A DNA stretch of 64,000 nucleotides, from positions 1-64,000 of the forward strand of contig NZ_JH815199.1 in the NCBI RefSeq assembly GCF_000296445.1. The letters run 5' to 3'. The notes under the pieces were generated by a model, which saw only the letters and a program-made list of their open reading frames with translations, was not told where the DNA came from and searched no databases. The position numbers and the translations under genes are program-made. Origin of the DNA: Slackia piriformis YIT 12062. GTDB lineage: Bacteria > Actinomycetota > Coriobacteriia > Coriobacteriales > Eggerthellaceae. This document shows, one piece after another, positions 1-64,000 of this stretch. The number at the start of each line of letters is the position of its first letter. The stretch's first letter is position 1.

Positions 1-82
<82 letters not shown>

Positions 83-399
83 AAAAGCGCCCCCGAGGGG
101 GCGTCGTGTTCTGTGAGATCGTCCCGGTCCGTTTATTGTCTATCCTTCATCGGAATCGACCCCCTCCGAGGAGGGGTGTATGGCTGTTCCTAATTCCTGT
201 TCCACAGTATCCGGTTTTCAAGGTCCCCGCCCTCCCTTCGGAGGGCTGCCGCGTCAAGCGGCGAGGTTGTATATTACGCGCCCCCCGCCCCCTGCGCAAG
301 GGCCGGTTTCGCTCTCCATATTTCCTCCATATACGGGGCGTGAACCGCGCAAGACGCATCCAATACACAAAGGGAACGTACTCTATATATAGAAAAGAA
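83..399 (-). other. rRNA operon leader and promoter region
   Basis: This is the 317-base gap between tRNA-Ser and the 16S 5' end. It contains a GC-rich inverted repeat just before the 16S start (gcgccccc/gggggcg, 87-103) that probably belongs to the RNase III processing stem of the rRNA precursor. The ORFs crossing it are arginine- and proline-rich and overlap RNA genes, so none is believed. I could not place a promoter with confidence; the AT-rich stretch near 380-395 is partly the T-tract of the tRNA-Ser terminator. Confidence 0.5.
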
Positions 400-422
400 A
401 ACCCGCCCATGAGGGGCGGGTT
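391..422 (-). terminator. Rho-independent terminator of tRNA-Ser
   Basis: A GC-rich hairpin (arms cccgccc/gggcggg) is followed on the minus strand by TTTTCTTTT, directly downstream of the tRNA-Ser gene. It separates the tRNA from the rRNA operon. Confidence 0.8.
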
Positions 423-429
423 GAGCATT

Positions 430-517
430 TGGCGGAGGAAGTAGGATTTGAACCCACGAGAGCTTTCGCCCTGCTTGTTTTCAAGACAAGTGCCTTCAAC
501 CACTCGGCCATTCCTCC
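430..517 (-). tRNA. tRNA-Ser (anticodon TGA)
   Basis: The minus strand has acceptor stem GGAGGAA/TTCCTCC, a D-arm, anticodon arm CTTGT-CTTGAAA-ACAAG (anticodon TGA), a long variable arm and TPsiC segment GGTTCAAATCC. Discriminator G73 and an encoded CCA end are present. At 88 nt including CCA it has the usual size of a class II serine tRNA. Confidence 0.95.
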
Positions 518-846
518 AAAGTGCTTGAAGCATACCACAAAGACCGCGAGCAGGCCTAGAAAGTGGTACGCCCCTTCGAAACTACACTGAAATAAGCGCT
601 TTCCTGAATGACAATAGACCCGGTAGCCAGCACACCGAACCTGTTGTATTAAACACCCCCCCCCGAACGACCCTCAAGAACACGTCGACACAAGGCGCTA
701 CACAAGGACGAGTACGAAGAAGCGACGGCCGAGTCAGCCGTCGCTTCTTTACGGGCGCACGTCAAAACGTGCTGATAACCAAGACGCCCCGCGTTGAAGG
801 GAAGGGATCGCAGGAGCGCTTGTTGCGAATAGTCTCTTGCAGAAGC
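518..846. other. Intergenic region, no gene seen
   Basis: These 329 bases lie between tRNA-Ser and the stop codon of the flavoprotein gene. The only structure seen is the hairpin at 717-750. No credible coding sequence or RNA was found. Confidence 0.6.
717..750. terminator. Terminator hairpin downstream of the flavoprotein gene
   Basis: An inverted repeat (arms aagaagcgacggc/gccgtcgcttctt) with terminal A and T runs on either side could work in both directions. It lies about 100 bases after the flavoprotein stop codon. Confidence 0.7.
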
Positions 847-2640
847 CTACTTGCCGGCTGCAGCGTTTTCGCCGGCAATCTTGCCGTACGTCACGCACAT
901 GGAAGAGCTGAGGCCCTTGAGGGAAATGGGATACTGCACGTTGAAGCGTCCGCCCTGGGGAGCGCCGCACACATACAGGCCCTTGATGATTTCGCGGTCG
1001 GTGTTGTAGACATGGCATTCCTCATCGGACTCAAGACCGCCCAGGTTGCCCAGGGTAAGTGCGCAACCGCACTCGGCCGCGTAGAACGGACCGTTTTCCA
1101 GGGCGAACAGACGCTGGGAGCTCTTGCCGAAGTCGGCATCTGCGCCCGCCTTCGCCAGCTCGTTATAACGCTCGATGGAAGCCTTGGCGGTTTCGACGTC
1201 CATGCCCTCGATCATACCGAGAAGCTCTTCGATGGTGTCAGCCTTCAGGCAACGGCCCTCTTCGACCGCGGTGTCGATGTCCGCAGCGGTGCGAACGTTG
1301 ATGCGTAGACCGGCGGCGGTGTATTCGGGCAGAGCCTCTTCGCGATAGATGCACGCAACGCCGTGAGCAGCGGGGAAATACTGCAGCTGTTCGGGCCAGG
1401 AAGCATCGAAGAACTGGTACGCCTTGCGCTGCGGTTGGAGCTCGACCTGGTTCTCGAGCTGCTGGCCAGCGATGTCTTCGTTCATGAAACGCTTGCCATG
1501 CAGGTTCAGCCACAAAAAGCCGTTATTGCCGATAACGCCGCGACCATCAGCGCCTGCGCCGCCGCCCATGTGGTGAATCATCGGCGCATGCCACTGCTCG
1601 ATGGCAGCACCGGCCCAAACGCCCATCTTGTGGCCGTCTCCGACGTTGGTGTAATTGCCGTCGGCGTCCATGTCCAAGCTGAGAATCTGGATGCCGTTCT
1701 CGACGCACTGGGGCGCATAGAACTTCATCATCTCTTCGTTGGCAAGATAGTCGCCGGTTGCCAGAATCACGCTTTTCGCATTGATCTTGATGTATTTATC
1801 GGAGCCCGCCGCCTGGGCGTAAATGCCCGCGACAGAACCAGAGTCATCGGTAATCAGCTTGACGCCCTTGGTGTTGTAGCGAACGTCAGCACCTGCATCG
1901 ATTGCGACCTGCAGATTGTCGGCCATGACGGTGGCAAGGCTGCTAAAGCCTACCGAGGTAGGATAGCAGGGCATTTCCTCTTTGGTGTAGTCGTACGATT
2001 CCAGCATAGGAACGAAGTACGGGTAGAGATAGTTCGCCTGGCTTTCTTCGGGAACTTCGGAGTAGCTTTCCTCGGTGATGTAGAGATTTGCGCTCGGCTC
2101 GATAAACCAGTCGAGAGCTGCGCCGGATTCGTCACACCAACGATTGATGATGCTGTAGTTGCTATGATGGCTGCACTCGGTCATATGCATGTTGGCAATC
2201 ATCTTCTTGTCGAGGAAGCCATCGCCGCGGCCCCATTTCTCCTGGGTAGCCCCGCCGAGAACGGCGAGGTCGCTTGCGACGCTATTGAGCTTGGGCGAAG
2301 CCTCGAGGCATACAAGCTTGGCACCCTGCTCTGCTGCAGCACGAGCGGCAGGAACGCCAGAGCAGCCAAGACCCACGACAACAACGTCAGCCTCAAGCTC
2401 TTCCTCAACATCGGCGTCGGCGATTTCAGGGGCTTCACCAAGCCAAGGCATTGCGCCCGTGCCGTCGTAGCCAACCGTGGCGGCAGACGTCGAAGAAGAT
2501 GCGGAGGTCTCTTCCTCCTTGGAAGACGATGCGCTGGGAGCGCATCCCGTCAATGCCGCGCCGCCCGCAAGCGCCGCGCCCGCAAGCGCCGCGCCGGACA
2601 AGAAATTACGACGGCTGATTCCCTTGGTTTCGTTCAACAT
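847..2640 (-). CDS. Tat-exported FAD-dependent fumarate-reductase-like flavoprotein
   Basis: A 597-residue protein of the FAD-dependent oxidoreductase 2 family (fumarate/urocanate reductase flavoproteins). The N-terminus has a Tat motif (SRRNFLSGAA), a hydrophobic stretch and a lipobox-like LTGC, so it is probably exported and anchored outside the membrane. After a Ser/Thr-rich linker comes the FAD Rossmann motif VVVVGLGCSGVPAARAAAEQ; the C-terminal GGLESDEECHVYN...GLYVCGAPQGGRFNVQYP block is typical of the family's second FAD site. The start was chosen at ATG 2640 because GAGGAGGGAATC precedes it and the signal peptide begins there; a longer upstream reading has no signal. It is divergent from the LuxR-type regulator at 3011, the usual Eggerthellaceae arrangement, which suggests induction by its substrate. 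The electron acceptor cannot be told from sequence. Confidence 0.92.
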   Translation of the reverse strand: MLNETKGISRRNFLSGAALAGAALAGGAALTGCAPSASSSKEEETSASSSTSAATVGYDGTGAMPWLGEAPEIADADVEEELEADVVVVGLGCSGVPAARAAAEQGAKLVCLEASPKLNSVASDLAVLGGATQEKWGRGDGFLDKKMIANMHMTECSHHSNYSIINRWCDESGAALDWFIEPSANLYITEESYSEVPEESQANYLYPYFVPMLESYDYTKEEMPCYPTSVGFSSLATVMADNLQVAIDAGADVRYNTKGVKLITDDSGSVAGIYAQAAGSDKYIKINAKSVILATGDYLANEEMMKFYAPQCVENGIQILSLDMDADGNYTNVGDGHKMGVWAGAAIEQWHAPMIHHMGGGAGADGRGVIGNNGFLWLNLHGKRFMNEDIAGQQLENQVELQPQRKAYQFFDASWPEQLQYFPAAHGVACIYREEALPEYTAAGLRINVRTAADIDTAVEEGRCLKADTIEELLGMIEGMDVETAKASIERYNELAKAGADADFGKSSQRLFALENGPFYAAECGCALTLGNLGGLESDEECHVYNTDREIIKGLYVCGAPQGGRFNVQYPISLKGLSSSMCVTYGKIAGENAAAGK

Positions 2641-3010
2641 GATTCCCTCCTCTTTCAACAACCGAACGATGCGCCAAAAAGCAAGACGACCTTGTTCGAC
2701 CGCGCTACACAAGACGCACGAATGTCACGCCGCCGGCCTGCGCTGGACGCATCGTTGCGGATATCCGATGAGGACATTGTGCCGTCGACAAGCAAAAAGC
2801 ACACCAACCGCAATGGTTGAATCCGAATCGTCGGACGAAAAGGCGGCGTATTCCTGGCGTGGGGCAAAGCCGCATCCGAAGCGCCTTGGTTGTAGAAAAA
2901 TCGGAAATGCCGAATTGCCTGACCACACGCATCAACCATGATGGTTGGATCTTCGGGGGGAAAGTGCTTGTTATGCGATAATACGGCGAACGAGTTCTGG
3001 AGGGGGACCA
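2641..3010. promoter_or_regulatory. Divergent promoter region with an extended -10 for the regulator
   Basis: These 370 bases separate the two divergent genes and must hold both promoters. Towards the regulator, TGCGATAAT (2974-2982) fits an extended -10 element, and a strong SD GGAGGGGG (2999-3006) follows. No clean -35 partner or operator palindrome was identified. Small ORFs crossing the gap overlap both strands and look like chance. Confidence 0.4.
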
Positions 3011-4453
3011 TTGATAGATTCGCACATACCGGGGCTGGCTCCTCGGCATATTCGCTTTGCCGTAGGCTACGCCTGCACATGCATCTGGGCCGTCGTCCTG
3101 CTCTCTTCGGCAGCGTTCAACGCGCCTCAAGCTCCTTACACCGTCGCAACATCCATGCTTCCAGGGCTTGTGGCATGTCTGAGCAGCATCTTCCTTTTCA
3201 AGAGATTCCCCTCCATTTCGGGACGAACTCCCTTCGTCATGCTGGCGGGAGCGCTTGTCTGCGCCGGCACGTTCATGTGCACGCATCCAGCACCCGCCCA
3301 TATTGCCGCCCTTCATGTCAGCGGGCTGATCCTGTCAGGTTTTTTCGCCATCACCCTCATCATGGCATGGTTCGATACGTTTGCGCGGCTGAACCCTCGC
3401 GCCATTATCGTACTGGCAGGATGCGCGGTAAGCATTGCGGCGTTCGCCTGCTGGGGTATTCTTTCGTGCCCGCGCGAGGTGGCGAGTCTCATTACCTCGG
3501 CCCTGCCTCTTCTCTCGGTCGCCCTTCTTCCGGGAAAGCCCGAAGGCGACCTTCAACAGAGCATGTCTGGACGCACCTTGCGCGAAGTGCTTTCCGCTGC
3601 CGTGCCGCTGAGAACGCTTCTCGGTCTTTCGATTACCTTCTTCATCGTGCGCTCCATAGCCGCGCTCGCGCCCGAATTCGAGAAATTCAGCGCGGCAGTC
3701 TCCCCCGTCTCATTGGTCGTCCCTCTTTGCATCACCGCGTTCTTCATTGGAAGCGCCCTTTTGGCAAAGCGTCATCTTGACCCGTCTATCCTTTATAAAA
3801 TTCTGCTTGCGGGATTTGCCGGCGTGGTTTTTCTGCTGGCATCGTCGGTGGGAATCACATCGTCACTTGTGTTCTACGCCATTATCGTTTGCGAAGTCAT
3901 GACGTGGACCATGCTTTCGCTCTGGGCGAAGAAGACGCCCGTCGTCCCCCATGTCGTTTTCGCCGTCGGCTGGGTTGCCGAATGCATGGGCAATGCTCTA
4001 GGGCAGATGGCTGCACCGCTTCTTGCTGCGCAGGGTAGCGCATTCTTTGCCCTTGCCATCGTCTTGATTATTCTGGGCGTCGGATTCGCTTTTAGCGAAG
4101 GGCAACTGGTCTTGGACGTAGACCTCGAAGAGAACGATACTCGCAGATTTTCCGCCGCAGAAGATTCCGAGAAGGACGACCCCGATGAGGTTACGACCGC
4201 AGACGAAACTCCGGAAGAGACAACGAACGGGTTCATGGGGCACTTCGCAGCGCAATACGACATCTCCCCGCGAGAGCAGGACGTACTTGCCCTTTGGATT
4301 GCCGGGCGCGGCATGCGCTACATTGAAAACGAGCTTTTCATCAGCGAATCTACGGTGAAGTCGCACCTGCGCAGCATCTACCGAAAATGCAACGTGCACA
4401 ACCGCGACGAAATCATCTCGCTGTATCAGACGAAATCCCAGGAAGCAGAGTAG
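3011..4453 (+). CDS. LuxR-family regulator with a polytopic membrane domain
   Basis: About 480 residues: ten to twelve hydrophobic segments from residue about 15 to 375, an acidic linker (EENDTRRFSAAEDSEKDDPD), then a C-terminal LuxR-type HTH (ISPREQDVLALWIAGRG...FISESTVKSHLRSIYRKC). This membrane-sensor/LuxR architecture is abundant in Eggerthellaceae beside flavoprotein reductase genes. The start is set at TTG 3011, which has GGAGGGGG seven bases from its core; the longer reading from ATG 2945 has no SD. It is divergent from the reductase gene, so it probably senses a ligand in or across the membrane and controls that gene. The ligand is unknown. Confidence 0.88.
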   Translation: MIDSHIPGLAPRHIRFAVGYACTCIWAVVLLSSAAFNAPQAPYTVATSMLPGLVACLSSIFLFKRFPSISGRTPFVMLAGALVCAGTFMCTHPAPAHIAALHVSGLILSGFFAITLIMAWFDTFARLNPRAIIVLAGCAVSIAAFACWGILSCPREVASLITSALPLLSVALLPGKPEGDLQQSMSGRTLREVLSAAVPLRTLLGLSITFFIVRSIAALAPEFEKFSAAVSPVSLVVPLCITAFFIGSALLAKRHLDPSILYKILLAGFAGVVFLLASSVGITSSLVFYAIIVCEVMTWTMLSLWAKKTPVVPHVVFAVGWVAECMGNALGQMAAPLLAAQGSAFFALAIVLIILGVGFAFSEGQLVLDVDLEENDTRRFSAAEDSEKDDPDEVTTADETPEETTNGFMGHFAAQYDISPREQDVLALWIAGRGMRYIENELFISESTVKSHLRSIYRKCNVHNRDEIISLYQTKSQEAE

Positions 4454-4621
4454 CAGTGTTTCCTCGGCCGGAGCGGAAACCCATACTGAAGCATCTGCTT
4501 GCGTGAGCCGGGTCGCTCGCGTGGACTGGCCTCGCCCGAGCCGACCGGTTGCGTGGGCCGGCCGGCCGAGCCCGCCGCCTGGCCATGCTATTTCGCGCTT
4601 TCGCGCGTCGAGGCCCATCCG

Positions 4622-4680
4622 TCCATGCTAAATCGTCCGTTCGTGCAGCCCAAGCGCACCTTTCGACGAAATAGCATGGA
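4622..4680 (+). repeat. 59-bp palindromic repeat, copy 1 (plus orientation)
   Basis: It begins TCCATGCTAAATCGTC and ends GACGAAATAGCATGGA, an imperfect palindrome. It matches copy 3 (16099-16157) over its full 59 bases with scattered substitutions, and copies 2 and 4 in inverted orientation. The sequence TTCGGCCC follows both copy 1 and copy 3. Confidence 0.85.
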
Positions 4681-4767
4681 TTCGGCCCGGAAAGTCGGCG
4701 CGCATTCACACGAGAGCTTGAGAAACCCCAGGTCGCAGGCTCGCTTCGCTCCTACACGCCTGTCGCG

Positions 4768-4826
4768 TCCGTACTATTTCGTCGATGCGTGCATTTCGCG
4801 TGCACAAACGCACGAAATAGCATGGA
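4768..4826 (-). repeat. 59-bp palindromic repeat, copy 2 (inverted orientation)
   Basis: Contains ctatttcgtcgatgcgtgca and ends aaatagcatgga. It is nearly identical to copy 4 (16255-16313). The reverse complement aligns with copy 1, and 87 bases separate them. Confidence 0.85.
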
Positions 4827-4859
4827 TTTCCACCCAACTTGGAAGTTGACGGAGCCCGC

Positions 4860-5440
4860 CTATTCGGCGCGTTCCTCCTGCAGTCGGGCGATGAACTCCT
4901 CTATCGCCCGATTGACAAGATGAGGCTTGTCCGTGTTCGAATTATGTCCTGCACCTGATATCCACTCGATAGGGAGCCCGGTCCGCTTGTGCCACTCGCG
5001 GTTGTATCGAACGCACGAGCCGGCGCGGTCCTTTTCGCCGCAGACCAGCAGCGCCGGACAAGTGATGGCATAGGGCAGGTCGGCCTCGATCGCTTCGGCC
5101 AGCATCTTGTATCCATGGCCGGCCAGTTTGGCATATCGCCCTTGGTCACCGTCGTAGGCCATCATCATGTCGCGCATCAGGCTCCTGCCGTAATCGGATG
5201 CGGCGACACCGTTCGTCCCGGTTTTCAGCAGCGATTTCCACGGATACCAACGGTAGATAGGCTCGACCGTCTTGAGAGCCCATATTTCCAGAGCCGTCAT
5301 GTACTCCCGTTGCAGAGGTGCCGAATCGATTGAGACGAATCCGCTCATTTCATCCGGAAATAGCTGGGCATAGACCTGGCCTACGTATCCGCCCATCGAC
5401 TGCCCGATGATAACGGGTTTGGCGAAATGAAGAGGCGGAG
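4860..5440 (-). pseudogene. Alpha/beta hydrolase, 5'-truncated remnant
   Basis: The readable part covers the C-terminal two-thirds of an alpha/beta-hydrolase: nucleophile elbow GQSMGGYVGQ, a strand ending SIDSAP, the acidic-residue region ALLVCGEKDRAG and catalytic-His motif SGAGHNSNTDKP. Upstream of HFAKPVIIGQSMGG the frame stays open to 5612, but the residues no longer look like this family: the first strands and the HG oxyanion motif are missing. The break is near 5440, next to decayed IS3-family sequence, so insertion or rearrangement probably removed the 5' end. An expressed truncated product cannot be excluded but would lack the oxyanion hole. Confidence 0.75.
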
Positions 5441-5849
5441 GACCTCCTGAACACGCAATTGCCTGTGAAGAAAAAGGCCCGAAAGCTCCTGATAGGCATG
5501 GAGACTCTTGTATTAGGGCATCTCGCAAGATTAAGCCGCTAGCGCAAAGACGCTGCAAACGTTGGAGGAACGATAGAAAGAGGAGCCAAAAGCATACACA
5601 CCTCAACCTCACTGACTCCTATATAAGTGCCACAAAACCCCTGCCACCGCAATCTGCAGCATCTGCGACGAATGCCGCCAAAGAAGCAAACTCTCGATTA
5701 TGACGAGAAAGAAACAATCTTAGCACCACACGTCGATTCAACGAATCAACCCGATGGCAAAGACCAGCTCAAGAAGATATATACCGATTTGAAGCTTAAT
5801 AACACCACCTCCAAACAAACCATTGAAGAGCCAAAAACCCCAGCGTCTC

Positions 5850-6676
5850 TAGTCTGAGCAACCCAAAGAAGACAGTGGCAATCGATGCCATGAAAAAATA
5901 GACCCAATGCCTCCGAGCTACACATCAGGCTCCGTATCACCCGAAACTCCTACCACCCTGCGCCTTGATTCCCCTGCAGATGCACGCCTTCGGATGCGCG
6001 GCATCTTCGAGCAGAGCAGCGTGGCCTTCGGGCCAGAGCCGATAGTCTTGGGCTGCCCATATATCAGAAAGAGTAATGAGAAAGCTCATGCGCGAAGAAA
6101 GCCCAATCGCCATCCGTAACAAAAGAAACGCGCCTACGACTCCTGCGGAGATAGGATCAGCGAACATCCTGACAGTGAAACTGAACGCGACCTCTATGCA
6201 GACAAGCCCAATAGACTATGGCCCACGGACATAACGCAGCTCACGTTGCTGGAATGCAAGTGCTCCCCTCAGCCATCATCGATTGCTCGACGGAGAGATA
6301 ATATCCTGTCGTCTGTTCGCGACCCCTAATGCGAACTCTGCCGGCCCAACGTTAGTCCGGGCTGCGGAGGCTATCACGGATTCGGGTGCCATCACTGTCG
6401 GCCCGACCGGATAAGGCCTTACGATAAACACGGCATCACTGGGTTCATGTCCAAGAAGGCGCGTTCGCTCGATAACGCTACCTGAAAGGTCTTCTTCGAT
6501 AGGCGGAAAACGAACTCTTCTACTATTGCTATCGCAATTGGACTAGTGCAACCTTCGAAGAATTCGGCAGCAGAATTGATTGATGTAACGATTCCCACAA
6601 TAGAGGACCGCAAAATGAAACACCCTGAACGGATAAGCACGATAGAGTACCGACCATCGCTAGATTATGCAGCTTA
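5850..6676 (+). pseudogene. Decayed IS3-family transposase OrfB (IS150-like)
   Basis: Plus-strand translation over several frames gives a recognisable but broken IS3 OrfB integrase. In order: KKTVAIDAMKK (5' region), VMRKLMREESP, a frameshift to ISEHPDSETERDLYADKPNR, then LWPTDITQLTL (WLTDIT catalytic-Asp motif), later FMSKKARSLDNAT (family SRKGCSPDNAACEGFF) interrupted by TGA, and the end ISTIEYRPSLDYAA (family LSPIEYRRSLGLAA). At least two frameshifts and internal stops make it non-functional. It abuts the truncated hydrolase. A possible OrfA remnant lies at 5640-5850 but is not convincing. This identification rests on motif memory, not on a search. Confidence 0.65.
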
Positions 6677-6790
6677 AGGCGCCCAGAAAATCGCTTGAAT
6701 CCTCGAGCAAAAAATCAGCAGTATTCCTCGTTGTCAATCTGTACGTATGGGCTCTTGACGGCAGACAGTCATACATCACTGCGCCTTGAG
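6677..6790. other. Intergenic region after the IS3 remnant
   Basis: No gene or structure was seen. The right terminal repeat of the decayed element should lie here but could not be defined. Confidence 0.4.
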
Positions 6791-7510
6791 CTATTTGGTA
6801 AAGTAGTTCAAGTAGTTTCTCATTTCACCTGTTCCAATCATTGCAAATAGCTCGACGCCGCCATATCCATTAATTATCGTTTCGACAGTCTTGCGGTCAC
6901 TTACACTCTCATTCGGACCGACAGGCATACCAAAATCCTCCGGCTCAATGTACATCCCTTTGTAGACTCTATTGCCGTAAGTCATTGTGTATGTCTTAGA
7001 AAATGAATCGTATGCCCAAGTGCCGGGATACCCTTTGCCTTGTAGATAGAAAATCGTAGAACCCGATTCGTTAACAACTACGTAACTATCTGCTTCTTCT
7101 AAAGGCGCGTTGACAATCGTGTAGCCACCATCAGTCGACTGTCTTATCAGTTTCCATTTTCCTATTGCCGGGCCTTTATCGGAAGCTGCCACGGAAGAAC
7201 TTTCTACCGATTCGCCAGATTGCTGCTCCTGTTGATTGCCGACCTGTTGAATCACGAGAGCGCCCGTAAAGACAATTGCCAGGACTAAGGCAATAACGCC
7301 AACAGATTTTTTGACGCAACTTGCATGATCGACGCTATTTCTCGATGATTCCCCACCTGAGTCGCTCTTGTTTTTGGATGAATGACCAATTTCCGGCAAT
7401 AATTCGCCGTCGGTGCTTATCATGCTTTTAAGCGGGCGGCCGCATTTGGGGCAGATTACGGTCTTGTCTGATACGTCTACTCCGCAATCAGAGCACTTTG
7501 TTAAAGTCAT
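6791..7510 (-). CDS. Zinc-ribbon single-pass membrane protein, unknown function
   Basis: 239 residues. The N-terminus has a zinc ribbon with two CxxC knuckles (CSDCG at about 6 and CPKCG at about 20), a polar linker, one transmembrane segment (about 69-88, VGVIALVLAIVFTGALVIQQ), a Gln/Ser-rich spacer and a beta-rich extracytoplasmic domain (about 115-239, IGKWKLIRQSTDGGYTIVN...). The zinc ribbon should be cytoplasmic and the C-terminal domain outside. It lies just downstream of the zinc-finger protein at 7591-9786 on the same strand, and both are AT-richer than flanking metabolic genes, suggesting a shared acquired origin. No function is proposed. Confidence 0.72.
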   Translation of the reverse strand: MTLTKCSDCGVDVSDKTVICPKCGRPLKSMISTDGELLPEIGHSSKNKSDSGGESSRNSVDHASCVKKSVGVIALVLAIVFTGALVIQQVGNQQEQQSGESVESSSVAASDKGPAIGKWKLIRQSTDGGYTIVNAPLEEADSYVVVNESGSTIFYLQGKGYPGTWAYDSFSKTYTMTYGNRVYKGMYIEPEDFGMPVGPNESVSDRKTVETIINGYGGVELFAMIGTGEMRNYLNYFTK

Positions 7511-7543
7511 TTGAACTCCTAGCCATGGTGTTCAAGTAATAAA

Positions 7544-7582
7544 TCTGCCAGGAAAAATGAGCTAATTGTTCCTGGCAGACGC
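7544..7582 (-). terminator. Hairpin between the two zinc-finger membrane genes
   Basis: Arms tctgccaggaa/ttcctggcaga, followed on the minus strand by ATTTATT. It probably ends or attenuates transcription from the 749-codon gene before the 239-residue gene. Confidence 0.6.
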
Positions 7583-7590
7583 GCAGTAAA

Positions 7591-9786
7591 TTAACTTATT
7601 GTTGGATTATGTTGGTATTTTTCAACCAATCTTTCGTAAGACACATCATCGGGACAATGCTTCAGGTAAAGGCTTAGCGGCTTTGCCCATCCGTTGACAA
7701 AAAGCTTTCCGCTGTCATCGTAAGTTTCAACACTAATTTCCCATACCCCTTCTTTACCGTTTAAAGTGCACTTGCCAAACAGTCTACCCAGGCCATCCGT
7801 TTCTACAGATGTAACAACATCTTTGAGGCCGGAATGACTTGCTATGGCTTCTGCTACTTGCAATTCGCCCATGCCCTCGGGAGCAAGAATGAAGGACTGG
7901 GAATGCAAAGAGTCAAAGCTTGAGCCCGCACTTCCGGATAGGCTTGGAGAACGCGAGTATGAGTCAAGAAGCGCAACGATACGATAACTTACCGGGGGAT
8001 TACCGGCGAGACTTGAGGTTGGGGGAGCAAATTGCATTCCGTCAGGAAGTTGGCCGCCAAATGGCACTCCTCCCCACATCTTACACTCGCCGTCGCCGTT
8101 GGTCGAATACACATTTGTTTCTATACATTGCGTTAATAACGAAGTGCGTTCTTCGCTCTCCATGTTGTAGAGCTGCACCATGCTGAATAGATTCGGTATC
8201 ACACCGGCATCGCTCATAAACAACGCCTTTACATCGTCATCCGTTACGATGCCGCCCTCTTGGCCGACAAAGACACCTATCCGGCGTATTGAATTGTCCG
8301 CATTAACGTAGTAGAAAATCTGCCAAAACGCCTTTTCACCACCAACCTCACAAAGGCCAGCTGCGCCGTAGCTACCACCTACTTGCCAGCCTTCGCACAA
8401 TTGATTCGTCAGACCTAAGCTATCCCTGAGCCCTGCAATAATGTCCGAATCAGCCTTCGGCTGACCTGAGTCATAGAAGAAATTAACGGCATATCCCGTA
8501 GGCTGAGTTGAAGCAGGGTCTACCTGGGTTAACTGTCCCGGTCCGTCAATCGTGACAAAACCCACGGCAACACTAGATGGTGTGGGCAAGTCCGACGGAA
8601 GCTCAGGTGGCTTTCCTTTCCAGGTCTTACTGGGATTTCTATAAGTCAGGCCTTGATTCTCTAAGTTGAGAGATGCGGTCTCGGTATCTATGTTCAACAT
8701 TTTTACTGCTTCCCAATACCTGGGCATAGCAGAAAGTACCTGCTTTGCTTTCTCGGAGCTATCATTGAACCCTTCCAGCGCGCTAAAGCCGCTGTATGCA
8801 GTTGCATAGTCACCCGAATCGAGAGCGACCTGCGCTTGATCATACGAAGCCTGCTTGCTCGAATTCTCTATTGCGGGACTAATCAATACAAACCAAGCCG
8901 CAACCAATGCTGCAACTACGACACTAATAATGGCAGCCAGCTTGCCGACTTTCTTTTTGACCTTATCGAACCTTGCTTTCTTTTCGGCCTCAGCGCCCTT
9001 GCGCTCCTTCGCCTTGGATAGCAAAGACCCCTCGTCCGAAAGAGAGGCTATGAATTCCTTGTCTACACCACAAGCCCAGCAATTAGCGCGCTCACCAAGA
9101 TTGATTTCGCCGCAACTACATCTCCACCAGGCTCCCTTATCTTCGAAACAATACTCGTGAGAGCTCTTAATGCTGTTCTCTTGCAGCTCGATATCGCGTT
9201 CATTCTTCGCATCTGACGAAAGCGATATTGATTTTAATTTCCCGATTGGACTCGGCACGGACGCGCTAGACCAATTGTCAGCTTCGATAATCCGCACGGA
9301 CGCTCCCTGCACATCAGAATAAGGAAGCTCGAGGGCTTTTAGCGGTTTGCTATCGCCTGGGCTGATGTCGATATCGCAGCTTACGCCGCCCACATCATCA
9401 ACAGAACCATCTAGTCTCAGTATTTTTCCTAAGATTTCGATTGAATGAATGCATCGAGCGCCTACATTGCAGACTCTTACCTGGAGAAAAGCAACGTCTC
9501 TATCGCTATCACGTGAGACTTGAACCGCTTCAACAAAGATGGGACAGCCTTCTTCCCATCCGAAACACCCCCCCAGCACTTTGCTCTGATCGAAATACGA
9601 TTTCGTATTGTTCGTTAGCCATCCTACACACCACCTAAACGGAAAAGGGGGCCTCACTTTGGCTGGCACCCGTGTCTCATGACTAATACGCTCGTTACGG
9701 AGTCGAAAACCAATGCACCAAAGCTCACCAGTCGCCGCAACTGAGCTTTCATCACATGCAATCTTGACGATTACGTTGGCAGACAT
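7591..9786 (-). CDS. Large zinc-finger membrane protein with extracellular domain, unknown function
   Basis: About 731 residues if started at ATG 9786 (MSANVIVKIAC); an alternative ATG at 9840 adds 18 residues. The N-terminal ~215 residues look like a beta-sandwich domain. Then comes a RanBP2-like zinc finger (WWRCSCGEINLGERANCWAC), a highly charged Lys/Glu stretch, one transmembrane helix (KLAAIISVVVAALVAAWFVL), a short TPR-like segment (ALDSGDYATAYSGFSAL) and a ~380-residue extracytoplasmic region with Gly-rich loops. The Cys-Cys finger before a TM, followed by an exported domain, parallels the downstream 239-residue protein. Sequence is visibly AT-richer than core genes. Function unknown; an envelope-associated role is inference. 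Confidence 0.72.
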   Translation of the reverse strand: MSANVIVKIACDESSVAATGELWCIGFRLRNERISHETRVPAKVRPPFPFRWCVGWLTNNTKSYFDQSKVLGGCFGWEEGCPIFVEAVQVSRDSDRDVAFLQVRVCNVGARCIHSIEILGKILRLDGSVDDVGGVSCDIDISPGDSKPLKALELPYSDVQGASVRIIEADNWSSASVPSPIGKLKSISLSSDAKNERDIELQENSIKSSHEYCFEDKGAWWRCSCGEINLGERANCWACGVDKEFIASLSDEGSLLSKAKERKGAEAEKKARFDKVKKKVGKLAAIISVVVAALVAAWFVLISPAIENSSKQASYDQAQVALDSGDYATAYSGFSALEGFNDSSEKAKQVLSAMPRYWEAVKMLNIDTETASLNLENQGLTYRNPSKTWKGKPPELPSDLPTPSSVAVGFVTIDGPGQLTQVDPASTQPTGYAVNFFYDSGQPKADSDIIAGLRDSLGLTNQLCEGWQVGGSYGAAGLCEVGGEKAFWQIFYYVNADNSIRRIGVFVGQEGGIVTDDDVKALFMSDAGVIPNLFSMVQLYNMESEERTSLLTQCIETNVYSTNGDGECKMWGGVPFGGQLPDGMQFAPPTSSLAGNPPVSYRIVALLDSYSRSPSLSGSAGSSFDSLHSQSFILAPEGMGELQVAEAIASHSGLKDVVTSVETDGLGRLFGKCTLNGKEGVWEISVETYDDSGKLFVNGWAKPLSLYLKHCPDDVSYERLVEKYQHNPTIS

Positions 9787-9948
9787 ACGTGCAAACGAAT
9801 ATTGCCGTGCTCCAGATGTCCGGCTCCTGCCGTATGACATACCGCCGCCATCGCGGACAAGCAGTAGGTCCTACTTGTTGAACGGGCAAGATGCGTGTAC
9901 GCATTTTATCGCAAACATACCATCAGAATCTAGATATGAGCGCCAATC

Positions 9949-10655
9949 AAAAACCACCCCTCAAAGGGGTGGTTTGCTCTTAGGGTATAACCCTAGGGGT
10001 GAAAGCCTGACTGCCGTTGACTCGCGACAAGCCGGTCAAACCGGCGAGCCGCGTCGGCGGACTAGCTTTTCTTGTGCCCCTTCGCCGAGAAGGGGTCCTC
10101 GTACTCCTTGACGCTCAGCCTGTCCAGGGCGATGTCCGCCGCCTCCTGCTCCCGGATGTACTTCGCGATAGTCGCCTCGTTCAGGCCGACGGTCGAGACG
10201 TAGTAGCCCTCGGCCCAGAACTTGCGGTTGCCGTACTTGTATTTCAGGTTCGCGTGCTTGTCGAATATCATCAGCGAGCTCTTCCCCTTCAGGTACCCCA
10301 TCACGCTCGAGACGCTGTACTTCGGGGGTATCGCTACCAGCATGTGCACGTGGTCGGGCATCAGGTGGCCCTCGATGGCCTCGATCCCCTTGTACCCGCA
10401 CAGCTTGCGGAGGATCTCCCCGATGTCCTTTCTCAGCTCGTTGTAGATGACTTTGCGCCTATACTTCGGTGTGAACACGATGCGGTGCTTGCACATCCAC
10501 TTCGTGCGCGACAGGCTGTAGGCTTTCTGAGCCATGGCCGACCACCACCTTCCTGACTCGGATTCTTGACGGCCTGAACAATCGTCGATATCCGGCAGGA
10601 GGGTGGCTTTGTAAAGCCCTGTGCCGTCCACCCGCATAGCGGGTGGTTTGTAGCC
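9949..10655 (-). mobile_element. IS200/IS605-family element (tnpA only)
   Basis: A Y1-transposase gene is bracketed by subterminal hairpins typical of the family: arms aaaccacccc/ggggtggttt at the 3' end (9951-9975) and ccacccgc/gcgggtgg at the 5' end (10628-10646). Both hairpins start from AAACCACCC on the minus strand. There are no terminal inverted repeats and no tnpB, as expected for IS200-type elements. Exact cleavage sites could not be fixed, so the limits are approximate. Confidence 0.75.
10062..10535 (-). CDS. tnpA: IS200/IS605-family transposase TnpA (Y1 HUH)
   Basis: 157 residues, the family's usual size. The HUH metal motif is HVHMLVAIPPK (about residue 65), and the catalytic Tyr lies in EATIAKYIREQE near residue 130. 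The N-terminal CKHRIVFTPKYRRKVIY is characteristic. It transposes single-stranded DNA by a 5'-phosphotyrosine intermediate, recognising hairpins at the ends. The start is ATG 10535 (MAQKAYSLSR); the longer reading runs into the left-end hairpin. The gene looks intact, so the element may be active. Confidence 0.93.
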   Translation of the reverse strand: MAQKAYSLSRTKWMCKHRIVFTPKYRRKVIYNELRKDIGEILRKLCGYKGIEAIEGHLMPDHVHMLVAIPPKYSVSSVMGYLKGKSSLMIFDKHANLKYKYGNRKFWAEGYYVSTVGLNEATIAKYIREQEAADIALDRLSVKEYEDPFSAKGHKKS

Positions 10656-11088
10656 TCTCGCGCCTACGGCGCAGAGGGCAGGCTGAAGCCATTAATGACA
10701 GGACTCCAGCCTGGGCCTTGAAGGCTCAGGCTGGAGTCCGCACATGCTACAAAGATGGGATAGAGCCGTTTCTACTCACCTCCAACGATAGGATGGCCCC
10801 ACATCGTTCGTCACTTTGCTGGGTCGGGTGCAGGACGAACAGAAACCGATTAGCAGGAAACCTCTTTTCTTGCGGCTACATGAGGCATGGGCGCAAGCCC
10901 CCATAAGCGGCGATGCCCGACGATGAAGCCTATGAGTAGGCATTCGCTCGCCGGACTATACCCCGTAAGCCGTAATGAATTGGCAGAACACCGTTCCGAG
11001 ACGTAGGGCGGCAGGCCCCCGACAAAGCGTCGGTTCCAGCACGGCCCCATCGCCCGTGGCCAATACGCGGAATCAAGATTCGCGACGT
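10656..11088. other. Gene-free region with a strong hairpin
   Basis: 433 bases with no convincing ORF. A 39-base inverted repeat at 10701-10739 has arms ggactccagcctgggcc/ggctcaggctggagtcc, a near-perfect 17-bp stem. The remainder (10740-11088) contains several short GC-rich inverted repeats, and I could not match it to tmRNA, RNase P RNA, SRP RNA or a group II intron. Confidence 0.5.
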
Positions 11089-11436
11089 TTAGATGACCGC
11101 GCGTACATTCTCCTCAAGGCCTTCCCGTATGAAATCCAATCTCCCCAACCTTGCAGCATGCTTGCTGTGGCGAAGAACCTCGACGACCCCGTCCGCAAAC
11201 CCGTCAAGAGAGGAGGGGTCAAACCGATCGAGAGAGTCCACACAGACCAAAGTATCGGCGACGCTGTGCGCGAACGGCCCTGGCATAAACGGCCAATCGC
11301 GAGCTTTAACTTCGGTATCAGCCCCATCGAATCACAGACTATTCCCCGCACCGAAAAGCGGAGCCGAACGTAACACAAGCGTTTCTACGCCGCGGATGAG
11401 TCCAAGGTTACGCCAATGCCTGTCGAATCCTACCAC
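11089..11436 (-). pseudogene. HipA-like kinase, C-terminal remnant with a nonsense codon
   Basis: One minus-strand frame reads GFDRHWRNLGLIRGVETL, then APLFGAGNSL, then TGA (11332-11334), then FDGADTEVKARDWPF and ends LEENVRAVI. In HipA/CtkA-type Ser/Thr kinases the catalytic-loop motif is DRHxxNFG, followed by ETLxxxxxAPIFDSGxSLWFD. Here the conserved Trp codon (TGG) after NSL appears as TGA in frame, so a single substitution could explain the stop. The N-terminal half is missing, so this is a remnant of a toxin-antitoxin or accessory kinase. It lies between an IS200 element and dapH. Confidence 0.6.
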
Positions 11437-11670
11437 GCCAGCGCCTGCGCTGCCTTTTTTCGCTGATTTCGTATTTCGCCGTGGTAAGCGTTTCTTTCGA
11501 TATGAATTACACTTCAAACGAGAATAGTTCCAAGCAAAGACAGCAACTGCTTCAAGAGCCGCACCAACCATGCCAAAATGAAGCAGCTGCGCACAAACGG
11601 GGTACACAGGAATTTCCCCATGCACCCCGCATCCTCAAAGACCGCTGCACGTTCGCGACTCGCTAGCGCC

Positions 11671-12390
11671 CTACAGCGTACGCAGAGCGTCTACCAATGC
11701 CGTCTTAGACTCGGTCTTCTCATCCTTCATCTTGATGATTTTCGCAGGAACGCCCGCGACAACAGCGCCTGCGGGAACGTCGCTCACCACGACGGCTCCA
11801 GCTGCGACAACGGCGCCCTCGCCTACGCGAACGCCTTCGAGCACCACCGCATTTGCGCCCATCATGACGTTGTCTTCCACGATAACCGGCGTTGCGCTTG
11901 CGGGCTCGACCACGCCGGCAAGCACGGTTCCGGCGCCGATGTGGCAATGGTTGCCCACAATTGCGCGGCCACCCAAAACGCAGCCCATGTCGATCATGGT
12001 TCCCTCGCCAATCACCGCGCCGATGTTGATGACGGCACCCATCATGATGACGGCGTTGTCGCCAATTTCCACCTGATCGCGGATGATGGCGCCCGGCTCG
12101 ATTCGGGCATTGACAGCCTTTTTGTCCAGCAGCGGCACAGCTGAATTGCGGCAGTCGTTTTCGACTTCGTAGTAGTCGATGCGGTCGGCGTTCTCCTCAA
12201 GAACCGGCTGCAAATCGGCCCAGTCCCCGAAAACGATCTTGCCTTTGCGGCTTCCAAAAACCTTCACCTGGCCTTTGGTCGCGTTAGCGGCATAATCGAT
12301 TTTCTGACCAGGCTTTTCTCGGACATACAGCTTGACCGGAGTCTTTTTCTCGGAGGTTGCAATGAAATTGATGATCTCTTCTGCGTTCAC
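11671..12390 (-). CDS. dapH: 2,3,4,5-tetrahydropyridine-2,6-dicarboxylate N-acetyltransferase
   Basis: 239 residues. DapH acetylates tetrahydrodipicolinate with acetyl-CoA in the acetylase branch of DAP/lysine synthesis. The N-terminal family segment ([21 protein letters not shown]) is followed by a left-handed beta-helix of hexapeptide repeats from about residue 95 ([36 protein letters not shown]), with the family loop [15 protein letters not shown] and C-terminal [15 protein letters not shown] 12390 is the start: AGAAAGG precedes it and the family N-terminus begins there; the longer upstream reading is Arg/Ser-rich. It is last in lysA-dapA-dapB-dapH, 212 bases after dapB. Confidence 0.95.
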
Positions 12391-12423
12391 GATGAACCTT
12401 TCTTTCGATATGAGCGAATCCAA

Positions 12424-12467
12424 GACGCACGCCGCAATCGACGCACGCCGCAATCGACGCACGCCGC
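12424..12467. repeat. 16-bp tandem repeat in the dapB-dapH gap
   Basis: Unit gacgcacgccgcaatc appears twice in full and once as 12 bases. It lies just upstream of the dapH SD and has no obvious hairpin role. Confidence 0.7.
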
Positions 12468-12602
12468 TAAAAGTATTGGCAGGCGAACGACTCCGTCCGC
12501 AGAGGACGTTGACGCTCAAGCAGGCGCACCCCTCCGCTGAAAGCCATGGACGCGCAGACGGACGGCGCACGCCAATAGGGGTGTCGAAAACAAACGAAGC
12601 GA

Positions 12603-13322
12603 CTAGCCGAACATCAGCTCGTCGAACGAATAGAAGCCCGCTTCGCGCGAAACGATCTTCTTCGCGGCGGACACGGCTCCTGCCGCGAAGATTCTACGAC
12701 TTGTCGCACGATGAGTCAGCGCGACTTCTTCGTCCTGACCGAAGAAGTGCACCGTGTGCGTGCCGGCGACCGTGCCGCCACGCAGGGCATGTACGCCGAT
12801 TTCTTTGGCGGGGCGCTTGCCGCACATGCCTTCGCGTCCATATACAGGGTCGAATTCGCCGGCGGGATTCACGGCGTCGAGCAGAAGCTTCGCCGTTCCG
12901 CTCGGAGCATCCACTTTCTGGTTATGGTGCGTTTCGACGATTTCGATATCGAACCCGTCCAACGCCGCCGCAGCCTCGGCGGCAAGACGGCGCAGCACCG
13001 CGACGCCAAGCGAGTAATTCGCGCTGTGAATGACAGGGACGCCCTCACCGAGCGCACGAACGCGCGCCATTTCGTCTTCGTCATAGCCCGTTGTGCCAGA
13101 AACGAGGGCAGCATTCGTACGATGCACGTACGCCTCCACATGCGGCAGCATGTCCTTATGGGAGAAATCGATCACCACGTCCGCCTCGGGAGCCCTCTCG
13201 GCAAGCGTGTCCATGGTCTCGATGCCGACAATTCCTGCAAGTTCGCACGATTCGTCCGCCTCTACAAGCTCGCGAATGATGGTGCCCATGCGGCCGTTTC
13301 CTACGATCATAACCCTAGTCAA
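12603..13322 (-). CDS. dapB: 4-hydroxy-tetrahydrodipicolinate reductase
   Basis: 239 residues. It reduces hydroxy-tetrahydrodipicolinate with NAD(P)H in DAP/lysine synthesis. The N-terminal nucleotide-binding motif is [10 protein letters not shown], with substrate and catalytic motifs SGTTGY, the catalytic [15 protein letters not shown] block, and C-terminal [19 protein letters not shown] 13322 was chosen because AAGGGG lies nine bases upstream and gives the usual (M)[10 protein letters not shown]-terminus; ATG 13310 is an alternative. The start overlaps the dapA stop (ttgacTAG), implying translational coupling. Confidence 0.95.
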
Positions 13323-14211
13323 CCAGACCAACCCCTTTCAGAGCTTCGGCGACGCGAACCTTACCGGCTTCGGAAAGCTCGCACAGAGGCAGGCGGTAGA
13401 CGGCCTTGCCCATGCCCATCATCTCGAGAGCGCCCTTTACGGGAATGGGATTGACCTCACAGAACAGCGCATCGATAAGATCAAGGCAACGAAGCTGCTC
13501 GGCCAACGCCTCGTCGTGGCGTCCTTCGAGGTAATTCCAGGTCATTTCGTGAACCTCGCGCGGCATGACGTTCGCCCATACGGAGATGACGCCTTTCGCG
13601 CCCAGGGACATCAACGGCACCACGATGTCGTCGTTGCCGGAGAACATGACGAAGTCGTCGGACAGGAAACGGGCAATCTTGGTTGCATACGAAATGCTGC
13701 CCGAAGCCTCCTTGATGCCGAAAGCGTTGGGATGCTTGGCGAGGCGCCCGACATTGCGCGGGGAGATGGAGCAGCCTGTGCGGCCGGGCACGTTGTAGAG
13801 GATGCACGGAACGTCCACGGCGTCGAGGACGGTCTTGAAGTGTTGGTAGATCCCCTCTTCGTTGCTTTTGTTGTAATACGGCGTGATCAACAAAAGACCA
13901 TCGACGCCAAGATTTTGATAGCTCAGGCTTTTTTCGAGCATGGTCTGCGTGGTGTTAGAGCCGCTGCCGGCAATAACAGGCACGCGACCAGCCACGCGCT
14001 TGACGGTGAATTCGCACACCGCATCGTCTTCTTCATGAGACATCGTTGAGGATTCTCCCGTGGTGCCGAGCACCAGGATGGCGTCGGTGCCGCTCTCGAG
14101 ATGGAAATCAATCAGACGGGCAAGCGCGTCGAAATCGACGCTGCCATCTTCGGCGAACGGAGTTACCAGGGCCACGATAGAACCCTGCAGGCCTTTCAAG
14201 CTCTTTCCCAT
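13315..14211 (-). CDS. dapA: 4-hydroxy-tetrahydrodipicolinate synthase
   Basis: 298 residues, normal for this TIM-barrel aldolase. It condenses pyruvate with aspartate semialdehyde, the committed step of lysine/DAP synthesis. Visible motifs: LVTPFAEDGSVD at the N-terminus, GTTGESSTMSHEED, the catalytic-Tyr region YNVPGRTGCSI and Schiff-base Lys in FGIKEASGS. Start ATG 14211 has GAAAGGAACC upstream; 18 more residues in frame are unsupported. It lies between lysA and dapB. Confidence 0.97.
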   Translation of the reverse strand: MGKSLKGLQGSIVALVTPFAEDGSVDFDALARLIDFHLESGTDAILVLGTTGESSTMSHEEDDAVCEFTVKRVAGRVPVIAGSGSNTTQTMLEKSLSYQNLGVDGLLLITPYYNKSNEEGIYQHFKTVLDAVDVPCILYNVPGRTGCSISPRNVGRLAKHPNAFGIKEASGSISYATKIARFLSDDFVMFSGNDDIVVPLMSLGAKGVISVWANVMPREVHEMTWNYLEGRHDEALAEQLRCLDLIDALFCEVNPIPVKGALEMMGMGKAVYRLPLCELSEAGKVRVAEALKGVGLVD

Positions 14212-14258
14212 GATGCGGTTCCTTTCGTTTGCACTTCTTTGCTTATGAGCGTGTTCCG

Positions 14259-14284
14259 CGGGCAACGGACTAAAACGTTGCCCG
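14259..14284. terminator. Small hairpin between lysA and dapA
   Basis: Perfect 9-bp arms cgggcaacg/cgttgcccg with an 8-base loop. There is no T-tract on the minus strand, so it may act as an mRNA stability or processing element rather than a terminator. Confidence 0.45.
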
Positions 14285-14298
14285 TGCGTGCCGAATTG

Positions 14299-15576
14299 TT
14301 AACTGCGTTTCGACAGGCCGGAAAACTCGTCGAAGCAATCGAGCGTGGCAAAATAGTCCGCCGGCGTTTCCGCGCGACGAATGAGCTGCGTTGCGCCGTC
14401 CTCGCGAAGGAGAATCTCGGCCGAACGAAGCTTTCCGTTGTAGTTGTAGCCCATAGAGTGGCCATGCGCACCCGTATCGTGAATGACCAACAGATCACCC
14501 ACCTCCACCTGGGGAAGCTTGCGATCTATGGCGAACTTGTCGCTGTTTTCGCACAAGCCGCCCACCACGTCGTACACATGGTCGCACAAGGCGTCTTCCT
14601 TGCCCGCAACCGTGATGTGGTGGTATGCGCCGTATATCGCAGGACGCATCAGGTTGACCGCGCACGCGTCCACGCCGATATACTCCTTGTGGATATGCTT
14701 CTCGTGGATAGCACGCGTGACCAGACATCCGTAAGGACCCAGCATGAATCGGCCAAGCTCGGTGAACAGGGCGATATCCCCCATACCAGCCGGCACCAGC
14801 ACCTCTTCGTAGACCTTGCGCACGCCTTCACCAATGATGCGAATGTCGTTGGGCTCTTGGTCGGGGCTGTACGGAATGCCGATGCCGCCCGAGAGGTTGA
14901 TGAACTTGATATGCGCTCCCGTCTCGCGCTGCAAATCGACGGCAAGCTCGAAGAGAACCTTCGCAAGCGCCGGGTAGTAATCGTTGGTGACCGTGTTGCT
15001 GCAGAGGAACGCATGAATGCCGAACTCCTTGGCTCCCTTCGCCTTCAGGGTCCGGAAAGCCTCATAGAGCTGTTCGGTGGTCATGCCGTATTTCGCATCG
15101 CCCGGATTGTCCATGATGCCGTTGCTGATTTCGAAAAGCCCGCCTGGATTGTATCGGCAGCTGATGGTTTCGGGGATATGGCCGATGGTTTCTTCCAGGA
15201 AGTCAATATGCGTGATGTCGTCGAGGTTGATGATTGCACCCAATTCGTCTGCCAATTGGTAATCGGCCGCGGGGGTTTCGTTGGAAGAGAACATGATGTC
15301 ATGCCCGCGAATGCCGCACGCGTCGGAGAGCATGAGCTCCGTGTAGGAAGAACAATCGCACCCGCAGCCGTATTCGTGCAGAAGCTTGATGAGGAACGGG
15401 TTGGGCGTCGCTTTGACGGCAAAGTACTCCTTGTAGCCTTCGTTCCACGAAAAAGCATCGCGCAACGCTTCCATATTGCGTCGAATGCCCGCTTCGTCAT
15501 AGAGGTGAAACGGCGTGGGATATTGGGCCGCTATGGCCTCAAGCTGATCCTTAGTGGCAAACGGCTTTTTCTCCAT
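14299..15576 (-). CDS. lysA: Diaminopimelate decarboxylase
   Basis: 425 residues. A PLP enzyme of fold type III that decarboxylates meso-DAP to lysine. Motifs: YFAVKATPNP (PLP Lys), the glycine-rich NLSGGIGIPY phosphate-binding loop, and GGLCENSDKFA (the CEN active-site block). Start ATG 15576 has GGAAGG nine bases upstream. It is first in the lysine operon, behind a lysine riboswitch and an intrinsic terminator, so the whole operon should be repressed by lysine. Confidence 0.97.
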   Translation of the reverse strand: MEKKPFATKDQLEAIAAQYPTPFHLYDEAGIRRNMEALRDAFSWNEGYKEYFAVKATPNPFLIKLLHEYGCGCDCSSYTELMLSDACGIRGHDIMFSSNETPAADYQLADELGAIINLDDITHIDFLEETIGHIPETISCRYNPGGLFEISNGIMDNPGDAKYGMTTEQLYEAFRTLKAKGAKEFGIHAFLCSNTVTNDYYPALAKVLFELAVDLQRETGAHIKFINLSGGIGIPYSPDQEPNDIRIIGEGVRKVYEEVLVPAGMGDIALFTELGRFMLGPYGCLVTRAIHEKHIHKEYIGVDACAVNLMRPAIYGAYHHITVAGKEDALCDHVYDVVGGLCENSDKFAIDRKLPQVEVGDLLVIHDTGAHGHSMGYNYNGKLRSAEILLREDGATQLIRRAETPADYFATLDCFDEFSGLSKRS

Positions 15577-15633
15577 TGAAGACGCCTTCCTGCTTCTTTG
15601 CTCCACCGCCAAAGCGGCCTGTCTCTACTTACG

Positions 15634-15665
15634 AAAAACGCCAGCAAGGCGCTGCCTTACTGGCG
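15634..15665 (-). terminator. Intrinsic terminator (attenuator) of the lysine riboswitch
   Basis: On the minus strand, CGCCAGTAAGGC pairs with GCCTTGCTGGCG around a 3-base loop, followed by TTTTTC. It sits about 25 bases after the riboswitch P1 helix and about 60 bases before the lysA start, the expected expression platform. Confidence 0.88.
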
Positions 15666-15691
15666 ATACATGACGTATGGCAAATCAGCAA

Positions 15692-15849
15692 GATAGCGCA
15701 CCCGCAGCGTTGCTGCGGACAGTCTTGAGGGTATTCCCCGCAAGCCCACCCACGCGCCATGCCTGACGCATAAGTTCGGCGAGCGCACCTCCCCCTGGCA
15801 TCAAACGCCTGCCGGCTTTGCCAAGGCTCATCTTGCCCGCGCCTCTATC
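15692..15849 (-). promoter_or_regulatory. Lysine riboswitch (L box) controlling lysA
   Basis: The minus strand shows L-box landmarks in order: P1 5' strand GATAGAGGCGCG, AGATGAGCC, TTGGCAAAGCC, GGGGGAGGTGCGCTCGCCGA (consensus GG-AAGG-CGCCGAA), then CTCAAGACTGTC and P1 3' strand GCGCTATC. GATAG/CTATC pair to close P1. Known biology: lysine binding favours termination. With the downstream terminator this predicts lysine repression of lysA-dapA-dapB-dapH. Confidence 0.9.
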
Positions 15850-16098
15850 GATTTAACGAAACTACCGCTTTAGTGTGCGATAGTCAAGAGCGATTGCGCA
15901 AGCGCATAAGAAATAAAGAACGGCGTGGCATTTGGATATTGGGGCACTTTTCGGGCTGCGAAAGCTTTCGACTCCATTTATGGCGCCGCCCGCGAGCGCT
16001 CCAAATAAGGGGATACGCGTCCGCAATGCGGGAAGGACGAGCCTCTAAGTTGCGCGAGGGCGCGGGGGCAGTTCGTTTGTGCGGCCGGGGCTGCTTCA

Positions 16099-16157
16099 TC
16101 CATACTGAATCGTCCGCTTGCGCAGCCGAAACGCACCTTTTGACGAGATAGCATGGA
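16099..16157 (+). repeat. 59-bp palindromic repeat, copy 3 (plus orientation)
   Basis: Begins tccatactgaatcgtccgc and ends gagatagcatgga. It is the same length as copy 1 and is again followed by TTCGGCCC. Confidence 0.85.
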
Positions 16158-16254
16158 TTCGGCCCTACGTCCGGCGCGCCTCCTCGGTGGCGCCATTTAA
16201 AACACCAGGCCAGAGGCTTGCGTCCGATTCCTCCGAGAAAGAAGGAGGCCGGCA

Positions 16255-16313
16255 GCCATGCTATTTCGTCGATGCGTGCATTTTGCGTGCACAAACGCAC
16301 GAAATAGCATGGA
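16255..16313 (-). repeat. 59-bp palindromic repeat, copy 4 (inverted orientation)
   Basis: Arms ccatgctatttcgt/acgaaatagcatgg enclose gcgtgca/tgcacaaacgc. It is nearly identical to copy 2 and lies 97 bases after copy 3. Confidence 0.85.
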
Positions 16314-16397
16314 TTCCCGACCGCAGCGCACACCTTGCAAGAAATTTTGTCATACTGCTCTCAGAAACCGTTCCTCCGCCCAACGAAAGGGGCCTGC

Positions 16398-17552
16398 ATG
16401 ACAGCCAAAACCCATGCGAACGAACTCGAAATGCTTACCCGCTTTCGTCGGGACCTTCACCAAATTCCCGAAGTCGACTTCGACATACCTGAAACCGTCG
16501 CATACGTCACCGCCGAGCTGGAGCGCGTTCGCGATACCATGGTTGCGAAACACGGCGAAGGGTCGTGCGAGGTTTTCTCCCCCTGCAAAAGCACCGTATG
16601 CGCATTCTTCAACAGGGGCGCCGAGTACACCACGGGCATTCGCTCCGACATGGACGCTTTGCCGGTGACGGAAAAAACAGGCGTGTCGTTCACCTCGCAC
16701 CACGAAGGCATGATGCACGCATGCGGGCATGACGGCCACATGTCCATGGTGCTCGGGCTGGCCAACCACCTCGCAGAAACCTTCGACGAGCTGCCGCGCA
16801 ACGTGCTTCTGGTGTTTCAGCCAGCAGAAGAAACTACAGGAGGCGCGGACATCATCTGCAAATCAGGCGTGTTCGAACGCTACCGTGTCGACCGCATGTT
16901 CGGCTACCACCTGTGGCCGGACTTGCCGGCAGGCTGCATCGCGAGCCGACCGGGCGCACTGCTCGCGGCAACGAGCGAGGCGACGTTCACCTTCCACGGA
17001 AAGGCGACCCATATCGCCAAAGCCTCCGACGGCGCCGATTCGCTCGAGGCGGGCATGCGCTTCGTGCTCGGGGCGTACGATTACATGACCGAGCGGGCCA
17101 AGGAAGAGCGCTGTCTTTTCAAATGCGGATTCATGCAGAGCGGCCAGGCGCGCAACGTCATCTCTTCCCGCACCTATATCGAAGGAAGCTTGCGCACCTA
17201 TTCGGACGAAATGACCGTTCGTGCCAAGGCCGACCTGGCAAAACTCGCCCAGGACATGGCAGCCAATGCGGGATGTACGGTCGACGTGGATTTCACCGAG
17301 GGATACCCGCCCGTCGTCAACAATCCCGAGCTTTTCGAACTCGCCGCGTCGCACCTTCCCGATATGACGGAGCTTCCCGAGCCTCTGCTGATTGCCGAAG
17401 ATTTCGCCTTCTACCAGAGGCATCTTCCCGGCGTGTTTTTGCTGCTTGGAACGGGAACGGGCATCCCCCTGCATGCTGACACATTCAATTTCGACGAGAA
17501 CGTACTGGTAAGCGGGTTGGAAACGTATAAAAAACTGGTGCGTATCCCGTAA
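16398..17552 (+). CDS. M20-family amidohydrolase, possible N-acetyl-DAP deacetylase
   Basis: 384 residues of the M20D amidohydrolase family. Metal-site motifs: DMDALPVTEKTG, MMHACGHDGHM (His-Asp-His), QPAEETTGGA (the EE pair), YHLWP, and C-terminal LIAEDFAFY. The dimerisation-domain insert is at about 180-290. Start ATG 16398 has GAAAGGGG upstream. It is divergent from the lysine operon, which contains acetylase-branch dapH. That branch needs an N-acetyl-LL-DAP deacetylase, and known ones (Bacillus DapL/YkuR) are M20D proteins. Assignment to this step is inference; M20D also contains hippurate and IAA-amino-acid hydrolases. Confidence 0.85.
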   Translation: MTAKTHANELEMLTRFRRDLHQIPEVDFDIPETVAYVTAELERVRDTMVAKHGEGSCEVFSPCKSTVCAFFNRGAEYTTGIRSDMDALPVTEKTGVSFTSHHEGMMHACGHDGHMSMVLGLANHLAETFDELPRNVLLVFQPAEETTGGADIICKSGVFERYRVDRMFGYHLWPDLPAGCIASRPGALLAATSEATFTFHGKATHIAKASDGADSLEAGMRFVLGAYDYMTERAKEERCLFKCGFMQSGQARNVISSRTYIEGSLRTYSDEMTVRAKADLAKLAQDMAANAGCTVDVDFTEGYPPVVNNPELFELAASHLPDMTELPEPLLIAEDFAFYQRHLPGVFLLLGTGTGIPLHADTFNFDENVLVSGLETYKKLVRIP

Positions 17553-17708
17553 GATTGCCGCTGCGCGCGGTCGACCGGCCCGACCGCGCGCCCGCAACCG
17601 AGCAAGCCAGGCAGGAAAAGCGCTTTTTCCGACCGACCGGACCACCGCATAGAGCTTTCCCGACCCAGCCGCCACATAAATCAAACCGACCACTGCATAG
17701 GGGTTCTT

Positions 17709-18860
17709 ATGAGCGAACAGACAACGGACGAAATACCCCTCGCTGACAAATTCGTCTTCGAAGGCCCGAACGAAGCAGGGCTGTGCACCGCCACGTTCTA
17801 CGCCTTCAACACCGTGGTCACGCTGCAGGCGTATACGGCAAGCATCCATAACAAAGAAATCCGCCGAAAGAACAGCGCCGCCAAAGCCGGCAACGAAGAG
17901 TTCCTTCGGAACAGCTTCGATATCACGACCTGCGACGCAGACGACTCTCGGAAAGATGCCGACGCCCGCCGCGCCGAAGATCTTCGCGGCGTTTTCGAGG
18001 CCGCACGCGACCGATGCCGTTTTTTCGAGAACAGGTACAGCAGAACGCTTTCGCGGTCGGATATCTCGCGACTCAACAACGCCGACGGAGCATGGGTTGA
18101 AATCTGCAAGGAAACGTACGAACTTCTGCAGCATTCGTTACACTACTGCGAGGAAAGCGGCGGGGTTTTCGACATAACCATGGGGTCTGTCGTGCGCCTG
18201 TGGGATTTTCATCGGGGCGTAATTCCTGACGAAAAAGACATCGCCGAAGCACTGACCCATGTGGATTGGCGCACGATTAAACTCGGCATACGCGAAGAGC
18301 TCAATCCTCGCAATGATATCTGCCGCAGACCACGCTTCTCTGCACGTATAGCAGACCCGAGGGCATCCGTTGACGTGGGAGGAACCGCCAAAGGATACAT
18401 CGCTGACGACCTGGGCGAACTGCTGCAAGACAACGGTCTCTCCTCTTATGTAATCAACCTCGGTGGAAACGTGCTTGCCCACGGGTCGAAACCCCAGGGC
18501 GATCCGTGGCGCGTCGGAATACAAGACCCGAGGGCTTCGCGGGAAAGCGGCAGCATCCTTGGCGCCGTTCCGTTGGAAAACGCCTCCGCCGTCACCAGCG
18601 GAACGTACGAACGCTACTTCATGCACAATGAACGCGCATACCACCACATCCTCGATCCGAAAACGGGTTATCCCGTACAGACCGACCTTGCAGGAGCCAC
18701 GGTTGTCGCCCGCACATCGCTTGATGCCGAAGGATATTCGACGACACTGCTTGCCCTTGGCAAAGACGCAGCCGTCGAGTTCGTACGCACGCATGAGGCA
18801 ATCCTTGCAGCCTATCTTGTCGATGACGAAGGACGAATGTTCGTTGTTACGAGAGGCTAA
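17709..18860 (+). CDS. apbE: FAD:protein FMN transferase (ApbE)
   Basis: 383 residues. ApbE transfers FMN from FAD to Thr/Ser of flavoproteins such as Rnf/Nqr subunits or FMN-bearing reductases. Motifs: SRSDISRLNNADGAWVEI, GVFDITMGSVVRLWDF, DVGGTAKGYIADDLGELL, INLGGNVLAHGSKP and TSGTYERYFMHNERAYHHIL, which gives the Mg/FAD site. An N-terminal ~90-residue part with a charged stretch (KDADARRAEDL) is longer than usual. No lipobox or signal peptide is visible, so it may be cytoplasmic or use the membrane otherwise. It may modify the flavin-type reductases this group is rich in (inference). Confidence 0.93.
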   Translation: MSEQTTDEIPLADKFVFEGPNEAGLCTATFYAFNTVVTLQAYTASIHNKEIRRKNSAAKAGNEEFLRNSFDITTCDADDSRKDADARRAEDLRGVFEAARDRCRFFENRYSRTLSRSDISRLNNADGAWVEICKETYELLQHSLHYCEESGGVFDITMGSVVRLWDFHRGVIPDEKDIAEALTHVDWRTIKLGIREELNPRNDICRRPRFSARIADPRASVDVGGTAKGYIADDLGELLQDNGLSSYVINLGGNVLAHGSKPQGDPWRVGIQDPRASRESGSILGAVPLENASAVTSGTYERYFMHNERAYHHILDPKTGYPVQTDLAGATVVARTSLDAEGYSTTLLALGKDAAVEFVRTHEAILAAYLVDDEGRMFVVTRG

Positions 18861-18981
18861 CCGCTGAAGGGACTCGCGCCTGCAGCCAACCGCCGCATAA
18901 AAGGTCATCATAAAAGGTCATGAAAATTCAATGCCTTCGCGGCAAGAACACGGTGCCATGGTAAAATAGAACGCTGCATAC

Positions 18982-19057
18982 GCCTCCGTAGCTCAGGGGA
19001 TAGAGCACCGCTCTCCTAAAGCGGGTGTCGGCCGTTCGAATCGGCCCGGGGGCACCA
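18982..19057 (+). tRNA. tRNA-Arg (anticodon CCT)
   Basis: A 76-nt cloverleaf: acceptor GCCTCCG, D-arm GCTCAGGGGATAGAGC, anticodon stem CCGCT/AGCGG with loop CTCCTAA (anticodon CCT), T-arm GGCCGTTCGAATCGGCC and encoded CCA. Confidence 0.95.
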
Positions 19058-19069
19058 TCGAATACGAAC

Positions 19070-19107
19070 AAGCGCCCGTTGCGTGGCATGCGCAACGGGC
19101 GCTTGTC
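19070..19107 (+). terminator. Terminator after tRNA-Arg(CCT)
   Basis: Perfect arms aagcgcccgttgcg/cgcaacgggcgctt followed by gtcttg, 13 bases after the tRNA CCA. Confidence 0.85.
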
Positions 19108-19274
19108 TTGATTGGCAGAAAAAAGACAAGACGATTCGGGAAAAGGCAAAGCCAATGATCCCGCTTCTGAATGTTCGTAACTTCCAACTATCGCCCTGCA
19201 ATCAAAACACTTCCGCCTCCATCCCAGCGAACAGACAATATAATCTGAGCATGTTCGTTCAACAGGAGGCCCTT

Positions 19275-22200
19275 ATGTCATTCCATAGCGCAGACGCACG
19301 AGAGGAGCACCGCAAGCCCCTTGTCACATTCCGAACACTATGCATATTCGCCCTGATAACGCTGACATGCGCTGCCATGCTCGCGGCCCATCCTGTTTTT
19401 GCCTGGGCGAGCGATCAGGAGCCCTCTGGTGAAGGCGATGTTTTATGGACTCCGCACGTGTCCATCGATGCCGAACACGATCCAGAAAATCCCGGATATA
19501 TACGCATACACGCCACCGGAACCAATGATAGCCCCACGACAATTCACGGAGCGAACCTCGAATTCGTTCTTCCCGATCAGGCCGTCATTGTGAAAGGCGA
19601 CCAAAGCACCTCCGCCGAATCGCTCGATGCGGGCGACTCCATCACCGCCGAACTCGTCGTAACATCAGTCGAAAACGCAAACGCCAATCCTTACCAAGAA
19701 CCCAGCGCGCCTTCGTCGTCTTTCGCGAAAACGAACGACGACCTCTTCACCAAAGCGGCGATTATCGCGATCATCGGCCTCGTGGCAGCAGCTGGCATAC
19801 TTTTCGCCATACGCCGACGCGGACGTGCCCATAAGACGGCTTCAGGCACCATGTGCGTACTGCTCATGGCCGCCCTGGCCACGGGTCTGACGCCAGTATT
19901 TCCACAGAGCTCTTATGCCGATGAAGCAACTCCCGCAACGAAGGGATATTCCTCCGTCGAAATCGATATGAACGGAACGCCCGTCGAGATCGGCGTTTCG
20001 TTAATCATCTCTTCCGCCGATGAAGTTCCTGAAAGCGCGTACCCCTCCACCGCGTGGCTTTCAACGGAAACCTACGTCGCTCATGATGCGACAAAAGCCC
20101 ATGTCTCCATCACCTCCGACAAGGTTTTCGCAGCAGACCTAGACGCCGCGGCCTTCTCATTGGGCGAGGCTTTGGCGGACTGCACGGTCACCGAAGCGTC
20201 CCGCACATCCGATACGCAAGCAGACCTCGTCATCGAAGGCCTCGCCGCCGACGATGGCGCCGACGGAAGCATCCATGCAGCCGCTGCGGCCTTCGCAGAA
20301 GAGGTCTCCGAAGGCTTTGGCGTCATACCCGTTGAAGCCCCGCAGGCAGCCCTTGCCGACGCCGACGAAGCAACCGAGGGATGGGACGAAAACTCGTCGC
20401 TCTTCCTCATACCCGTCCATATAGACTGCGCAGAATTCTCTGCCACCGTGAAAGCGGCCGATTTCTCCCTTCCCTCCAACCCTGCGATAACTGTGCAAAA
20501 TGCAGATTGCACAGAAGGCGGCCACGAGGCGCTTCTGAGCTTTTCCGTACCAGGCTCGTCTCCCGAAGACCAGCTCGAAACGCTTGACGCCGCCCTTACC
20601 GAAGGCGGAGTGCGCATCGATGCGGCAGCAACCAATTGCGGCGAACTCATCGCCGTTTCAGACGACGTTTCGCGCGCTCCCGAATATGGCTACGAAACCA
20701 CGGCGCTCGAATACGCCGACGCCACGTTCTTCTCACGCATTTGCATACAGGACGCACACGCGGACGTAGCAGAAGGACCGGTGACCCTTGTCTGCGAAGC
20801 AATTGTTGAAACCGTAGACGGCGGAGAGGTCAACCTTGCTGGGACAGAGTCCGACCTGGACGTGTTCGAAGTTTCGACGGACGATTCCGGGAACATTGCC
20901 AACGGGCCATCCATTGTCGACCAAGGCAGCATCCACGTCACCAGCCAGAATTCCTTCACCTTCGAAACGACCCTCGATGCATCGAGCAACGAAGGCTCCG
21001 CGAGAGAAGCGGACGCATTCTGGGCCCTCCTGGAAGATGAAGACCAATGCGGCAACCCCTTGAACCACCTCCAAGAAACCGCCGCACGGTCTGACTGGGT
21101 GTTCTCTTCGTGTGCAGTCAAGCTTGGCGACTCAAACGCATCCAACCAGTGGGGCGTGCCTCTTTCCAACGCAAGTGCCCCTGCGCTTACCGACGACGAA
21201 TATCAAACCCTTACCCGCGACGGAGGATTCACCGATGCGGAAGTGGCCTCGAAGGCCCTTTCCGCCGCTCAAGAGGCGCTTAATGCCGCAGGATCTTTCG
21301 CCAAAGCCATAGCCAATGAAGACTTTACCGAAGTGTTCAGCGGCGTTGGAAGCGTGCTGGGATTCGTCTCCAAGATGGTAGACATCTCCTCTCCGCCGCA
21401 ATACACGCTCGCCGATGTCATGAGCAGGCTTGATACCATGCAAGAAAGCCTCAACGCACTTGAGGGCGGCGTGAGCCAGCTCAATATGCAGCTCGAATCC
21501 TTCGAGTCGCGCAGCGCCTACCGAACGGCGGTAGCCCAGCTCTCCTCGTATACCGGCATTCTGGGCGAAGATGACGGGATCGCCCTCTTGGTCCGTAACG
21601 CCCTCGGAAAAGTAGACGTCAAAAGCGGGGCCTCTTCGTTTGCCGAACTGAGCGAAGCCGATCAGAAGGAGCTTCGTCTTCTTGCCGAGTCGACGCGCGC
21701 CTACTCGCAACGCCATGGCACCGAAACCATTGCCCTTACCAAGGGGCTTGGCGATCTCATTACAGGCAACGCTGCCATAAGCGCAAACGGAATCGGCAGC
21801 CTGTACTTCGACTACGTCGACACGTACTACAACTGGGAGCCGCAGACATTCGACGCCCGCAAGCAGTTCCTTGCCTATGTCGGAGCGGCATACATCAACG
21901 GCTACACCGCTTCGATGTGCGAGTTGAACGTAGAGCTGGCAGATGCGAAGGCGGCCGGAGACGAAAGCAGCGTGAGAGCCATTGAAAGCGCCCAGAAAAC
22001 GCTCGCCAAGCAGGCAGGCAAGGTCGGCGAAATTATATCGGGCGAAGTGGACGAAACGGGCAAGCTGGTGTCTGAATCCAAGCTCTCCTCTCGCACCCAC
22101 GCACGCGCCGACGGAGGCGTGCTGAATCTTGTCACCAAAAGCGTTTTTGCCACCGAAAGCAGCAACAAGACAGGCATGATCGCCGTAAGCTCCGTAGCAA

Positions 22201-22772
22201 ATCACTCAGGCATGGATTACGACGCCGTGCTGAAAAGCCGCAATATTGGCCGTGTGAACATAGACAAGCTCGACACCGTCATAAGCGAAGCCCAGTTCGT
22301 CGACATGGGCAAGCGCCTTAAAGCTCGCAGCGGACAAGAGGGATACACCGGTCCGAAGAACCTCTCGGAGGAGTTTGGCTCCCTTAAAATTCCCCTGAGC
22401 AAAAGCTTCGGAAGCTGGTCGTACAACCTGGGGAGCAACAGGGAGGCGAAGGTCGATGCGTCGGAGAGCCAGGCCCACCAGCATATAGTGAAGCTCAATT
22501 CTAAAAAGTCAACGTCCGACCAGTTCGCCGCATATCACGAAATCGCGCAAACAGGAGATGTGTACGACACGAAAACCGACAGCGTCAAAAGAGGCGTGCG
22601 TATATACAAAGCCTGGACGAAATACTACGCCGGCAATTTTTACTGGACCTTGAATATACGATTCGGCGATTACCGGGTCTGGGGCGCGTCGGACGGGAAA
22701 AGCGATGCGGACGAAGAGGACTGGGAAGACGATGACGACGAGGAATGGGATGACGACATGGTCACCGATTAG
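19275..22772 (+). CDS. Large secreted surface protein with an internal sorting-signal-like segment
   Basis: 1165 residues from ATG 19275, which has AGGAGG six bases upstream; the frame is open another 64 codons upstream but lacks an SD. A signal peptide is visible (LCIFALITLTCAAMLAAHPVFA). A ~110-residue beta domain follows and ends SSSFAKTNDDLFTK, then a hydrophobic helix (AAIIAIIGLVAAAGILFAI) and RRRGR, resembling a cell-wall sorting signal of LAKTGD type. A second signal-like stretch (MCVLLMAALATGLTPVFPQSSYA) begins the rest: Ala/Glu/Asp-rich domains with predicted coiled coil (about 690-790), helical region, and an extremely acidic tail (DADEEDWEDDDDEEWDDD). It looks like a fusion of two exported proteins. 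Function unknown; likely envelope-attached. Confidence 0.75.
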   Translation: MSFHSADAREEHRKPLVTFRTLCIFALITLTCAAMLAAHPVFAWASDQEPSGEGDVLWTPHVSIDAEHDPENPGYIRIHATGTNDSPTTIHGANLEFVLPDQAVIVKGDQSTSAESLDAGDSITAELVVTSVENANANPYQEPSAPSSSFAKTNDDLFTKAAIIAIIGLVAAAGILFAIRRRGRAHKTASGTMCVLLMAALATGLTPVFPQSSYADEATPATKGYSSVEIDMNGTPVEIGVSLIISSADEVPESAYPSTAWLSTETYVAHDATKAHVSITSDKVFAADLDAAAFSLGEALADCTVTEASRTSDTQADLVIEGLAADDGADGSIHAAAAAFAEEVSEGFGVIPVEAPQAALADADEATEGWDENSSLFLIPVHIDCAEFSATVKAADFSLPSNPAITVQNADCTEGGHEALLSFSVPGSSPEDQLETLDAALTEGGVRIDAAATNCGELIAVSDDVSRAPEYGYETTALEYADATFFSRICIQDAHADVAEGPVTLVCEAIVETVDGGEVNLAGTESDLDVFEVSTDDSGNIANGPSIVDQGSIHVTSQNSFTFETTLDASSNEGSAREADAFWALLEDEDQCGNPLNHLQETAARSDWVFSSCAVKLGDSNASNQWGVPLSNASAPALTDDEYQTLTRDGGFTDAEVASKALSAAQEALNAAGSFAKAIANEDFTEVFSGVGSVLGFVSKMVDISSPPQYTLADVMSRLDTMQESLNALEGGVSQLNMQLESFESRSAYRTAVAQLSSYTGILGEDDGIALLVRNALGKVDVKSGASSFAELSEADQKELRLLAESTRAYSQRHGTETIALTKGLGDLITGNAAISANGIGSLYFDYVDTYYNWEPQTFDARKQFLAYVGAAYINGYTASMCELNVELADAKAAGDESSVRAIESAQKTLAKQAGKVGEIISGEVDETGKLVSESKLSSRTHARADGGVLNLVTKSVFATESSNKTGMIAVSSVANHSGMDYDAVLKSRNIGRVNIDKLDTVISEAQFVDMGKRLKARSGQEGYTGPKNLSEEFGSLKIPLSKSFGSWSYNLGSNREAKVDASESQAHQHIVKLNSKKSTSDQFAAYHEIAQTGDVYDTKTDSVKRGVRIYKAWTKYYAGNFYWTLNIRFGDYRVWGASDGKSDADEEDWEDDDDEEWDDDMVTD

Positions 22773-22790
22773 GACCGTGTAGCCATAACG

Positions 22791-22822
22791 CCCGAAGCCG
22801 CACTCGCAGGTGCGGCTTCGGG
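22791..22822. terminator. Bidirectional terminator between convergent genes
   Basis: Perfect arms cccgaagccgcac/gtgcggcttcggg with a 6-base loop, between the ends of two convergent genes. Confidence 0.75.
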
Positions 22823-22880
22823 ATCGACACGTTCGGCGGACGCAAGCACACTCTGGTGCAAGGCCAAACGAAACAGCGTT

Positions 22881-24359
22881 CTACTCTCGCACGAAATACC
22901 TGAAAGAACGACCTTCTTTTACTTTTCTCAGCTTCCCCTCGTCCGCCAGCGCTTTGACCCGTTCCTGAGCCGATCTCTCAGACATTCCCGTTGCGTCTCT
23001 CACATCCTTCGCCAACATTCCATGCAACGAAGAGGCGATTACATTAAGAAGATCGTCATCGCTTACGCGAGCTGTCACTTCCCTGCCGTTTCTTTCTTCC
23101 TTTACTTTATTCATAGCGTTCCCAAGTAAGGGAAGTTCTATTTTCACCATAGAAGGAGCGTGGGATTCGCTCAAAACAGGTTCTCTTCCGAATACCTTCT
23201 GCCAAGTCAGCCAAATATCAAACAGCCCGCTTCCCGCCCGGTCGCTTGCTCCTATGAAGCTAAAAATCCTCATGAGAGTAGGGTTCCTTGTCTCGGACGC
23301 CCCACCGGCAATAGCGATATCCCTGTCGATAAGCATACTGCCCGAATTGACGACAACAAGAGAATCGCTCTTCAGTACGATACGCACCTCGCTTTTCTCT
23401 CCATAGTATGCATGAACCAAAGCGTTCACCACGGCCTCATTCGCGGCCTCTGTTACGACATTGCGAGAACCATGCCTCGTTCCTGTCTCGTCTGTCGAGT
23501 AGGGCATCTTGAAATAGCGATTCAGCCTGTCAGAGACCGACAAGTAAAAATCGACAAGGTTGCCGCTCCAATCACCGCTCTGGGACACCACCCTGTCGTC
23601 CCAGCGAAGATTGCCCGAAGTTTCCTCCCTGTAATCCAGCAGGTATTGAGGTAGATAGTTTGTGATCTCGTATTCGTATCCAAACGCCAGAAGACCCGCC
23701 TGGGTGGGATGGAGAGACGAATCCCTTCCCTTTGCAAGCGCCCCGATGTGGTACAAAAAATCCTCCGTGGAATCCTGGTTCCACGGGCTCTTCGGCTTGC
23801 TACTTGCATAGATGCTGCGGTAGCGAGCAACCGTTTCTTGGTCGAAACAGTCCATGCCGAATTGGCTCAATGCCTTTCTGTCAGCCCCAGGAATGCCGTC
23901 GTACCTCATCAGGGAGATATCGGAGTCAGTCGCTTTGAAATCCCCTGGGCCGCGTCGGACATAGGCGACGAAACTTTTTTCCGACCTATCGTAGACCCTT
24001 ACAGGCTTTTCTCCTCTCTCCGCCCGAGGGACACTCACGACTACCAAGTCAACGCCGTTGGCCCGCACAGTTTCCACGCCATCAAACAGCATGACATCGC
24101 GCTCTACTTTTTGTTTGTTTCTTACGGTGCTCCAGAATTCCGCAATTAGGTCGTCTGGGTTAGGGACTCCATCAAGATAAAAACGATGCGACTCCTTATC
24201 TTCACGCACGCCAAGAACAATTTCCCCACCTTCTGCGTTTGCAAAAGCAGAGTAGGTTTCCCACATATCCCTAGGCAGACTGAAAGCAGCCTCTTTGAAT
24301 TCTAGATATTGACCTTCACGCAGATCATCCAATTCGCCAGCGTCACTTAGGAAGCCCAT
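22881..24359 (-). CDS. AlbA_2/Schlafen-type regulator with HATPase_c_4 and wHTH
   Basis: 492 residues. The N-terminal AlbA_2 domain (family formerly Schlafen AAA_4) has REGQYLEFKEA and FANAEGGEIVLGVRED. The middle carries a degenerate GHKL-like domain (HATPase_c_4: EAANEAVVNALVHAYY, then LVVVNSG, and GGASETRNPTLMRIF...DRAGSG). The C-terminus has a winged helix (AKDVRDATGMSERSAQERVKAL). Known members are annotated as transcriptional regulators or RecG-like proteins, often near mobile or stress genes. Start ATG 24359 has GGAGGGCTGAG upstream. It is convergent with the surface-protein gene and apparently monocistronic. Target unknown. Confidence 0.88.
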   Translation of the reverse strand: MGFLSDAGELDDLREGQYLEFKEAAFSLPRDMWETYSAFANAEGGEIVLGVREDKESHRFYLDGVPNPDDLIAEFWSTVRNKQKVERDVMLFDGVETVRANGVDLVVVSVPRAERGEKPVRVYDRSEKSFVAYVRRGPGDFKATDSDISLMRYDGIPGADRKALSQFGMDCFDQETVARYRSIYASSKPKSPWNQDSTEDFLYHIGALAKGRDSSLHPTQAGLLAFGYEYEITNYLPQYLLDYREETSGNLRWDDRVVSQSGDWSGNLVDFYLSVSDRLNRYFKMPYSTDETGTRHGSRNVVTEAANEAVVNALVHAYYGEKSEVRIVLKSDSLVVVNSGSMLIDRDIAIAGGASETRNPTLMRIFSFIGASDRAGSGLFDIWLTWQKVFGREPVLSESHAPSMVKIELPLLGNAMNKVKEERNGREVTARVSDDDLLNVIASSLHGMLAKDVRDATGMSERSAQERVKALADEGKLRKVKEGRSFRYFVRE

Positions 24360-24893
24360 CTCAGCCCTCCAGAAAAATACAAAGCAAGAGTCGTCGAAAG
24401 CATTCTAGCAGTCTCATCCCATTCAAGAAAAAGAGGCCAAGCCCAAAACAACGCAGGATACTTTGGGTTTAGGCGCGGCGCGTCCATTGGGCGCGGGCTT
24501 GGGCGCGGCGCGTCCATTGGGCGCGGGTTTGGGCGCGGCGCGTCCATTGGGCGCGGGTTGCATCCCTCTCGAAAAACGGAGAATCCACAAGCAGAGTCAC
24601 CTGCAGCGCGGAGCGCGGCGCGGGCGGGCTGCGCCAAACCAACAGAGCGCACTATGGGGACGCCCGTGCGTCTTGGCGCATCAACCGCAATTACCGCAGC
24701 AAAAGAAGCCGCGTTGTATTCAAGATACGTTTAGTTCCCCAACGCCGTTGCGAATCCTTCTTGATACCGTGCGGCTGCGAACAGCGCCTCTGACTAGCGT
24801 CAACGGCGCTGGAGCGACAATAGGCACGGAAAAGGCTGGAGGACGACATGGACACCCATTAAGGTTGCGCAATCATAACGACCGAGGCATTCC
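24360..24893. other. Gene-free region with a 30-bp tandem repeat
   Basis: 534 bases between the AlbA_2 gene start and the ABC exporter stop. It contains the tandem repeat at 24471-24559; nothing else was recognised. A 7-bp hairpin (gaccgag/ctcggtc) overlaps the exporter stop codon but has no T-tract. Confidence 0.6.
24471..24559. repeat. Three tandem copies of a 30-bp GC-rich repeat
   Basis: Each unit starts ggcgcggcgcgtccattggg and ends gcgcggg(c/t)tt; copies at 24471, 24501 and 24531 differ at only one or two positions. The third is cut short by one base. There are no spacers, so it is not a CRISPR array. It lies upstream of the AlbA_2 gene. Confidence 0.9.
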
Positions 24894-27800
24894 TTACTCG
24901 GTCCTCAATGCCGTCACGGGGTCTTTCTTCGAAGCCATGCGGCTGGGAATGATGCCGCCGACTAACGTCAAGACCACAGAGATCACAATGAGAATGACAG
25001 CCGCAGCCGGAGGAACCGCCGCCATGCTCTGCACACCGGAAAGCTGCTCTATCACGATATTCATCGGGATATTGAGCAGCATCGTGATGCCAATGCCGAG
25101 GACGCCCGCAGCGAGGCCGATGATGAACGTCTCCGCATTGAACACGCGCGACACATCGCCCTTCGAGGCGCCAATGGCACGCAAGATGCCAATCTCCTTC
25201 GTACGTTCCAGAACGCTGATATACGTGATGATGCCGATCATGATGGAACTCACCACCAGCGAAATGCTGACGAAGGCAATGAGCACCAGCGAAATCATGT
25301 CGATGATATCGGTCACGCTACCCATGAGAACACCCATGTAGTCGGTGTACAGGATAACCTTGTCGTCTTCGCCGGCCGCCTCCATCTGGCTGTTGTATTC
25401 GTCGATGCTCGCAATCACGCGCTCTTTCGCCTCGAAATCAACCGGGAAAATCTTGACCGATTGCGGATCGTTTTCATCCGCATAGCCCAAGGTAATCAGG
25501 TTGTTGTCGTACGTGAGCTTGCTCGCATTCGCATAATTCGTCATAAGCGACGTCAGGTCTTCGGCATCCATGTTGAACTGGATAGCGTTGGCAAACGCCG
25601 CCGCGTCAACCGTGAAAGCGTTCTGCATATTCGAGGCAAGAGTCTGCGAAAGCTGCGGCCCAATCTGCGATGCCATCTGCGTCATGGCGGAAGCAAGACT
25701 GCTTTGAAGCTGAGTGGACACGGCAGCGCCTATCTGGGTGCTCACCTGGCTCATAATTCCCGTGAACACGCTTTGCATGTAAGGAGCAAGCTGACCCGAT
25801 ACGTATTCTTGAGCAACTCCCTGCAATCGATCCGCAACGGGCTGACCGGCAATGTCTACAACCTTCGCAATAATTGCCTGCGCTTCGGACGTTGCCGCGT
25901 ACTCTTGGAATTTCGCTACAATCTTCTGCCCGAATTCCGGATCGTTCGGAGATATCCCATCGCCATTGGCCGCAAGCCACGTCATGAATCCCTGCACGTA
26001 GTCGCCGCTGAATTTGGTCACTTGCTCAAGCTGGTCGGGCTGAAGCACGGGGTCGTCCTGCAACCCTCCCAAGATGCTCGAAAAATCAGGAGTCGGAGCC
26101 TGGGAAATAAGGGAAGAGACATCTACGGAATCCGCCGCTCCGGAAAGGTCTATGCTTACGCCGCTTAAATCGACCCCCGCGAAATCGAAGCCTAACAAAT
26201 CAAGACCAGCGCCAAGCTTGCTCTGGTCGAACTTGAATGCATTCGCGATGGCGGCCTGGTCGACGGTAAAGAGATTGGCCAGGTCAACACCTTCCTTCGC
26301 TTCTTCCTGCAAGGTGTCGAACGATTTGCCCGTAAACACATCGGTGTCAGGGGCGCCAAGCTGCTGCTTCACAATTTCGGACGATGCGGCGCGATCCATA
26401 AGGGCAATGGACAAATCATGCGTATAAGCGATTCCCTGGGTTAGTGCGGCGGATTTTGCCGCAGGATCGGGCTGCACCACACCGACAATTTTAAGGTCAA
26501 GACCGCTCTCGACCCTCTCACGCATAAAATCGGCGTCGTCCTCCATGTTCGTCCATCCGCCCGTTTCTTCGTTCTTGCGATAAGAATCGGAAGGGCTCAA
26601 GACCTTGAAGCTCGTGTTCAACGCGTCTTCGTACGTGAAATTTACTTCAGTCTCCGGCACCTCTATTTCGCCGGAGGCGTTCATGGTGCTATCCACCAGA
26701 TCGTCGAGCTCCGCAGGATCGAGCACGCCAATGCTATACAGCGTGTAATCGCTGACCTTCCCGCTTGAGGACAAAACGAGCACACATTCGTCGGCCGATT
26801 CCGCCCAGCGCCCGGCGACGACATTGTATTGCTCGTCGAGCAATTCCCTGTTGTCAATCATTTCATTGAACGAAGTGGTGGCTCCCATGCCCGTTCCAGC
26901 CATAGCCCCGCTCGAAGCGCCGCCCGTCATGGCCGTGGTCATGGAATTCGGCGAAAGCTGAACGGCCCCGTCTGTCGTATCGGCACGATAGACGAGCGGG
27001 GTGATGCCATAATCGTACTGGATAGCGCTGACTTCGGAGCTTATGCCGTTGCCACCTTCGTCAAGAAACGCCTTGAAGCTTTTCATATCGTTCGACTTCA
27101 CGCTCGCAAACATATCTTTAAGCATGGTAAAGACTTGAATGGAGCCCTGCTGATCGCTCTCTTGCGACGAATCGTTGTCATTCGCCGCCGTAGCGTCCGA
27201 TGCAGAATCGTCCGTTGAGCCGGCGTCTCCCGCCAGCATACTCGTAAGGTCATAGCTTTGCTTTGCGATAGTGAGCGGATAGCTTGAAAGCGTGTCTTGC
27301 TCGACCTTGGCAATGTAATCGTTCACGCCGTTTGAAAGCGAAAGGATCAAGGCAATGCCTATGATGCCGATAGATCCTGCAAACGCCGTCAGGAGCGTGC
27401 GGCCCTTTTTGGTCAGGAGATTGTTGAGCGAAAGCGAAAGCGCCGTAAGTGGATTCATAGACGTGCGGCGCGCATGGCCCGCTCGGGCACGGGCCGCCTG
27501 ACGTTCTACGGAAGTGGGCTCATACGGATCGCTGTCGCCAACAACCATGCCGTCTTTGAAGCGAACAATACGGTCTGCGTAGTCGTCAGCGAGCTCGGGA
27601 TTGTGCGTGACCATGACAACGAGGCGGTCTTTGGCCACGTTCTTGAGAATCTCCATGACCTGCACGCTTGTTTCCGAGTCGAGCGCTCCGGTAGGTTCGT
27701 CCGCCAGTACGATCGAAGGGTCATTCACCAAGGCGCGCGCAATGGCAACGCGTTGCATCTGCCCACCAGACATCTGATTGGGCTTCTTATGCAACTGGTC

Positions 27801-28196
27801 GCCCAACCCCACCTGTTCAAGAGCGGCGATGGCACGCGCACGACGCTCGGATTTCGAAACCCCCGAAAGCGTCAATGCCAACTCGACATTGGAAAGCACA
27901 TCCTGGTGAGGAATGAGGTTGTAGCTCTGAAACACGAAGCCTACGCTGTGGTTTCGGTACGAGTCCCAGTCGCGGCCCTTGTATTCTTTGGTGGAAACGC
28001 CGTTGATGACCAGGTCTCCCGACGTGTAGCGGTCAAGGCCGCCGACGATGTTGAGCATGGTGGTTTTGCCGCAGCCGGACTGACCGAGAATGGCGACGAA
28101 TTCGCTATCGCGAAATTGCAGACTGATGCCCTTCAGGGCATGCACCGTAGCATCGCCCGAAACATAGTCTTTCGTGATGTTCTTGAGCTCGAGCAT
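24894..28196 (-). CDS. MacB-like ABC exporter, ATPase-permease fusion with a giant extracytoplasmic domain
   Basis: 1100 residues. The ATPase part (1-235) has Walker A GQSGCGKTT, signature MSGGQMQRVAIA and Walker B IVLADEPTGALD. A linker leads to TM1 (LLTAFAGSIGIIGIALILSL, about 260-282), then a ~690-residue extracytoplasmic region with repeated amphipathic segments (SQIGPQLSQTLASNMQNAF). Three C-terminal TMs with an FtsX/MacB block (VLERTKEIGILRAIGASKGDV) complete the permease. The fold is MacB/LolCDE type VII (mechanotransmission). The exporter function is established for the family; the substrate (peptide or envelope stress agent) is unknown. A 16-bp palindrome lies at the promoter. Confidence 0.9.
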   Translation of the reverse strand: MLELKNITKDYVSGDATVHALKGISLQFRDSEFVAILGQSGCGKTTMLNIVGGLDRYTSGDLVINGVSTKEYKGRDWDSYRNHSVGFVFQSYNLIPHQDVLSNVELALTLSGVSKSERRARAIAALEQVGLGDQLHKKPNQMSGGQMQRVAIARALVNDPSIVLADEPTGALDSETSVQVMEILKNVAKDRLVVMVTHNPELADDYADRIVRFKDGMVVGDSDPYEPTSVERQAARARAGHARRTSMNPLTALSLSLNNLLTKKGRTLLTAFAGSIGIIGIALILSLSNGVNDYIAKVEQDTLSSYPLTIAKQSYDLTSMLAGDAGSTDDSASDATAANDNDSSQESDQQGSIQVFTMLKDMFASVKSNDMKSFKAFLDEGGNGISSEVSAIQYDYGITPLVYRADTTDGAVQLSPNSMTTAMTGGASSGAMAGTGMGATTSFNEMIDNRELLDEQYNVVAGRWAESADECVLVLSSSGKVSDYTLYSIGVLDPAELDDLVDSTMNASGEIEVPETEVNFTYEDALNTSFKVLSPSDSYRKNEETGGWTNMEDDADFMRERVESGLDLKIVGVVQPDPAAKSAALTQGIAYTHDLSIALMDRAASSEIVKQQLGAPDTDVFTGKSFDTLQEEAKEGVDLANLFTVDQAAIANAFKFDQSKLGAGLDLLGFDFAGVDLSGVSIDLSGAADSVDVSSLISQAPTPDFSSILGGLQDDPVLQPDQLEQVTKFSGDYVQGFMTWLAANGDGISPNDPEFGQKIVAKFQEYAATSEAQAIIAKVVDIAGQPVADRLQGVAQEYVSGQLAPYMQSVFTGIMSQVSTQIGAAVSTQLQSSLASAMTQMASQIGPQLSQTLASNMQNAFTVDAAAFANAIQFNMDAEDLTSLMTNYANASKLTYDNNLITLGYADENDPQSVKIFPVDFEAKERVIASIDEYNSQMEAAGEDDKVILYTDYMGVLMGSVTDIIDMISLVLIAFVSISLVVSSIMIGIITYISVLERTKEIGILRAIGASKGDVSRVFNAETFIIGLAAGVLGIGITMLLNIPMNIVIEQLSGVQSMAAVPPAAAVILIVISVVLTLVGGIIPSRMASKKDPVTALRTE

Positions 28197-28216
28197 GAAG
28201 GCTCGCTTTCTTTACG

Positions 28217-28251
28217 ATGTAAATATTTACATGATTGTTAAGCATGTAAAC
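28217..28251 (-). promoter_or_regulatory. Operator palindrome and promoter of the ABC exporter
   Basis: ATGTAAATATTTACAT (28217-28232) is a perfect 16-bp palindrome 20 bases upstream of the exporter start. On the minus strand TTTACA (about 28246-28251) lies upstream with AATATT inside the palindrome 17 bases away, so it overlaps a plausible -10. Such placement suggests a repressor of TetR/MarR/GntR type. No regulator gene is adjacent. Confidence 0.55.
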
Positions 28252-28395
28252 TATATCGCAGCATAACTGCAAAGCGGCACATCGTTGCTGTCTCGTTGCG
28301 GTTTATCCCGCGCGAAAAAACGAAGCGGTGCTTCAACCGCAACGGGGCGGGAGAAGAACTCACCGCCCCGTTGCAATCTTGCGAACTCTTGCGGT

Positions 28396-29463
28396 CTACT
28401 CCGCATACCCATTCGGATTGTTCGACTGCCAGCGCCAAGAGTCCTCGCACATGCGGTCAAGGTCGTACTCCGCCTCCCAGCCAAGCAGGCTTTTCGCCTT
28501 CGCCGGATCTGCGTAATTCGTGGCGATGTCCCCCGCGCGGCGCGGCTGAATTTCATAAGGAAGTTCCTTGCCGCACGCACGCTCAAACGCATGAACGACA
28601 TCGAGGACGCTCGACCCTTTGCCCGTGCCAAGGTTTACCACCTCGACACCCGTCTTGCCAGCCATCCACTTCAGAGCGGCAACGTGGCCGCGAGCCAGGT
28701 CAACGACATGAATATAGTCGCGTACGCCTGTGCCGTCGGGCGTCGGATAATCATCGCCGAACACGCGCACCGCAGCAAGCTTGCCAACCGCCACCTGAGC
28801 GACGTAGGGAACGAGATTGTTCGGAATGCCCTTGGGGTCTTCGCCAATCAAGCCGCTCTCATGAGCACCGATGGGGTTGAAATAGCGAAGAAGAACAACG
28901 TCCCATTCGGGGTCTGAGGTATGCAGGTCGGTCAGAATTTGCTCAATCATCCATTTCGTCCAGCCATAAGGATTGGTAGCAGGCTTTTTCTCCGCAGACT
29001 CGGACAGGGGCACGCTCTCTGGCTCGCCATACACCGTTGCAGAGCTGGAAAACACGATGGACTTGCAGCCATGCTCGCGCATCACGTCGCACAACACAAA
29101 CGTACCCGTGAGGTTGTTGTGGTAATACTCGAGCGGCTTTTCCACGCTTTCGCCGACAGCCTTGTAGCCAGCAAAGTGAATAACGGCATCGATCTTATTC
29201 TCGTCGAACACAGCAGACAAGGCGTCGCGATCGAGAATGTTCAGCTCGTAAAACTTCAAATCATCCACGGCATCCGCAGGAGCCTTGCCCGCCGCGACAG
29301 AATCGGCCACAATCGAACGGACACGATCGAGAGCGACCTCGCTGGAATTAGAGAGATCGTCTACAACAACAACGCCGTAGCCAGCTTCGAGCAATTCGAT
29401 GCACGTGTGGCTTCCGATGAATCCGGCACCGCCAGTGACCAGAATATTCTTCTTTTCAGACAT
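28396..29463 (-). CDS. galE: UDP-glucose 4-epimerase
   Basis: 355 residues. GalE interconverts UDP-glucose and UDP-galactose. NAD-binding motif ILVTGGAGFIGSHTC at the N-terminus, IHFAGYKAVGESV, catalytic SSSATVYGEPE and NPYGWTKWMIE (Tyr-x-x-x-Lys), then RYFNPIGAHESGLIGEDP. Start ATG 29463 has GAAAGGCG upstream; 16 additional in-frame residues are unsupported. It is monocistronic between the exporter and a parS site, and probably serves envelope sugar synthesis. Confidence 0.97.
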   Translation of the reverse strand: MSEKKNILVTGGAGFIGSHTCIELLEAGYGVVVVDDLSNSSEVALDRVRSIVADSVAAGKAPADAVDDLKFYELNILDRDALSAVFDENKIDAVIHFAGYKAVGESVEKPLEYYHNNLTGTFVLCDVMREHGCKSIVFSSSATVYGEPESVPLSESAEKKPATNPYGWTKWMIEQILTDLHTSDPEWDVVLLRYFNPIGAHESGLIGEDPKGIPNNLVPYVAQVAVGKLAAVRVFGDDYPTPDGTGVRDYIHVVDLARGHVAALKWMAGKTGVEVVNLGTGKGSSVLDVVHAFERACGKELPYEIQPRRAGDIATNYADPAKAKSLLGWEAEYDLDRMCEDSWRWQSNNPNGYAE

Positions 29464-29660
29464 AAAACGCCTTTCGTTCGCTCGCGCACAACGGCGCGTC
29501 GGAAACAGCATGTCTTCATTGTACGACCAGAGCGTAAACCCTGCGAAAAATACATACTGTCGAAATGAAATGGATGAGAGATGCCAATCAATACGTTCAC
29601 TCGAATACGCTCGAGCGATTCAAAGAGCCCCTCTCCCAGGACTGAGAGCGCAAGCGCAAA

Positions 29661-29676
29661 TGTTTCACGTGAAACA
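29661..29676. promoter_or_regulatory. parS site, distal
   Basis: TGTTTCACGTGAAACA, a perfect match to the bacterial chromosomal parS consensus bound by ParB. It is intergenic between galE and the aminotransferase gene, about 29 kb from the parAB cluster. Probably a secondary ParB loading site. Confidence 0.92.
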
Positions 29677-29711
29677 TCGGAAGAGCATCGCCTTCCGTCT
29701 GTCAGCCACAC

Positions 29712-30851
29712 TTATGCACGCAGCCCGCTCACGAACCCCTCGAGTCGATCGAGGCCCTGCACAATGTCCTCCATAGAGCAGCAATACGACAGACGCACAA
29801 ACCCTTCGGCCCCGAAGAATACTCCGGGAACCAGCGCGACGCGAGCTTCCTTTATAAGACGCGTGCAGAATTCCTCGGAAGACATGCCGAATTCCCGAAT
29901 GGAGGGAAACGCATAGAACGCACCCGCAGGGCGGACGGTTTCGAGTCCCATCTCGTCCAAGCGACGCAACACCACATCGCGACGCTCACTATACACTCCG
30001 CGAGCCGGCGCAACACTTTCTTCAAGAGCGCGCACAGCAGCATACTGGACGAATGCAGGCACAGACGAGACCATATATTGGTGCACCTTCGCCATCTGAG
30101 ACAAAAGAGACTCATCCGCCGCAACCCATCCGAGTCGCCAGCCAGTCATGGCATACGGCTTGGAGAAGCTGTCGCACACAATGACCCGATCGCGCAGCTG
30201 GGAGTGCTCCACGGCAAAGCTCTTGTACCCTTCTTCGTACACCAACTGCCCGTACACATCGTCGCAAACAACGAACGCGTCATGCTTCTTTGCGAAGCGG
30301 GCGACCGCAGCAAGGCTCTCTTCGCTCAAAATGCAACCTGTGGGGTTGTTCGGAGACGTTATAACGATGGCCTTTGTGCGCTGCGAAGCCACCGATTCCA
30401 GCATTTCGTCGGTAATCTGAAACAGCGCGTCGCTCGTATCCATAAGAACAGGCGTCGCACGGTTGAGCGTAATGATGGACTCATAGAGCGTGAAGGCAGG
30501 CGTAGGCACAATGACCTCGTCGCCGGGATTAAGAACGCTTGTCAGAGCGACGAAGAGCGCTTCGGTGGCGCCGCACGTCACAATGATTTCATGCTGCTCG
30601 TAATGCTTGCCAAACAAGGCCATGTGCTTGCTCAATGCGTTGCGCAGAAAATCGTATCCGTTGTTCGGGGGATAATGGGTGAACCCGGCAGCAAGGTCGG
30701 CGGCAACCTCGGCCTTGATCTCGTCGGACGTATCCGCATCCGGCTCTCCAAGCGTAAGAGAAATGCAGCCGGGCGTCTCTTTTGCCATGGCGGCGAATCG
30801 ACGGATACCAGAAAGTTTGAGCTCGTCGAGCGTCGTGTTGAGGGAAAGCAT
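29712..30851 (-). CDS. Class I/II aminotransferase (PatA-like)
   Basis: 379 residues, PLP fold type I. Motifs: LGEPDADTSDEIK, CGATEALFVAL, ITSPNNPTGCILSEE, CDDVYGQLVY and DSFSKPYAMTGWRLGW with the Schiff-base Lys. The C-terminal R in RLSYCCS binds the substrate carboxylate. Start ATG 30851 has AAAGGTGAGGC upstream. Its closeness to Bacillus PatA-type proteins suggests N-acetyl-LL-DAP aminotransferase, the step missing from the lysine cluster at 11-17 kb; a broader aspartate/alanine aminotransferase role is equally possible. Confidence 0.88.
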   Translation of the reverse strand: MLSLNTTLDELKLSGIRRFAAMAKETPGCISLTLGEPDADTSDEIKAEVAADLAAGFTHYPPNNGYDFLRNALSKHMALFGKHYEQHEIIVTCGATEALFVALTSVLNPGDEVIVPTPAFTLYESIITLNRATPVLMDTSDALFQITDEMLESVASQRTKAIVITSPNNPTGCILSEESLAAVARFAKKHDAFVVCDDVYGQLVYEEGYKSFAVEHSQLRDRVIVCDSFSKPYAMTGWRLGWVAADESLLSQMAKVHQYMVSSVPAFVQYAAVRALEESVAPARGVYSERRDVVLRRLDEMGLETVRPAGAFYAFPSIREFGMSSEEFCTRLIKEARVALVPGVFFGAEGFVRLSYCCSMEDIVQGLDRLEGFVSGLRA

Positions 30852-31025
30852 GCCTCACCTTTCGTGCGTAGTTTCATTGCAATTGAAATCCGGTACGTCA
30901 CGGAAGCCGTTCTACAAAATCCTCCTGCTTTTGAGAAGAGGGCCGTCTTGCGGCCGGGCGCAAAACAAACGGCCGCCATCGAAAACTACCGACGACGGCC
31001 GCCCAGCCGTAAAGAACCTTGAGCC

Positions 31026-32363
31026 CTAGCGATCGGCCATGGCCACGTATTCGCGCGGACATCCCGTCTTTTTGTAAGCAGGGCGCATGATGCGTTTGCC
31101 CGATACTATTTCTTCGAAACGATGAGCGCTCCAGCCGGCCATGCGGGCGCAGGCGAAAATGGGGGTGAGCATCTCGCGAGGAATGCCAAGCGCGCTGTAC
31201 ACGCAGCCGCTGTAGAGGTCCACGTTCGCGCAAATGTCCTTGCTCTTGCCCGCTTCGGCCAGCAACTCCGGAGTGAGACGCTCGATGATTTCAAGCAAGC
31301 GGAACTCAGGTTCGAAATCGGTGCCGGCAACCAGCTTTTCGGCATACTTGTGGCATAGCTCAGCACGCGGGTCGGACAAGGTATACACGGCATGACCCAT
31401 GCCGTAAATCAGGCCCGTGCGATCGTACGCTTCCTTCTTGACAATTTTACGCAGATAATCGGCCACTTGCCCCTCGTCGGTAATGTCAGCCACATGCGCC
31501 TTGATATCGTCGGTCATCATGAGCGTGCGGTTGTTGGCACCACCATGGCGAGCGCCCTTCAGGCTCCCGATGGCTCCCGCGTATGCCGAATACGGATCAG
31601 TATCGGCGCTGGTCAGTGCACGGCAGGTAAACGTGGAATTGTTGCCGCCGCCATGCTCGGCATGAAGCATCAGCATGATGTCGAGCATCTTCGCTTCGGC
31701 GTCCGTGAAGGAACGGTCGGGACGCAGCATAGAAAGGATGGTCTCTGCGGTACTCTGTCCTTCGACGAAATGATGAATGAACATGGAATCGCCGTGGAAC
31801 TTGTCACGCATGACATGGTATGCGAGCACCATGATGCGCGGCAAACGCGAAAGCAGCGCAATAGACGTGTCTACCTCATGCTCTGCGGAGCGATCTTCAG
31901 CATTCGGATCGAAGGCGTAAAGCTGGAGAACCGAACGAGCCAGGCAGTTCATAACGTCGCGCGTAGGCGGCTTCATGATGTAGTTCGCAGTAAAGCCGTC
32001 AGGCAAATCGCGCTGCTCGTCGATAAGAGCCTTGAACTGAGCGAATTCCTCGGCCGTAGGCAAAGAACCGGCCATGAGCAGGTATGCGGTTTCTTCAAAG
32101 CCGAACCTGTCCTCTTGAACCGCATGGTCCACCAGGTCGTTGATGCTGTAGCCACGATAAGAAAGACGGCCGCGATCGGGCACCTTATCGCCCTCGGACA
32201 CGACATAGCCATGCACGTTGGAAATGTTGGTGACGCCTGCCAGCACGCCCGTGCCATCGGCGTTGCGCAAACCGCGCTTCACATCGTACTTTGCAGAATA
32301 ATATTCCGGATCGACGGCATGGATGGACGAGAAATCCCTATACAGGGGCAAGGAGTCTTTCAT
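31026..32363 (-). CDS. gltA: Citrate synthase
   Basis: 445 residues. It condenses oxaloacetate and acetyl-CoA. Motifs: DRGRLSYRGYSINDLV, catalytic-His regions MLHAEHGGGNNSTFT and YGMGHAVYTLSDPRA, and the Asp region ICANVDLYSGCVY. The N-terminal extension before the citrate synthase fold is about 60 residues. ATG 32363 was chosen for the SD AAAGGAACACC; two further upstream Mets exist. A hairpin with arms aagtgccgcg/cgcggcactt (32511-32543) precedes it, at the end of the upstream DUF1015 gene. With anaerobic metabolism it probably feeds 2-oxoglutarate and glutamate synthesis (inference). Confidence 0.97.
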   Translation of the reverse strand: MKDSLPLYRDFSSIHAVDPEYYSAKYDVKRGLRNADGTGVLAGVTNISNVHGYVVSEGDKVPDRGRLSYRGYSINDLVDHAVQEDRFGFEETAYLLMAGSLPTAEEFAQFKALIDEQRDLPDGFTANYIMKPPTRDVMNCLARSVLQLYAFDPNAEDRSAEHEVDTSIALLSRLPRIMVLAYHVMRDKFHGDSMFIHHFVEGQSTAETILSMLRPDRSFTDAEAKMLDIMLMLHAEHGGGNNSTFTCRALTSADTDPYSAYAGAIGSLKGARHGGANNRTLMMTDDIKAHVADITDEGQVADYLRKIVKKEAYDRTGLIYGMGHAVYTLSDPRAELCHKYAEKLVAGTDFEPEFRLLEIIERLTPELLAEAGKSKDICANVDLYSGCVYSALGIPREMLTPIFACARMAGWSAHRFEEIVSGKRIMRPAYKKTGCPREYVAMADR

Positions 32364-32510
32364 GGTGTTCCTTTCATGCATGAATCCCTTCAAGGCATAG
32401 AGCGCACGTCAGCATTTGACACCTGCAACAGCAGGCGAACCGAAGCCTCAGGGCGAGCCGAAGCAACGATTCTTCAAAGCGTCCTTTGCGCAAATCACTA
32501 TAGTATGCGA

Positions 32511-32543
32511 AAGTGCCGCGCCCGAAAAGCAGACGCGGCACTT
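32511..32543 (-). terminator. Terminator of the serC-serA-DUF1015 operon
   Basis: Perfect arms aagtgccgcg/cgcggcactt around a 13-base loop, about 115 bases after the DUF1015 stop. No long T-tract is present, so efficiency is uncertain. Confidence 0.55.
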
Positions 32544-32658
32544 CCGTACAAACTTGTTACCAGACGAAAGCCCCGAACGGCAAAGGGACCTTCACAAGAC
32601 GCTCCCCCGAACGAAACGGAGCTTATTCCAGCACAACGATCAGTTCGTTTGCCATCGG

Positions 32659-33909
32659 TTACGAAAGCTCATGAATAAACAAACCGCTGCGAAGCTTCGG
32701 CTCGAACCACGTGGATTTAGGAGGCATAAGCATGCCCGCGTCAGCCACGGCAAGCAACTCTTCGATAGCGGTCGGGAACATGGCGAACGCAACCGCAGGG
32801 CCTCCCTCCGCATCGTACGCTTTCACCTTGCGCTCGAGTTCGCCCAGGCCTCGAATACCGCCGACGAATTCGATACGCCCGCTCGTACGCGGATCCTCTA
32901 TCCCAAGAATGGGAGAAAGCACATGGTCTTGCAGCAGCGACGCGTCCAGGCCGCCCACAGGATCGTCGCTTTCGAACTCGGGGCGAATTCCCAATCCGTA
33001 CCAACGGCCCTGCAGGTACATGCCCATAGCACCCTTTTCGATGGGCTCGAGCTGCGGCTCCTGAACGTGAAGTATCTCGTATTTCTCCTGGAGCTTATTC
33101 AGGAATTCCTCGACCGTAAGGCCATTCAGGTCGCGAACGACGCGATTGTACGGCAGGATGGCAAGCTGACCTGCCGGGAAAAGCACCGATAGGAAATAAT
33201 TGAACTCCTCATCGCCCGTGCGATCGGAGCATGCCGCGCGACGAGCGCGGCTCACCTTCACAGCGGAAGCGGCACGATGGTGGCCGTCGGCGATATAGGC
33301 CGCAGGAACGTCGACAAATGCCTCGACCAGCGCGTTGACCTTCTCGGGGTCGGCTATACGCCATACACGATGCGCAATGCCGTCCTCGGAAACAAAGTCG
33401 TACAGGGGGGCTTCGGTACGAACATCGTTCACCAAAGCGTCAACCGTCGTACTATCACGGTAGGTAAGAAAGATGGGTCCGGTCTGAGCATCGAGTGCAT
33501 CGATATGACGAATGCGGTCGCGCTCTTTCTTCTCAAGCGTGTTTTCGTGCTTCTTGATGGTTCCGTTCTCGTATTCGTCGACCGCGCAACACGTCACAAC
33601 GCCAACCTGGCTGCGCCCGTCCATGACAAGCTCGTAGAGGAAAAGACACGGAGCATCCTCGCGCACGAACGTGCCGTCGGCAATGCGCTCGCGCAGCAAA
33701 TCGCGGCCCTTTTCATACACCTCATCGGCATACATATCCATCTCGGGGTCAAATTGGGTTTCAGGGCGGTCGATGTTCAGGAAAGAAAGCGGTTTGCCGG
33801 CAACGGCAGCTGCAGCTTCAGCGCGATTGTATACGTCGTACGGCAACGCTGCCACCTCGCAAGCCACGCCGTCGGCGGGGCGGACGGCCTTGAACGGATG
33901 AATTCGCAT
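32659..33909 (-). CDS. DUF1015 family protein
   Basis: 416 residues of the DUF1015 family (SpoOJ/ParB-like annotated in some genomes without evidence). Features: MRIHPFKAVRPADGVACEVA at the N-terminus, ALPYDVYNRAEA, VAAYIADGHHRAASAVKVS-like core (here YIADGHHRAA), then FNYFLSVLFPAGQLAILPYNR. The ADGHHR motif is conserved. Start ATG 33909 has GAAGGGAATT upstream. It follows serC and serA on the same strand; this three-gene arrangement recurs in many anaerobes, so a role linked to serine or phosphoserine metabolism is likely but unproven. No serB phosphatase is nearby. Confidence 0.88.
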   Translation of the reverse strand: MRIHPFKAVRPADGVACEVAALPYDVYNRAEAAAAVAGKPLSFLNIDRPETQFDPEMDMYADEVYEKGRDLLRERIADGTFVREDAPCLFLYELVMDGRSQVGVVTCCAVDEYENGTIKKHENTLEKKERDRIRHIDALDAQTGPIFLTYRDSTTVDALVNDVRTEAPLYDFVSEDGIAHRVWRIADPEKVNALVEAFVDVPAAYIADGHHRAASAVKVSRARRAACSDRTGDEEFNYFLSVLFPAGQLAILPYNRVVRDLNGLTVEEFLNKLQEKYEILHVQEPQLEPIEKGAMGMYLQGRWYGLGIRPEFESDDPVGGLDASLLQDHVLSPILGIEDPRTSGRIEFVGGIRGLGELERKVKAYDAEGGPAVAFAMFPTAIEELLAVADAGMLMPPKSTWFEPKLRSGLFIHELS

Positions 33910-34013
33910 AGACAAATTCCCTTCGTCATACACATCGGCGGCTTGCGCGATACTCGAGGAGCCACACAAACCGCCGACAAACTATCAGGTCAACGCATAG
34001 AGACGATTCTTGC

Positions 34014-34928
34014 TTAGTTCACCTTATGGACAGTGCAGCCGTTCTCTAGGTAATCCATGACGGACTGCGCCGCCATTTTGGCGCAGTTGTCCTCCGCCTC
34101 TTTGGTGGAGGCGCCCAGATGCGGCAGAACGATGGCGCGCTCCATGGCCGCAACCGCAGGATTGGCGAAGTCGGTCACGTAACGAGCGACTTTGCCTTCG
34201 GCGAGCGCAGCGGCCATGTCCGCGTCGTTAACCAGGGTGTCGCGCGAGAAGTTCAGGAATACGACGCCCTCCTTCATCTGCGCAATAGCAGCCGCGTCGA
34301 CCATGCCTATCGTGTCTTTCAGCGCGGGCACGTGAATGGTGATGTAGTCGCATGCAGGATACAGCTCGGAAAGGTCAGTGACGAACGTCATATCGGCCGA
34401 AATAGCTGCAGCACGCTCTGCGTTGACGAAGGGGTCATAGCCGACAACCTTCATGCCAAGCGCCTCGGCAGCGGCTACAACCTTAGCGCCAATTGCACCC
34501 AGGCCGATCACGCCGAGCGTCTTTCCGAAAATCTCTCCGCCGGCAAATGCCTTCTTGGCCTTTTCCGCAGCTTTTCCAACGTTGGGGTCTTCGGCATTGG
34601 CCTTAACCCACTCGATGCCGCCGACAATGTCGCGTGCGGCAAGGAGCATGCCTGCAAGCACGAGCTCCTTGACGGCATTCGCATTGGCGCCAGGAGTATT
34701 GAAGACCGCGATGCCGGCGTCTGCGCATTTCTGCAGCGGAATATTGTTCACGCCAGCACCGGCGCGTGCAATGACCTTCAAGTTCGCAGGAAGCTCCATC
34801 TCATGCATATCGGCGCTGCGAACCAAAATGGCGTCGGCCTCTTCCACGCTGTCAGTCAATTCGTAATCGGCGCTCAAGACGGCAAGACCCTCGGCCGAGA
34901 TATTGTTCAAGCAATGTACTTTGTACAT
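34014..34928 (-). CDS. serA: D-3-phosphoglycerate dehydrogenase, short form
   Basis: 304 residues of the 2-hydroxyacid dehydrogenase family. N-terminal substrate domain (VIARAGAGVNNIPL), NAD-binding GKTLGVIGLGAIGAKV, catalytic segments INFSRDTLVND and the His in IVLPHLGASTKEAE. It lacks the C-terminal ACT domain that gives serine feedback inhibition in longer enzymes, so control is probably transcriptional. It lies 93 bases after serC; assignment as SerA rather than another hydroxyacid dehydrogenase rests on that context. Confidence 0.9.
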   Translation of the reverse strand: MYKVHCLNNISAEGLAVLSADYELTDSVEEADAILVRSADMHEMELPANLKVIARAGAGVNNIPLQKCADAGIAVFNTPGANANAVKELVLAGMLLAARDIVGGIEWVKANAEDPNVGKAAEKAKKAFAGGEIFGKTLGVIGLGAIGAKVVAAAEALGMKVVGYDPFVNAERAAAISADMTFVTDLSELYPACDYITIHVPALKDTIGMVDAAAIAQMKEGVVFLNFSRDTLVNDADMAAALAEGKVARYVTDFANPAVAAMERAIVLPHLGASTKEAEDNCAKMAAQSVMDYLENGCTVHKVN

Positions 34929-35021
34929 GGTGTTCCTCCCCTATCGGACGAAATGAAGACGAATGTTAAAGCGCCCTCCCCGCAAAACATCTGCGCCGCT
35001 CTTTTGAACGGCGCAGCATCA

Positions 35022-36104
35022 TTACAGGTTTTCTTTCTCGAATTTTTCCATGAAGGCAACCAGGGCCTCTACGCCTTCGCGAGGCATGGCGTTGTAGATG
35101 CTGGCGCGCATGCCGCCAACGCTACGGTGCCCCTTGACGCTCTCGATCCCGGCTTCCTTGGCTTCGGCAACAAACTTCGCGTCAAGATCGGCATTGCCCG
35201 TAACGAACGGAACGTTCATGATAGAGCGGTCTTCCTTGCGCGCTGTGCCCTTAAACAGCTTGCTCTGGTCAAGGAAGTCGTACAGCAGCTGCGCCTTTTC
35301 TTCGTTGCGCTTCTTCATGGCCTCAAGGCCGCCCTGGGCCTTAAGCCATTTGAACACAAGACCGCAGATATAAATGCCATAGCACGGCGGCGTGTTGTAC
35401 AGGCTCTTTGCATCTGCGTGGGTCTTGTACTGCATCATAGTAGGCACGCCGGGAAGCTTTTCCTCGGGGATAAGGTCTTCACGAATGATGACAATGCATA
35501 CGCCTGCAGGACCGACATTCTTCTGGACGCCGCCGTAAATGACGCCGTAACGCTCTACGTCGATCGGCTCAGAGAGAAAACAAGAAGAGACATCCGCCAC
35601 CAGCGGCTTGCCTTTGGTATCGGGAAGCTCGCGATAGAGCGTGCCGTAGATGGTCTCGTTCTGGCAAATGTAGACATAATCGGCGTCATCGTTGACCTCG
35701 ATGGTCTTGACGTCGGGGACGTAGGAGAAGTTCTCATCGTCGGAACTCGCCAAGCAACGTGCTTCGCCGAAAATCTGCGCCTCTTTCCACGCCTTCTTCG
35801 ACCAAGAGCCGGACACGATGTAATCGGCCTTGCCGGTTTTCATGAGATTCATGGGAATCATGGCGAACTGAGTGGACGCACCACCCTGCAGGAACAGCAC
35901 GCGATAGTTGTCGGGAATTCCCATCAAATCGCGCAAATCCTGCTCGGCCGTCGTGATGATTTCATCAAACATCTTAGATCGGTGGCTCATCTCCATGACT
36001 GACATGCCGCAACCCTTGTAATCCAGCATTTCTTCGGCGGCTTCGCGCAGAACTTCTTCAGGCAGTACCGCGGGGCCTGCAGAGAAGTTGAAAACCCTGC
36101 CCAT
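35022..36104 (-). CDS. serC: Phosphoserine aminotransferase
   Basis: 360 residues, PLP fold type I. N-terminal VFNFSAGPAVLPEEVLREA, GVSVMEMSHRS-type segment (GMSVMEMSHRSKMFDE), LFLQGGASTQFAM, and KNVGPAGVCIVIIRED with the PLP Lys (GGVQKN). Start ATG 36104 has AAGGAGG at the right distance; the longer frame has none. First gene of serC-serA-DUF1015. It makes phosphoserine from 3-phosphohydroxypyruvate and glutamate, and may also act in PLP synthesis. Confidence 0.97.
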   Translation of the reverse strand: MGRVFNFSAGPAVLPEEVLREAAEEMLDYKGCGMSVMEMSHRSKMFDEIITTAEQDLRDLMGIPDNYRVLFLQGGASTQFAMIPMNLMKTGKADYIVSGSWSKKAWKEAQIFGEARCLASSDDENFSYVPDVKTIEVNDDADYVYICQNETIYGTLYRELPDTKGKPLVADVSSCFLSEPIDVERYGVIYGGVQKNVGPAGVCIVIIREDLIPEEKLPGVPTMMQYKTHADAKSLYNTPPCYGIYICGLVFKWLKAQGGLEAMKKRNEEKAQLLYDFLDQSKLFKGTARKEDRSIMNVPFVTGNADLDAKFVAEAKEAGIESVKGHRSVGGMRASIYNAMPREGVEALVAFMEKFEKENL

Positions 36105-36297
36105 GTCGACGACCTCCTTCATTGGTCCGATTCCGTAGAACTGTTCTTTCGTTGACGCGCAATCAAATGCAAAGGCGAAACGCGGCCGCATGCGTTAAAG
36201 CGCGCGAACATCATTGCATTGTACGAAGCAAACGCATCGGAGAGGCGAAGGCGCCCACAGGGAGTCTAAAGAAGCACGTGAACGGCAGGACCTTCCG

Positions 36298-37659
36298 CTA
36301 AATTCCCAGAATTTGCATAACCAAAAGCGCCACGGTAAGAACCGTTACAATGGCAACAGTAGCCCAGATGACAATTTTCCCGCCCCATTTGCTGACAAAC
36401 GAGCCCATGATGCGCTTGTCCGCAGCAATAAGCGCCATGAAGACCAGGAGAACGGGCAGAATTACGCCGTTGATGAACTGGGCAGTAAGCATGATTCCCA
36501 TAAGATCGAGGTTGGGAATAAGCACCACGACAGCGGAGAAGACGATGACCGACGTGAAGATGCCCTTGAACATAGGGGCTTCTTTCCAGGTGAAATCAAC
36601 GCCCGCTTCCCAGCCGAACGCCTCGCAGATGACAAAGGATGTCGTAAGAGGAAGCACGCAGGCCGCTAGAAAGCTTGCCGCCGTCAGGCCCGCCGCGAAA
36701 AGGATTTGCGCATATTCGCCAGCAAAAGGAGCCAATGCGTTGGCCGCATCGGCCGCAGAATCGATGGCAATGCCTTGCGGGTACAACACGGCACCCGTTG
36801 TAATGATGATGAACCACGCCACCAGACACGCGACAATGGTTCCCGTGGCCACGTCCACCTTCTGCAGCATCATTTCCTGGCGGTCATCCGTGATGCCCTT
36901 GTCCACAACGTTGCTCTGCGTGAAAAACATCATCCACGGCGCAATAGTGGTACCAATCATGGCAATAACGAGCGATACAAAATGAGTGTCTGCGGGAATC
37001 TGCGGAATAACCGTCGCCTGCGCGACATCTCCCCAGTTCGGACCAGCCAAAAACGCCGCTACAACATACGTTACGAACACCAGCGAAACAGCGAGGAAAA
37101 TCTTTTCCACGCTTTTATAGCTGCCTTTGACCACAAGAAGCCACACCACAAGCGCCGCCACCGGTACGCTAGCAAGGCGGGGAATGCCGAACAGCTCCAT
37201 GCCGCTGGCAATACCAGCAAACTCGCTGAACGTTGTAGCCACGTTGCCAATAAGCAGCGCGCCCATGGCAAGCGCGGTAAGGCGAATGCCGAAACGTTCG
37301 CGAATAAGAGCAGCGAACCCCTTGCCGGTGACTGCTCCCATACGTGCAGCCGTCATCTGAACGACCATGAGAAGAACGCACATGACAGGAATGACCCAGA
37401 GCGTTGCATAGCCGAAATCGGCACCCGCCGTAGAATATGTCGATATGCCGCCGGCATCGTTGCCCGCCATGGCGCTCACGACCCCAGGGCCCATGGCCCC
37501 CAAGATGAGGAGAATCTTCGCCCGCTTCTTCGCGGTTTCTCCGCGCTCTTCGCTCGACGCCAAGCCGCCGGACGATGCCACCTCGATGGCATCCTGATCG
37601 CCTTCAGCGACAGCCTGCATGACTTCGTCGTACGACGCGCCCTTCTTGATGGCAGCCAT
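36298..37659 (-). CDS. NRAMP-family divalent metal transporter (NrmT-like, probable Mg2+)
   Basis: 453 residues with about eleven TM segments after a 45-residue cytoplasmic tail. The TM1 metal motif of classic NRAMPs is DPGN; here the corresponding segment is MAGNDAGGISTYSTAGADFG, and the TM6 MPH motif is replaced by TTIAPWMMF. Divergent motifs of this kind define Mg2+-transporting NRAMP-related proteins (NrmT). The gene starts ATG 37659, overlapping the stop of the MgtE_N/CBS gene (TAATG), so the two are translationally coupled and probably form one Mg2+ uptake and sensing unit. Mn2+ specificity cannot be ruled out. Confidence 0.85.
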   Translation of the reverse strand: MAAIKKGASYDEVMQAVAEGDQDAIEVASSGGLASSEERGETAKKRAKILLILGAMGPGVVSAMAGNDAGGISTYSTAGADFGYATLWVIPVMCVLLMVVQMTAARMGAVTGKGFAALIRERFGIRLTALAMGALLIGNVATTFSEFAGIASGMELFGIPRLASVPVAALVVWLLVVKGSYKSVEKIFLAVSLVFVTYVVAAFLAGPNWGDVAQATVIPQIPADTHFVSLVIAMIGTTIAPWMMFFTQSNVVDKGITDDRQEMMLQKVDVATGTIVACLVAWFIIITTGAVLYPQGIAIDSAADAANALAPFAGEYAQILFAAGLTAASFLAACVLPLTTSFVICEAFGWEAGVDFTWKEAPMFKGIFTSVIVFSAVVVLIPNLDLMGIMLTAQFINGVILPVLLVFMALIAADKRIMGSFVSKWGGKIVIWATVAIVTVLTVALLVMQILGI

Positions 37660-39008
37660 TAGCCCACCTCCATGAGACGCATGATGACCGCGGTGTAAAG
37701 CGCCAAGAACATGACGCCTCCCGCAATGGCAAGGGCAACCTTCATCCAGAGGTTGGTGGTCTTCTCCGTTTCGGTGCTTTCCTCGATGACATCGAGCGCA
37801 TCGTCGACCGTAACCAGACCGAGCATATGGCCGCCTTCGTCAACTACCGGAAGAGCAACCAAGTCGTACTTCGAAATATCCGATGCAACTTCTTCTTCAT
37901 CCTCATCGGGAGGAACGCTGATGATGTCGGTGTACATGACGTCGCCCAGACGCGTGTCATTATGCGCCAGAACCAACGTGCGCATGGACATGACACCAAC
38001 GAGCTTTTCGCTGTCTTCCTCAAGCACATACACGTAGTGAACCGTGGGGAAATCTTCGTCCAGATGACGAAGCGTCTCGATTGCCTCGCCCACCGTATCG
38101 TCTTCGCTCAAAGCCACGAAACGCGTGGTCATCATGCCGCCCGCGGTATTTTCGCGATATCCGAGCAAGCGGCGGATCTCAGCGGCATCCTCCACGCCCA
38201 TAAGACGCAACAGGGTCTCGGCCTTCTCATAGGGAAGATCGCGGATGATGTCGGCCGCGTCGTCCGGGTCCATCTGACCGAGCAGACCAGAGACTTCGCT
38301 ATCTTCCATGTCGTCAAGCGTCTCGGCCTGGAATTCGTCTTCCAACTCGGCGATAACCTCGGCAGAGCGCGCATCGTCGAGATGGTTGAACACCTCTGCA
38401 CGCTGCTTGGGGTCGAGTTGTTCGAGAATGTCCGCAACGTCGGCAGGATGCAGCTCGTCAAGGCGCTTGTGGGTCACGGAAAGCTTCACCTTCGACAGGT
38501 CTCGGTCAAGCAGGTCCATGTAGTTCCAGGCGATGATTTTCTCTTCGATTTTCCTATTGAGAAGCTTCGCGCCCGAAACCACGGCTTTTTCAAGCAGCGG
38601 GTGCAGACCGCGCAAAATGCCCCTCACGCCAACTTCGGCACCTAAAAGCCGCATCTGCGACCCGGACGGAGAAAGCTTCAGGTCGTTTACGCGAACGATT
38701 TTCAAGCCCTGCGTATCAACGATCTGCTGGTCGAGCAAATCGCGAGCAAGAAGAACCTCAGTGGGCTGGAGGTAGCTGAAGCGAATGTTGTAAGACTCGG
38801 TGTTAAGACGAACCTCGTCTTCGGTGAAATCTTCGACGTATTTGCGCCAGCTAATCATAAAGGGCGTGCGACCAGGCCCCTTAAATGCAAGCGAGGTGAT
38901 GCGTGGAAAAACCTCGCCCGTAGAAATGGCGAGGTCAGATACCGTGCCGAGCTTTTCACCCGTAGAATCATACACGGGTCGCCCGAGCATGTTAGACAGA
39001 TAGAACAT
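37659..39008 (-). CDS. PRC-barrel/MgtE_N/CBS protein, probable Mg2+-sensing partner
   Basis: 449 residues. Order: two PRC-barrel-like domains (about 1-80 and 90-170), an MgtE_N superhelix (about 195-300, LHPADVADILEQLDPKQRAEVF...DPDDAADIIRDLP), a CBS pair (about 305-420, MTTRFVALSEDDTVGEAIETL, DIISVPPDEDEEEVASDIS), and one TM at the C-terminus (VALAIAGGVMFLALYTAVIM). It has the Mg2+-sensing part of MgtE without the MgtE pore. In MgtE these domains bind Mg2+ and gate the channel; here they probably gate or regulate the coupled NRAMP-like transporter (inference). Confidence 0.87.
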   Translation of the reverse strand: MFYLSNMLGRPVYDSTGEKLGTVSDLAISTGEVFPRITSLAFKGPGRTPFMISWRKYVEDFTEDEVRLNTESYNIRFSYLQPTEVLLARDLLDQQIVDTQGLKIVRVNDLKLSPSGSQMRLLGAEVGVRGILRGLHPLLEKAVVSGAKLLNRKIEEKIIAWNYMDLLDRDLSKVKLSVTHKRLDELHPADVADILEQLDPKQRAEVFNHLDDARSAEVIAELEDEFQAETLDDMEDSEVSGLLGQMDPDDAADIIRDLPYEKAETLLRLMGVEDAAEIRRLLGYRENTAGGMMTTRFVALSEDDTVGEAIETLRHLDEDFPTVHYVYVLEEDSEKLVGVMSMRTLVLAHNDTRLGDVMYTDIISVPPDEDEEEVASDISKYDLVALPVVDEGGHMLGLVTVDDALDVIEESTETEKTTNLWMKVALAIAGGVMFLALYTAVIMRLMEVG

Positions 39009-39146
39009 AGCTCCCCTTCGTGCGCAATCGGCCTTTAGCCGTGCGCATGGGAGCGACGAGGCAAAGGCTGATCAGCGGTTGTTGTGTTTTCGAACCTTCA
39101 AGTCGAACCTTTTCTCCTCGTGAGCACTAGGAAACCCCTAGAAAAT

Positions 39147-39166
39147 AAAAAAGGCGCTTACGCGCC
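39147..39166 (-). terminator. Terminator of tRNA-Arg(ACG) copy 1
   Basis: On the minus strand GGCGCG-TAA-CGCC is followed by TTTTTT, about 26 bases downstream of the tRNA. Confidence 0.8.
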
Positions 39167-39192
39167 GCAACTGCCCCTCTTCTAAAGAAAAG

Positions 39193-39269
39193 TGGTGCGC
39201 CGTGAGGGATTCGAACCCCCGACGTACTGATTCGTAGTCAGTCCCTCTATCCAGCTGAGGTAACGGCGC
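39193..39269 (-). tRNA. tRNA-Arg (anticodon ACG), copy 1
   Basis: 77 nt with encoded CCA. Acceptor GCGCCGT/ACGGCGC, anticodon stem ACTGA/TCAGT, loop CTACGAA (anticodon ACG, read as ICG after deamination), T-arm GGGTTCGAATCCC. Identical over its whole length to copy 2. Confidence 0.95.
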
Positions 39270-39708
39270 ATCTTTAAGCAGCCCGATAAGAATAGCAGCT
39301 TTGACCGACCCTGTCAAAACATTTTTCTGACAACCCCGAGAAGCGACCCTCATCACGAACCCCTTGCTTTCAGATTCATCGAAGCACTCATCGCAAGCCT
39401 TCGGTCATGAGGGCCGTCTTGAACCTTCGTCCCGACCCCCGCTTGCGTCTCCGCCTCGAACGTCCACCCAGCAGAACCGAACCAACTCCTTGCCTCGAGG
39501 GAGCAAGCGAGGACCAAAAAAATGGAAAGTTTTTCGGCTATGAACCCGCCCGTGTGGCAAGTGCATTGAAAACTTGCAAAAACCGGGTCAAAAAAGGATG
39601 GGATTTCAGACAAGAAGGGAAAGGCGGCATTTTCACCGACATGGACGCTCTTTCGAGCTCATAACCGAAAAAGTTTGCAAAGCCAGAAGACCCAAGCATC
39701 AGTCGAGA

Positions 39709-39734
39709 TAAAAAAAAGCCCGCTATGCGGGCTT
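39709..39734 (-). terminator. Terminator of tRNA-Arg(ACG) copy 2
   Basis: Arms agcccgc/gcgggct followed on the minus strand by a run of eight or nine T. Confidence 0.82.
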
Positions 39735-39744
39735 GAAGCGCAAG

Positions 39745-39821
39745 TGGTGCGCCGTGAGGGATTCGAACCCCCGACGTACTGATTCGTAGTCAGTCCCTCT
39801 ATCCAGCTGAGGTAACGGCGC
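39745..39821 (-). tRNA. tRNA-Arg (anticodon ACG), copy 2
   Basis: Identical to the copy at 39193-39269, including encoded CCA. The flanking few bases on each side are also the same, but the spacers differ. Confidence 0.95.
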
Positions 39822-40009
39822 ATGTCTCATGCAGTTCGTTTATATTAGCCAAGAATATATCGACCGTCAAGTAATAAAACTCATTTTTTTACCCGGCGTG
39901 CTGTACACTTGCATATCAAGCGGTATTCGCCCGCAAAACCCGTCTTCGGAATGCCAATATCGCCTCGGAATTCGTTCCATCCCTGCAGCACACAACGGAA
40001 AGCAACACC

Positions 40010-41260
40010 ATGGCATTGTCTATCAGAGATTGGCTTGTACAGCCCCAACCGAGACTCGGCGCCGCTGGACTCATTATCCTGCTCGTCGCCTCCTCGCTCA
40101 TAACCCCCCTTTCCCTCGACATGTACACGCCTGCCGTTCCTGGCATGGCGCAGTATTTCAACACCGACGTATCCATGGTGAACATGACGCTGGTCGGCTA
40201 CTACGTCTTTTTCGCGTTAGGAATGCTGTTCTTCGGCCCTTTGAGCGACAAATACGGCAGAAAGACCGTGCTTCTTGCGGGCGTAGGCCTCTACACCGTC
40301 GGATCGGCCGCATGCGCGATTGCCTCCTCGATCGAACTCCTCATCGCATTTCGCGTCATCCAAGCCCTAGGTGCCGGATCCATAAGCGCGGTATGCACGG
40401 CCGTCGTCAAGGACTCGTTTCAGACGTACTACCGCGAAAAGATTCTCTCTGTCATCCAGGTGCTTTTTGTTGTCGGTCCTGCCACAGCCCCCGTTATCGG
40501 AGCGGGCGTTTTGGCTGTTGCCGACTGGAGGGCGACGTTTCTCATTCTTTCGATCGTAGGAGTGGCCTGCTTCGGCCTGTCCCTCGCCTTCAAGGAAACT
40601 CTTTCTGAAAACGAACGTTCCGACGGCAATTTCTTGCAAACCATGAAACAGCTAGTCGTCGTTGGCAAAAACCCTGGTTTTATGTCTTTTCTGCTTCTGA
40701 CCAGCCTTTTCGAAATACCTTTCATGGGATATATCGCCGTGGGGTCGTATATTTATGTCGACTTCTTCGGCGTCGGCGAAGTAGGTTACAGCCTCTTTTT
40801 CGCCGTGGCCGCCATCCTCATGGCTGCCGGTCCCTTCATCTGGATCGCGGCATCGCGGCGCGTTTCGGTCATTCGCTTCACCACCATCATGCTGGCGTTT
40901 GCAGGCGCCATGGGCATCGCAATGATGCTCGTGGGCCAGAACAGCTCCCATGCGTTCTGCGCATGCTTCGTCGCTTTTGCCATGGCTGAGTCGTGCACCC
41001 GTCCTTACTGCATGAACATCCTGCTCGAGCAGCAGAAGCGCGATGCGGGGTCGGCCTCCGCCCTGATGAATTGCATTCGCACGGGAATCGGAGCCATTGG
41101 CATGGCGCTTGCAGCACTTCCTTGGACGAACTTTGTCATGGGCATTGCCATTCTCATTGTGGTTTTCATGTCCATAGCGCTGGCATCCTGGGTGGCATTG
41201 CTCAGATCACGCATTCCGCTCGTATGCGTCAAGGATGAAGAGCCCGTATCCATTCTGTAA
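40010..41260 (+). CDS. MFS transporter, Bcr/CflA-type drug exporter
   Basis: 416 residues with 12 TM segments. The motif after TM2, FGPLSDKYGRKTVL, is the MFS motif A, and FRVIQALGAGSISAVCTAVVKD is the family-typical TM4 region with a conserved Arg. Proton-driven efflux of drugs or metabolites is likely; the substrate is unknown. Start ATG 40010 has GGAAAG upstream. It is followed after 27 bases by the 5-formyl-THF cyclo-ligase gene, probably in the same transcript. Confidence 0.9.
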   Translation: MALSIRDWLVQPQPRLGAAGLIILLVASSLITPLSLDMYTPAVPGMAQYFNTDVSMVNMTLVGYYVFFALGMLFFGPLSDKYGRKTVLLAGVGLYTVGSAACAIASSIELLIAFRVIQALGAGSISAVCTAVVKDSFQTYYREKILSVIQVLFVVGPATAPVIGAGVLAVADWRATFLILSIVGVACFGLSLAFKETLSENERSDGNFLQTMKQLVVVGKNPGFMSFLLLTSLFEIPFMGYIAVGSYIYVDFFGVGEVGYSLFFAVAAILMAAGPFIWIAASRRVSVIRFTTIMLAFAGAMGIAMMLVGQNSSHAFCACFVAFAMAESCTRPYCMNILLEQQKRDAGSASALMNCIRTGIGAIGMALAALPWTNFVMGIAILIVVFMSIALASWVALLRSRIPLVCVKDEEPVSIL

Positions 41261-41287
41261 GAGATTACCCTGGAGAAGATTGCCGCC

Positions 41288-41968
41288 GTGTGTAAACCTG
41301 AAGACATCCTCGAAAGAAAGCGAGCCCTGCGCCGCGAAGTCATTGCGCGCAGAGACGCCATCCCCGAAAAAGCAAGGCGTACGAAGTCCAAATGCGTCTG
41401 CCAGCATATTGCCGAAGAATTCAAGCGCGTCTGCGCTACCAAGGCTCACCCGACTGTCGCTGTGTACGCCGCAATGAACAGCGAGGTCGATCTGGAAGGT
41501 TTCATCGAATACGCCTACGAATGCGGCGCACGCGTGGCCTTCCCCTGCATGAGCAAAGCCGAGCAACAAGACGAAGACGAGCAAGGCAGTCAACAGCGGG
41601 GCAAACCGGAGCGCAACAAACCGCCTGTACGCCCCTCAATGATTATGCGATCTGTTTCCTGCGAACAGCACCGCGCCCGAGAAGTCCCTTTCATCATAAG
41701 TCCCATCAGGGCTTATACAACGAACGACGCGGCCGTAAAAAACTATCCTGCGGTATTTCCTGAAGAGGTGGACTTCGCCGTAATTCCCATGGTTGCATTC
41801 GACGATTCGCTGATGAGACTCGGATACGGCGGAGGGAATTACGATTCCTTCCTCTCTAAAACAAGGAGCGATGCCGCAATCATAGGAGCGGCTTTCGACG
41901 AGCAGCATGTTGCATCCGTTCCTACCGAAGACCACGATCTAAGACTGCCGAATATCGCCCACGCTTAA
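41288..41968 (+). CDS. 5-formyltetrahydrofolate cyclo-ligase
   Basis: 226 residues. It converts 5-formyl-THF to 5,10-methenyl-THF using ATP. N-terminal KRALRREVIARRDAIP, YAAMNSEVDLEGFI, and the C-terminal ATP/folate block LMRLGYGGGNYDSFLSK. A 30-residue polar insertion (AEQQDEDEQGSQQRGK) interrupts the middle and is absent from typical members. GTG 41288 has GGAGAAG nine bases upstream. Cotranscribed with the MFS gene. Confidence 0.9.
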   Translation: MCKPEDILERKRALRREVIARRDAIPEKARRTKSKCVCQHIAEEFKRVCATKAHPTVAVYAAMNSEVDLEGFIEYAYECGARVAFPCMSKAEQQDEDEQGSQQRGKPERNKPPVRPSMIMRSVSCEQHRAREVPFIISPIRAYTTNDAAVKNYPAVFPEEVDFAVIPMVAFDDSLMRLGYGGGNYDSFLSKTRSDAAIIGAAFDEQHVASVPTEDHDLRLPNIAHA

Positions 41969-42118
41969 AAACAGCGCGCGTTCTCTTGAAGTGGAACCTG
42001 AGAACGAGGACGCAAAAGTCGGAGGCATAAAGCATAGAGCTAAAACCCACCTGCCCCATTCGACACGACGTAGGCAGATCGTGCGACAACAAGGCTCGAA
42101 GAGCATTCCCCACGAAAC

Positions 42119-42153
42119 AAAAAAAGCCGCCGACGGAAACCCATCGGCGGCTT
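42119..42153 (-). terminator. Terminator of tRNA-Gly(CCC)
   Basis: Arms aagccgccga/tcggcggctt followed on the minus strand by a T-run; it begins about ten bases after the tRNA CCA end. Confidence 0.85.
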
Positions 42154-42162
42154 GCATATACC

Positions 42163-42237
42163 TGGAGCGGGTGACGGGACTCGAACCCGCGAATGAAAGC
42201 TTGGGAAGCTTTTGCCTTACCACTTGGCCACACCCGC
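42163..42237 (-). tRNA. tRNA-Gly (anticodon CCC)
   Basis: 75 nt with encoded CCA. Acceptor GCGGGTG/CACCCGC, anticodon stem AAAGC/GCTTT with loop TTCCCAA (anticodon CCC), T-arm GGGTTCGAGTCCC. Confidence 0.95.
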
Positions 42238-42494
42238 ATGAAAGCGTTAGATAGTATAGCGCATCGAGACACCTTGTCAGCGGAAAACATCGCCGAGTTC
42301 ACCTTCGCTTCAAATGAAGCCGCATCGACGCCCCTACGGGACGTCGCACATAGGAAGCCTCTCACCCTTCGAGAAAACGGGCAAACGGCTGAAGTTTATC
42401 CGTAAAAAGACAAAGCTCCTAAAAAATATCACCGCATATACAGCAGATGAGTCTATCATGATGCGTCGACAGCCCGTAACGAAAAGGAGACACC

Positions 42495-43829
42495 GTGCTT
42501 TCGGAGCGCATGCTAACTTCCATCGTCAAATCCATGACGAAGAAGCACCTTGCTTTGAACATCACCGACGATTCCACAATGCCAGAAGCAAAGCCAAACC
42601 AACGGTACATGCTCTATATGCATGTACCGTTCTGCGAACGACTGTGCCCATACTGCAGCTTCAATCGATACCCATTCAAAAAAGAAGTCGCAGCCCCTTA
42701 TTTCGAAAACATGCGCAAAGAGATGCTCATGCTCAAAGACCTCGGCTACGACTTCGAAAGTATTTACGTCGGAGGAGGCACGCCTACAATCATGATTGAC
42801 GAGCTGTGCGAAACCCTCGACCTCGCCCGCGAGAACTTCAACATAAAAGAAGTGTCTTCTGAGACGAACCCCAACCACCTGACCAAGCCGTATCTCGACA
42901 AGCTCAAAGGTCGCGTTCAACGCCTTTCGGTCGGCGTCCAGAGCTTCGACAACGACCTCTTGAAGCAGATGGACCGCTACGAGAAATACGGCAGCGGTGA
43001 AGAAATCTTCGAGCGCATCGGCGAAGCGTCTTCGTACTTCGATGACTTCAACGTCGACATGATTTTCAACTTCCCCTCGCAGACGGAGGATTCGCTGCTC
43101 AACGATATCGAGACCATCAAGGCGTGCGCCTGCGACCAGGTAACTTTCTCGCCGTTGTATGTTTCGTCGGCCACGACGAGGAAAATGTCTTCAACCCTTG
43201 GCAAGGTCGATTACAACCGTGAATACACCTTCTACAACATAATCGATGAACAGTTGACGGGCGGGGCCGACCCTCAATTCGACAGAAGAACGCTCTGGAC
43301 ATTCAACAGGCTGGGCAGCAGCGCTAAGCCTTGCGGATGCAGCAACCATGTTGAGGTTGACGAATACGCGGTTTCCTACGAAGAGTATCCGGCCATAGGA
43401 AGCGGCAGCATCAGCCACCTTGACGGATGCCTCTACGTCAACAACTTCAGCATCGCAGATTACAACAGCGCCGTTTCAAGCGGATCGATGTCCGTCATGG
43501 GAAAAACCAAGCTGGGAAAGCACGACCTGATGCGATACAGGTTCTTGCTACAGCTCTACGATCTCAGGCTCGATAAGAAGCAGTTCGAACGCGATTTTGG
43601 CTGTAGCGTAGAACGCGGTCTTCCTGCGGAGACGTCGTACATGCGCCTTAATAAAGCATTCGCCACCGATGACGAAAACGAGCTCACCCTTACCCCCAAA
43701 GGCCGCTATCTAACCCTCGTCATGTACCGCCAATTCCTCAGCGGTATGAACAACCTGCGCGACCAGGCACGCGCCGCTCTCACCGGACCAGAGCGTGAGC
43801 TCTTGTTCGGCGACGGCACGCCCGAGTAG
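42495..43829 (+). CDS. HemN/HemW-type radical SAM protein
   Basis: 444 residues. The 4Fe-4S radical SAM motif is CERLCPYCSF (about residues 47-56), preceded by LYMHVPF as in HemN/HemW. SIYVGGGTPTIM and RLSVGVQSFDND bind SAM and substrate. The C-terminal domain has the family's helical layout. Known relatives: oxygen-independent coproporphyrinogen III oxidase, HemW heme chaperone and ChuW/HutW heme methyltransferases; sequence alone does not separate them. GTG 42495 has AAGGAGA six bases upstream; monocistronic, ended by a strong terminator. Confidence 0.87.
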   Translation: MLSERMLTSIVKSMTKKHLALNITDDSTMPEAKPNQRYMLYMHVPFCERLCPYCSFNRYPFKKEVAAPYFENMRKEMLMLKDLGYDFESIYVGGGTPTIMIDELCETLDLARENFNIKEVSSETNPNHLTKPYLDKLKGRVQRLSVGVQSFDNDLLKQMDRYEKYGSGEEIFERIGEASSYFDDFNVDMIFNFPSQTEDSLLNDIETIKACACDQVTFSPLYVSSATTRKMSSTLGKVDYNREYTFYNIIDEQLTGGADPQFDRRTLWTFNRLGSSAKPCGCSNHVEVDEYAVSYEEYPAIGSGSISHLDGCLYVNNFSIADYNSAVSSGSMSVMGKTKLGKHDLMRYRFLLQLYDLRLDKKQFERDFGCSVERGLPAETSYMRLNKAFATDDENELTLTPKGRYLTLVMYRQFLSGMNNLRDQARAALTGPERELLFGDGTPE

Positions 43830-43860
43830 CCCGTTCGGCGAACGCAATAGCCGACAAGAC

Positions 43861-43897
43861 AAAGGCCCGAGCTTCATCGATGAAGCTCGGGCCTTTT
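43861..43897. terminator. Perfect bidirectional terminator
   Basis: A perfect 36-bp palindrome with arms aaaggcccgagcttcatc/gatgaagctcgggccttt between convergent genes. Confidence 0.9.
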
Positions 43898-43926
43898 CAT
43901 GCTTGCTATACAGTGCTGAGAAGCCT

Positions 43927-44076
43927 TTACTTGGCGGCACCAATGCGGCAGATGGTGGTGCCGCAATCGGGGCATTTACCCTTCGTGATGGGCTTGCCGT
44001 TTTTCGTGGTTCCCTCGACGGGATCCTGCATGACCTTCTTTGCCTTGCACTTCACGCAGTATGCCTCAATAGCCAT
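43927..44076 (-). CDS. Small zinc-ribbon protein (DUF5679)
   Basis: 49 residues. It reads MAIEAYCVKCKAKKVM, then a basic loop, then CPDCGTTICR, ending GAAK. Two CxxC knuckles form a zinc ribbon and match DUF5679, a small protein common in Actinobacteria and Chloroflexi with unknown role. Start ATG 44076 has GGAGG seven bases upstream. It is convergent with the HemN-like gene and separate from the large M28-like gene. Confidence 0.88.
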   Translation of the reverse strand: MAIEAYCVKCKAKKVMQDPVEGTTKNGKPITKGKCPDCGTTICRIGAAK

Positions 44077-44250
44077 GGTTGCCTCCAAACGTAGTACGAA
44101 ATGCCGCAGAAACAGCCAGACAAAACGCCACCCCTGCGGGAAATGTCATCATAACGTATTTACCAAATTCAACTTATCCCAAAACCCAACAAACACGGGG
44201 TTCATACGTATGAAAAAAGCCGCATCGTTTTTTACCGATGCGGCTTTCGC

Positions 44251-47200
44251 CTAGATGTTCTTAAGGAGCTCCACGACGACATTCGCGCTTCTATTGAGAG
44301 CCTCGGCGTCAATATTCTCCAGAATATCGTCCGCCTCAGCATAATACGCAGGCTTCTTTCCGTCCATGCCAACCAGCGTCATGGCCTGCATGCGATGCTT
44401 CTGAGCATAGCTTGCAGGACTCTCGCGCCAATCCACCCTCTCGGCACGGATGTCAACTCCGGATGCCTGAGAGGCCTTTCGTATGAACCTCTTCATACGC
44501 GGCGAGCAAGACACCTGCTTGATAGCGCCTTCTCTTTCGAGATAAGACAGGGTTCCCGCGCCAAGCGCCTCGAGGTTCACGATAACAGCGCCACGCATAT
44601 CGGAAGCATGATCGGCCAAGAATGCCTTGATGCCTCCATTGCCCGCCAAATCGGAACCGAGGGCGACAAACCACACTTCGGTGTTGATGTCCCCCGCCGC
44701 GAAGGAATAGATCTCCTGGATATCCTCCTCATGGGGCTGATGCACATCCTCCGAAACGACAGGGTTGCCCGAAGCTTCAGCAGCGGCGTTTGCTGCAGCG
44801 AGAGCGGCCGCAAACGCATCCGAGGATACCGCGGGAACACTTTGGCGATGCTCGGAGCCTCGGGAAGCCTCCGCCGTTCCCTCCTCGTCCTGATCATTCT
44901 TAGGCAAACGAGCCTTCAAGCTGCCGAACGCTCCACCCTGCCACTCGTCGTCGTCCTCGCGGAAGCTTTCCCAGCTTCCGCGCGCCTTGCCGGCCGAACG
45001 AGCGTCAAAGTCCTCGTCTACGCCAAGCCATTCATGGGCGCTCTCTTCTTTCTTTTCCTTCTTGCGACGGAACTTGCCGAAGAACTTCCCAACACGCGAC
45101 TGAGGCATCTCGACATACCCAGGACCAGCGAACGCACCCGTTTCGGTGAACTCTTCCTCGAACACGGAATCATCCGCATCATCGACATAGATGTCGTCAG
45201 GATCGACGTTCTCGAGAAGCTCATCCCCCACAGGCTCCGCCCCGATAGCCCCAATAGCGGCAAACGAACCCGTCACGCTCACGCTGTTGTTCTGAGGCTG
45301 AGCCTTCGTCGCGGTCTCTTCCCGGCTGAACGAAGGAGCCCCTTCGATGGAAGGAAGCGTGGTCGAAAGAAGATTCTTGGCAGCCTCTTGCCCGTTCGAT
45401 TCGGCAACGCTTGCCAAAGGTGCGCGCTGACGAAGATCGTCAAACGAAATAGGCCTCGGCTCGGGAGCCGAAACCGGAGGCAAAACAATGCTCGGAAGAT
45501 CGACCTTGGGAATCCTCGGTATTACGACCCTGCCTGGAGCCTGGTCGATGGAGGGAATGGAAGGAATGCGGCGCTCGGCCTTGGCGGCGGAAGGTTCGCC
45601 CTTCGGTTCAAGACCGCCGACAGCAGGGAGGGCCGCTGTCGCCTCAGAAGCAACCGAGACAGCCTCCTGCGCAACGTTAGGAGCGGAAGGCTCGCTGCTG
45701 ATTTCCGCAGCCGTCTCCTGAGAAAGAACGCTAGCGCCCTCGGATGCTGCCACAGAGTCGGACATGCGCGAAGAAGCGACTGAGACGACCTGCGCAGCGG
45801 AAGCCATAGGCTCGGCCTCGCTCACGCTGACAGCCATATCTTCCATCTCGTCCGCGGTAAGCGTGACGACTGCCCTTTCCTTGCGGGCGCGATCGCGAAG
45901 TTCTTGAGAGCGATCCTCCGGCGGATTGTAATACATAACCTGAGGGTTCACCGCTGCGGTATCTTCGGAAATCCGAACGGCTTCGGAGCCGTTATCCAGC
46001 CCCTCCGCAACCATGCGCAGCGCGTCAAGGTCAAGATTTCCGGCATCCGAAACGGCAGGCATCGCCGTAGTGCGCGACCCATCCGCCGCAGAGAAGGCAA
46101 CGCTTTCGTCCCTTTGGCCGACCCCAGCCCCTTCGACGGGGGGCATCGCCGCCGTGCGTCCCGTATTCGAAAAATCAAGCACAGGAAGATCCTGGGGATC
46201 CTCGCCCCGTTTTCCATCTTGGGCATCCTGGACCGAAGTTTCTTCTTCCAAGAACGCATCCACCGACATCACGCCCATAGACTGATGGCCGTCATCTCCG
46301 AAATCGAACGAATCGGATGGCTCTTCAACGGCCTGCACGGTTGCGTCGGCCTGCAAGGCCCCATCGACGACGGAGCCCTGATGGCCATCTGCGGCGTCGG
46401 CGCCTTCATGCGCATCCCCCTCGGCAGAGGAATCCTTCTGAACTGCATCGTTATCGGATTCGGCGGGTGCGGCATTCTCTTCTTCAGAGCCGGCCTCCCC
46501 AGAGGGCTCGACAACGTTCTCGGGAAGTTCTTTTCCCTGAATCGCCGGTTGATTTTCACCGTCGAACGTGCGGGACTCTACGAAATCATCGACATAAGGA
46601 ACAGGGGCAGCCGACCCGAGAATCTCCTCGATTTCACCCACGGGCTCTTCGGGGGCTTCCTCTATTCCAACCACCTGCGGCTCTTCAGGGCGAACCGCAT
46701 AGCGAGAACGATACGAAGAATCGCTCGCGACAAGATTCTGCGGATAGTTCTTGCGAGCTTTTTCCGTAGCCTTCAAATACCAATCAGGCACGTTGGGCGC
46801 AGGCTTCTTGGCAGCTTCTTCGAGCGCTTTAGCCCTTTCCTCTTCGCGAATGCGCTCTTGTTCGAGCTCGTACGCAGCCGCAAGCTCTTCAGCCTCCTTG
46901 CGAGCGCGTTCGGCAGCTTCGGCCGCCTGAGCCGCCTCATGAAGCTCCGCGGCCTTGGCGGCAGCGGCAGCGAGGGTATCAACAGGCGCACTCGACAAAG
47001 CGCTGCGAGTTTCTTTGCGCGAACGAGATACCTCTTCGTCGGTCGCCGCACCAATCGGGCCCTCCTTCGCCTGGGCCAAATTGTCCGATATATCATGGAC
47101 ACGCTCTGCGCGTCGACCATCGGAGGTTCCGTATTCATAGGAAATGGTCGCCCCATCCGGAACGACTCCTGCGGCATACGCCTCCTCTTCGCCGTGCATA

Positions 47201-47964
47201 ACGCCTTCCCCCGCGGACTCAGACGTCGCTTCCCCATCGCTGATACGACGAGCAACTTCGAGCATGACCGCAATACCGGCTGCGTTCGCATTCGCGCCTT
47301 CGTTATATGCCGCCATCTTCTCCATGATAGAAAAAACCGCAGGAACAGCTACGACAACAGCAAGAATCAAGGACAAAGCCATGAGAACCGTGCTGGCAAT
47401 TCCCTCCCCGTTGAAAAGAACCTGACGCATAAGCAGAATCAGGGGAAGGAGGCACATGGAGCCCATGACCGTGTACTGGAGAGGTTTCTGGAAACCGACC
47501 AAAAAGCCAGAGAGATCATGGCGAACCTTGCCGCTATCGTAGTTCGCCACCAGGATGACCTTGCGGCGGCGCGTTCCAGATCCCTCAGAATCGTTCGCCG
47601 GCTCGTATTTCGCGACAACGTTCTGACTTACGCCTTTCATGAAAAGCTGAGAGAGCACGGGCTTGTCGAACGATTCTGCAATATATATCGCCGCAGAGAG
47701 CACAGCCGCAACGACCGCCGGAATCGCAAGAACAGGAACGAACAGAGCAAGAATCGTCGCCACGATCGTGACGGCGTAACAAATCAACTTAGGCATGAGA
47801 GGATTCGCATTGCAGGTGAAATCCTCTATTTCCACCGGCAAATGAGATTCCTTCTGGAAGCGCTCCGTGATATAGAGAGCCGCCTGCTGCTCTTCCTCCG
47901 TGCCTGCTGGACGAGGCCCGACCTCCTGGGAGAGGTAGGCGATATGGTCTATAGGTGTGCTCAT
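44251..47964 (-). CDS. M28-like membrane pseudopeptidase with a giant acidic insertion
   Basis: 1237 residues. N-terminal part (1-250) resembles M28 peptidases (IAYLSQEVGPRPAGTEEEQQ), with four TMs at about 59-98 and 165-217. Zinc-ligand motifs are eroded: HYDS is NYDSG (N141), GADDNASG is GANANAAG (225-226), the EE pair becomes GSDLAGNGG, and the final His region reads YYAEADD. An ~830-residue Glu/Ala/Ser-rich, low-complexity insertion (about 250-1080) follows, then the C-terminal M28-like block (WFVALGSDLAGNGG, VIVNLEALGAGTLSY). It is unlikely to be an active metallopeptidase. It precedes a coiled-coil membrane protein on the same strand. Confidence 0.75.
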   Translation of the reverse strand: MSTPIDHIAYLSQEVGPRPAGTEEEQQAALYITERFQKESHLPVEIEDFTCNANPLMPKLICYAVTIVATILALFVPVLAIPAVVAAVLSAAIYIAESFDKPVLSQLFMKGVSQNVVAKYEPANDSEGSGTRRRKVILVANYDSGKVRHDLSGFLVGFQKPLQYTVMGSMCLLPLILLMRQVLFNGEGIASTVLMALSLILAVVVAVPAVFSIMEKMAAYNEGANANAAGIAVMLEVARRISDGEATSESAGEGVMHGEEEAYAAGVVPDGATISYEYGTSDGRRAERVHDISDNLAQAKEGPIGAATDEEVSRSRKETRSALSSAPVDTLAAAAAKAAELHEAAQAAEAAERARKEAEELAAAYELEQERIREEERAKALEEAAKKPAPNVPDWYLKATEKARKNYPQNLVASDSSYRSRYAVRPEEPQVVGIEEAPEEPVGEIEEILGSAAPVPYVDDFVESRTFDGENQPAIQGKELPENVVEPSGEAGSEEENAAPAESDNDAVQKDSSAEGDAHEGADAADGHQGSVVDGALQADATVQAVEEPSDSFDFGDDGHQSMGVMSVDAFLEEETSVQDAQDGKRGEDPQDLPVLDFSNTGRTAAMPPVEGAGVGQRDESVAFSAADGSRTTAMPAVSDAGNLDLDALRMVAEGLDNGSEAVRISEDTAAVNPQVMYYNPPEDRSQELRDRARKERAVVTLTADEMEDMAVSVSEAEPMASAAQVVSVASSRMSDSVAASEGASVLSQETAAEISSEPSAPNVAQEAVSVASEATAALPAVGGLEPKGEPSAAKAERRIPSIPSIDQAPGRVVIPRIPKVDLPSIVLPPVSAPEPRPISFDDLRQRAPLASVAESNGQEAAKNLLSTTLPSIEGAPSFSREETATKAQPQNNSVSVTGSFAAIGAIGAEPVGDELLENVDPDDIYVDDADDSVFEEEFTETGAFAGPGYVEMPQSRVGKFFGKFRRKKEKKEESAHEWLGVDEDFDARSAGKARGSWESFREDDDEWQGGAFGSLKARLPKNDQDEEGTAEASRGSEHRQSVPAVSSDAFAAALAAANAAAEASGNPVVSEDVHQPHEEDIQEIYSFAAGDINTEVWFVALGSDLAGNGGIKAFLADHASDMRGAVIVNLEALGAGTLSYLEREGAIKQVSCSPRMKRFIRKASQASGVDIRAERVDWRESPASYAQKHRMQAMTLVGMDGKKPAYYAEADDILENIDAEALNRSANVVVELLKNI

Positions 47965-48024
47965 ACTGACCTTCTTAATGTCGATATCAACTCGAATATG
48001 GGCATATTCGCAGGACAGTATAAC

Positions 48025-49425
48025 TTATCCGATTGGCTCTCCTAGATATTCCCTAATAAACGCATCCGATTCAGCAGCCCGTTGACGAGCCTCGAAATAG
48101 AGAGCTCTCTCCTCTTCAACGTTTTCCTGAAAAGCGTCGAGAATCGGCTGTGCGGGCTTTTCCGGGAGACGCGACGCCAAATCGACGGCCTCGGTATCAG
48201 CCCGATTGTACTCCTCATTGAACGATTCCGCCGTTGCCTTGTCTTGCACATAGATAGCCTGGTCGCTTTGCACCGCGAATCCATTCTGCTCTATGCGCTT
48301 TGCAATGTATTCCCTCAAAACGGAGAAGTCGGCCTCGGGGTACAGGCCCGACGCTTCGTCAAGCTTCGCCGAAGCCCCCTCGAGAAGCTCTGTGGCCTGC
48401 TCGCTTTTCGCCTGCGATTCTCTCGTGTTCTCCACCGTCGTATCAGAAACCAGCGCTGCGGCCTCCTGCATCAAGCCATTCGCTTCCTCTACGACATTCC
48501 AGGCCTCTTCGGCCACCGAAACCGCTTCTAGGGCCTCGATGTCTGCCTTCATGAGAACTTCGGCGTGCTGCATCATGGCTCTTCTCGCATCCGCCGATTC
48601 GACCACCTTTGCAGCCGCATCCTTGCTTTCTTGGGACGCCATGTCCGCCGTGACTTCCTCGGCAAAGGCAGTGGCCGCCTTAAGATGAAGCTCGGCATCC
48701 TCCATCCCCTGCCCGACCGACGCCATTTCGTCACGAGATGCCTCGGTAACTTCTTGGGTCACGATCTCGTCCATCTCGATGACAAGTTCGTCCGCTCTGG
48801 ATATCTCCGTAAACGCCTTGTCAAGCAAGCCCATGCTTCTCGTATATTCCTGATATTCCCTCGTGACATACAGGCCGCCGATGGCCAATGCGGCAACCGA
48901 CACAGAAGACACAAGCGTCGCAACGATTGCGCGGCGTATCCTGCGCGCTCTCTTTCTTCTCTTGATTTCGGCATCGGGATCCGCCAGGGCACGCTCGCGC
49001 ATTCTCTCTTTGCGCGTATTCGCCGATGCGTCTCTCTTCGGAAGCTCCGGAACGAAGGAACGAGGGCGGGTCGTGTCGCCCTTCTCGCCCGAAGAAGCTT
49101 TTCCTTCCTCTTTTCGCTTTGCGGCGCGCTTACTTTCCTGCGCAATACGGGAAGCGCCTTGATGGGAAGAATCGGCCGAGCTTGAAGAGGGCCTGTCTAT
49201 AAAGGAGGCTTTCTTCTCCTTCTTCGGAGAAACCGTAAATATAGACAAGTCTCCCAAGCGGACTTTCTGGTCGGCCTCCCCCAATCTGTCGTCCGCTTGA
49301 CTCTTCAACCCGTCGAGGACCGACAGGGAGATCTCGTTCGATCTGCCCGCCGTGTTCTTTTTAATATGAAGGCTCGTGGCCATGTCTTTGAAAAGATGGG
49401 TGCTTCCCTTTTCCTTGCGCGCCAC
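48025..49425 (-). CDS. Single-pass membrane protein with extracytoplasmic coiled coil
   Basis: 466 residues. The basic Ser-rich cytoplasmic N-terminus (about 1-165) contains KRRKRARRIRR just before one TM (AIVATLVSSVSVAALAIGGLYV, about 168-190). The rest is strongly helical Glu/Ala/Gln-rich sequence, predicted coiled coil, and ends LGEPIG. GTG 49425 is the start because AAAGGAGGCGAA precedes it. It lies 60 bases upstream of the M28-like gene on the same strand, so the two may be cotranscribed and act together in the envelope. Function unknown. Confidence 0.78.
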   Translation of the reverse strand: MARKEKGSTHLFKDMATSLHIKKNTAGRSNEISLSVLDGLKSQADDRLGEADQKVRLGDLSIFTVSPKKEKKASFIDRPSSSSADSSHQGASRIAQESKRAAKRKEEGKASSGEKGDTTRPRSFVPELPKRDASANTRKERMRERALADPDAEIKRRKRARRIRRAIVATLVSSVSVAALAIGGLYVTREYQEYTRSMGLLDKAFTEISRADELVIEMDEIVTQEVTEASRDEMASVGQGMEDAELHLKAATAFAEEVTADMASQESKDAAAKVVESADARRAMMQHAEVLMKADIEALEAVSVAEEAWNVVEEANGLMQEAAALVSDTTVENTRESQAKSEQATELLEGASAKLDEASGLYPEADFSVLREYIAKRIEQNGFAVQSDQAIYVQDKATAESFNEEYNRADTEAVDLASRLPEKPAQPILDAFQENVEEERALYFEARQRAAESDAFIREYLGEPIG

Positions 49426-49508
49426 TTCGCCTCCTTTGCTCTGCCCTCGAACGCATGTTTTCACGACCAAGGCATTTCGCCTCCGTCGCTAAGGGCGAGG
49501 TGCTTTTC

Positions 49509-52500
49509 CTACGCCCTGTTCCCGCGCAATACCTCCACTGCTTCGTCAATGCTGCAAAAACGAATGGTACGTGACGGCAGCGAATTCAAAAATACCTTTC
49601 CATACCCTTTCGTCAGAAGCCTCCTATCGGCAAGAACGAGAACACCCTTATCCGTGGACGACCTGATGAGCCTTCCCGCCGCCTGCTTTATTTCTATAAC
49701 AGCCTGAGGAAGCGTGTAATGAGACCATGCCGACTGATCGCGAAGAGCACGTTCGCACGACAGGGGGTCCGTAGGCTTTGCGAAAGGAAGCTTCGGTATG
49801 ACAACGCTTTTCAAGGTTGCCCCCGGAGCGTCGAACCCCTCCCAGAAGCTCTTCAGCGCAAAGAGCGAGAGGTGTTCGTCTTTCAGGAAATCGTCGCGAA
49901 GGCCCTTGGTCGAAACACCCCATTTCTGGCATACCAACCTCAGCCCGCTCTCTTTCATGACGGGGTCCACCGCGTCGAAGCAGGCTTCCATCTCCCTGCG
50001 GTTGGTAAACAAAGTGAGCATGCTTCCTTGCTGCGCCACATGGGCTTGAGCGAGAAGCCTCTGGAGGGATTCGAGATACCCCGGCTGGTTTGGCTCGGGT
50101 ATGTCGTTTATCACGAGAACCTGCATATTGGCATCGTAATCGTAGCTCGACCCTAAAAGACAGGTGTCGGTCTGGGACGATTCGCTCGAGTTGAGACCCA
50201 TGGAGCCGATGAAGTTCTTGAAGTCCTTCCCGATGGTTATCGTCGCGCTTGCATAGGCGATACTCTCGGTTTTCTCGTACAGCGTTTCCCTCAACATCTG
50301 CCCGACATCGATGATTTGCGCCTGGAGAGCCTCGGAAACTCGCTCGGGCTTTTTCGACAGCTTCGCCGAATACACGAATTTCGGATCGGCCGTCTCCATG
50401 ATAAGCTCGCTCGACTGGAGCATCTCCTTCGCATCTATGACGATCGTGGCAATGTCACGCTGGCAATCGGCAGCTCCATCCACTCCGTCGAGAAAAGCGA
50501 CGAGTTCGTTTCCGGAGGTTATCAGCTTCTCGGCGGCTTCGCGGAAATCCTTCGCAAAGCCACGAAGCGTTTGAAACCTTTCGTCGCTGCGAACATCGTC
50601 GTTGATCCATAGCTCTATGGTTTCGTAGCTTTTATTGCTCTTGTTGGTATCGCAGCCAACAAGGTCTTTCATATGATGGGCGAATTCGATCGCGCATTCG
50701 CCGAACACCTTGCCGCGGGCTCGGGCTTTCTCCGTCAATGCATAGAACAGAGTGCTCGCTTCGGGCTGGGAGCCAGAATCGAGCGGAGCACGGCGTTCGA
50801 CGCGAACGAACGGATTTCGCCTCGCCTCGTCGGAAGCAAGCCTGTTCGCAAGACGCACCATCTCCGCCGCATCAAGGGTGACGGCAAGGGCGCGACGCGC
50901 TTCCGCCTCTGCGCCGTGGGCCTCGTCTATAACCCAGAAACGAATATCGGGAAGCAGGCCCCCATCGGCAGCCACATCGCAGAAGAACAAAGAATGGTTC
51001 GTCACCACAATATGCGCCGTTTCGGCTTTCTTCCTCAGACCGTGCACGAAGCAATACGTGCCGTAGTAGGGGCACTTCCTCTTCAGGCAATCCCTCGACG
51101 TCGTGGTGAACGCGTATCGAGGCAGCGTTTTGAAATCGAGCTTCAACCCGTCCATATCGTCATATTCCGTCTGTTCAACGAAAGAGAGCAGCGCGGCAAT
51201 GGAGGGTGCCTGACTCACCTGCTTCCCCATAACCATGACGCTCGAGGCTCCGTCGTTCATCAATTTATCGACCAGTCGAAGACAGGGGTAGTGAGAAAAC
51301 CCCTTAAGGGCCACATATTCAAGCGCTCCGAAACCCTGCTGCTTCAATCCTTCGTTCAGCAGAGGAAGCTCTTTGTACACGATTTGGTCGAGAAGCGCAT
51401 TCGTCTTCGTGGCAACGCCCACGGCGGTATTGTTCCTCAATGCGAGAAGAGCGCTCGGGAGAAGGTATGCCATGGACTTTCCCACGCCGGTCCCCGCCTC
51501 CACGACAAGGTTCCTTCCCGTCGAAAAAGACCTGAGAACCTGCGATGCCATGACATTCTGCTCAGCCCGCGGTTCGTAGCCTTCGTAAAGCCCGCCCACG
51601 ATGCCTTGGGAAGAAAACGCCTCTTCCACCTCACATACATCGGGAAACTCCAAAACGCCGTCTTCCCTAAGCCGAGTCGAAGACGCGTCCGTATCGTAAG
51701 CGGCAAGAAGCTCGCCTTTCGCCTCGGAACACGAAGGCCCGCCTTCTCGCGAGTCTCGAGCGGCCTTCTTCGCAAAACGCGCAGAACGAAGCCCCCTGAT
51801 GGTAAGCGGGTAGCTCTTCCTCTGGATTCCGGGGCCCGTCTTCGCCTCCTCGAGCGCGGCCATATGGCTCGCCATGAAGCCGAATACCGCTCCCGTCGGC
51901 CATTCTTCGACAGGAGCGAGCTTTGCGATGTATTCAACAAGATCGAGAGGCATAGCCTGGATGGCGGCAAGCAGGATCCTATACACGGCGCATAATGCCT
52001 CGACATCGGCATCGGCGCGATGCGTCGAAAGAGGAGCATCGAACGCCTTTACCAGGTCTATAAGCCTGTGCGATTTCAGGCGAGGAAGCGCAATGCGCGC
52101 CAGATCGAGCGAATCGACCCAAAGATTCTCAAGAAGAGGATAGCCGGATGGCGTCTTCGTCGCGAAGCCCTTATCGAAAGCGGCGTTATGAGCCACCACG
52201 GTCGCATCGCCAATAAACTCGACCAAACGGGCACGCGCCTCGTCAGGAAGAGGGGCATCTGCTACATCTTCGTCGTGAATATCAGTCAAACGAGCCACTT
52301 CGTCGGGTATATGCTTCCCTGGATTAACGAACGTTACGAACCACTCGGTCACAACACCGCACTCAAGGCGGGCGGCGGCTATCTGCGTAAGTTCGTCATG
52401 ATTTTGCGAGAAGCCCGTCGTCTCGGTATCGAGGATGACGACATTGCGATCGAGAGCGCCAAAATCGGAGGTTTCCGCATCGTTTTTCAAAGCTGCATAG

Positions 52501-52553
52501 CGCTCGACGATATCATCTGGAGTACCCTGGGATACGAAGTCGTATACACTCAT
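49509..52553 (-). CDS. dinG: DinG-type helicase fused to a DEDDh exonuclease
   Basis: 1014 residues. The N-terminal DEDDh exonuclease (about 25-215) has VILDTETTGF, AHNAAFDKGF and STHRADADVEA. The helicase part begins with a Q-like region; Walker A EAGTGVGKS near 357; a 4Fe-4S cysteine cluster (CLKRKCPYYGTYC) typical of XPD/DinG; DEAH box VIDEAHGAEAE; and C-terminal motif V/VI QAAGRLIRS. It is a Firmicutes/Actinobacteria DinG-like nuclease/helicase, probably acting on damaged DNA or R-loops. Start is ATG 52553. Confidence 0.93.
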   Translation of the reverse strand: MSVYDFVSQGTPDDIVERYAALKNDAETSDFGALDRNVVILDTETTGFSQNHDELTQIAAARLECGVVTEWFVTFVNPGKHIPDEVARLTDIHDEDVADAPLPDEARARLVEFIGDATVVAHNAAFDKGFATKTPSGYPLLENLWVDSLDLARIALPRLKSHRLIDLVKAFDAPLSTHRADADVEALCAVYRILLAAIQAMPLDLVEYIAKLAPVEEWPTGAVFGFMASHMAALEEAKTGPGIQRKSYPLTIRGLRSARFAKKAARDSREGGPSCSEAKGELLAAYDTDASSTRLREDGVLEFPDVCEVEEAFSSQGIVGGLYEGYEPRAEQNVMASQVLRSFSTGRNLVVEAGTGVGKSMAYLLPSALLALRNNTAVGVATKTNALLDQIVYKELPLLNEGLKQQGFGALEYVALKGFSHYPCLRLVDKLMNDGASSVMVMGKQVSQAPSIAALLSFVEQTEYDDMDGLKLDFKTLPRYAFTTTSRDCLKRKCPYYGTYCFVHGLRKKAETAHIVVTNHSLFFCDVAADGGLLPDIRFWVIDEAHGAEAEARRALAVTLDAAEMVRLANRLASDEARRNPFVRVERRAPLDSGSQPEASTLFYALTEKARARGKVFGECAIEFAHHMKDLVGCDTNKSNKSYETIELWINDDVRSDERFQTLRGFAKDFREAAEKLITSGNELVAFLDGVDGAADCQRDIATIVIDAKEMLQSSELIMETADPKFVYSAKLSKKPERVSEALQAQIIDVGQMLRETLYEKTESIAYASATITIGKDFKNFIGSMGLNSSESSQTDTCLLGSSYDYDANMQVLVINDIPEPNQPGYLESLQRLLAQAHVAQQGSMLTLFTNRREMEACFDAVDPVMKESGLRLVCQKWGVSTKGLRDDFLKDEHLSLFALKSFWEGFDAPGATLKSVVIPKLPFAKPTDPLSCERALRDQSAWSHYTLPQAVIEIKQAAGRLIRSSTDKGVLVLADRRLLTKGYGKVFLNSLPSRTIRFCSIDEAVEVLRGNRA

Positions 52554-52614
52554 GTTCTCATGTCCTCATCTTTCAATCAACCGTAGACAGTAAGCCTACC
52601 ACGAAAGGAATATC

Positions 52615-53274
52615 ATGGCGCCTCTCAACGCGTCCGACATCTATTTCGGCACGTATGCCACATTTCAGACAAAAGATAAGCGCAGCGGCGCGGCACTCGC
52701 AGGCCCCGATAATGCAGTGGGAGACAGGGGATCCATCGAATGGAGGCTCGACGAGCACAAGCATCGCCAAGCTTGGCTCGTGAACCCTTACGGACAGGCC
52801 ATTGGATTTCTCGACCAGAACATGTCGCACACGCTTGCCGTCCTGCAGGCTAAAGACTGGGAGATAACCTATGTCCTCAGCTTCACTGCCTATAGCGAAG
52901 CCCTCGGGGGAAACGCCTATTGGGGACAGGTTGCGATTATGGCCTATTCGCCAAAGCATGCCGAATCGTTTCGCTCGTTTGCGTCATCATTCGCCCGAGA
53001 AGCCGCTCGAGGCCTGCGGCCCGACCCTTCTCTAAGCGCTCGGTCAGCTGAAGAAATTGCAAAAGACCCGTCAAGCTGGAAGCCTTCGAACAAGGTGAAA
53101 ATACCCGACAACGAAGTATCGAGCGTGATACTGAAAGATCATAGGAGCGTCCACGACAAAGTGCTCGATCTTGGAAGAAGCAAGAATATCGGATGCTACA
53201 TCATAAGCTGGGCATTCATCCTGGGCGTTGGTGCATGTATTCTATGGTTTCTGCATTGCATGGGCATCTTTTAG
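52615..53274 (+). CDS. Tail-anchored protein of unknown function
   Basis: 219 residues. A mixed beta-rich N-terminal domain (about 1-125; EWRLDEHKHRQAWLVNPYGQ, GFLDQNMSHTLAVL) is followed by a polar linker and a single C-terminal TM (GCYIISWAFILGVGACILWFL, about 194-215). No export signal is seen, so the domain should face the cytoplasm. Start ATG 52615 has GAAAGGA upstream. It diverges from dinG across about 60 bases and is convergent with ddl. No family was recognised. Confidence 0.75.
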   Translation: MAPLNASDIYFGTYATFQTKDKRSGAALAGPDNAVGDRGSIEWRLDEHKHRQAWLVNPYGQAIGFLDQNMSHTLAVLQAKDWEITYVLSFTAYSEALGGNAYWGQVAIMAYSPKHAESFRSFASSFAREAARGLRPDPSLSARSAEEIAKDPSSWKPSNKVKIPDNEVSSVILKDHRSVHDKVLDLGRSKNIGCYIISWAFILGVGACILWFLHCMGIF

Positions 53275-53280
53275 CGCTAA

Positions 53281-53306
53281 AAAAGGCGCGGTTTGAACCG
53301 CGCCTT
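53281..53306. terminator. Bidirectional terminator
   Basis: Perfect arms aaggcgcggttt/aaaccgcgcctt-type palindrome between convergent genes, with an A-run on its left for the minus-strand gene. Confidence 0.85.
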
Positions 53307-53329
53307 GGAACCAAGCCTCTGCCAACCCC

Positions 53330-54283
53330 TTAAGAAAGAGCAAGCTCGATGAGCTTTTCACAAACCCGGGGGAAATCCATGCCGACAACACGAGCGGCAT
53401 CGGGAATCAAAGAGGTCTTCGTCATACCCGGCAAGGTATTCGTCTCGAGAATCCAGCAATCCCCTTCTTTATCCAGCATTATGTCGGTTCGGGAAATACC
53501 ACGACATCCAAGAACCGCATGGGCCGCAATTGCCATGTCCTGAACCTTCTGCGTAGTGTCTTCGTCAAGCGGAGCAGGACACAAGTGGGTGCTTCCGCCA
53601 GCAGCATACTTCGCATGGTAGTTGTAGAACTCATCGTCGTTCGGGACAATTTGGATGACGGGAAGAGCTTCGTAGCTATCGTTGCCCACGACGCCAACCG
53701 TAAGCTCGATGCCTTCTATGAATTGTTCCACCATTGCCTCGTCGTCCACCTGGAATGCGACGTCAAGTGCCGGCTGAATCTGGGATGCATCGCGAACGAT
53801 GGTCATGCCCAAGGAGCTTCCCTCCGTCGTGGGCTTCACAACGCATGGGATTCCACACGTCTCCTCGATTTCCTTCAAATCCTCCGAATCAAGAACGTCG
53901 TTTCGGCCGACGACAACAGACGCGGCTACACGCAAGCCCGCATCTTCGTAACATTCCTTCGACTTCGCCTTATTGACGGCAATGGCGCTCGAGAGTATGC
54001 CCGAACCCGTGTAAGGAATTCCAAGCGTCTCGAGAAATCCCTGCAGCGTTCCGTCCTCCCCTCCTTTGCCGTGAAGGGCCAAGAACGCAACGTCGAACTC
54101 CTCTTCAACAAGCTTCTTCAAATCATCGCGAGACGCAGGATCGATCATCGTGACGGAAAAGCCCAACTCCTTCAGAGCCTCCCCACAGCATGCGCCCGAA
54201 TTAAGAGAGACCTCTCGCTCGCCGCTGGTTCCTCCATACAAAACCGCAACCGAGTAGTCTTTCGGATTCCCAGAATATGCCAT
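53330..54283 (-). CDS. ddl: D-alanine--D-alanine ligase
   Basis: 317 residues of the ATP-grasp ligases, making the D-Ala-D-Ala dipeptide for peptidoglycan. Motifs: VLYGGTSGEREVSL, LHGKGGEDGTLQGFLE, GIPYTGSGI, KPTTEGSSLGM, the loop DEFYNYHAKYAAGGSTHLCPA and the metal site EGDCWILETNTLPGMT. Tyr at the YNYHAKY site indicates D-Ala-D-Ala rather than D-Ala-D-Lac specificity (Phe in vancomycin-resistance ligases is absent). ATG 54283 has AAGGAATGAC upstream; 39 extra in-frame residues look spurious. Confidence 0.96.
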   Translation of the reverse strand: MAYSGNPKDYSVAVLYGGTSGEREVSLNSGACCGEALKELGFSVTMIDPASRDDLKKLVEEEFDVAFLALHGKGGEDGTLQGFLETLGIPYTGSGILSSAIAVNKAKSKECYEDAGLRVAASVVVGRNDVLDSEDLKEIEETCGIPCVVKPTTEGSSLGMTIVRDASQIQPALDVAFQVDDEAMVEQFIEGIELTVGVVGNDSYEALPVIQIVPNDDEFYNYHAKYAAGGSTHLCPAPLDEDTTQKVQDMAIAAHAVLGCRGISRTDIMLDKEGDCWILETNTLPGMTKTSLIPDAARVVGMDFPRVCEKLIELALS

Positions 54284-54386
54284 GTCATTCCTTACTGTAA
54301 CAAACCTACAAATCTCAGCCCGTTCTAAAAGCTTCGCCTCTAGGAAGCCATAATATATACCAACGATGTACGCTCGTTGGGCTTCG

Positions 54387-54414
54387 TTGACAGAACGCAT
54401 CGAAGCAGTATCAT
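54387..54414 (+). promoter_or_regulatory. Promoter of reverse rubrerythrin
   Basis: TTGACA (54387-54392), a 16-base spacer and TATCAT (54409-54414) fit a housekeeping promoter about 47 bases before the coding start. Confidence 0.65.
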
Positions 54415-54461
54415 TTATTTTGCTTTAACAGCGCAAACTCATCATAGGTAAAGAGGTCTTC

Positions 54462-54956
54462 ATGAAAATCTATCGTTGCAAAGTATGCGGTTACCTCCAC
54501 GTCGGCTCCGCCCCCGAGGAATGCTCCATGTGCCATGCAGGCCAGGCGGCATTTTCCGAGTACCAGCCCGCTGATGTAACCGGCACCAAGACCGCCGAGA
54601 ATCTTGCAGCCGCTTTCGCAGGCGAGTCTCAGGCAAACCGCAAGTACACCCTCTGGAAGCACATCGCTGAAGAGGCCGGCGAAACCGAAGCTGCTGCCGC
54701 CTTCGACCGCCCCATGGCGGAAGAAACCGCCCACGCACTTGCTGAGGCTGTCTACCTCGGCATGTTCGGTGGCGTCAAGGAGAACCTCGAGAGCGCTGCT
54801 GCAGGCGAGCAGTACGAAGAGGAGAGCATGTATCCCGAATTCGCCAAGACCGCTCGCGAAGAAGGCTTCGAGGACATCGCTCACTTCTTTGAGATGACCG
54901 CCAAGTTCGAGGGCGCTCACAAGGCTGGCTACAAGAAAGCCGCAGAGGCTCTGTAG
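54462..54956 (+). CDS. Reverse rubrerythrin (NADH peroxidase type)
   Basis: 164 residues. N-terminal rubredoxin-like domain (CKVCGYLHVG...CSMCHAGQ; two CxxC knuckles) precedes a ferritin-like diiron four-helix domain (AGESQANRKYTLWKHIAEEAG, AEETAHALAEAVYLGMFG, and EEGFEDIAHFFEMTAKFE). This reversed domain order is known from clostridial reverse rubrerythrins, which reduce H2O2 and O2. Start ATG 54462 has AAAGAGG nearby. It is divergent from ddl and has its own promoter and terminator. Confidence 0.96.
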   Translation: MKIYRCKVCGYLHVGSAPEECSMCHAGQAAFSEYQPADVTGTKTAENLAAAFAGESQANRKYTLWKHIAEEAGETEAAAAFDRPMAEETAHALAEAVYLGMFGGVKENLESAAAGEQYEEESMYPEFAKTAREEGFEDIAHFFEMTAKFEGAHKAGYKKAAEAL

Positions 54957-54981
54957 TCCCCCTTTCCTACCATGGAAGCTA

Positions 54982-55019
54982 AAGACGACCCGAATTTATT
55001 CCGGGTCGTCTTCTTTTTT
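54982..55019. terminator. Terminator of reverse rubrerythrin
   Basis: Arms aagacgacccg/cgggtcgtctt followed by tcttttttg. It may also serve rlmN from the other side. Confidence 0.85.
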
Positions 55020-55042
55020 GCCGAATACGCGGATTGTAATTC

Positions 55043-56062
55043 CTACTTCGCGTTCTTTAACTGCCCGCAAGCGCCCGCTATATCGGCACCTCTTGACTGA
55101 CGAATCGTCGCTTCAATCCCTTTGCTCGTAAGTTCCTTCAGGAACAGAGCAGAAGCATCCGATGCACTCGGAGCGTATCCCGTACCCTCAACTCCATTAA
55201 CGGGAATCAAGTTCACATGACATAGCGTACCTCTGCAAAAATGAACGAGAGCCTTGAGATGCTCCGCGTCATCGTTCACGCCGTTGATCATGACATATTC
55301 GTACGTCACGCGCCTTCCCGATTCCTCCTGGTATCTCTGCACCGCCCTCTTAAGCGCAGGGAGCTTCTGATTCATCAGGGCAGGCATGATATCGTCTCGG
55401 GTTTCCTGAATGGCGGAATGCAGCGATATAGCCAACGTGAACTGTTCCGGCTCTCTTGCGAACTGATCTATACCCTGCAAAAGACCGCACGTGGAAATGG
55501 TGATACGGCGAGCTCCGATATTCAATCCGTCGGGAGAGTTCAGGAATCGCAAAGCAGCAAGCACGTTGTCGTAATTGAGGAGAGGCTCCCCCTGACCCAT
55601 GCCAACCACGTTGGATACTCGTTCGCCGAAATCTTCCTGAACAAGCATCACCTGGTCGACCATTTCCCCGGGAAGAAGGTTCCTCGTGAAACCCTCTTTC
55701 CCCGTTGCGCAAAACGTGCAGCCCATAGGGCATCCGACTTGCGTAGAAAAGCAAACGGTAAGGCGATCCTTCGAGGGTATGCCCACCATTTCCGTTTCGG
55801 CGCCATCATGGAATCGAATGATGTATTTTCTTGTGCCGTCCGAAGAGACCCGTTTATCGGATATCACCGGCGGATGCAGCGGGGCTTCCTTTTCCAGCAC
55901 CTCCTTGAGACTTGCGGGTATGTTGCTCATCTCGTCGTACGACGAAGCACCTTTCTGATACAGCCATTGCACGATTTGCTTCGCTCTGAACTGAGGCTGA
56001 CCTAATCTAGCAAGAAGCTTTTTAATGCCTTCGTAGGAATACGATTTGATTTCTTCCCCCAT
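55043..56062 (-). CDS. rlmN: 23S rRNA (adenine2503-C2)-methyltransferase
   Basis: 339 residues. Radical SAM motif CPMGCTFCATG, catalytic Cys region at the C-terminus (SRGADIAGACGQL), N-terminal YEGIKKLLARLGQPQFRAKQ accessory domain, VVGMGQGEPLLNYDNV and SLHSAIQETRDDIMP. It methylates A2503 of 23S rRNA and A37 of some tRNAs. Start is ATG 56062. It lies after parB on the same strand with a terminator hairpin between them. Confidence 0.97.
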   Translation of the reverse strand: MGEEIKSYSYEGIKKLLARLGQPQFRAKQIVQWLYQKGASSYDEMSNIPASLKEVLEKEAPLHPPVISDKRVSSDGTRKYIIRFHDGAETEMVGIPSKDRLTVCFSTQVGCPMGCTFCATGKEGFTRNLLPGEMVDQVMLVQEDFGERVSNVVGMGQGEPLLNYDNVLAALRFLNSPDGLNIGARRITISTCGLLQGIDQFAREPEQFTLAISLHSAIQETRDDIMPALMNQKLPALKRAVQRYQEESGRRVTYEYVMINGVNDDAEHLKALVHFCRGTLCHVNLIPVNGVEGTGYAPSASDASALFLKELTSKGIEATIRQSRGADIAGACGQLKNAK

Positions 56063-56106
56063 TGGCGATAACCCTTCCTATCTCATCACATATGTTCGAT
56101 TCGTTG

Positions 56107-56141
56107 CAAAAGGCCTCGCTCCTTCATGACGAGCGAGGCCT
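56107..56141 (-). terminator. Terminator of parAB
   Basis: Arms aggcctcgctc/gagcgaggcct; on the minus strand the hairpin is followed by TTTTGC. It lies about 30-65 bases after the parB stop. Confidence 0.8.
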
Positions 56142-56172
56142 CTATCTTCGAGCTGGCAGGCGGACTGCGCTC

Positions 56173-57462
56173 TTATTGCTCAGATCCGTTCATGATTTCG
56201 AAAAGACGCTGGAGATCGTCTTCGTCCTTGAATTCGATTTCTATCTTGTTCTTTCCGTTCACAGATCTAATCTTCACCTTCGTATGAAGTTTCTCCCCAA
56301 GAGAACGCGCGGTTGTCTTGTACGCTTTGGGCGCCGGAGGCTTCGGCGGCTTTGTGGCGGCGTTTTCCCTCCCCACCATAAGACGGGCGATGGATTCGGC
56401 CTCTCGTACCGAAATCTTCTCGTTCTTCAGTTTTTCGGTCAGCTTCAAGCGATTGGCCGGCGTCTGTACCGAAAGAATAGCGCGAGCATGACCTGCCGTG
56501 ATTTTCTCCTCGAAAAGGAGCTGCTGGGCCTCTTCCGGAAGGTCGAGCAGACGCAGAGCATTCGCAATAGTCGAACGCCCCTTCGAAACCGCCGATGCAA
56601 CCTCTGACTGGGTGCGGCCGCTGCGCTCCATCATCCTTTTGTAGCTATACGCTTCTTCGATGGGGTTCAAATCACTACGCTGAAGGTTCTCGATAAGAGC
56701 CAGCTCCAGGACCTTCAAGTCATCCGCTTCTTTTATCCTGACAGGAACCTTTTTCAACCCTACGAGCTTGCACGCTTGCCAACGGCGCTCACCCGCAATG
56801 ATCTCATAGCCATCCTCGGCTTCTCGCACGAGAATAGGCTGCAACAGCCCATCTTTCTCGATCGAAGCAGAAAGCTCCTCGAGTTCGTCTTGGTTGAAAT
56901 GCATCCGAGGCTGGGTTGGGTTGGGGTGAATCTTGTCGATGTCCACTTCGTCGGTCGCTCGTACATGGCCGGTCTCTTCGGCAGACGAGGTAGATACCGC
57001 CGATACGCGAGCCTCCATTCGCTCCGCAAAGGACGGAGACGAAGATGCGGAGGTTTCCGCGGAATACCGAGCTGCCGCTTCGGGATTGGCTATGCGTTCT
57101 ACGACCCCCTTGATTGTGACGCCGTCGTCTTCCTCGATAAGTTCCTTCTTCGCTATGACGTCCTTGACCGCTATTTTCACACCGAGAGGATCGCTTGCTT
57201 TCGTTGGCGCAGAAAATTTCCTCTTTTCCCGGTCTATAACAGCCCGATCCTCTTGCGTGAGGTTCTCCTCCCTGATCACCTCTCGCTCGACGCTGCGGCG
57301 AGGGAGCTCCTCGACCGCTTTCTTCACCTCGGGAGCAGCTTCGGAGGAAAGATTCTCCAACTGCTCGCTCTTCTTGCGAGAAGAAGCTTCGGCCGGCGCC
57401 TCATAGCCGCCCATCAAAGAGTTGAGACCGCGACCGAGACCGCTTCGAGTGTTCTTAGCCAC
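56173..57462 (-). CDS. parB: Chromosome partitioning protein ParB (CTPase)
   Basis: 429 residues, longer than usual because of a ~180-residue charged, low-complexity N-terminal region after KNTRSGLGRGLNSLMGG (the ParA-stimulating Arg peptide). Core: IHPNPTQPRMHF, EIIAGERRWQACK (CTP-binding GERRW), LALIENLQRSDLNPIEEA, HTH (TQSEVASAVSKGRSTIANAL), and the C-terminal dimerisation helix. It binds parS sites found nearby. The gene overlaps the parA stop by eight bases. Confidence 0.96.
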   Translation of the reverse strand: MAKNTRSGLGRGLNSLMGGYEAPAEASSRKKSEQLENLSSEAAPEVKKAVEELPRRSVEREVIREENLTQEDRAVIDREKRKFSAPTKASDPLGVKIAVKDVIAKKELIEEDDGVTIKGVVERIANPEAAARYSAETSASSSPSFAERMEARVSAVSTSSAEETGHVRATDEVDIDKIHPNPTQPRMHFNQDELEELSASIEKDGLLQPILVREAEDGYEIIAGERRWQACKLVGLKKVPVRIKEADDLKVLELALIENLQRSDLNPIEEAYSYKRMMERSGRTQSEVASAVSKGRSTIANALRLLDLPEEAQQLLFEEKITAGHARAILSVQTPANRLKLTEKLKNEKISVREAESIARLMVGRENAATKPPKPPAPKAYKTTARSLGEKLHTKVKIRSVNGKNKIEIEFKDEDDLQRLFEIMNGSEQ

Positions 57463-58468
57463 GCTGTATCACTTCCTTAGCAAGGGTTCTGTAGGCCTCG
57501 GCGCCCTTCCCTGTCGTGTCGTATTCCGTTATAGGAAGCCCAAAACTAGGAGCTTCGGAAACCTTGACCGAACGAGGAATGACAACGTCGAATACTATCT
57601 TGTCGAAAAAGCCTCGCACCTCGTTCGCAACCTGTTTCGACAGGGTCGTACGTCCGTCATACATCGTCAAAAGAACACCGAATATATCCAGACTAGGATT
57701 AAGGTAAGTCTTAACCCTCTTCATAGAATCAAGAAGCTTCGTAACACCCTCGAGAGCGTAGAACTCACATTGGATGGGGATGAGCAGCTTATCGGCAGCA
57801 ACAAGGGCATTGACCGTCAGGAGACCCAGTGACGGCGGGCAATCGATGAACACGTAATCATACTTGCCGCGAATCGCGCCGATGGCCTCTTTGAGGCGAT
57901 TTTCTCGAGCCATCTCGGAGACAAGCTCTACTTCCGCTCCCGCAAGATTAATTGTCGCAGGAGCTACGTCGAGCCCCTCGCAGACGTCGGGGATGATAAC
58001 GTCGGTCAAGGCGGCTTCCCCAAGAAGGACGTCGTATACGCACTGTTCGAGCTTGTTCTTCTCTATGCCCAAACCGCTCGAAGTATTCCCCTGCGGATCG
58101 AGGTCTATAAGAAGAACCTGCTTACCCAGCTCTCCCAAAGCGGCACCCAGATTGATCGTCGTCGTCGATTTCCCAACGCCGCCCTTTTGATTCAGAATGG
58201 CAATGACCTTCGTAGCCCCTACAACGTGCTTGACAGGCTTCTTGTCGGCATACGTTTTGAGAGGCGTGGCAACAAATACCGGGTCGCTCTGACGAGGTTC
58301 GGGAGATACGTCGGACGATGTTTCACGTGAAACATCGTCTACTTCGCGCTCTATTACCTCGACTTTTTCAGGGTCTATAAAACGCTCCTCCATTCGATTC
58401 TCGGAAGATGGCGTCAATTGGGCTTCATGATGATTGACCTGACGCTTAAAACCATCAAATAGTCCCAC
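57455..58468 (-). CDS. parA: Chromosome partitioning ATPase ParA
   Basis: 337 residues. Deviant Walker A NQKGGVGKSTTTINLG (residues near 94), LIDLDPQGNTSSGLG, IDCPPSLGLLTVNALVAADK, and the C-terminal GLPITEYDTTGKGAEAYR. An N-terminal extension of ~85 residues precedes the ATPase; its VSRETSS peptide is encoded by a parS site (58319-58334) inside the gene. Cotranscribed with parB; moves ParB-parS complexes over the nucleoid. Confidence 0.97.
   Translation of the reverse strand: MGLFDGFKRQVNHHEAQLTPSSENRMEERFIDPEKVEVIEREVDDVSRETSSDVSPEPRQSDPVFVATPLKTYADKKPVKHVVGATKVIAILNQKGGVGKSTTTINLGAALGELGKQVLLIDLDPQGNTSSGLGIEKNKLEQCVYDVLLGEAALTDVIIPDVCEGLDVAPATINLAGAEVELVSEMARENRLKEAIGAIRGKYDYVFIDCPPSLGLLTVNALVAADKLLIPIQCEFYALEGVTKLLDSMKRVKTYLNPSLDIFGVLLTMYDGRTTLSKQVANEVRGFFDKIVFDVVIPRSVKVSEAPSFGLPITEYDTTGKGAEAYRTLAKEVIQRG
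58319..58334. promoter_or_regulatory. parS site inside parA
   Basis: Perfect TGTTTCACGTGAAACA lying in the coding region of the ParA N-terminal extension. Confidence 0.93.
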
Positions 58469-58537
58469 AAGATCCTCCTCAACGACAACGGCACAGGCTC
58501 GCCCTACCGATATATATACGCATCTGTAATAGCGGGG

Positions 58538-58553
58538 TGTTTCACGTGAAACA
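58538..58553. promoter_or_regulatory. parS site upstream of parA
   Basis: Perfect TGTTTCACGTGAAACA about 70 bases before the parA start; it may autoregulate parAB. Confidence 0.93.
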
Positions 58554-58723
58554 CTCTAATCACCATGAAAAGCCGAGCGGCTAATCTCGTTATTATAGCG
58601 TGCTGCAAGCCGACGCATTGCAATAAGCATCTGTATGCGTATTTTCTTTACGCGAGACACGCGAACGAAATCGAACCGGCGGCGACAACATCTCAACGTT
58701 GGCACCAGGCTCGCGCCCGTGTT

Positions 58724-58772
58724 CGCCCTTTTGCCAAAAATACCCGATTCGGGATTTTTTGGCAAAAGGGCG
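58724..58772. repeat. 49-bp near-perfect palindrome
   Basis: Outer arms CGCCCTTTTGCCAAAAA and TTTTTGGCAAAAGGGCG enclose a second palindrome CCCGATTCGGG. It is far too long for a simple operator and has no T-run at either end alone, so it could be a cruciform-forming element or a terminator working in both directions. Confidence 0.85.
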
Positions 58773-58797
58773 ATGCGCAAGCCACGACCTAAGAGAA

Positions 58798-58813
58798 TGT
58801 TTCACGTGAAACT
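58798..58813. promoter_or_regulatory. parS-like site with one mismatch
   Basis: TGTTTCACGTGAAACT differs from consensus only in the last base. Confidence 0.8.
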
Positions 58814-58860
58814 TCCGCCAAAAACGAAACTTGCGCATCGAAAAGATAGCTTTATCGGAG

Positions 58861-58894
58861 CTTGCCTCATGCCCAACCAAGTGCATGAGGCAAG
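58861..58894. repeat. Inverted repeat, 12-bp arms
   Basis: Arms cttgcctcatgc/gcatgaggcaag around a 10-base loop. No T-tract on the minus strand. Confidence 0.85.
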
Positions 58895-58904
58895 CATCTT
58901 CCTC

Positions 58905-58935
58905 TTCTATTCGACGAGTATTATGTCGAATAGAA
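58905..58935. repeat. Inverted repeat, 10-bp AT-rich arms
   Basis: Arms ttctattcga/tcgaatagaa around an 11-base loop; might be an operator or end of rsmG transcription. Confidence 0.75.
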
Positions 58936-59086
58936 TAATATCTGGCATTTTTGTATCACCCATTGTTACATGATACGAGGGACAGCCGAATGCAATCCTG
59001 CCAGACCGGCGCATTGCTTAAGAGCCCGCCCGGTCCGCTGCGTGAAACAAATCCACCCCGAACCCCAATCCGCCACAACGGCCCGA

Positions 59087-59800
59087 TTATGACCGAGGAC
59101 GTAGAGGATCTTTCTGGGCAAGGCCGATTCTTCGAGGAAGCTTTATCCGAGGAGCTCCTGTTTTCTCGAAAACAAAAATCCTTCGGGTCGAATCATCGCT
59201 GAGGCGAAACGTCTGATCGCACTCCAAACGAAGCCCTACAATCTCTTGGATTCCCAGCGCATTCTCGATCTCTTCGCCGGTAGGCTGAGCCTTATAGCAG
59301 ATAAGGCGGCCTCCCTTCTTCAGAAGCGGAGAGGCAAGCTCCATCAAAGACGGAAGAGAGCTCAATGCTCGTGCCGTCAGTACGGAAAACTGCCCTTTCC
59401 TCTCCTTGGCGAGGTCCTCAATCCTCCCTGCGTACACATCGATAAGGTCCCCGAGACCAAGATTGCCCGCAACACCATCAAGCGCGGCGACCTTCTTCTT
59501 GACCGAATCGACAAGAAGGGTCTTGCGGCCCGTCATGATGCAAAGGGGGATGCCCGGAAACCCGCCGCCCGTTCCCAGATCGGCATAAAGACCCTCGGGT
59601 GCGTCGCCGATGTAAGGAAGCCCCGTTAAACTGTCTTCGAGGTGCAAGACGATACCGCCCTCTTCGGAAAGAATCCGGGTTAGATTCATGGTCTTATTCA
59701 CATCCATGATCGCATGAAGGTCGTCCATGAGCAAACGCTCACGGTCTTCCTTCACCTCAATGCCGTGGTATCCCTTCATCAATTCGGCTAAACGGCCCAT
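59087..59800 (-). CDS. rsmG: 16S rRNA (guanine527-N7)-methyltransferase
   Basis: 237 residues. SAM-dependent methylase of G527 in 16S rRNA (formerly GidB). Motifs: LYADLGTGGGFPGIPL (SAM site), LLVDSVKKKVAAL, VLTARALSSLPSLMEL. Start ATG 59800 has AGAGG five bases upstream; GTG 59806 is a less likely alternative. It lies between jag and parA, as in most Gram-positive origin clusters. Confidence 0.97.
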   Translation of the reverse strand: MGRLAELMKGYHGIEVKEDRERLLMDDLHAIMDVNKTMNLTRILSEEGGIVLHLEDSLTGLPYIGDAPEGLYADLGTGGGFPGIPLCIMTGRKTLLVDSVKKKVAALDGVAGNLGLGDLIDVYAGRIEDLAKERKGQFSVLTARALSSLPSLMELASPLLKKGGRLICYKAQPTGEEIENALGIQEIVGLRLECDQTFRLSDDSTRRIFVFEKTGAPRIKLPRRIGLAQKDPLRPRS

Positions 59801-59863
59801 GTTCACCTCTCATATATACAGTCGATTGGCTTATTGTACGCGAAGAAGGCATGCCAACAAAGA

Positions 59864-59897
59864 AAGCCGGGTCGGATACATCTATCCGACCCGGCTT
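59864..59897. terminator. Terminator between jag and rsmG
   Basis: Perfect arms aagccgggtcggata/tatccgacccggctt around a 4-base loop; T-rich on the minus strand. Confidence 0.85.
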
Positions 59898-59970
59898 CAT
59901 CTTCGTTGTTGGCAAGCCCCCAGAAGGCTCAAACCCGCAATCGGGCTTTTGCAGACTCGCACGCTTTACG

Positions 59971-60534
59971 CTAACGAGGGATAACCACCACGTGACGGGC
60001 GCTTCCCTCCCCTTCGGAGGCGGTTTCCACGTCGTCGAAGTCGCGCAAAGTCAAATGAACAATGCGGCGCTCATAGGGGGTCATCGGACGAAGTTTAACG
60101 TTGCGATGCTGAGACGCCGCGCGGTTCGCTGCCGAGCGTGCAATGGACTCGAGCTTCTGGCGCTGACGATTTTTGTAGCCTTCCACGTCAACCACGACGG
60201 GATAGCGGAACCCAAGCGTGCGCGTCGTAATGGCAGAGATGATGAACTGGAGAGCATCGAGCGTCTTTCCATGGCGACCAATCAAGATGGCCAGATTGTC
60301 GCCGGTAATGTCGAGAATCAGCTCGCCTTCATCGCCTTCGTACTCGTCGATAGTGACCTCTCCGACATCGAAGTGCTTCAGGATGCCCTGCAGCGCGTCT
60401 ATGGCGGTGTCCGCCACGCGGTCAAGCTCCTCTTCGGTAAGCTCCACCATTTCGGTATGAGAGCTGTCTGCCTGAATTTCCTGTTCGGAATCTTCTTCGA
60501 CGCCTTCTACGGCCACGATATCCTCTTCGGTCAT
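59971..60534 (-). CDS. jag: Jag/KhpB RNA-binding protein
   Basis: 187 residues. The first ~30 residues are acidic, then come a KH domain (ELILDITGDNLAILIGRHGKTLDALQFI) and an R3H domain (RSAANRAASQHRNVKLRPMTPYERRIVHLTL). RNA-binding partner of KhpA affecting cell-wall synthesis and division. It follows yidC by about 60 bases. Confidence 0.95.
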   Translation of the reverse strand: MTEEDIVAVEGVEEDSEQEIQADSSHTEMVELTEEELDRVADTAIDALQGILKHFDVGEVTIDEYEGDEGELILDITGDNLAILIGRHGKTLDALQFIISAITTRTLGFRYPVVVDVEGYKNRQRQKLESIARSAANRAASQHRNVKLRPMTPYERRIVHLTLRDFDDVETASEGEGSARHVVVIPR

Positions 60535-60593
60535 AACGCGTCCTTCCTTCCATCAACAGCACATCCTCCTCAAGAGAACGCGCCCTGTTTCAT

Positions 60594-61364
60594 TTAACGC
60601 TTCTTGGTGGGGCGCTTCTTCTTCTGCTTGCGCTCCACGTTGACCTTGACCGGCTTCACGTCGATCATTTCCGCCTCTTTAGCAGCTTCAGCTTTTTTCA
60701 TCATACGCATGGTGATCTGGTTCTGAAGAATGCCGATAACAGACGAGGTGCCCCAGAACAGCAAAACGCCGGCAGGAGAACCCCACGAAATCCAAAGCAT
60801 CATCAAGGTCATGATGCCGCCCATGATGAGCATCTGATTGCGCTGGGCGCTATCGTTGTGGATGTTCTGGAGGATCATCGGCAAGAACGTTGCCAGGGCG
60901 AACACCAGCATGAGGACGAGGTACGGGAAAAACGCCGCGATGCCGTGAGAGAACATTTCAGACGGGGTCAGCGTCAAATCCGGAACCATCCCGTAAAAAG
61001 TGTAGCTCGTACCAGTCTGACGGCCACCAAGCTCGCGCAAGGTCTGAAACATAGCCAAGAAGATCGGCATTTGAAGAAGCATGGGGAGACAGCCCGCCAA
61101 AGGGTTGAACTTCGTCTCGGCGTACAGCTTCTGCATCTCCTCGTTCATGCGAACGGGATCGTTGGAGAACTTCGTCTGAACTTCCTTGATAAGAGGCTGA
61201 ATCTTTTGCATCTGGAAGCTCGACTTGATCTGCTTGTGCATGATCGGAGCAACGATAAGGCGGAAGATGACCGTGATGATGATAATGGCCAAGCCCCAGT
61301 CGCCCACAAAGTTGGAGAAGAATTGGATACAGCTGAATATCCAATCTTTAAACGCGTCCCACAT
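60594..61364 (-). CDS. yidC: Membrane protein insertase YidC/Oxa1
   Basis: 256 residues with five TMs. The core has WGLAIIIITVIFRLIVAPI, QMQKIQPLIKEVQTKF (cytoplasmic coiled-coil hairpin), PLAGCLPMLLQMPIFLAM and ILQNQITMRMMKKAE; Arg in FRLIVAP supplies the hydrophilic groove charge. No lipobox is visible. The tail is strongly basic (KKKRPTKKR), suiting ribosome binding. It follows yidD by 12 bases in the rpmH-rnpA-yidD-yidC-jag block. Confidence 0.96.
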   Translation of the reverse strand: MWDAFKDWIFSCIQFFSNFVGDWGLAIIIITVIFRLIVAPIMHKQIKSSFQMQKIQPLIKEVQTKFSNDPVRMNEEMQKLYAETKFNPLAGCLPMLLQMPIFLAMFQTLRELGGRQTGTSYTFYGMVPDLTLTPSEMFSHGIAAFFPYLVLMLVFALATFLPMILQNIHNDSAQRNQMLIMGGIMTLMMLWISWGSPAGVLLFWGTSSVIGILQNQITMRMMKKAEAAKEAEMIDVKPVKVNVERKQKKKRPTKKR

Positions 61365-61375
61365 ACGGTTCCTTT

Positions 61376-61633
61376 CTACAATTCGTCAGGTACAGGGTCA
61401 TACCCGCCAGGATGAAAAGGATGACACCTGCAAATCCGCTTGATAGTCAGCCAGCCTCCCTTGATGAACCCGAATCTTCGGATCGCGATCATGCCGTATT
61501 CTGAACACGTGGGAATATAGCGACAACATGCCGGGAAGAGCGGGGAGATTGCAGAGCGATAGAACATGATGAGCCCAAGGGCAGCCCTCGACGGCAACGT
61601 GCCCATGAAGCAAAACACCGATTTCAAAGACAT
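61376..61633 (-). CDS. yidD: Membrane protein insertion efficiency factor YidD
   Basis: 85 residues. The family core is [30 protein letters not shown] with its three Cys, then [26 protein letters not shown] 61633 was chosen because GAGAAGG lies six bases upstream; a longer frame overlaps rnpA. Sits between rnpA and yidC. Confidence 0.95.
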
Positions 61634-61665
61634 ATGCAACCTTCTCATATCCGCCCGGAGCATTA

Positions 61666-62019
61666 TCACGAAGCAGACTGAACGATTCCGGCCTTTGCTA
61701 AGGCCTTTTCACACGCTTTGCTCACTTTACTATAAGAAGCCTTCAAGATGGGTGCACGGGCCAGAAATACCACGTCGTAGCCTTCCCACGGCCCCCCGAA
61801 ATCATAGGCGAGAGCACGCATGCGCCTTTTTGCGCCATTGCGCCAGACGGCACCTCCCGACTTTTTACCCGCAATAAAAGCAACACGACCATGAAGTAGT
61901 TCATGGTCGTGTTGATTGTTTTGCTTCAGCACAATCACCGTAAGAAAAGGCGTGCTGAATCTTTTTCCTTGCGAGAAAAGAAGCGAGATATCGGCGCTCG
62001 ACTTTATGGTCGATTTCAC
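61666..62019 (-). CDS. rnpA: Ribonuclease P protein component
   Basis: 117 residues. It binds RNase P RNA and helps process tRNA 5' ends. Family features: F at [11 protein letters not shown], and the RNR-like block [17 protein letters not shown]. Start is GTG 62019. Located 15 bases after rpmH. Confidence 0.95.
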
Positions 62020-62034
62020 ACCGATGCCTTTCTT

Positions 62035-62169
62035 CTACACGCAAAGACGCTTGCGGCCCTTAGCACGACGAGCGGCCAAGACAGCACGACCACCTTTGGT
62101 AGCCATGCGAGCACGGAAACCGTGGCACTTGGCGCGCTTGCGCTTATTCGGCTGGTAAGTGCGCTTCAT
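62035..62169 (-). CDS. rpmH: 50S ribosomal protein L34
   Basis: 44 residues, beginning [20 protein letters not shown] and ending [11 protein letters not shown], the L34 signature. SD GGGAGACGAT precedes ATG 62169. First gene of the rpmH-rnpA-yidD-yidC-jag transcript. Confidence 0.98.
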
Positions 62170-62223
62170 ATCGTCTCCCTTTCACGGTCAGCATTTGATA
62201 GTCCATTAGTGAATAGCCGTATG

Positions 62224-62251
62224 ATTGTACCGCGCGCAACCGAAAAGTAAA
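62224..62251 (-). promoter_or_regulatory. rpmH promoter
   Basis: On the minus strand TTTACT, a 16-base spacer and TACAAT, about 55 bases upstream of rpmH. In bacteria with this arrangement the rpmH promoter lies beside oriC. Confidence 0.65.
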
Positions 62252-62852
62252 CCCTTTTTGAAAACAATATCCCCGTTACTCCATGAAGAGCCACGGACCG
62301 GTCTTTCCCGTCCCTCTAGCTGGAGGCTTCTTCTTCCATGAGCGCCATCTTCGAAATGTTGAAAACGTTGAAAAGTGGCATAATCCCAGGAATTCGCGGT
62401 TGAAAAGTCTCTGGAAAACATTCCACACTGTTCTTTCCGTATGGAAAATATCCTTGTGAAAAAAGGCAGTATGCAATCTTATACCTATCTGAACAGGCAT
62501 TATACAAAATAGCTTCAATGTTTCTGCTTTTTGCCATTTTTCAGAACTGCCACGCTTTTCCAGGCTTTTTCCAGTTTAAAAACATGGAATTTTCCCTTCT
62601 CGACAAAGCAGCCCGCAGGGTTTTCCTCATTTTTAGAAGCGTTGCCCACTGTTTTCAATCAACTTTTCAAGAATGATTCCTGACTTTCCACAATGGTTGA
62701 ATAAAATGTTGAAAACTTATAAAAGGCGGGGTGATACTGCTTGAAATTTTCCACGTACCCTCGAAATGCCCCTTGGAAAAGTTTTCCACAATCCGTAAAA
62801 TGGGGAAAACCGATTCGGGGAAAACTATCTCGCTTCCTGGAATCGTCGGAAA
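62240..62852. other. oriC: Probable replication origin (oriC) with variant DnaA boxes
   Basis: A 600-base gene-free region between rpmH and the dnaA side. It carries candidate DnaA boxes: TTTTCCACA (62782-62790), CTTTCCACA (62684-62692), TTTTCCACG (62747-62755) and CATTCCACA (62419-62427), plus many near-matches of TTTTCAAC/GTTGAAAA type, several spaced in AT-rich stretches. Canonical TTATCCACA is not seen. Neighbourhood rpmH/dnaA and ParAB nearby support an origin. Exact limits and the melting region are not known. Confidence 0.75.
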
Positions 62853-63680
62853 ATGATGAAAACTTCGGAATTAAATGGAAAAGCGTTGGAACCCACATCA
62901 AACACACCGCAAGACGCTCCAGAAACCGTCGGCTCGTTGAGCGACGATTTTTCCCATGCACTCACTTCCGCGCGCATCGCATGCTACGACGATTTCCGCA
63001 GCGCACCACGTGTTACCGAGATTGCACCGAACACAACAGCGGAATTCATCGAGAGCCTTGCCTCCACAATCTACACGCAGGCGCAGCAAACGGGCGGGTC
63101 CATCCCCTACACCGTTATCAGAGAAGTAAGCGAGAACTTCATTCATGCCCGATTCTGCGAAATCGTCGTTTCCATATATGACGGAGGAAACACCATCAGG
63201 TTCTCCGACCAAGGCCCGGGCATTCCCCAGAAAGAGAAAGCCCAGATGCCGGGGTTCTCTTCCGCCACAGACCCCATGAAACGATACATTCGAGGGGTGG
63301 GAAGCGGGTTGCCCCTTGTCAAGGAATACCTCTCCTTCTCCCATGGGCGCATTACCATAGAAGACAACCTCAGGGCGGGAGCGGTCGTCACCATAAGCGT
63401 CGCACCTGGTCAGGACCGCAGCCCATCGAAACGTCACACGAGCACGCCCCAGCGTAACGACTCGACCCCGCGTCTCACCGACCGAGAGAAGGACATCCTC
63501 CGCCTCCTCATGCAAGAAGGATCTCTGAGGCTCACGGACATCAAAAACGATCTCGGCCTAAGCCCTAGCACCGCGCACCGAATCCTCGGGAACCTCGAGG
63601 AGGCCGGGCTTGTGGAATCGGTCGGGAAGATGAGATGCCTGACCGACTTTGGCCTGGGCATTGCGGAAGACCTGTTTTAA
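62853..63680 (+). CDS. GHKL-type ATPase fused to a winged helix, next to dnaA
   Basis: 275 residues. A GHKL (HATPase_c) domain at about 45-190 has N-box VIREVSENFIHA, G1 FSDQGPGIP and G2 GVGSGLPLVKEYL; there is no HisKA or other sensor part. After a Ser/Arg-rich linker comes a C-terminal winged helix (TDREKDILRLLMQEGSLRLT, STAHRILGNLEEAGLVE) of MarR/IclR-like type. It could be an anti-sigma or switch protein coupled to DNA binding. It lies directly after oriC, 125 bases before dnaA on the same strand. The start (ATG 62853 or 62856) has only a weak SD. Function unknown. Confidence 0.85.
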   Translation: MMKTSELNGKALEPTSNTPQDAPETVGSLSDDFSHALTSARIACYDDFRSAPRVTEIAPNTTAEFIESLASTIYTQAQQTGGSIPYTVIREVSENFIHARFCEIVVSIYDGGNTIRFSDQGPGIPQKEKAQMPGFSSATDPMKRYIRGVGSGLPLVKEYLSFSHGRITIEDNLRAGAVVTISVAPGQDRSPSKRHTSTPQRNDSTPRLTDREKDILRLLMQEGSLRLTDIKNDLGLSPSTAHRILGNLEEAGLVESVGKMRCLTDFGLGIAEDLF

Positions 63681-63805
63681 CCCCTCTAGACAAGGTACGC
63701 CGCACCTACAGCAAGAAGACAGCGGCATTACGCATATACGACACGGCTATTTCGTTAAACAAGACGACGAAGCAGCCTCTATCGAACGAAAGAGAAAGTG
63801 CAACC

Positions 63806-64000
63806 ATGGTAGACTCCAGCAACCTCTACGAAACCTGGCAGCTCGTCTGCGCCCAGGTGAAAAGTTACGACACGGTCAACGCCATCCAGGTCGACGCTTT
63901 CTTCGGCCGCCTCCAACCCCAGGCCATATCCGACGGGTTTTTGATCGTAACCGCCGATACCGCATTCATAAAAGACCAGGTGGAGAGAAGGTTCCTTACC
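63806..64000 (+). CDS. dnaA: Chromosomal replication initiator DnaA (N-terminal part, partial)
   Basis: The first 65 codons reach the window edge. Residues MVDSSNLYETWQLVCAQVKS and FFGRLQPQAISDGFLIVTAD fit DnaA domain I. ATG 63806 follows gaaagagaaag about 6 bases away. Right neighbours are not visible. Confidence 0.88.
   Translation, partial: MVDSSNLYETWQLVCAQVKSYDTVNAIQVDAFFGRLQPQAISDGFLIVTADTAFIKDQVERRFLT

Follow-up and report, generated by a model that had tools for sequence, protein, structure and literature searches.

Control of replication initiation is well understood in E. coli, and YabA, SirA and WalR act elsewhere on initiation by unrelated means. A role comparable to theirs is proposed here for a GHKL-winged-helix protein whose nearest described relatives, in fold, lie in other families. 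The SpoIIAB/RsbW anti-sigma kinases have the same GHKL fold and the same E-x-x-x-N box, which SpoIIAB, GyrB and MutL share and histidine kinases lack; they have no winged helix and are encoded with STAS/sigma partners. The histidine kinase catalytic domain has the N, G1 and G2 boxes and the fold in common with the protein, and MarR/IclR-type regulators have a winged helix like that at its C-terminus. A related GHKL domain is present in DIP2311 from Corynebacterium diphtheriae (PDB 3lmm), a protein of unknown function that was a structural-genomics target. The likeness to YabA and other initiation regulators is confined to the proposed role, control of DnaA or of initiation.

The gene lies near the right end of the window, the whole 64,000-nt stretch of DNA that was analysed from the gut bacterium Slackia piriformis YIT 12062 (contig NZ_JH815199.1, positions 1 to 64,000). 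It occupies 62853-63680 on the + strand, with its ATG at 62853 and a stop codon ending at 63680, and encodes 275 amino acids. The closest named records belong to Slackia species, and no second copy is matched in its own genome at E<=0.001. Among the papers listed in searches of open-access full texts, a body outside which most subscription papers and bioRxiv preprints fall, no description of the gene appeared, and this GHKL-winged-helix gene beside the origin is apparently so far unstudied.

The protein is composed of a GHKL (Bergerat-fold) domain (residues about 32-185; 62946-63407, + strand), a flexible linker of low pLDDT (residues about 186-206; 63408-63470, +) and a C-terminal winged helix with a MarR-like fold (residues 207-275; 63471-63677, +). 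Pfam places HATPase_c at residues 86-183 (E 2.7e-10, above the gathering score) and HTH_IclR at residues 214-256 (E 5.7e-11), with HTH_24 and MarR likewise above cut-off and the winged-helix matches together spanning residues 208-257. An ATPase domain joined to a DNA-binding domain, as the sequence-only reading had described it, is thus borne out by Pfam and by a confident AlphaFold2 model, as is its statement that a sensor histidine-kinase part is missing: the 23 Pfam families listed for it at E<=0.1 include neither a dimerisation/phosphoacceptor domain of the HisKA type nor any sensor part. Also absent from these matches are an IclR effector domain, the protein terminating with its winged helix; YabA (PF06156); and AlbA_2, for which the N-terminus is too short. 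Neither Pfam nor the model reveals a domain beyond the GHKL and winged-helix units, and no NCBIfam model listed for the protein comes near its cut-off.

The marks of a GHKL ATPase, an N-box asparagine, D-x-G-x-G, G-x-G-x-G and an α/β sandwich, are all present in the alignment of 114 family members and in the model. The N box, E91-x-x-x-N95-x-x-H98 (63123-63146, +), retains its asparagine and histidine in 114/114 members; the G1 box, D119-x-G121-x-G123 (63207-63221, +), retains all three residues in 114/114; and the glycines of the G2 box, G148-V-G150-S-G152 (63294-63308, +), are found in 114, 113 and 114 of the 114. The ATP pocket is conserved, near-invariant across these diverse members. HATPase_c is matched by 114/114 and HTH_IclR by 104/114 (Pfam, E<=0.1). 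Within the class, a family-built profile detects the winged helix in 105/105 members, with HTH_IclR in 91/105 at E<=0.01. Mean pairwise identity is 0.582 for the ATPase part versus 0.376 for the winged helix within the class, and 0.473 versus 0.373 in the wider set. Such variability of the winged helix could mean that the conserved job is not sequence-specific DNA binding. The interdomain linker ranges from 17 to 264 residues across the 105 class members and exceeds 100 residues in 28 of them.

The AlphaFold2 model, built from the 114 family sequences, has a mean pLDDT of 89.3, rising to about 93-98 in the GHKL and winged-helix domains; about 30 residues ahead of the GHKL domain are of low confidence or disordered. 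Modelled alone, the GHKL domain reaches a pLDDT of 90.7. Its best structural match is DIP2311 (Z 14.5, 156 aligned, rmsd 2.9), after which SpoIIAB chains and kinase domains tie at a Z of about 11.6 (SpoIIAB 1til: Z 11.6, 128 aligned, rmsd 3.2). Foldseek ranks histidine kinases first for this domain and 3lmm at 41, and the TM-score of 3lmm over the query, 0.70, is the highest among the 50 Foldseek rows. Foldseek alignment of the full two-domain model with 3lmm chains A, C and D covers 279-285 columns with an rmsd of about 11, indicating that the domains are posed differently in the two proteins; judged from the model, both may have a GHKL domain followed by a winged helix. DIP2311 is about twice as long, with about 15% sequence identity, and carries an N-terminal Schlafen AlbA_2 domain, which the Slackia protein lacks. 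The winged helix superimposes on MarR 4jba with a Z of 14.3 (68 aligned, rmsd 0.7), and its top structural rows have Z about 14 with 68-69 residues aligned and rmsd about 0.6-1.0. The protein differs from histidine kinases in having a glutamate in the N box in addition to lacking their dimerisation and sensor parts, and from MarR/IclR-type regulators in coupling the winged helix to an ATP-binding domain.

Upstream of the gene, rpmH (44 aa; 62035-62169, - strand) is the divergent neighbour across a 683-bp gap (62170-62852). This oriC-like interval holds 12 DnaA-box-like sites (TTWTNCACA, up to one mismatch), spanning 62357-62809, including exact DnaA boxes TTTTTCACA at 62455-62463 (-) and TTTTCCACA at 62782-62790 (+). 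Across 12 kb around the locus, 22 such sites are present versus 12.1 expected per 12 kb, a count reached in 1 of 200 shuffles, and 12 of the 22 fall in the rpmH-ORF gap; the stretch from the ORF to dnaA is free of them. Of 165 related upstream regions, mostly rpmH-ORF gaps, 73 contain the word TATCCACA, versus 1.4 expected. Downstream, dnaA (601 aa, +) starts 125 bp past the ORF stop; its first 65 codons lie in the window (63806-64000) and it ends at 65611 on the contig. Of the placement between oriC and dnaA given by the sequence-only reading, the dnaA side stands as described, and the oriC label has support, though not proof, from the DnaA-box cluster in the gap.

Promoter-like sites number six on both strands of 62170-64000 versus 1.1 expected, with all + strand sites located upstream of the ORF. 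A sigma-70-like element, TTGGAA-17-TAAAAT, at 62773-62801 (+), whose spacer contains a DnaA box, has the best position and is the probable promoter of an ORF-dnaA operon. A simple scan of the ORF-dnaA interval detects neither a promoter-like nor a terminator-like site. Because every + strand candidate precedes the ORF, dnaA is probably read through it from the origin edge, and the ORF seems to open the dnaA operon as its first cistron. The TTGGAA-17-TAAAAT element also occurs in two other gene-bearing loci (L003, L031). We claim no promoter common to all loci, the best-scoring site varying outside Slackia-like genomes. Across 165 origin/upstream regions, an operator search brought out DnaA-box words alone. 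A head-to-head box pair (T[AT]TCCACA, 2 bases, TGTGGA[AT]A) is present in 16/165 upstream regions, and deep lineages (L104, L110, L173, L186, L191) repeatedly show such a pair, with a third box after it, upstream of the gene; we do not claim the pair as the protein's own site.

Position was read in 181 gene-bearing loci, one per genome and mostly from best-scoring matches: 120 from the class, 41 from the phylum and 20 from the Clostridia-side phylum. In 167 of them dnaA lies directly downstream on the same strand (112 class, 35 phylum, 20 Clostridia-side). Nine more (five class, four phylum) have the gene ending a contig (+) and dnaA opening the same contig (+), which we take as the circular join of the two. 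The gene is flipped in two (G264, G189), still abutting oriC, and three are cut by a contig edge (G318, G648, G566). Among the 178 informative genomes, whose loci came mostly from the best-scoring matches, none has the gene away from dnaA/oriC. Gene-dnaA spacing is short and operon-like, with medians of 54 bp (class), 11 bp (phylum) and 44 bp (Clostridia-side), and is <=60 bp in 109/167 loci, overlaps included; these figures retain 11 outliers >200 bp and four below -60 bp, which reflect automatic start choice or real spacing. An rpmH homologue is divergent upstream in 147/181 (93 class, 36 phylum, 18 Clostridia-side), lies elsewhere in three and falls outside the fetched stretch in 31. Forty control loci, picked by hand from Clostridia-side genomes that lack the gene (20 carry YabA and 20 do not; two stretches are shortened by contig ends), contain no comparable gene between rpmH and dnaA, and their rpmH-dnaA gap measures 131-975 bp in the 36 with both in the usual order. 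The conservation of position across Coriobacteriia that the sequence-only reading named as its check is strongly confirmed by the class loci, and in the loci read it extends to other classes of the phylum and to another phylum. With linkage reaching far beyond Coriobacteriia, the finding is stronger than first stated, and its interpretation as a regulator is a good, unproven lead.

A strong family match (E<=1e-20) is found in 341/396 class genomes. At E<=0.001 the number rises to 370/396, 29 of which match weakly (7.9e-7 to 7.8e-4); these are taken to be other GHKL proteins. A phylum survey of 396 genomes yields 157 positives (E<=1e-15), 119 of them from other classes, and 31/299 genomes of the Clostridia-containing phylum are positive at E<=1e-18. 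Two further phyla, that of a spirochaete and that of an Ignavibacteriales record, give 0/149 and 0/148 at E<=1e-18 in searches that included no known positive. Of the 55 class genomes lacking a strong match, a DnaA search covered 49 and left out six. Forty of the 49 have no dnaA match in the assembly either (E<=1e-20), and many class assemblies seem to lose their origin regions. Among the nine that have dnaA, a contig end truncates the region in two, and the other seven are true absences with an intact rpmH-dnaA region; an explanation of the absences purely by assembly artefact is rejected on these seven.

The GHKL and DnaA trees, built by a quick method with SH-aLRT support only, contain several long branches. 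In the GHKL tree, a branch of support 76 has all 61 class members on a single side, and 14/16 Bacillota members form one clade (support 93). This grouping, together with the shared locus, leads us to favour descent with losses, though short of proof, over horizontal spread into Bacillota.

Three genomes placed in the genus of Slackia piriformis (G161, G226 and G329; loci L123, L124 and L125) lack the gene. L123 (G161:C8:13000-25000) preserves a degraded remnant, 67% identical over 155 bases at the gene start; no remnant is detectable in L124 or L125. L123 and L124 keep the TTGGAA-17-TAAAAT promoter ahead of dnaA, and L125 has a variant of it. The DnaA-box region remains in L123 despite the decay of the gene. 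In the DnaA tree the three genomes group as a single clade (SH-aLRT 94), and of the genomes sampled that of Slackia piriformis is its closest neighbour (97). Since the clade next to Slackia piriformis has lost the gene, it is not essential there, and its product would be a modulator rather than a core part.

Rearrangements leave the gene at the origin. In the flipped pair, L140 (G264) and L141 (G189), the gene and dnaA diverge from the origin; the interval from the gene 5' end to dnaA contains 10 and 9 DnaA-box-like sites, the rpmH-ORF side none. Because the boxes of the flipped pair lie between the gene and dnaA, closeness to oriC outlasts loss of the operon. In Raoultibacter timonensis (L036) the usual order is reversed: divergent dnaN and rpmH flank a segment that keeps oriC, the gene and dnaA side by side, as though the whole segment had been inverted. 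The natural losses near Slackia piriformis and the flipped genus offer ready-made comparisons.

A role in dnaA expression or initiation is our leading reading because of the conserved position, the ATP pocket and the first-cistron look of the gene. Specifically, the protein may be an ATP-gated DNA-binding switch, encoded by the first gene of the dnaA operon beside oriC and tuning dnaA transcription, oriC use or both, a proposal to which we give an even chance. ATP, or the ATP/ADP state, would pair the GHKL domains or change their pose; this change would alter winged-helix binding at an origin or promoter site just upstream of the protein's own gene. With dnaA probably transcribed from that same promoter, the protein would tune the supply of DnaA; it could act on the origin complex too. 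The ATP-driven change, DNA binding, the target and the effect on initiation are here what we infer, and the switch would probably be autoregulatory. Counting against it are the lack of any motif other than DnaA boxes in the origin regions, the seven losses from intact regions and the variable winged helix. The sequence-only reading had proposed a regulator of dnaA or of initiation "in this group": position, ATP pocket and operon look favour the regulator, the group was drawn too narrowly, and the clade neighbouring Slackia piriformis has lost the gene. Fixed beside oriC/dnaA in every informative genome read, the gene encodes a strong and concrete candidate regulator of the start of chromosome copying.

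The better conservation of the ATPase part than of the winged helix also suits a SpoIIAB/RsbW-like serine/threonine kinase or binding antagonist of a protein partner, most obviously DnaA; its winged helix would then serve just to bring it to the origin. The glutamate of the E-x-x-x-N box, present in 111/114 members, is consistent with this idea, as are the place of SpoIIAB chains directly after DIP2311 and the spIIAB model TIGR01925, which matches 32/114 members at E<=0.001 (best 3.5e-7; the Slackia protein is not among its 12 listed matches). However, histidine-kinase catalytic domains match about equally well in structure, SpoIIAB-type proteins have no DNA-binding domain, and inspection by eye of the ORFs around dnaA revealed no STAS or sigma-factor partner; we regard this alternative as unlikely. 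MarR/IclR-type winged helices usually belong to local or global transcription factors, and other genes near dnaA are also conserved in order, as would fit a transcription factor with its main targets elsewhere, kept by dnaA through operon inertia. A gene held there by inertia alone is hard to square with its never being found away from dnaA/oriC in the 178 informative genomes, with the genus in which it is inverted and still abuts oriC, and with the Raoultibacter segment kept together as if turned as a block, and we think this account quite improbable. A structural role at the origin, in which the protein would clamp or remodel oriC DNA at the expense of ATP, using its GHKL domain as gyrase or MutL does rather than regulating transcription, would agree with the N-box pattern common to MutL and GyrB, with weak sequence matches to MutL and with a gene 5' side that abuts DnaA boxes in both orientations seen; yet with 275 amino acids only, no further domain and a winged helix of transcription-factor type, such a role seems highly improbable.

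An extension of the ATP-gated switch, which we advance as rather doubtful, is an old module for initiation control, shared by Actinomycetota and some Bacillota, in which a nucleotide-sensing protein at the origin would couple the energy state of the cell to DnaA supply and origin firing. Its task would have passed to YabA and similar proteins in other Bacillota, and it would have been lost in the well-studied Actinomycetes, a loss that, if real, would explain why the module was overlooked. YabA matches 143/299 Clostridia-side genomes (142 over cut-off), and it never occurs together with the GHKL-winged-helix family (0/31 versus 143/268; Fisher p 3.7e-10). The DnaA tree contains only two independent pairs on supported branches, on which the exclusion is without significance. 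We keep the exclusion as a lead and do not take it as evidence of replacement by YabA, the pattern following clades and not being independent of phylogeny.

Near the ORF, Rfam reports no RNA element that reaches its gathering score. Elsewhere in the window it identifies a lysine riboswitch at 15686-15855 (-; RF00168, 87.8 bits), and the start of a 16S rRNA gene lies at 1-82 (-), running off the left window edge.
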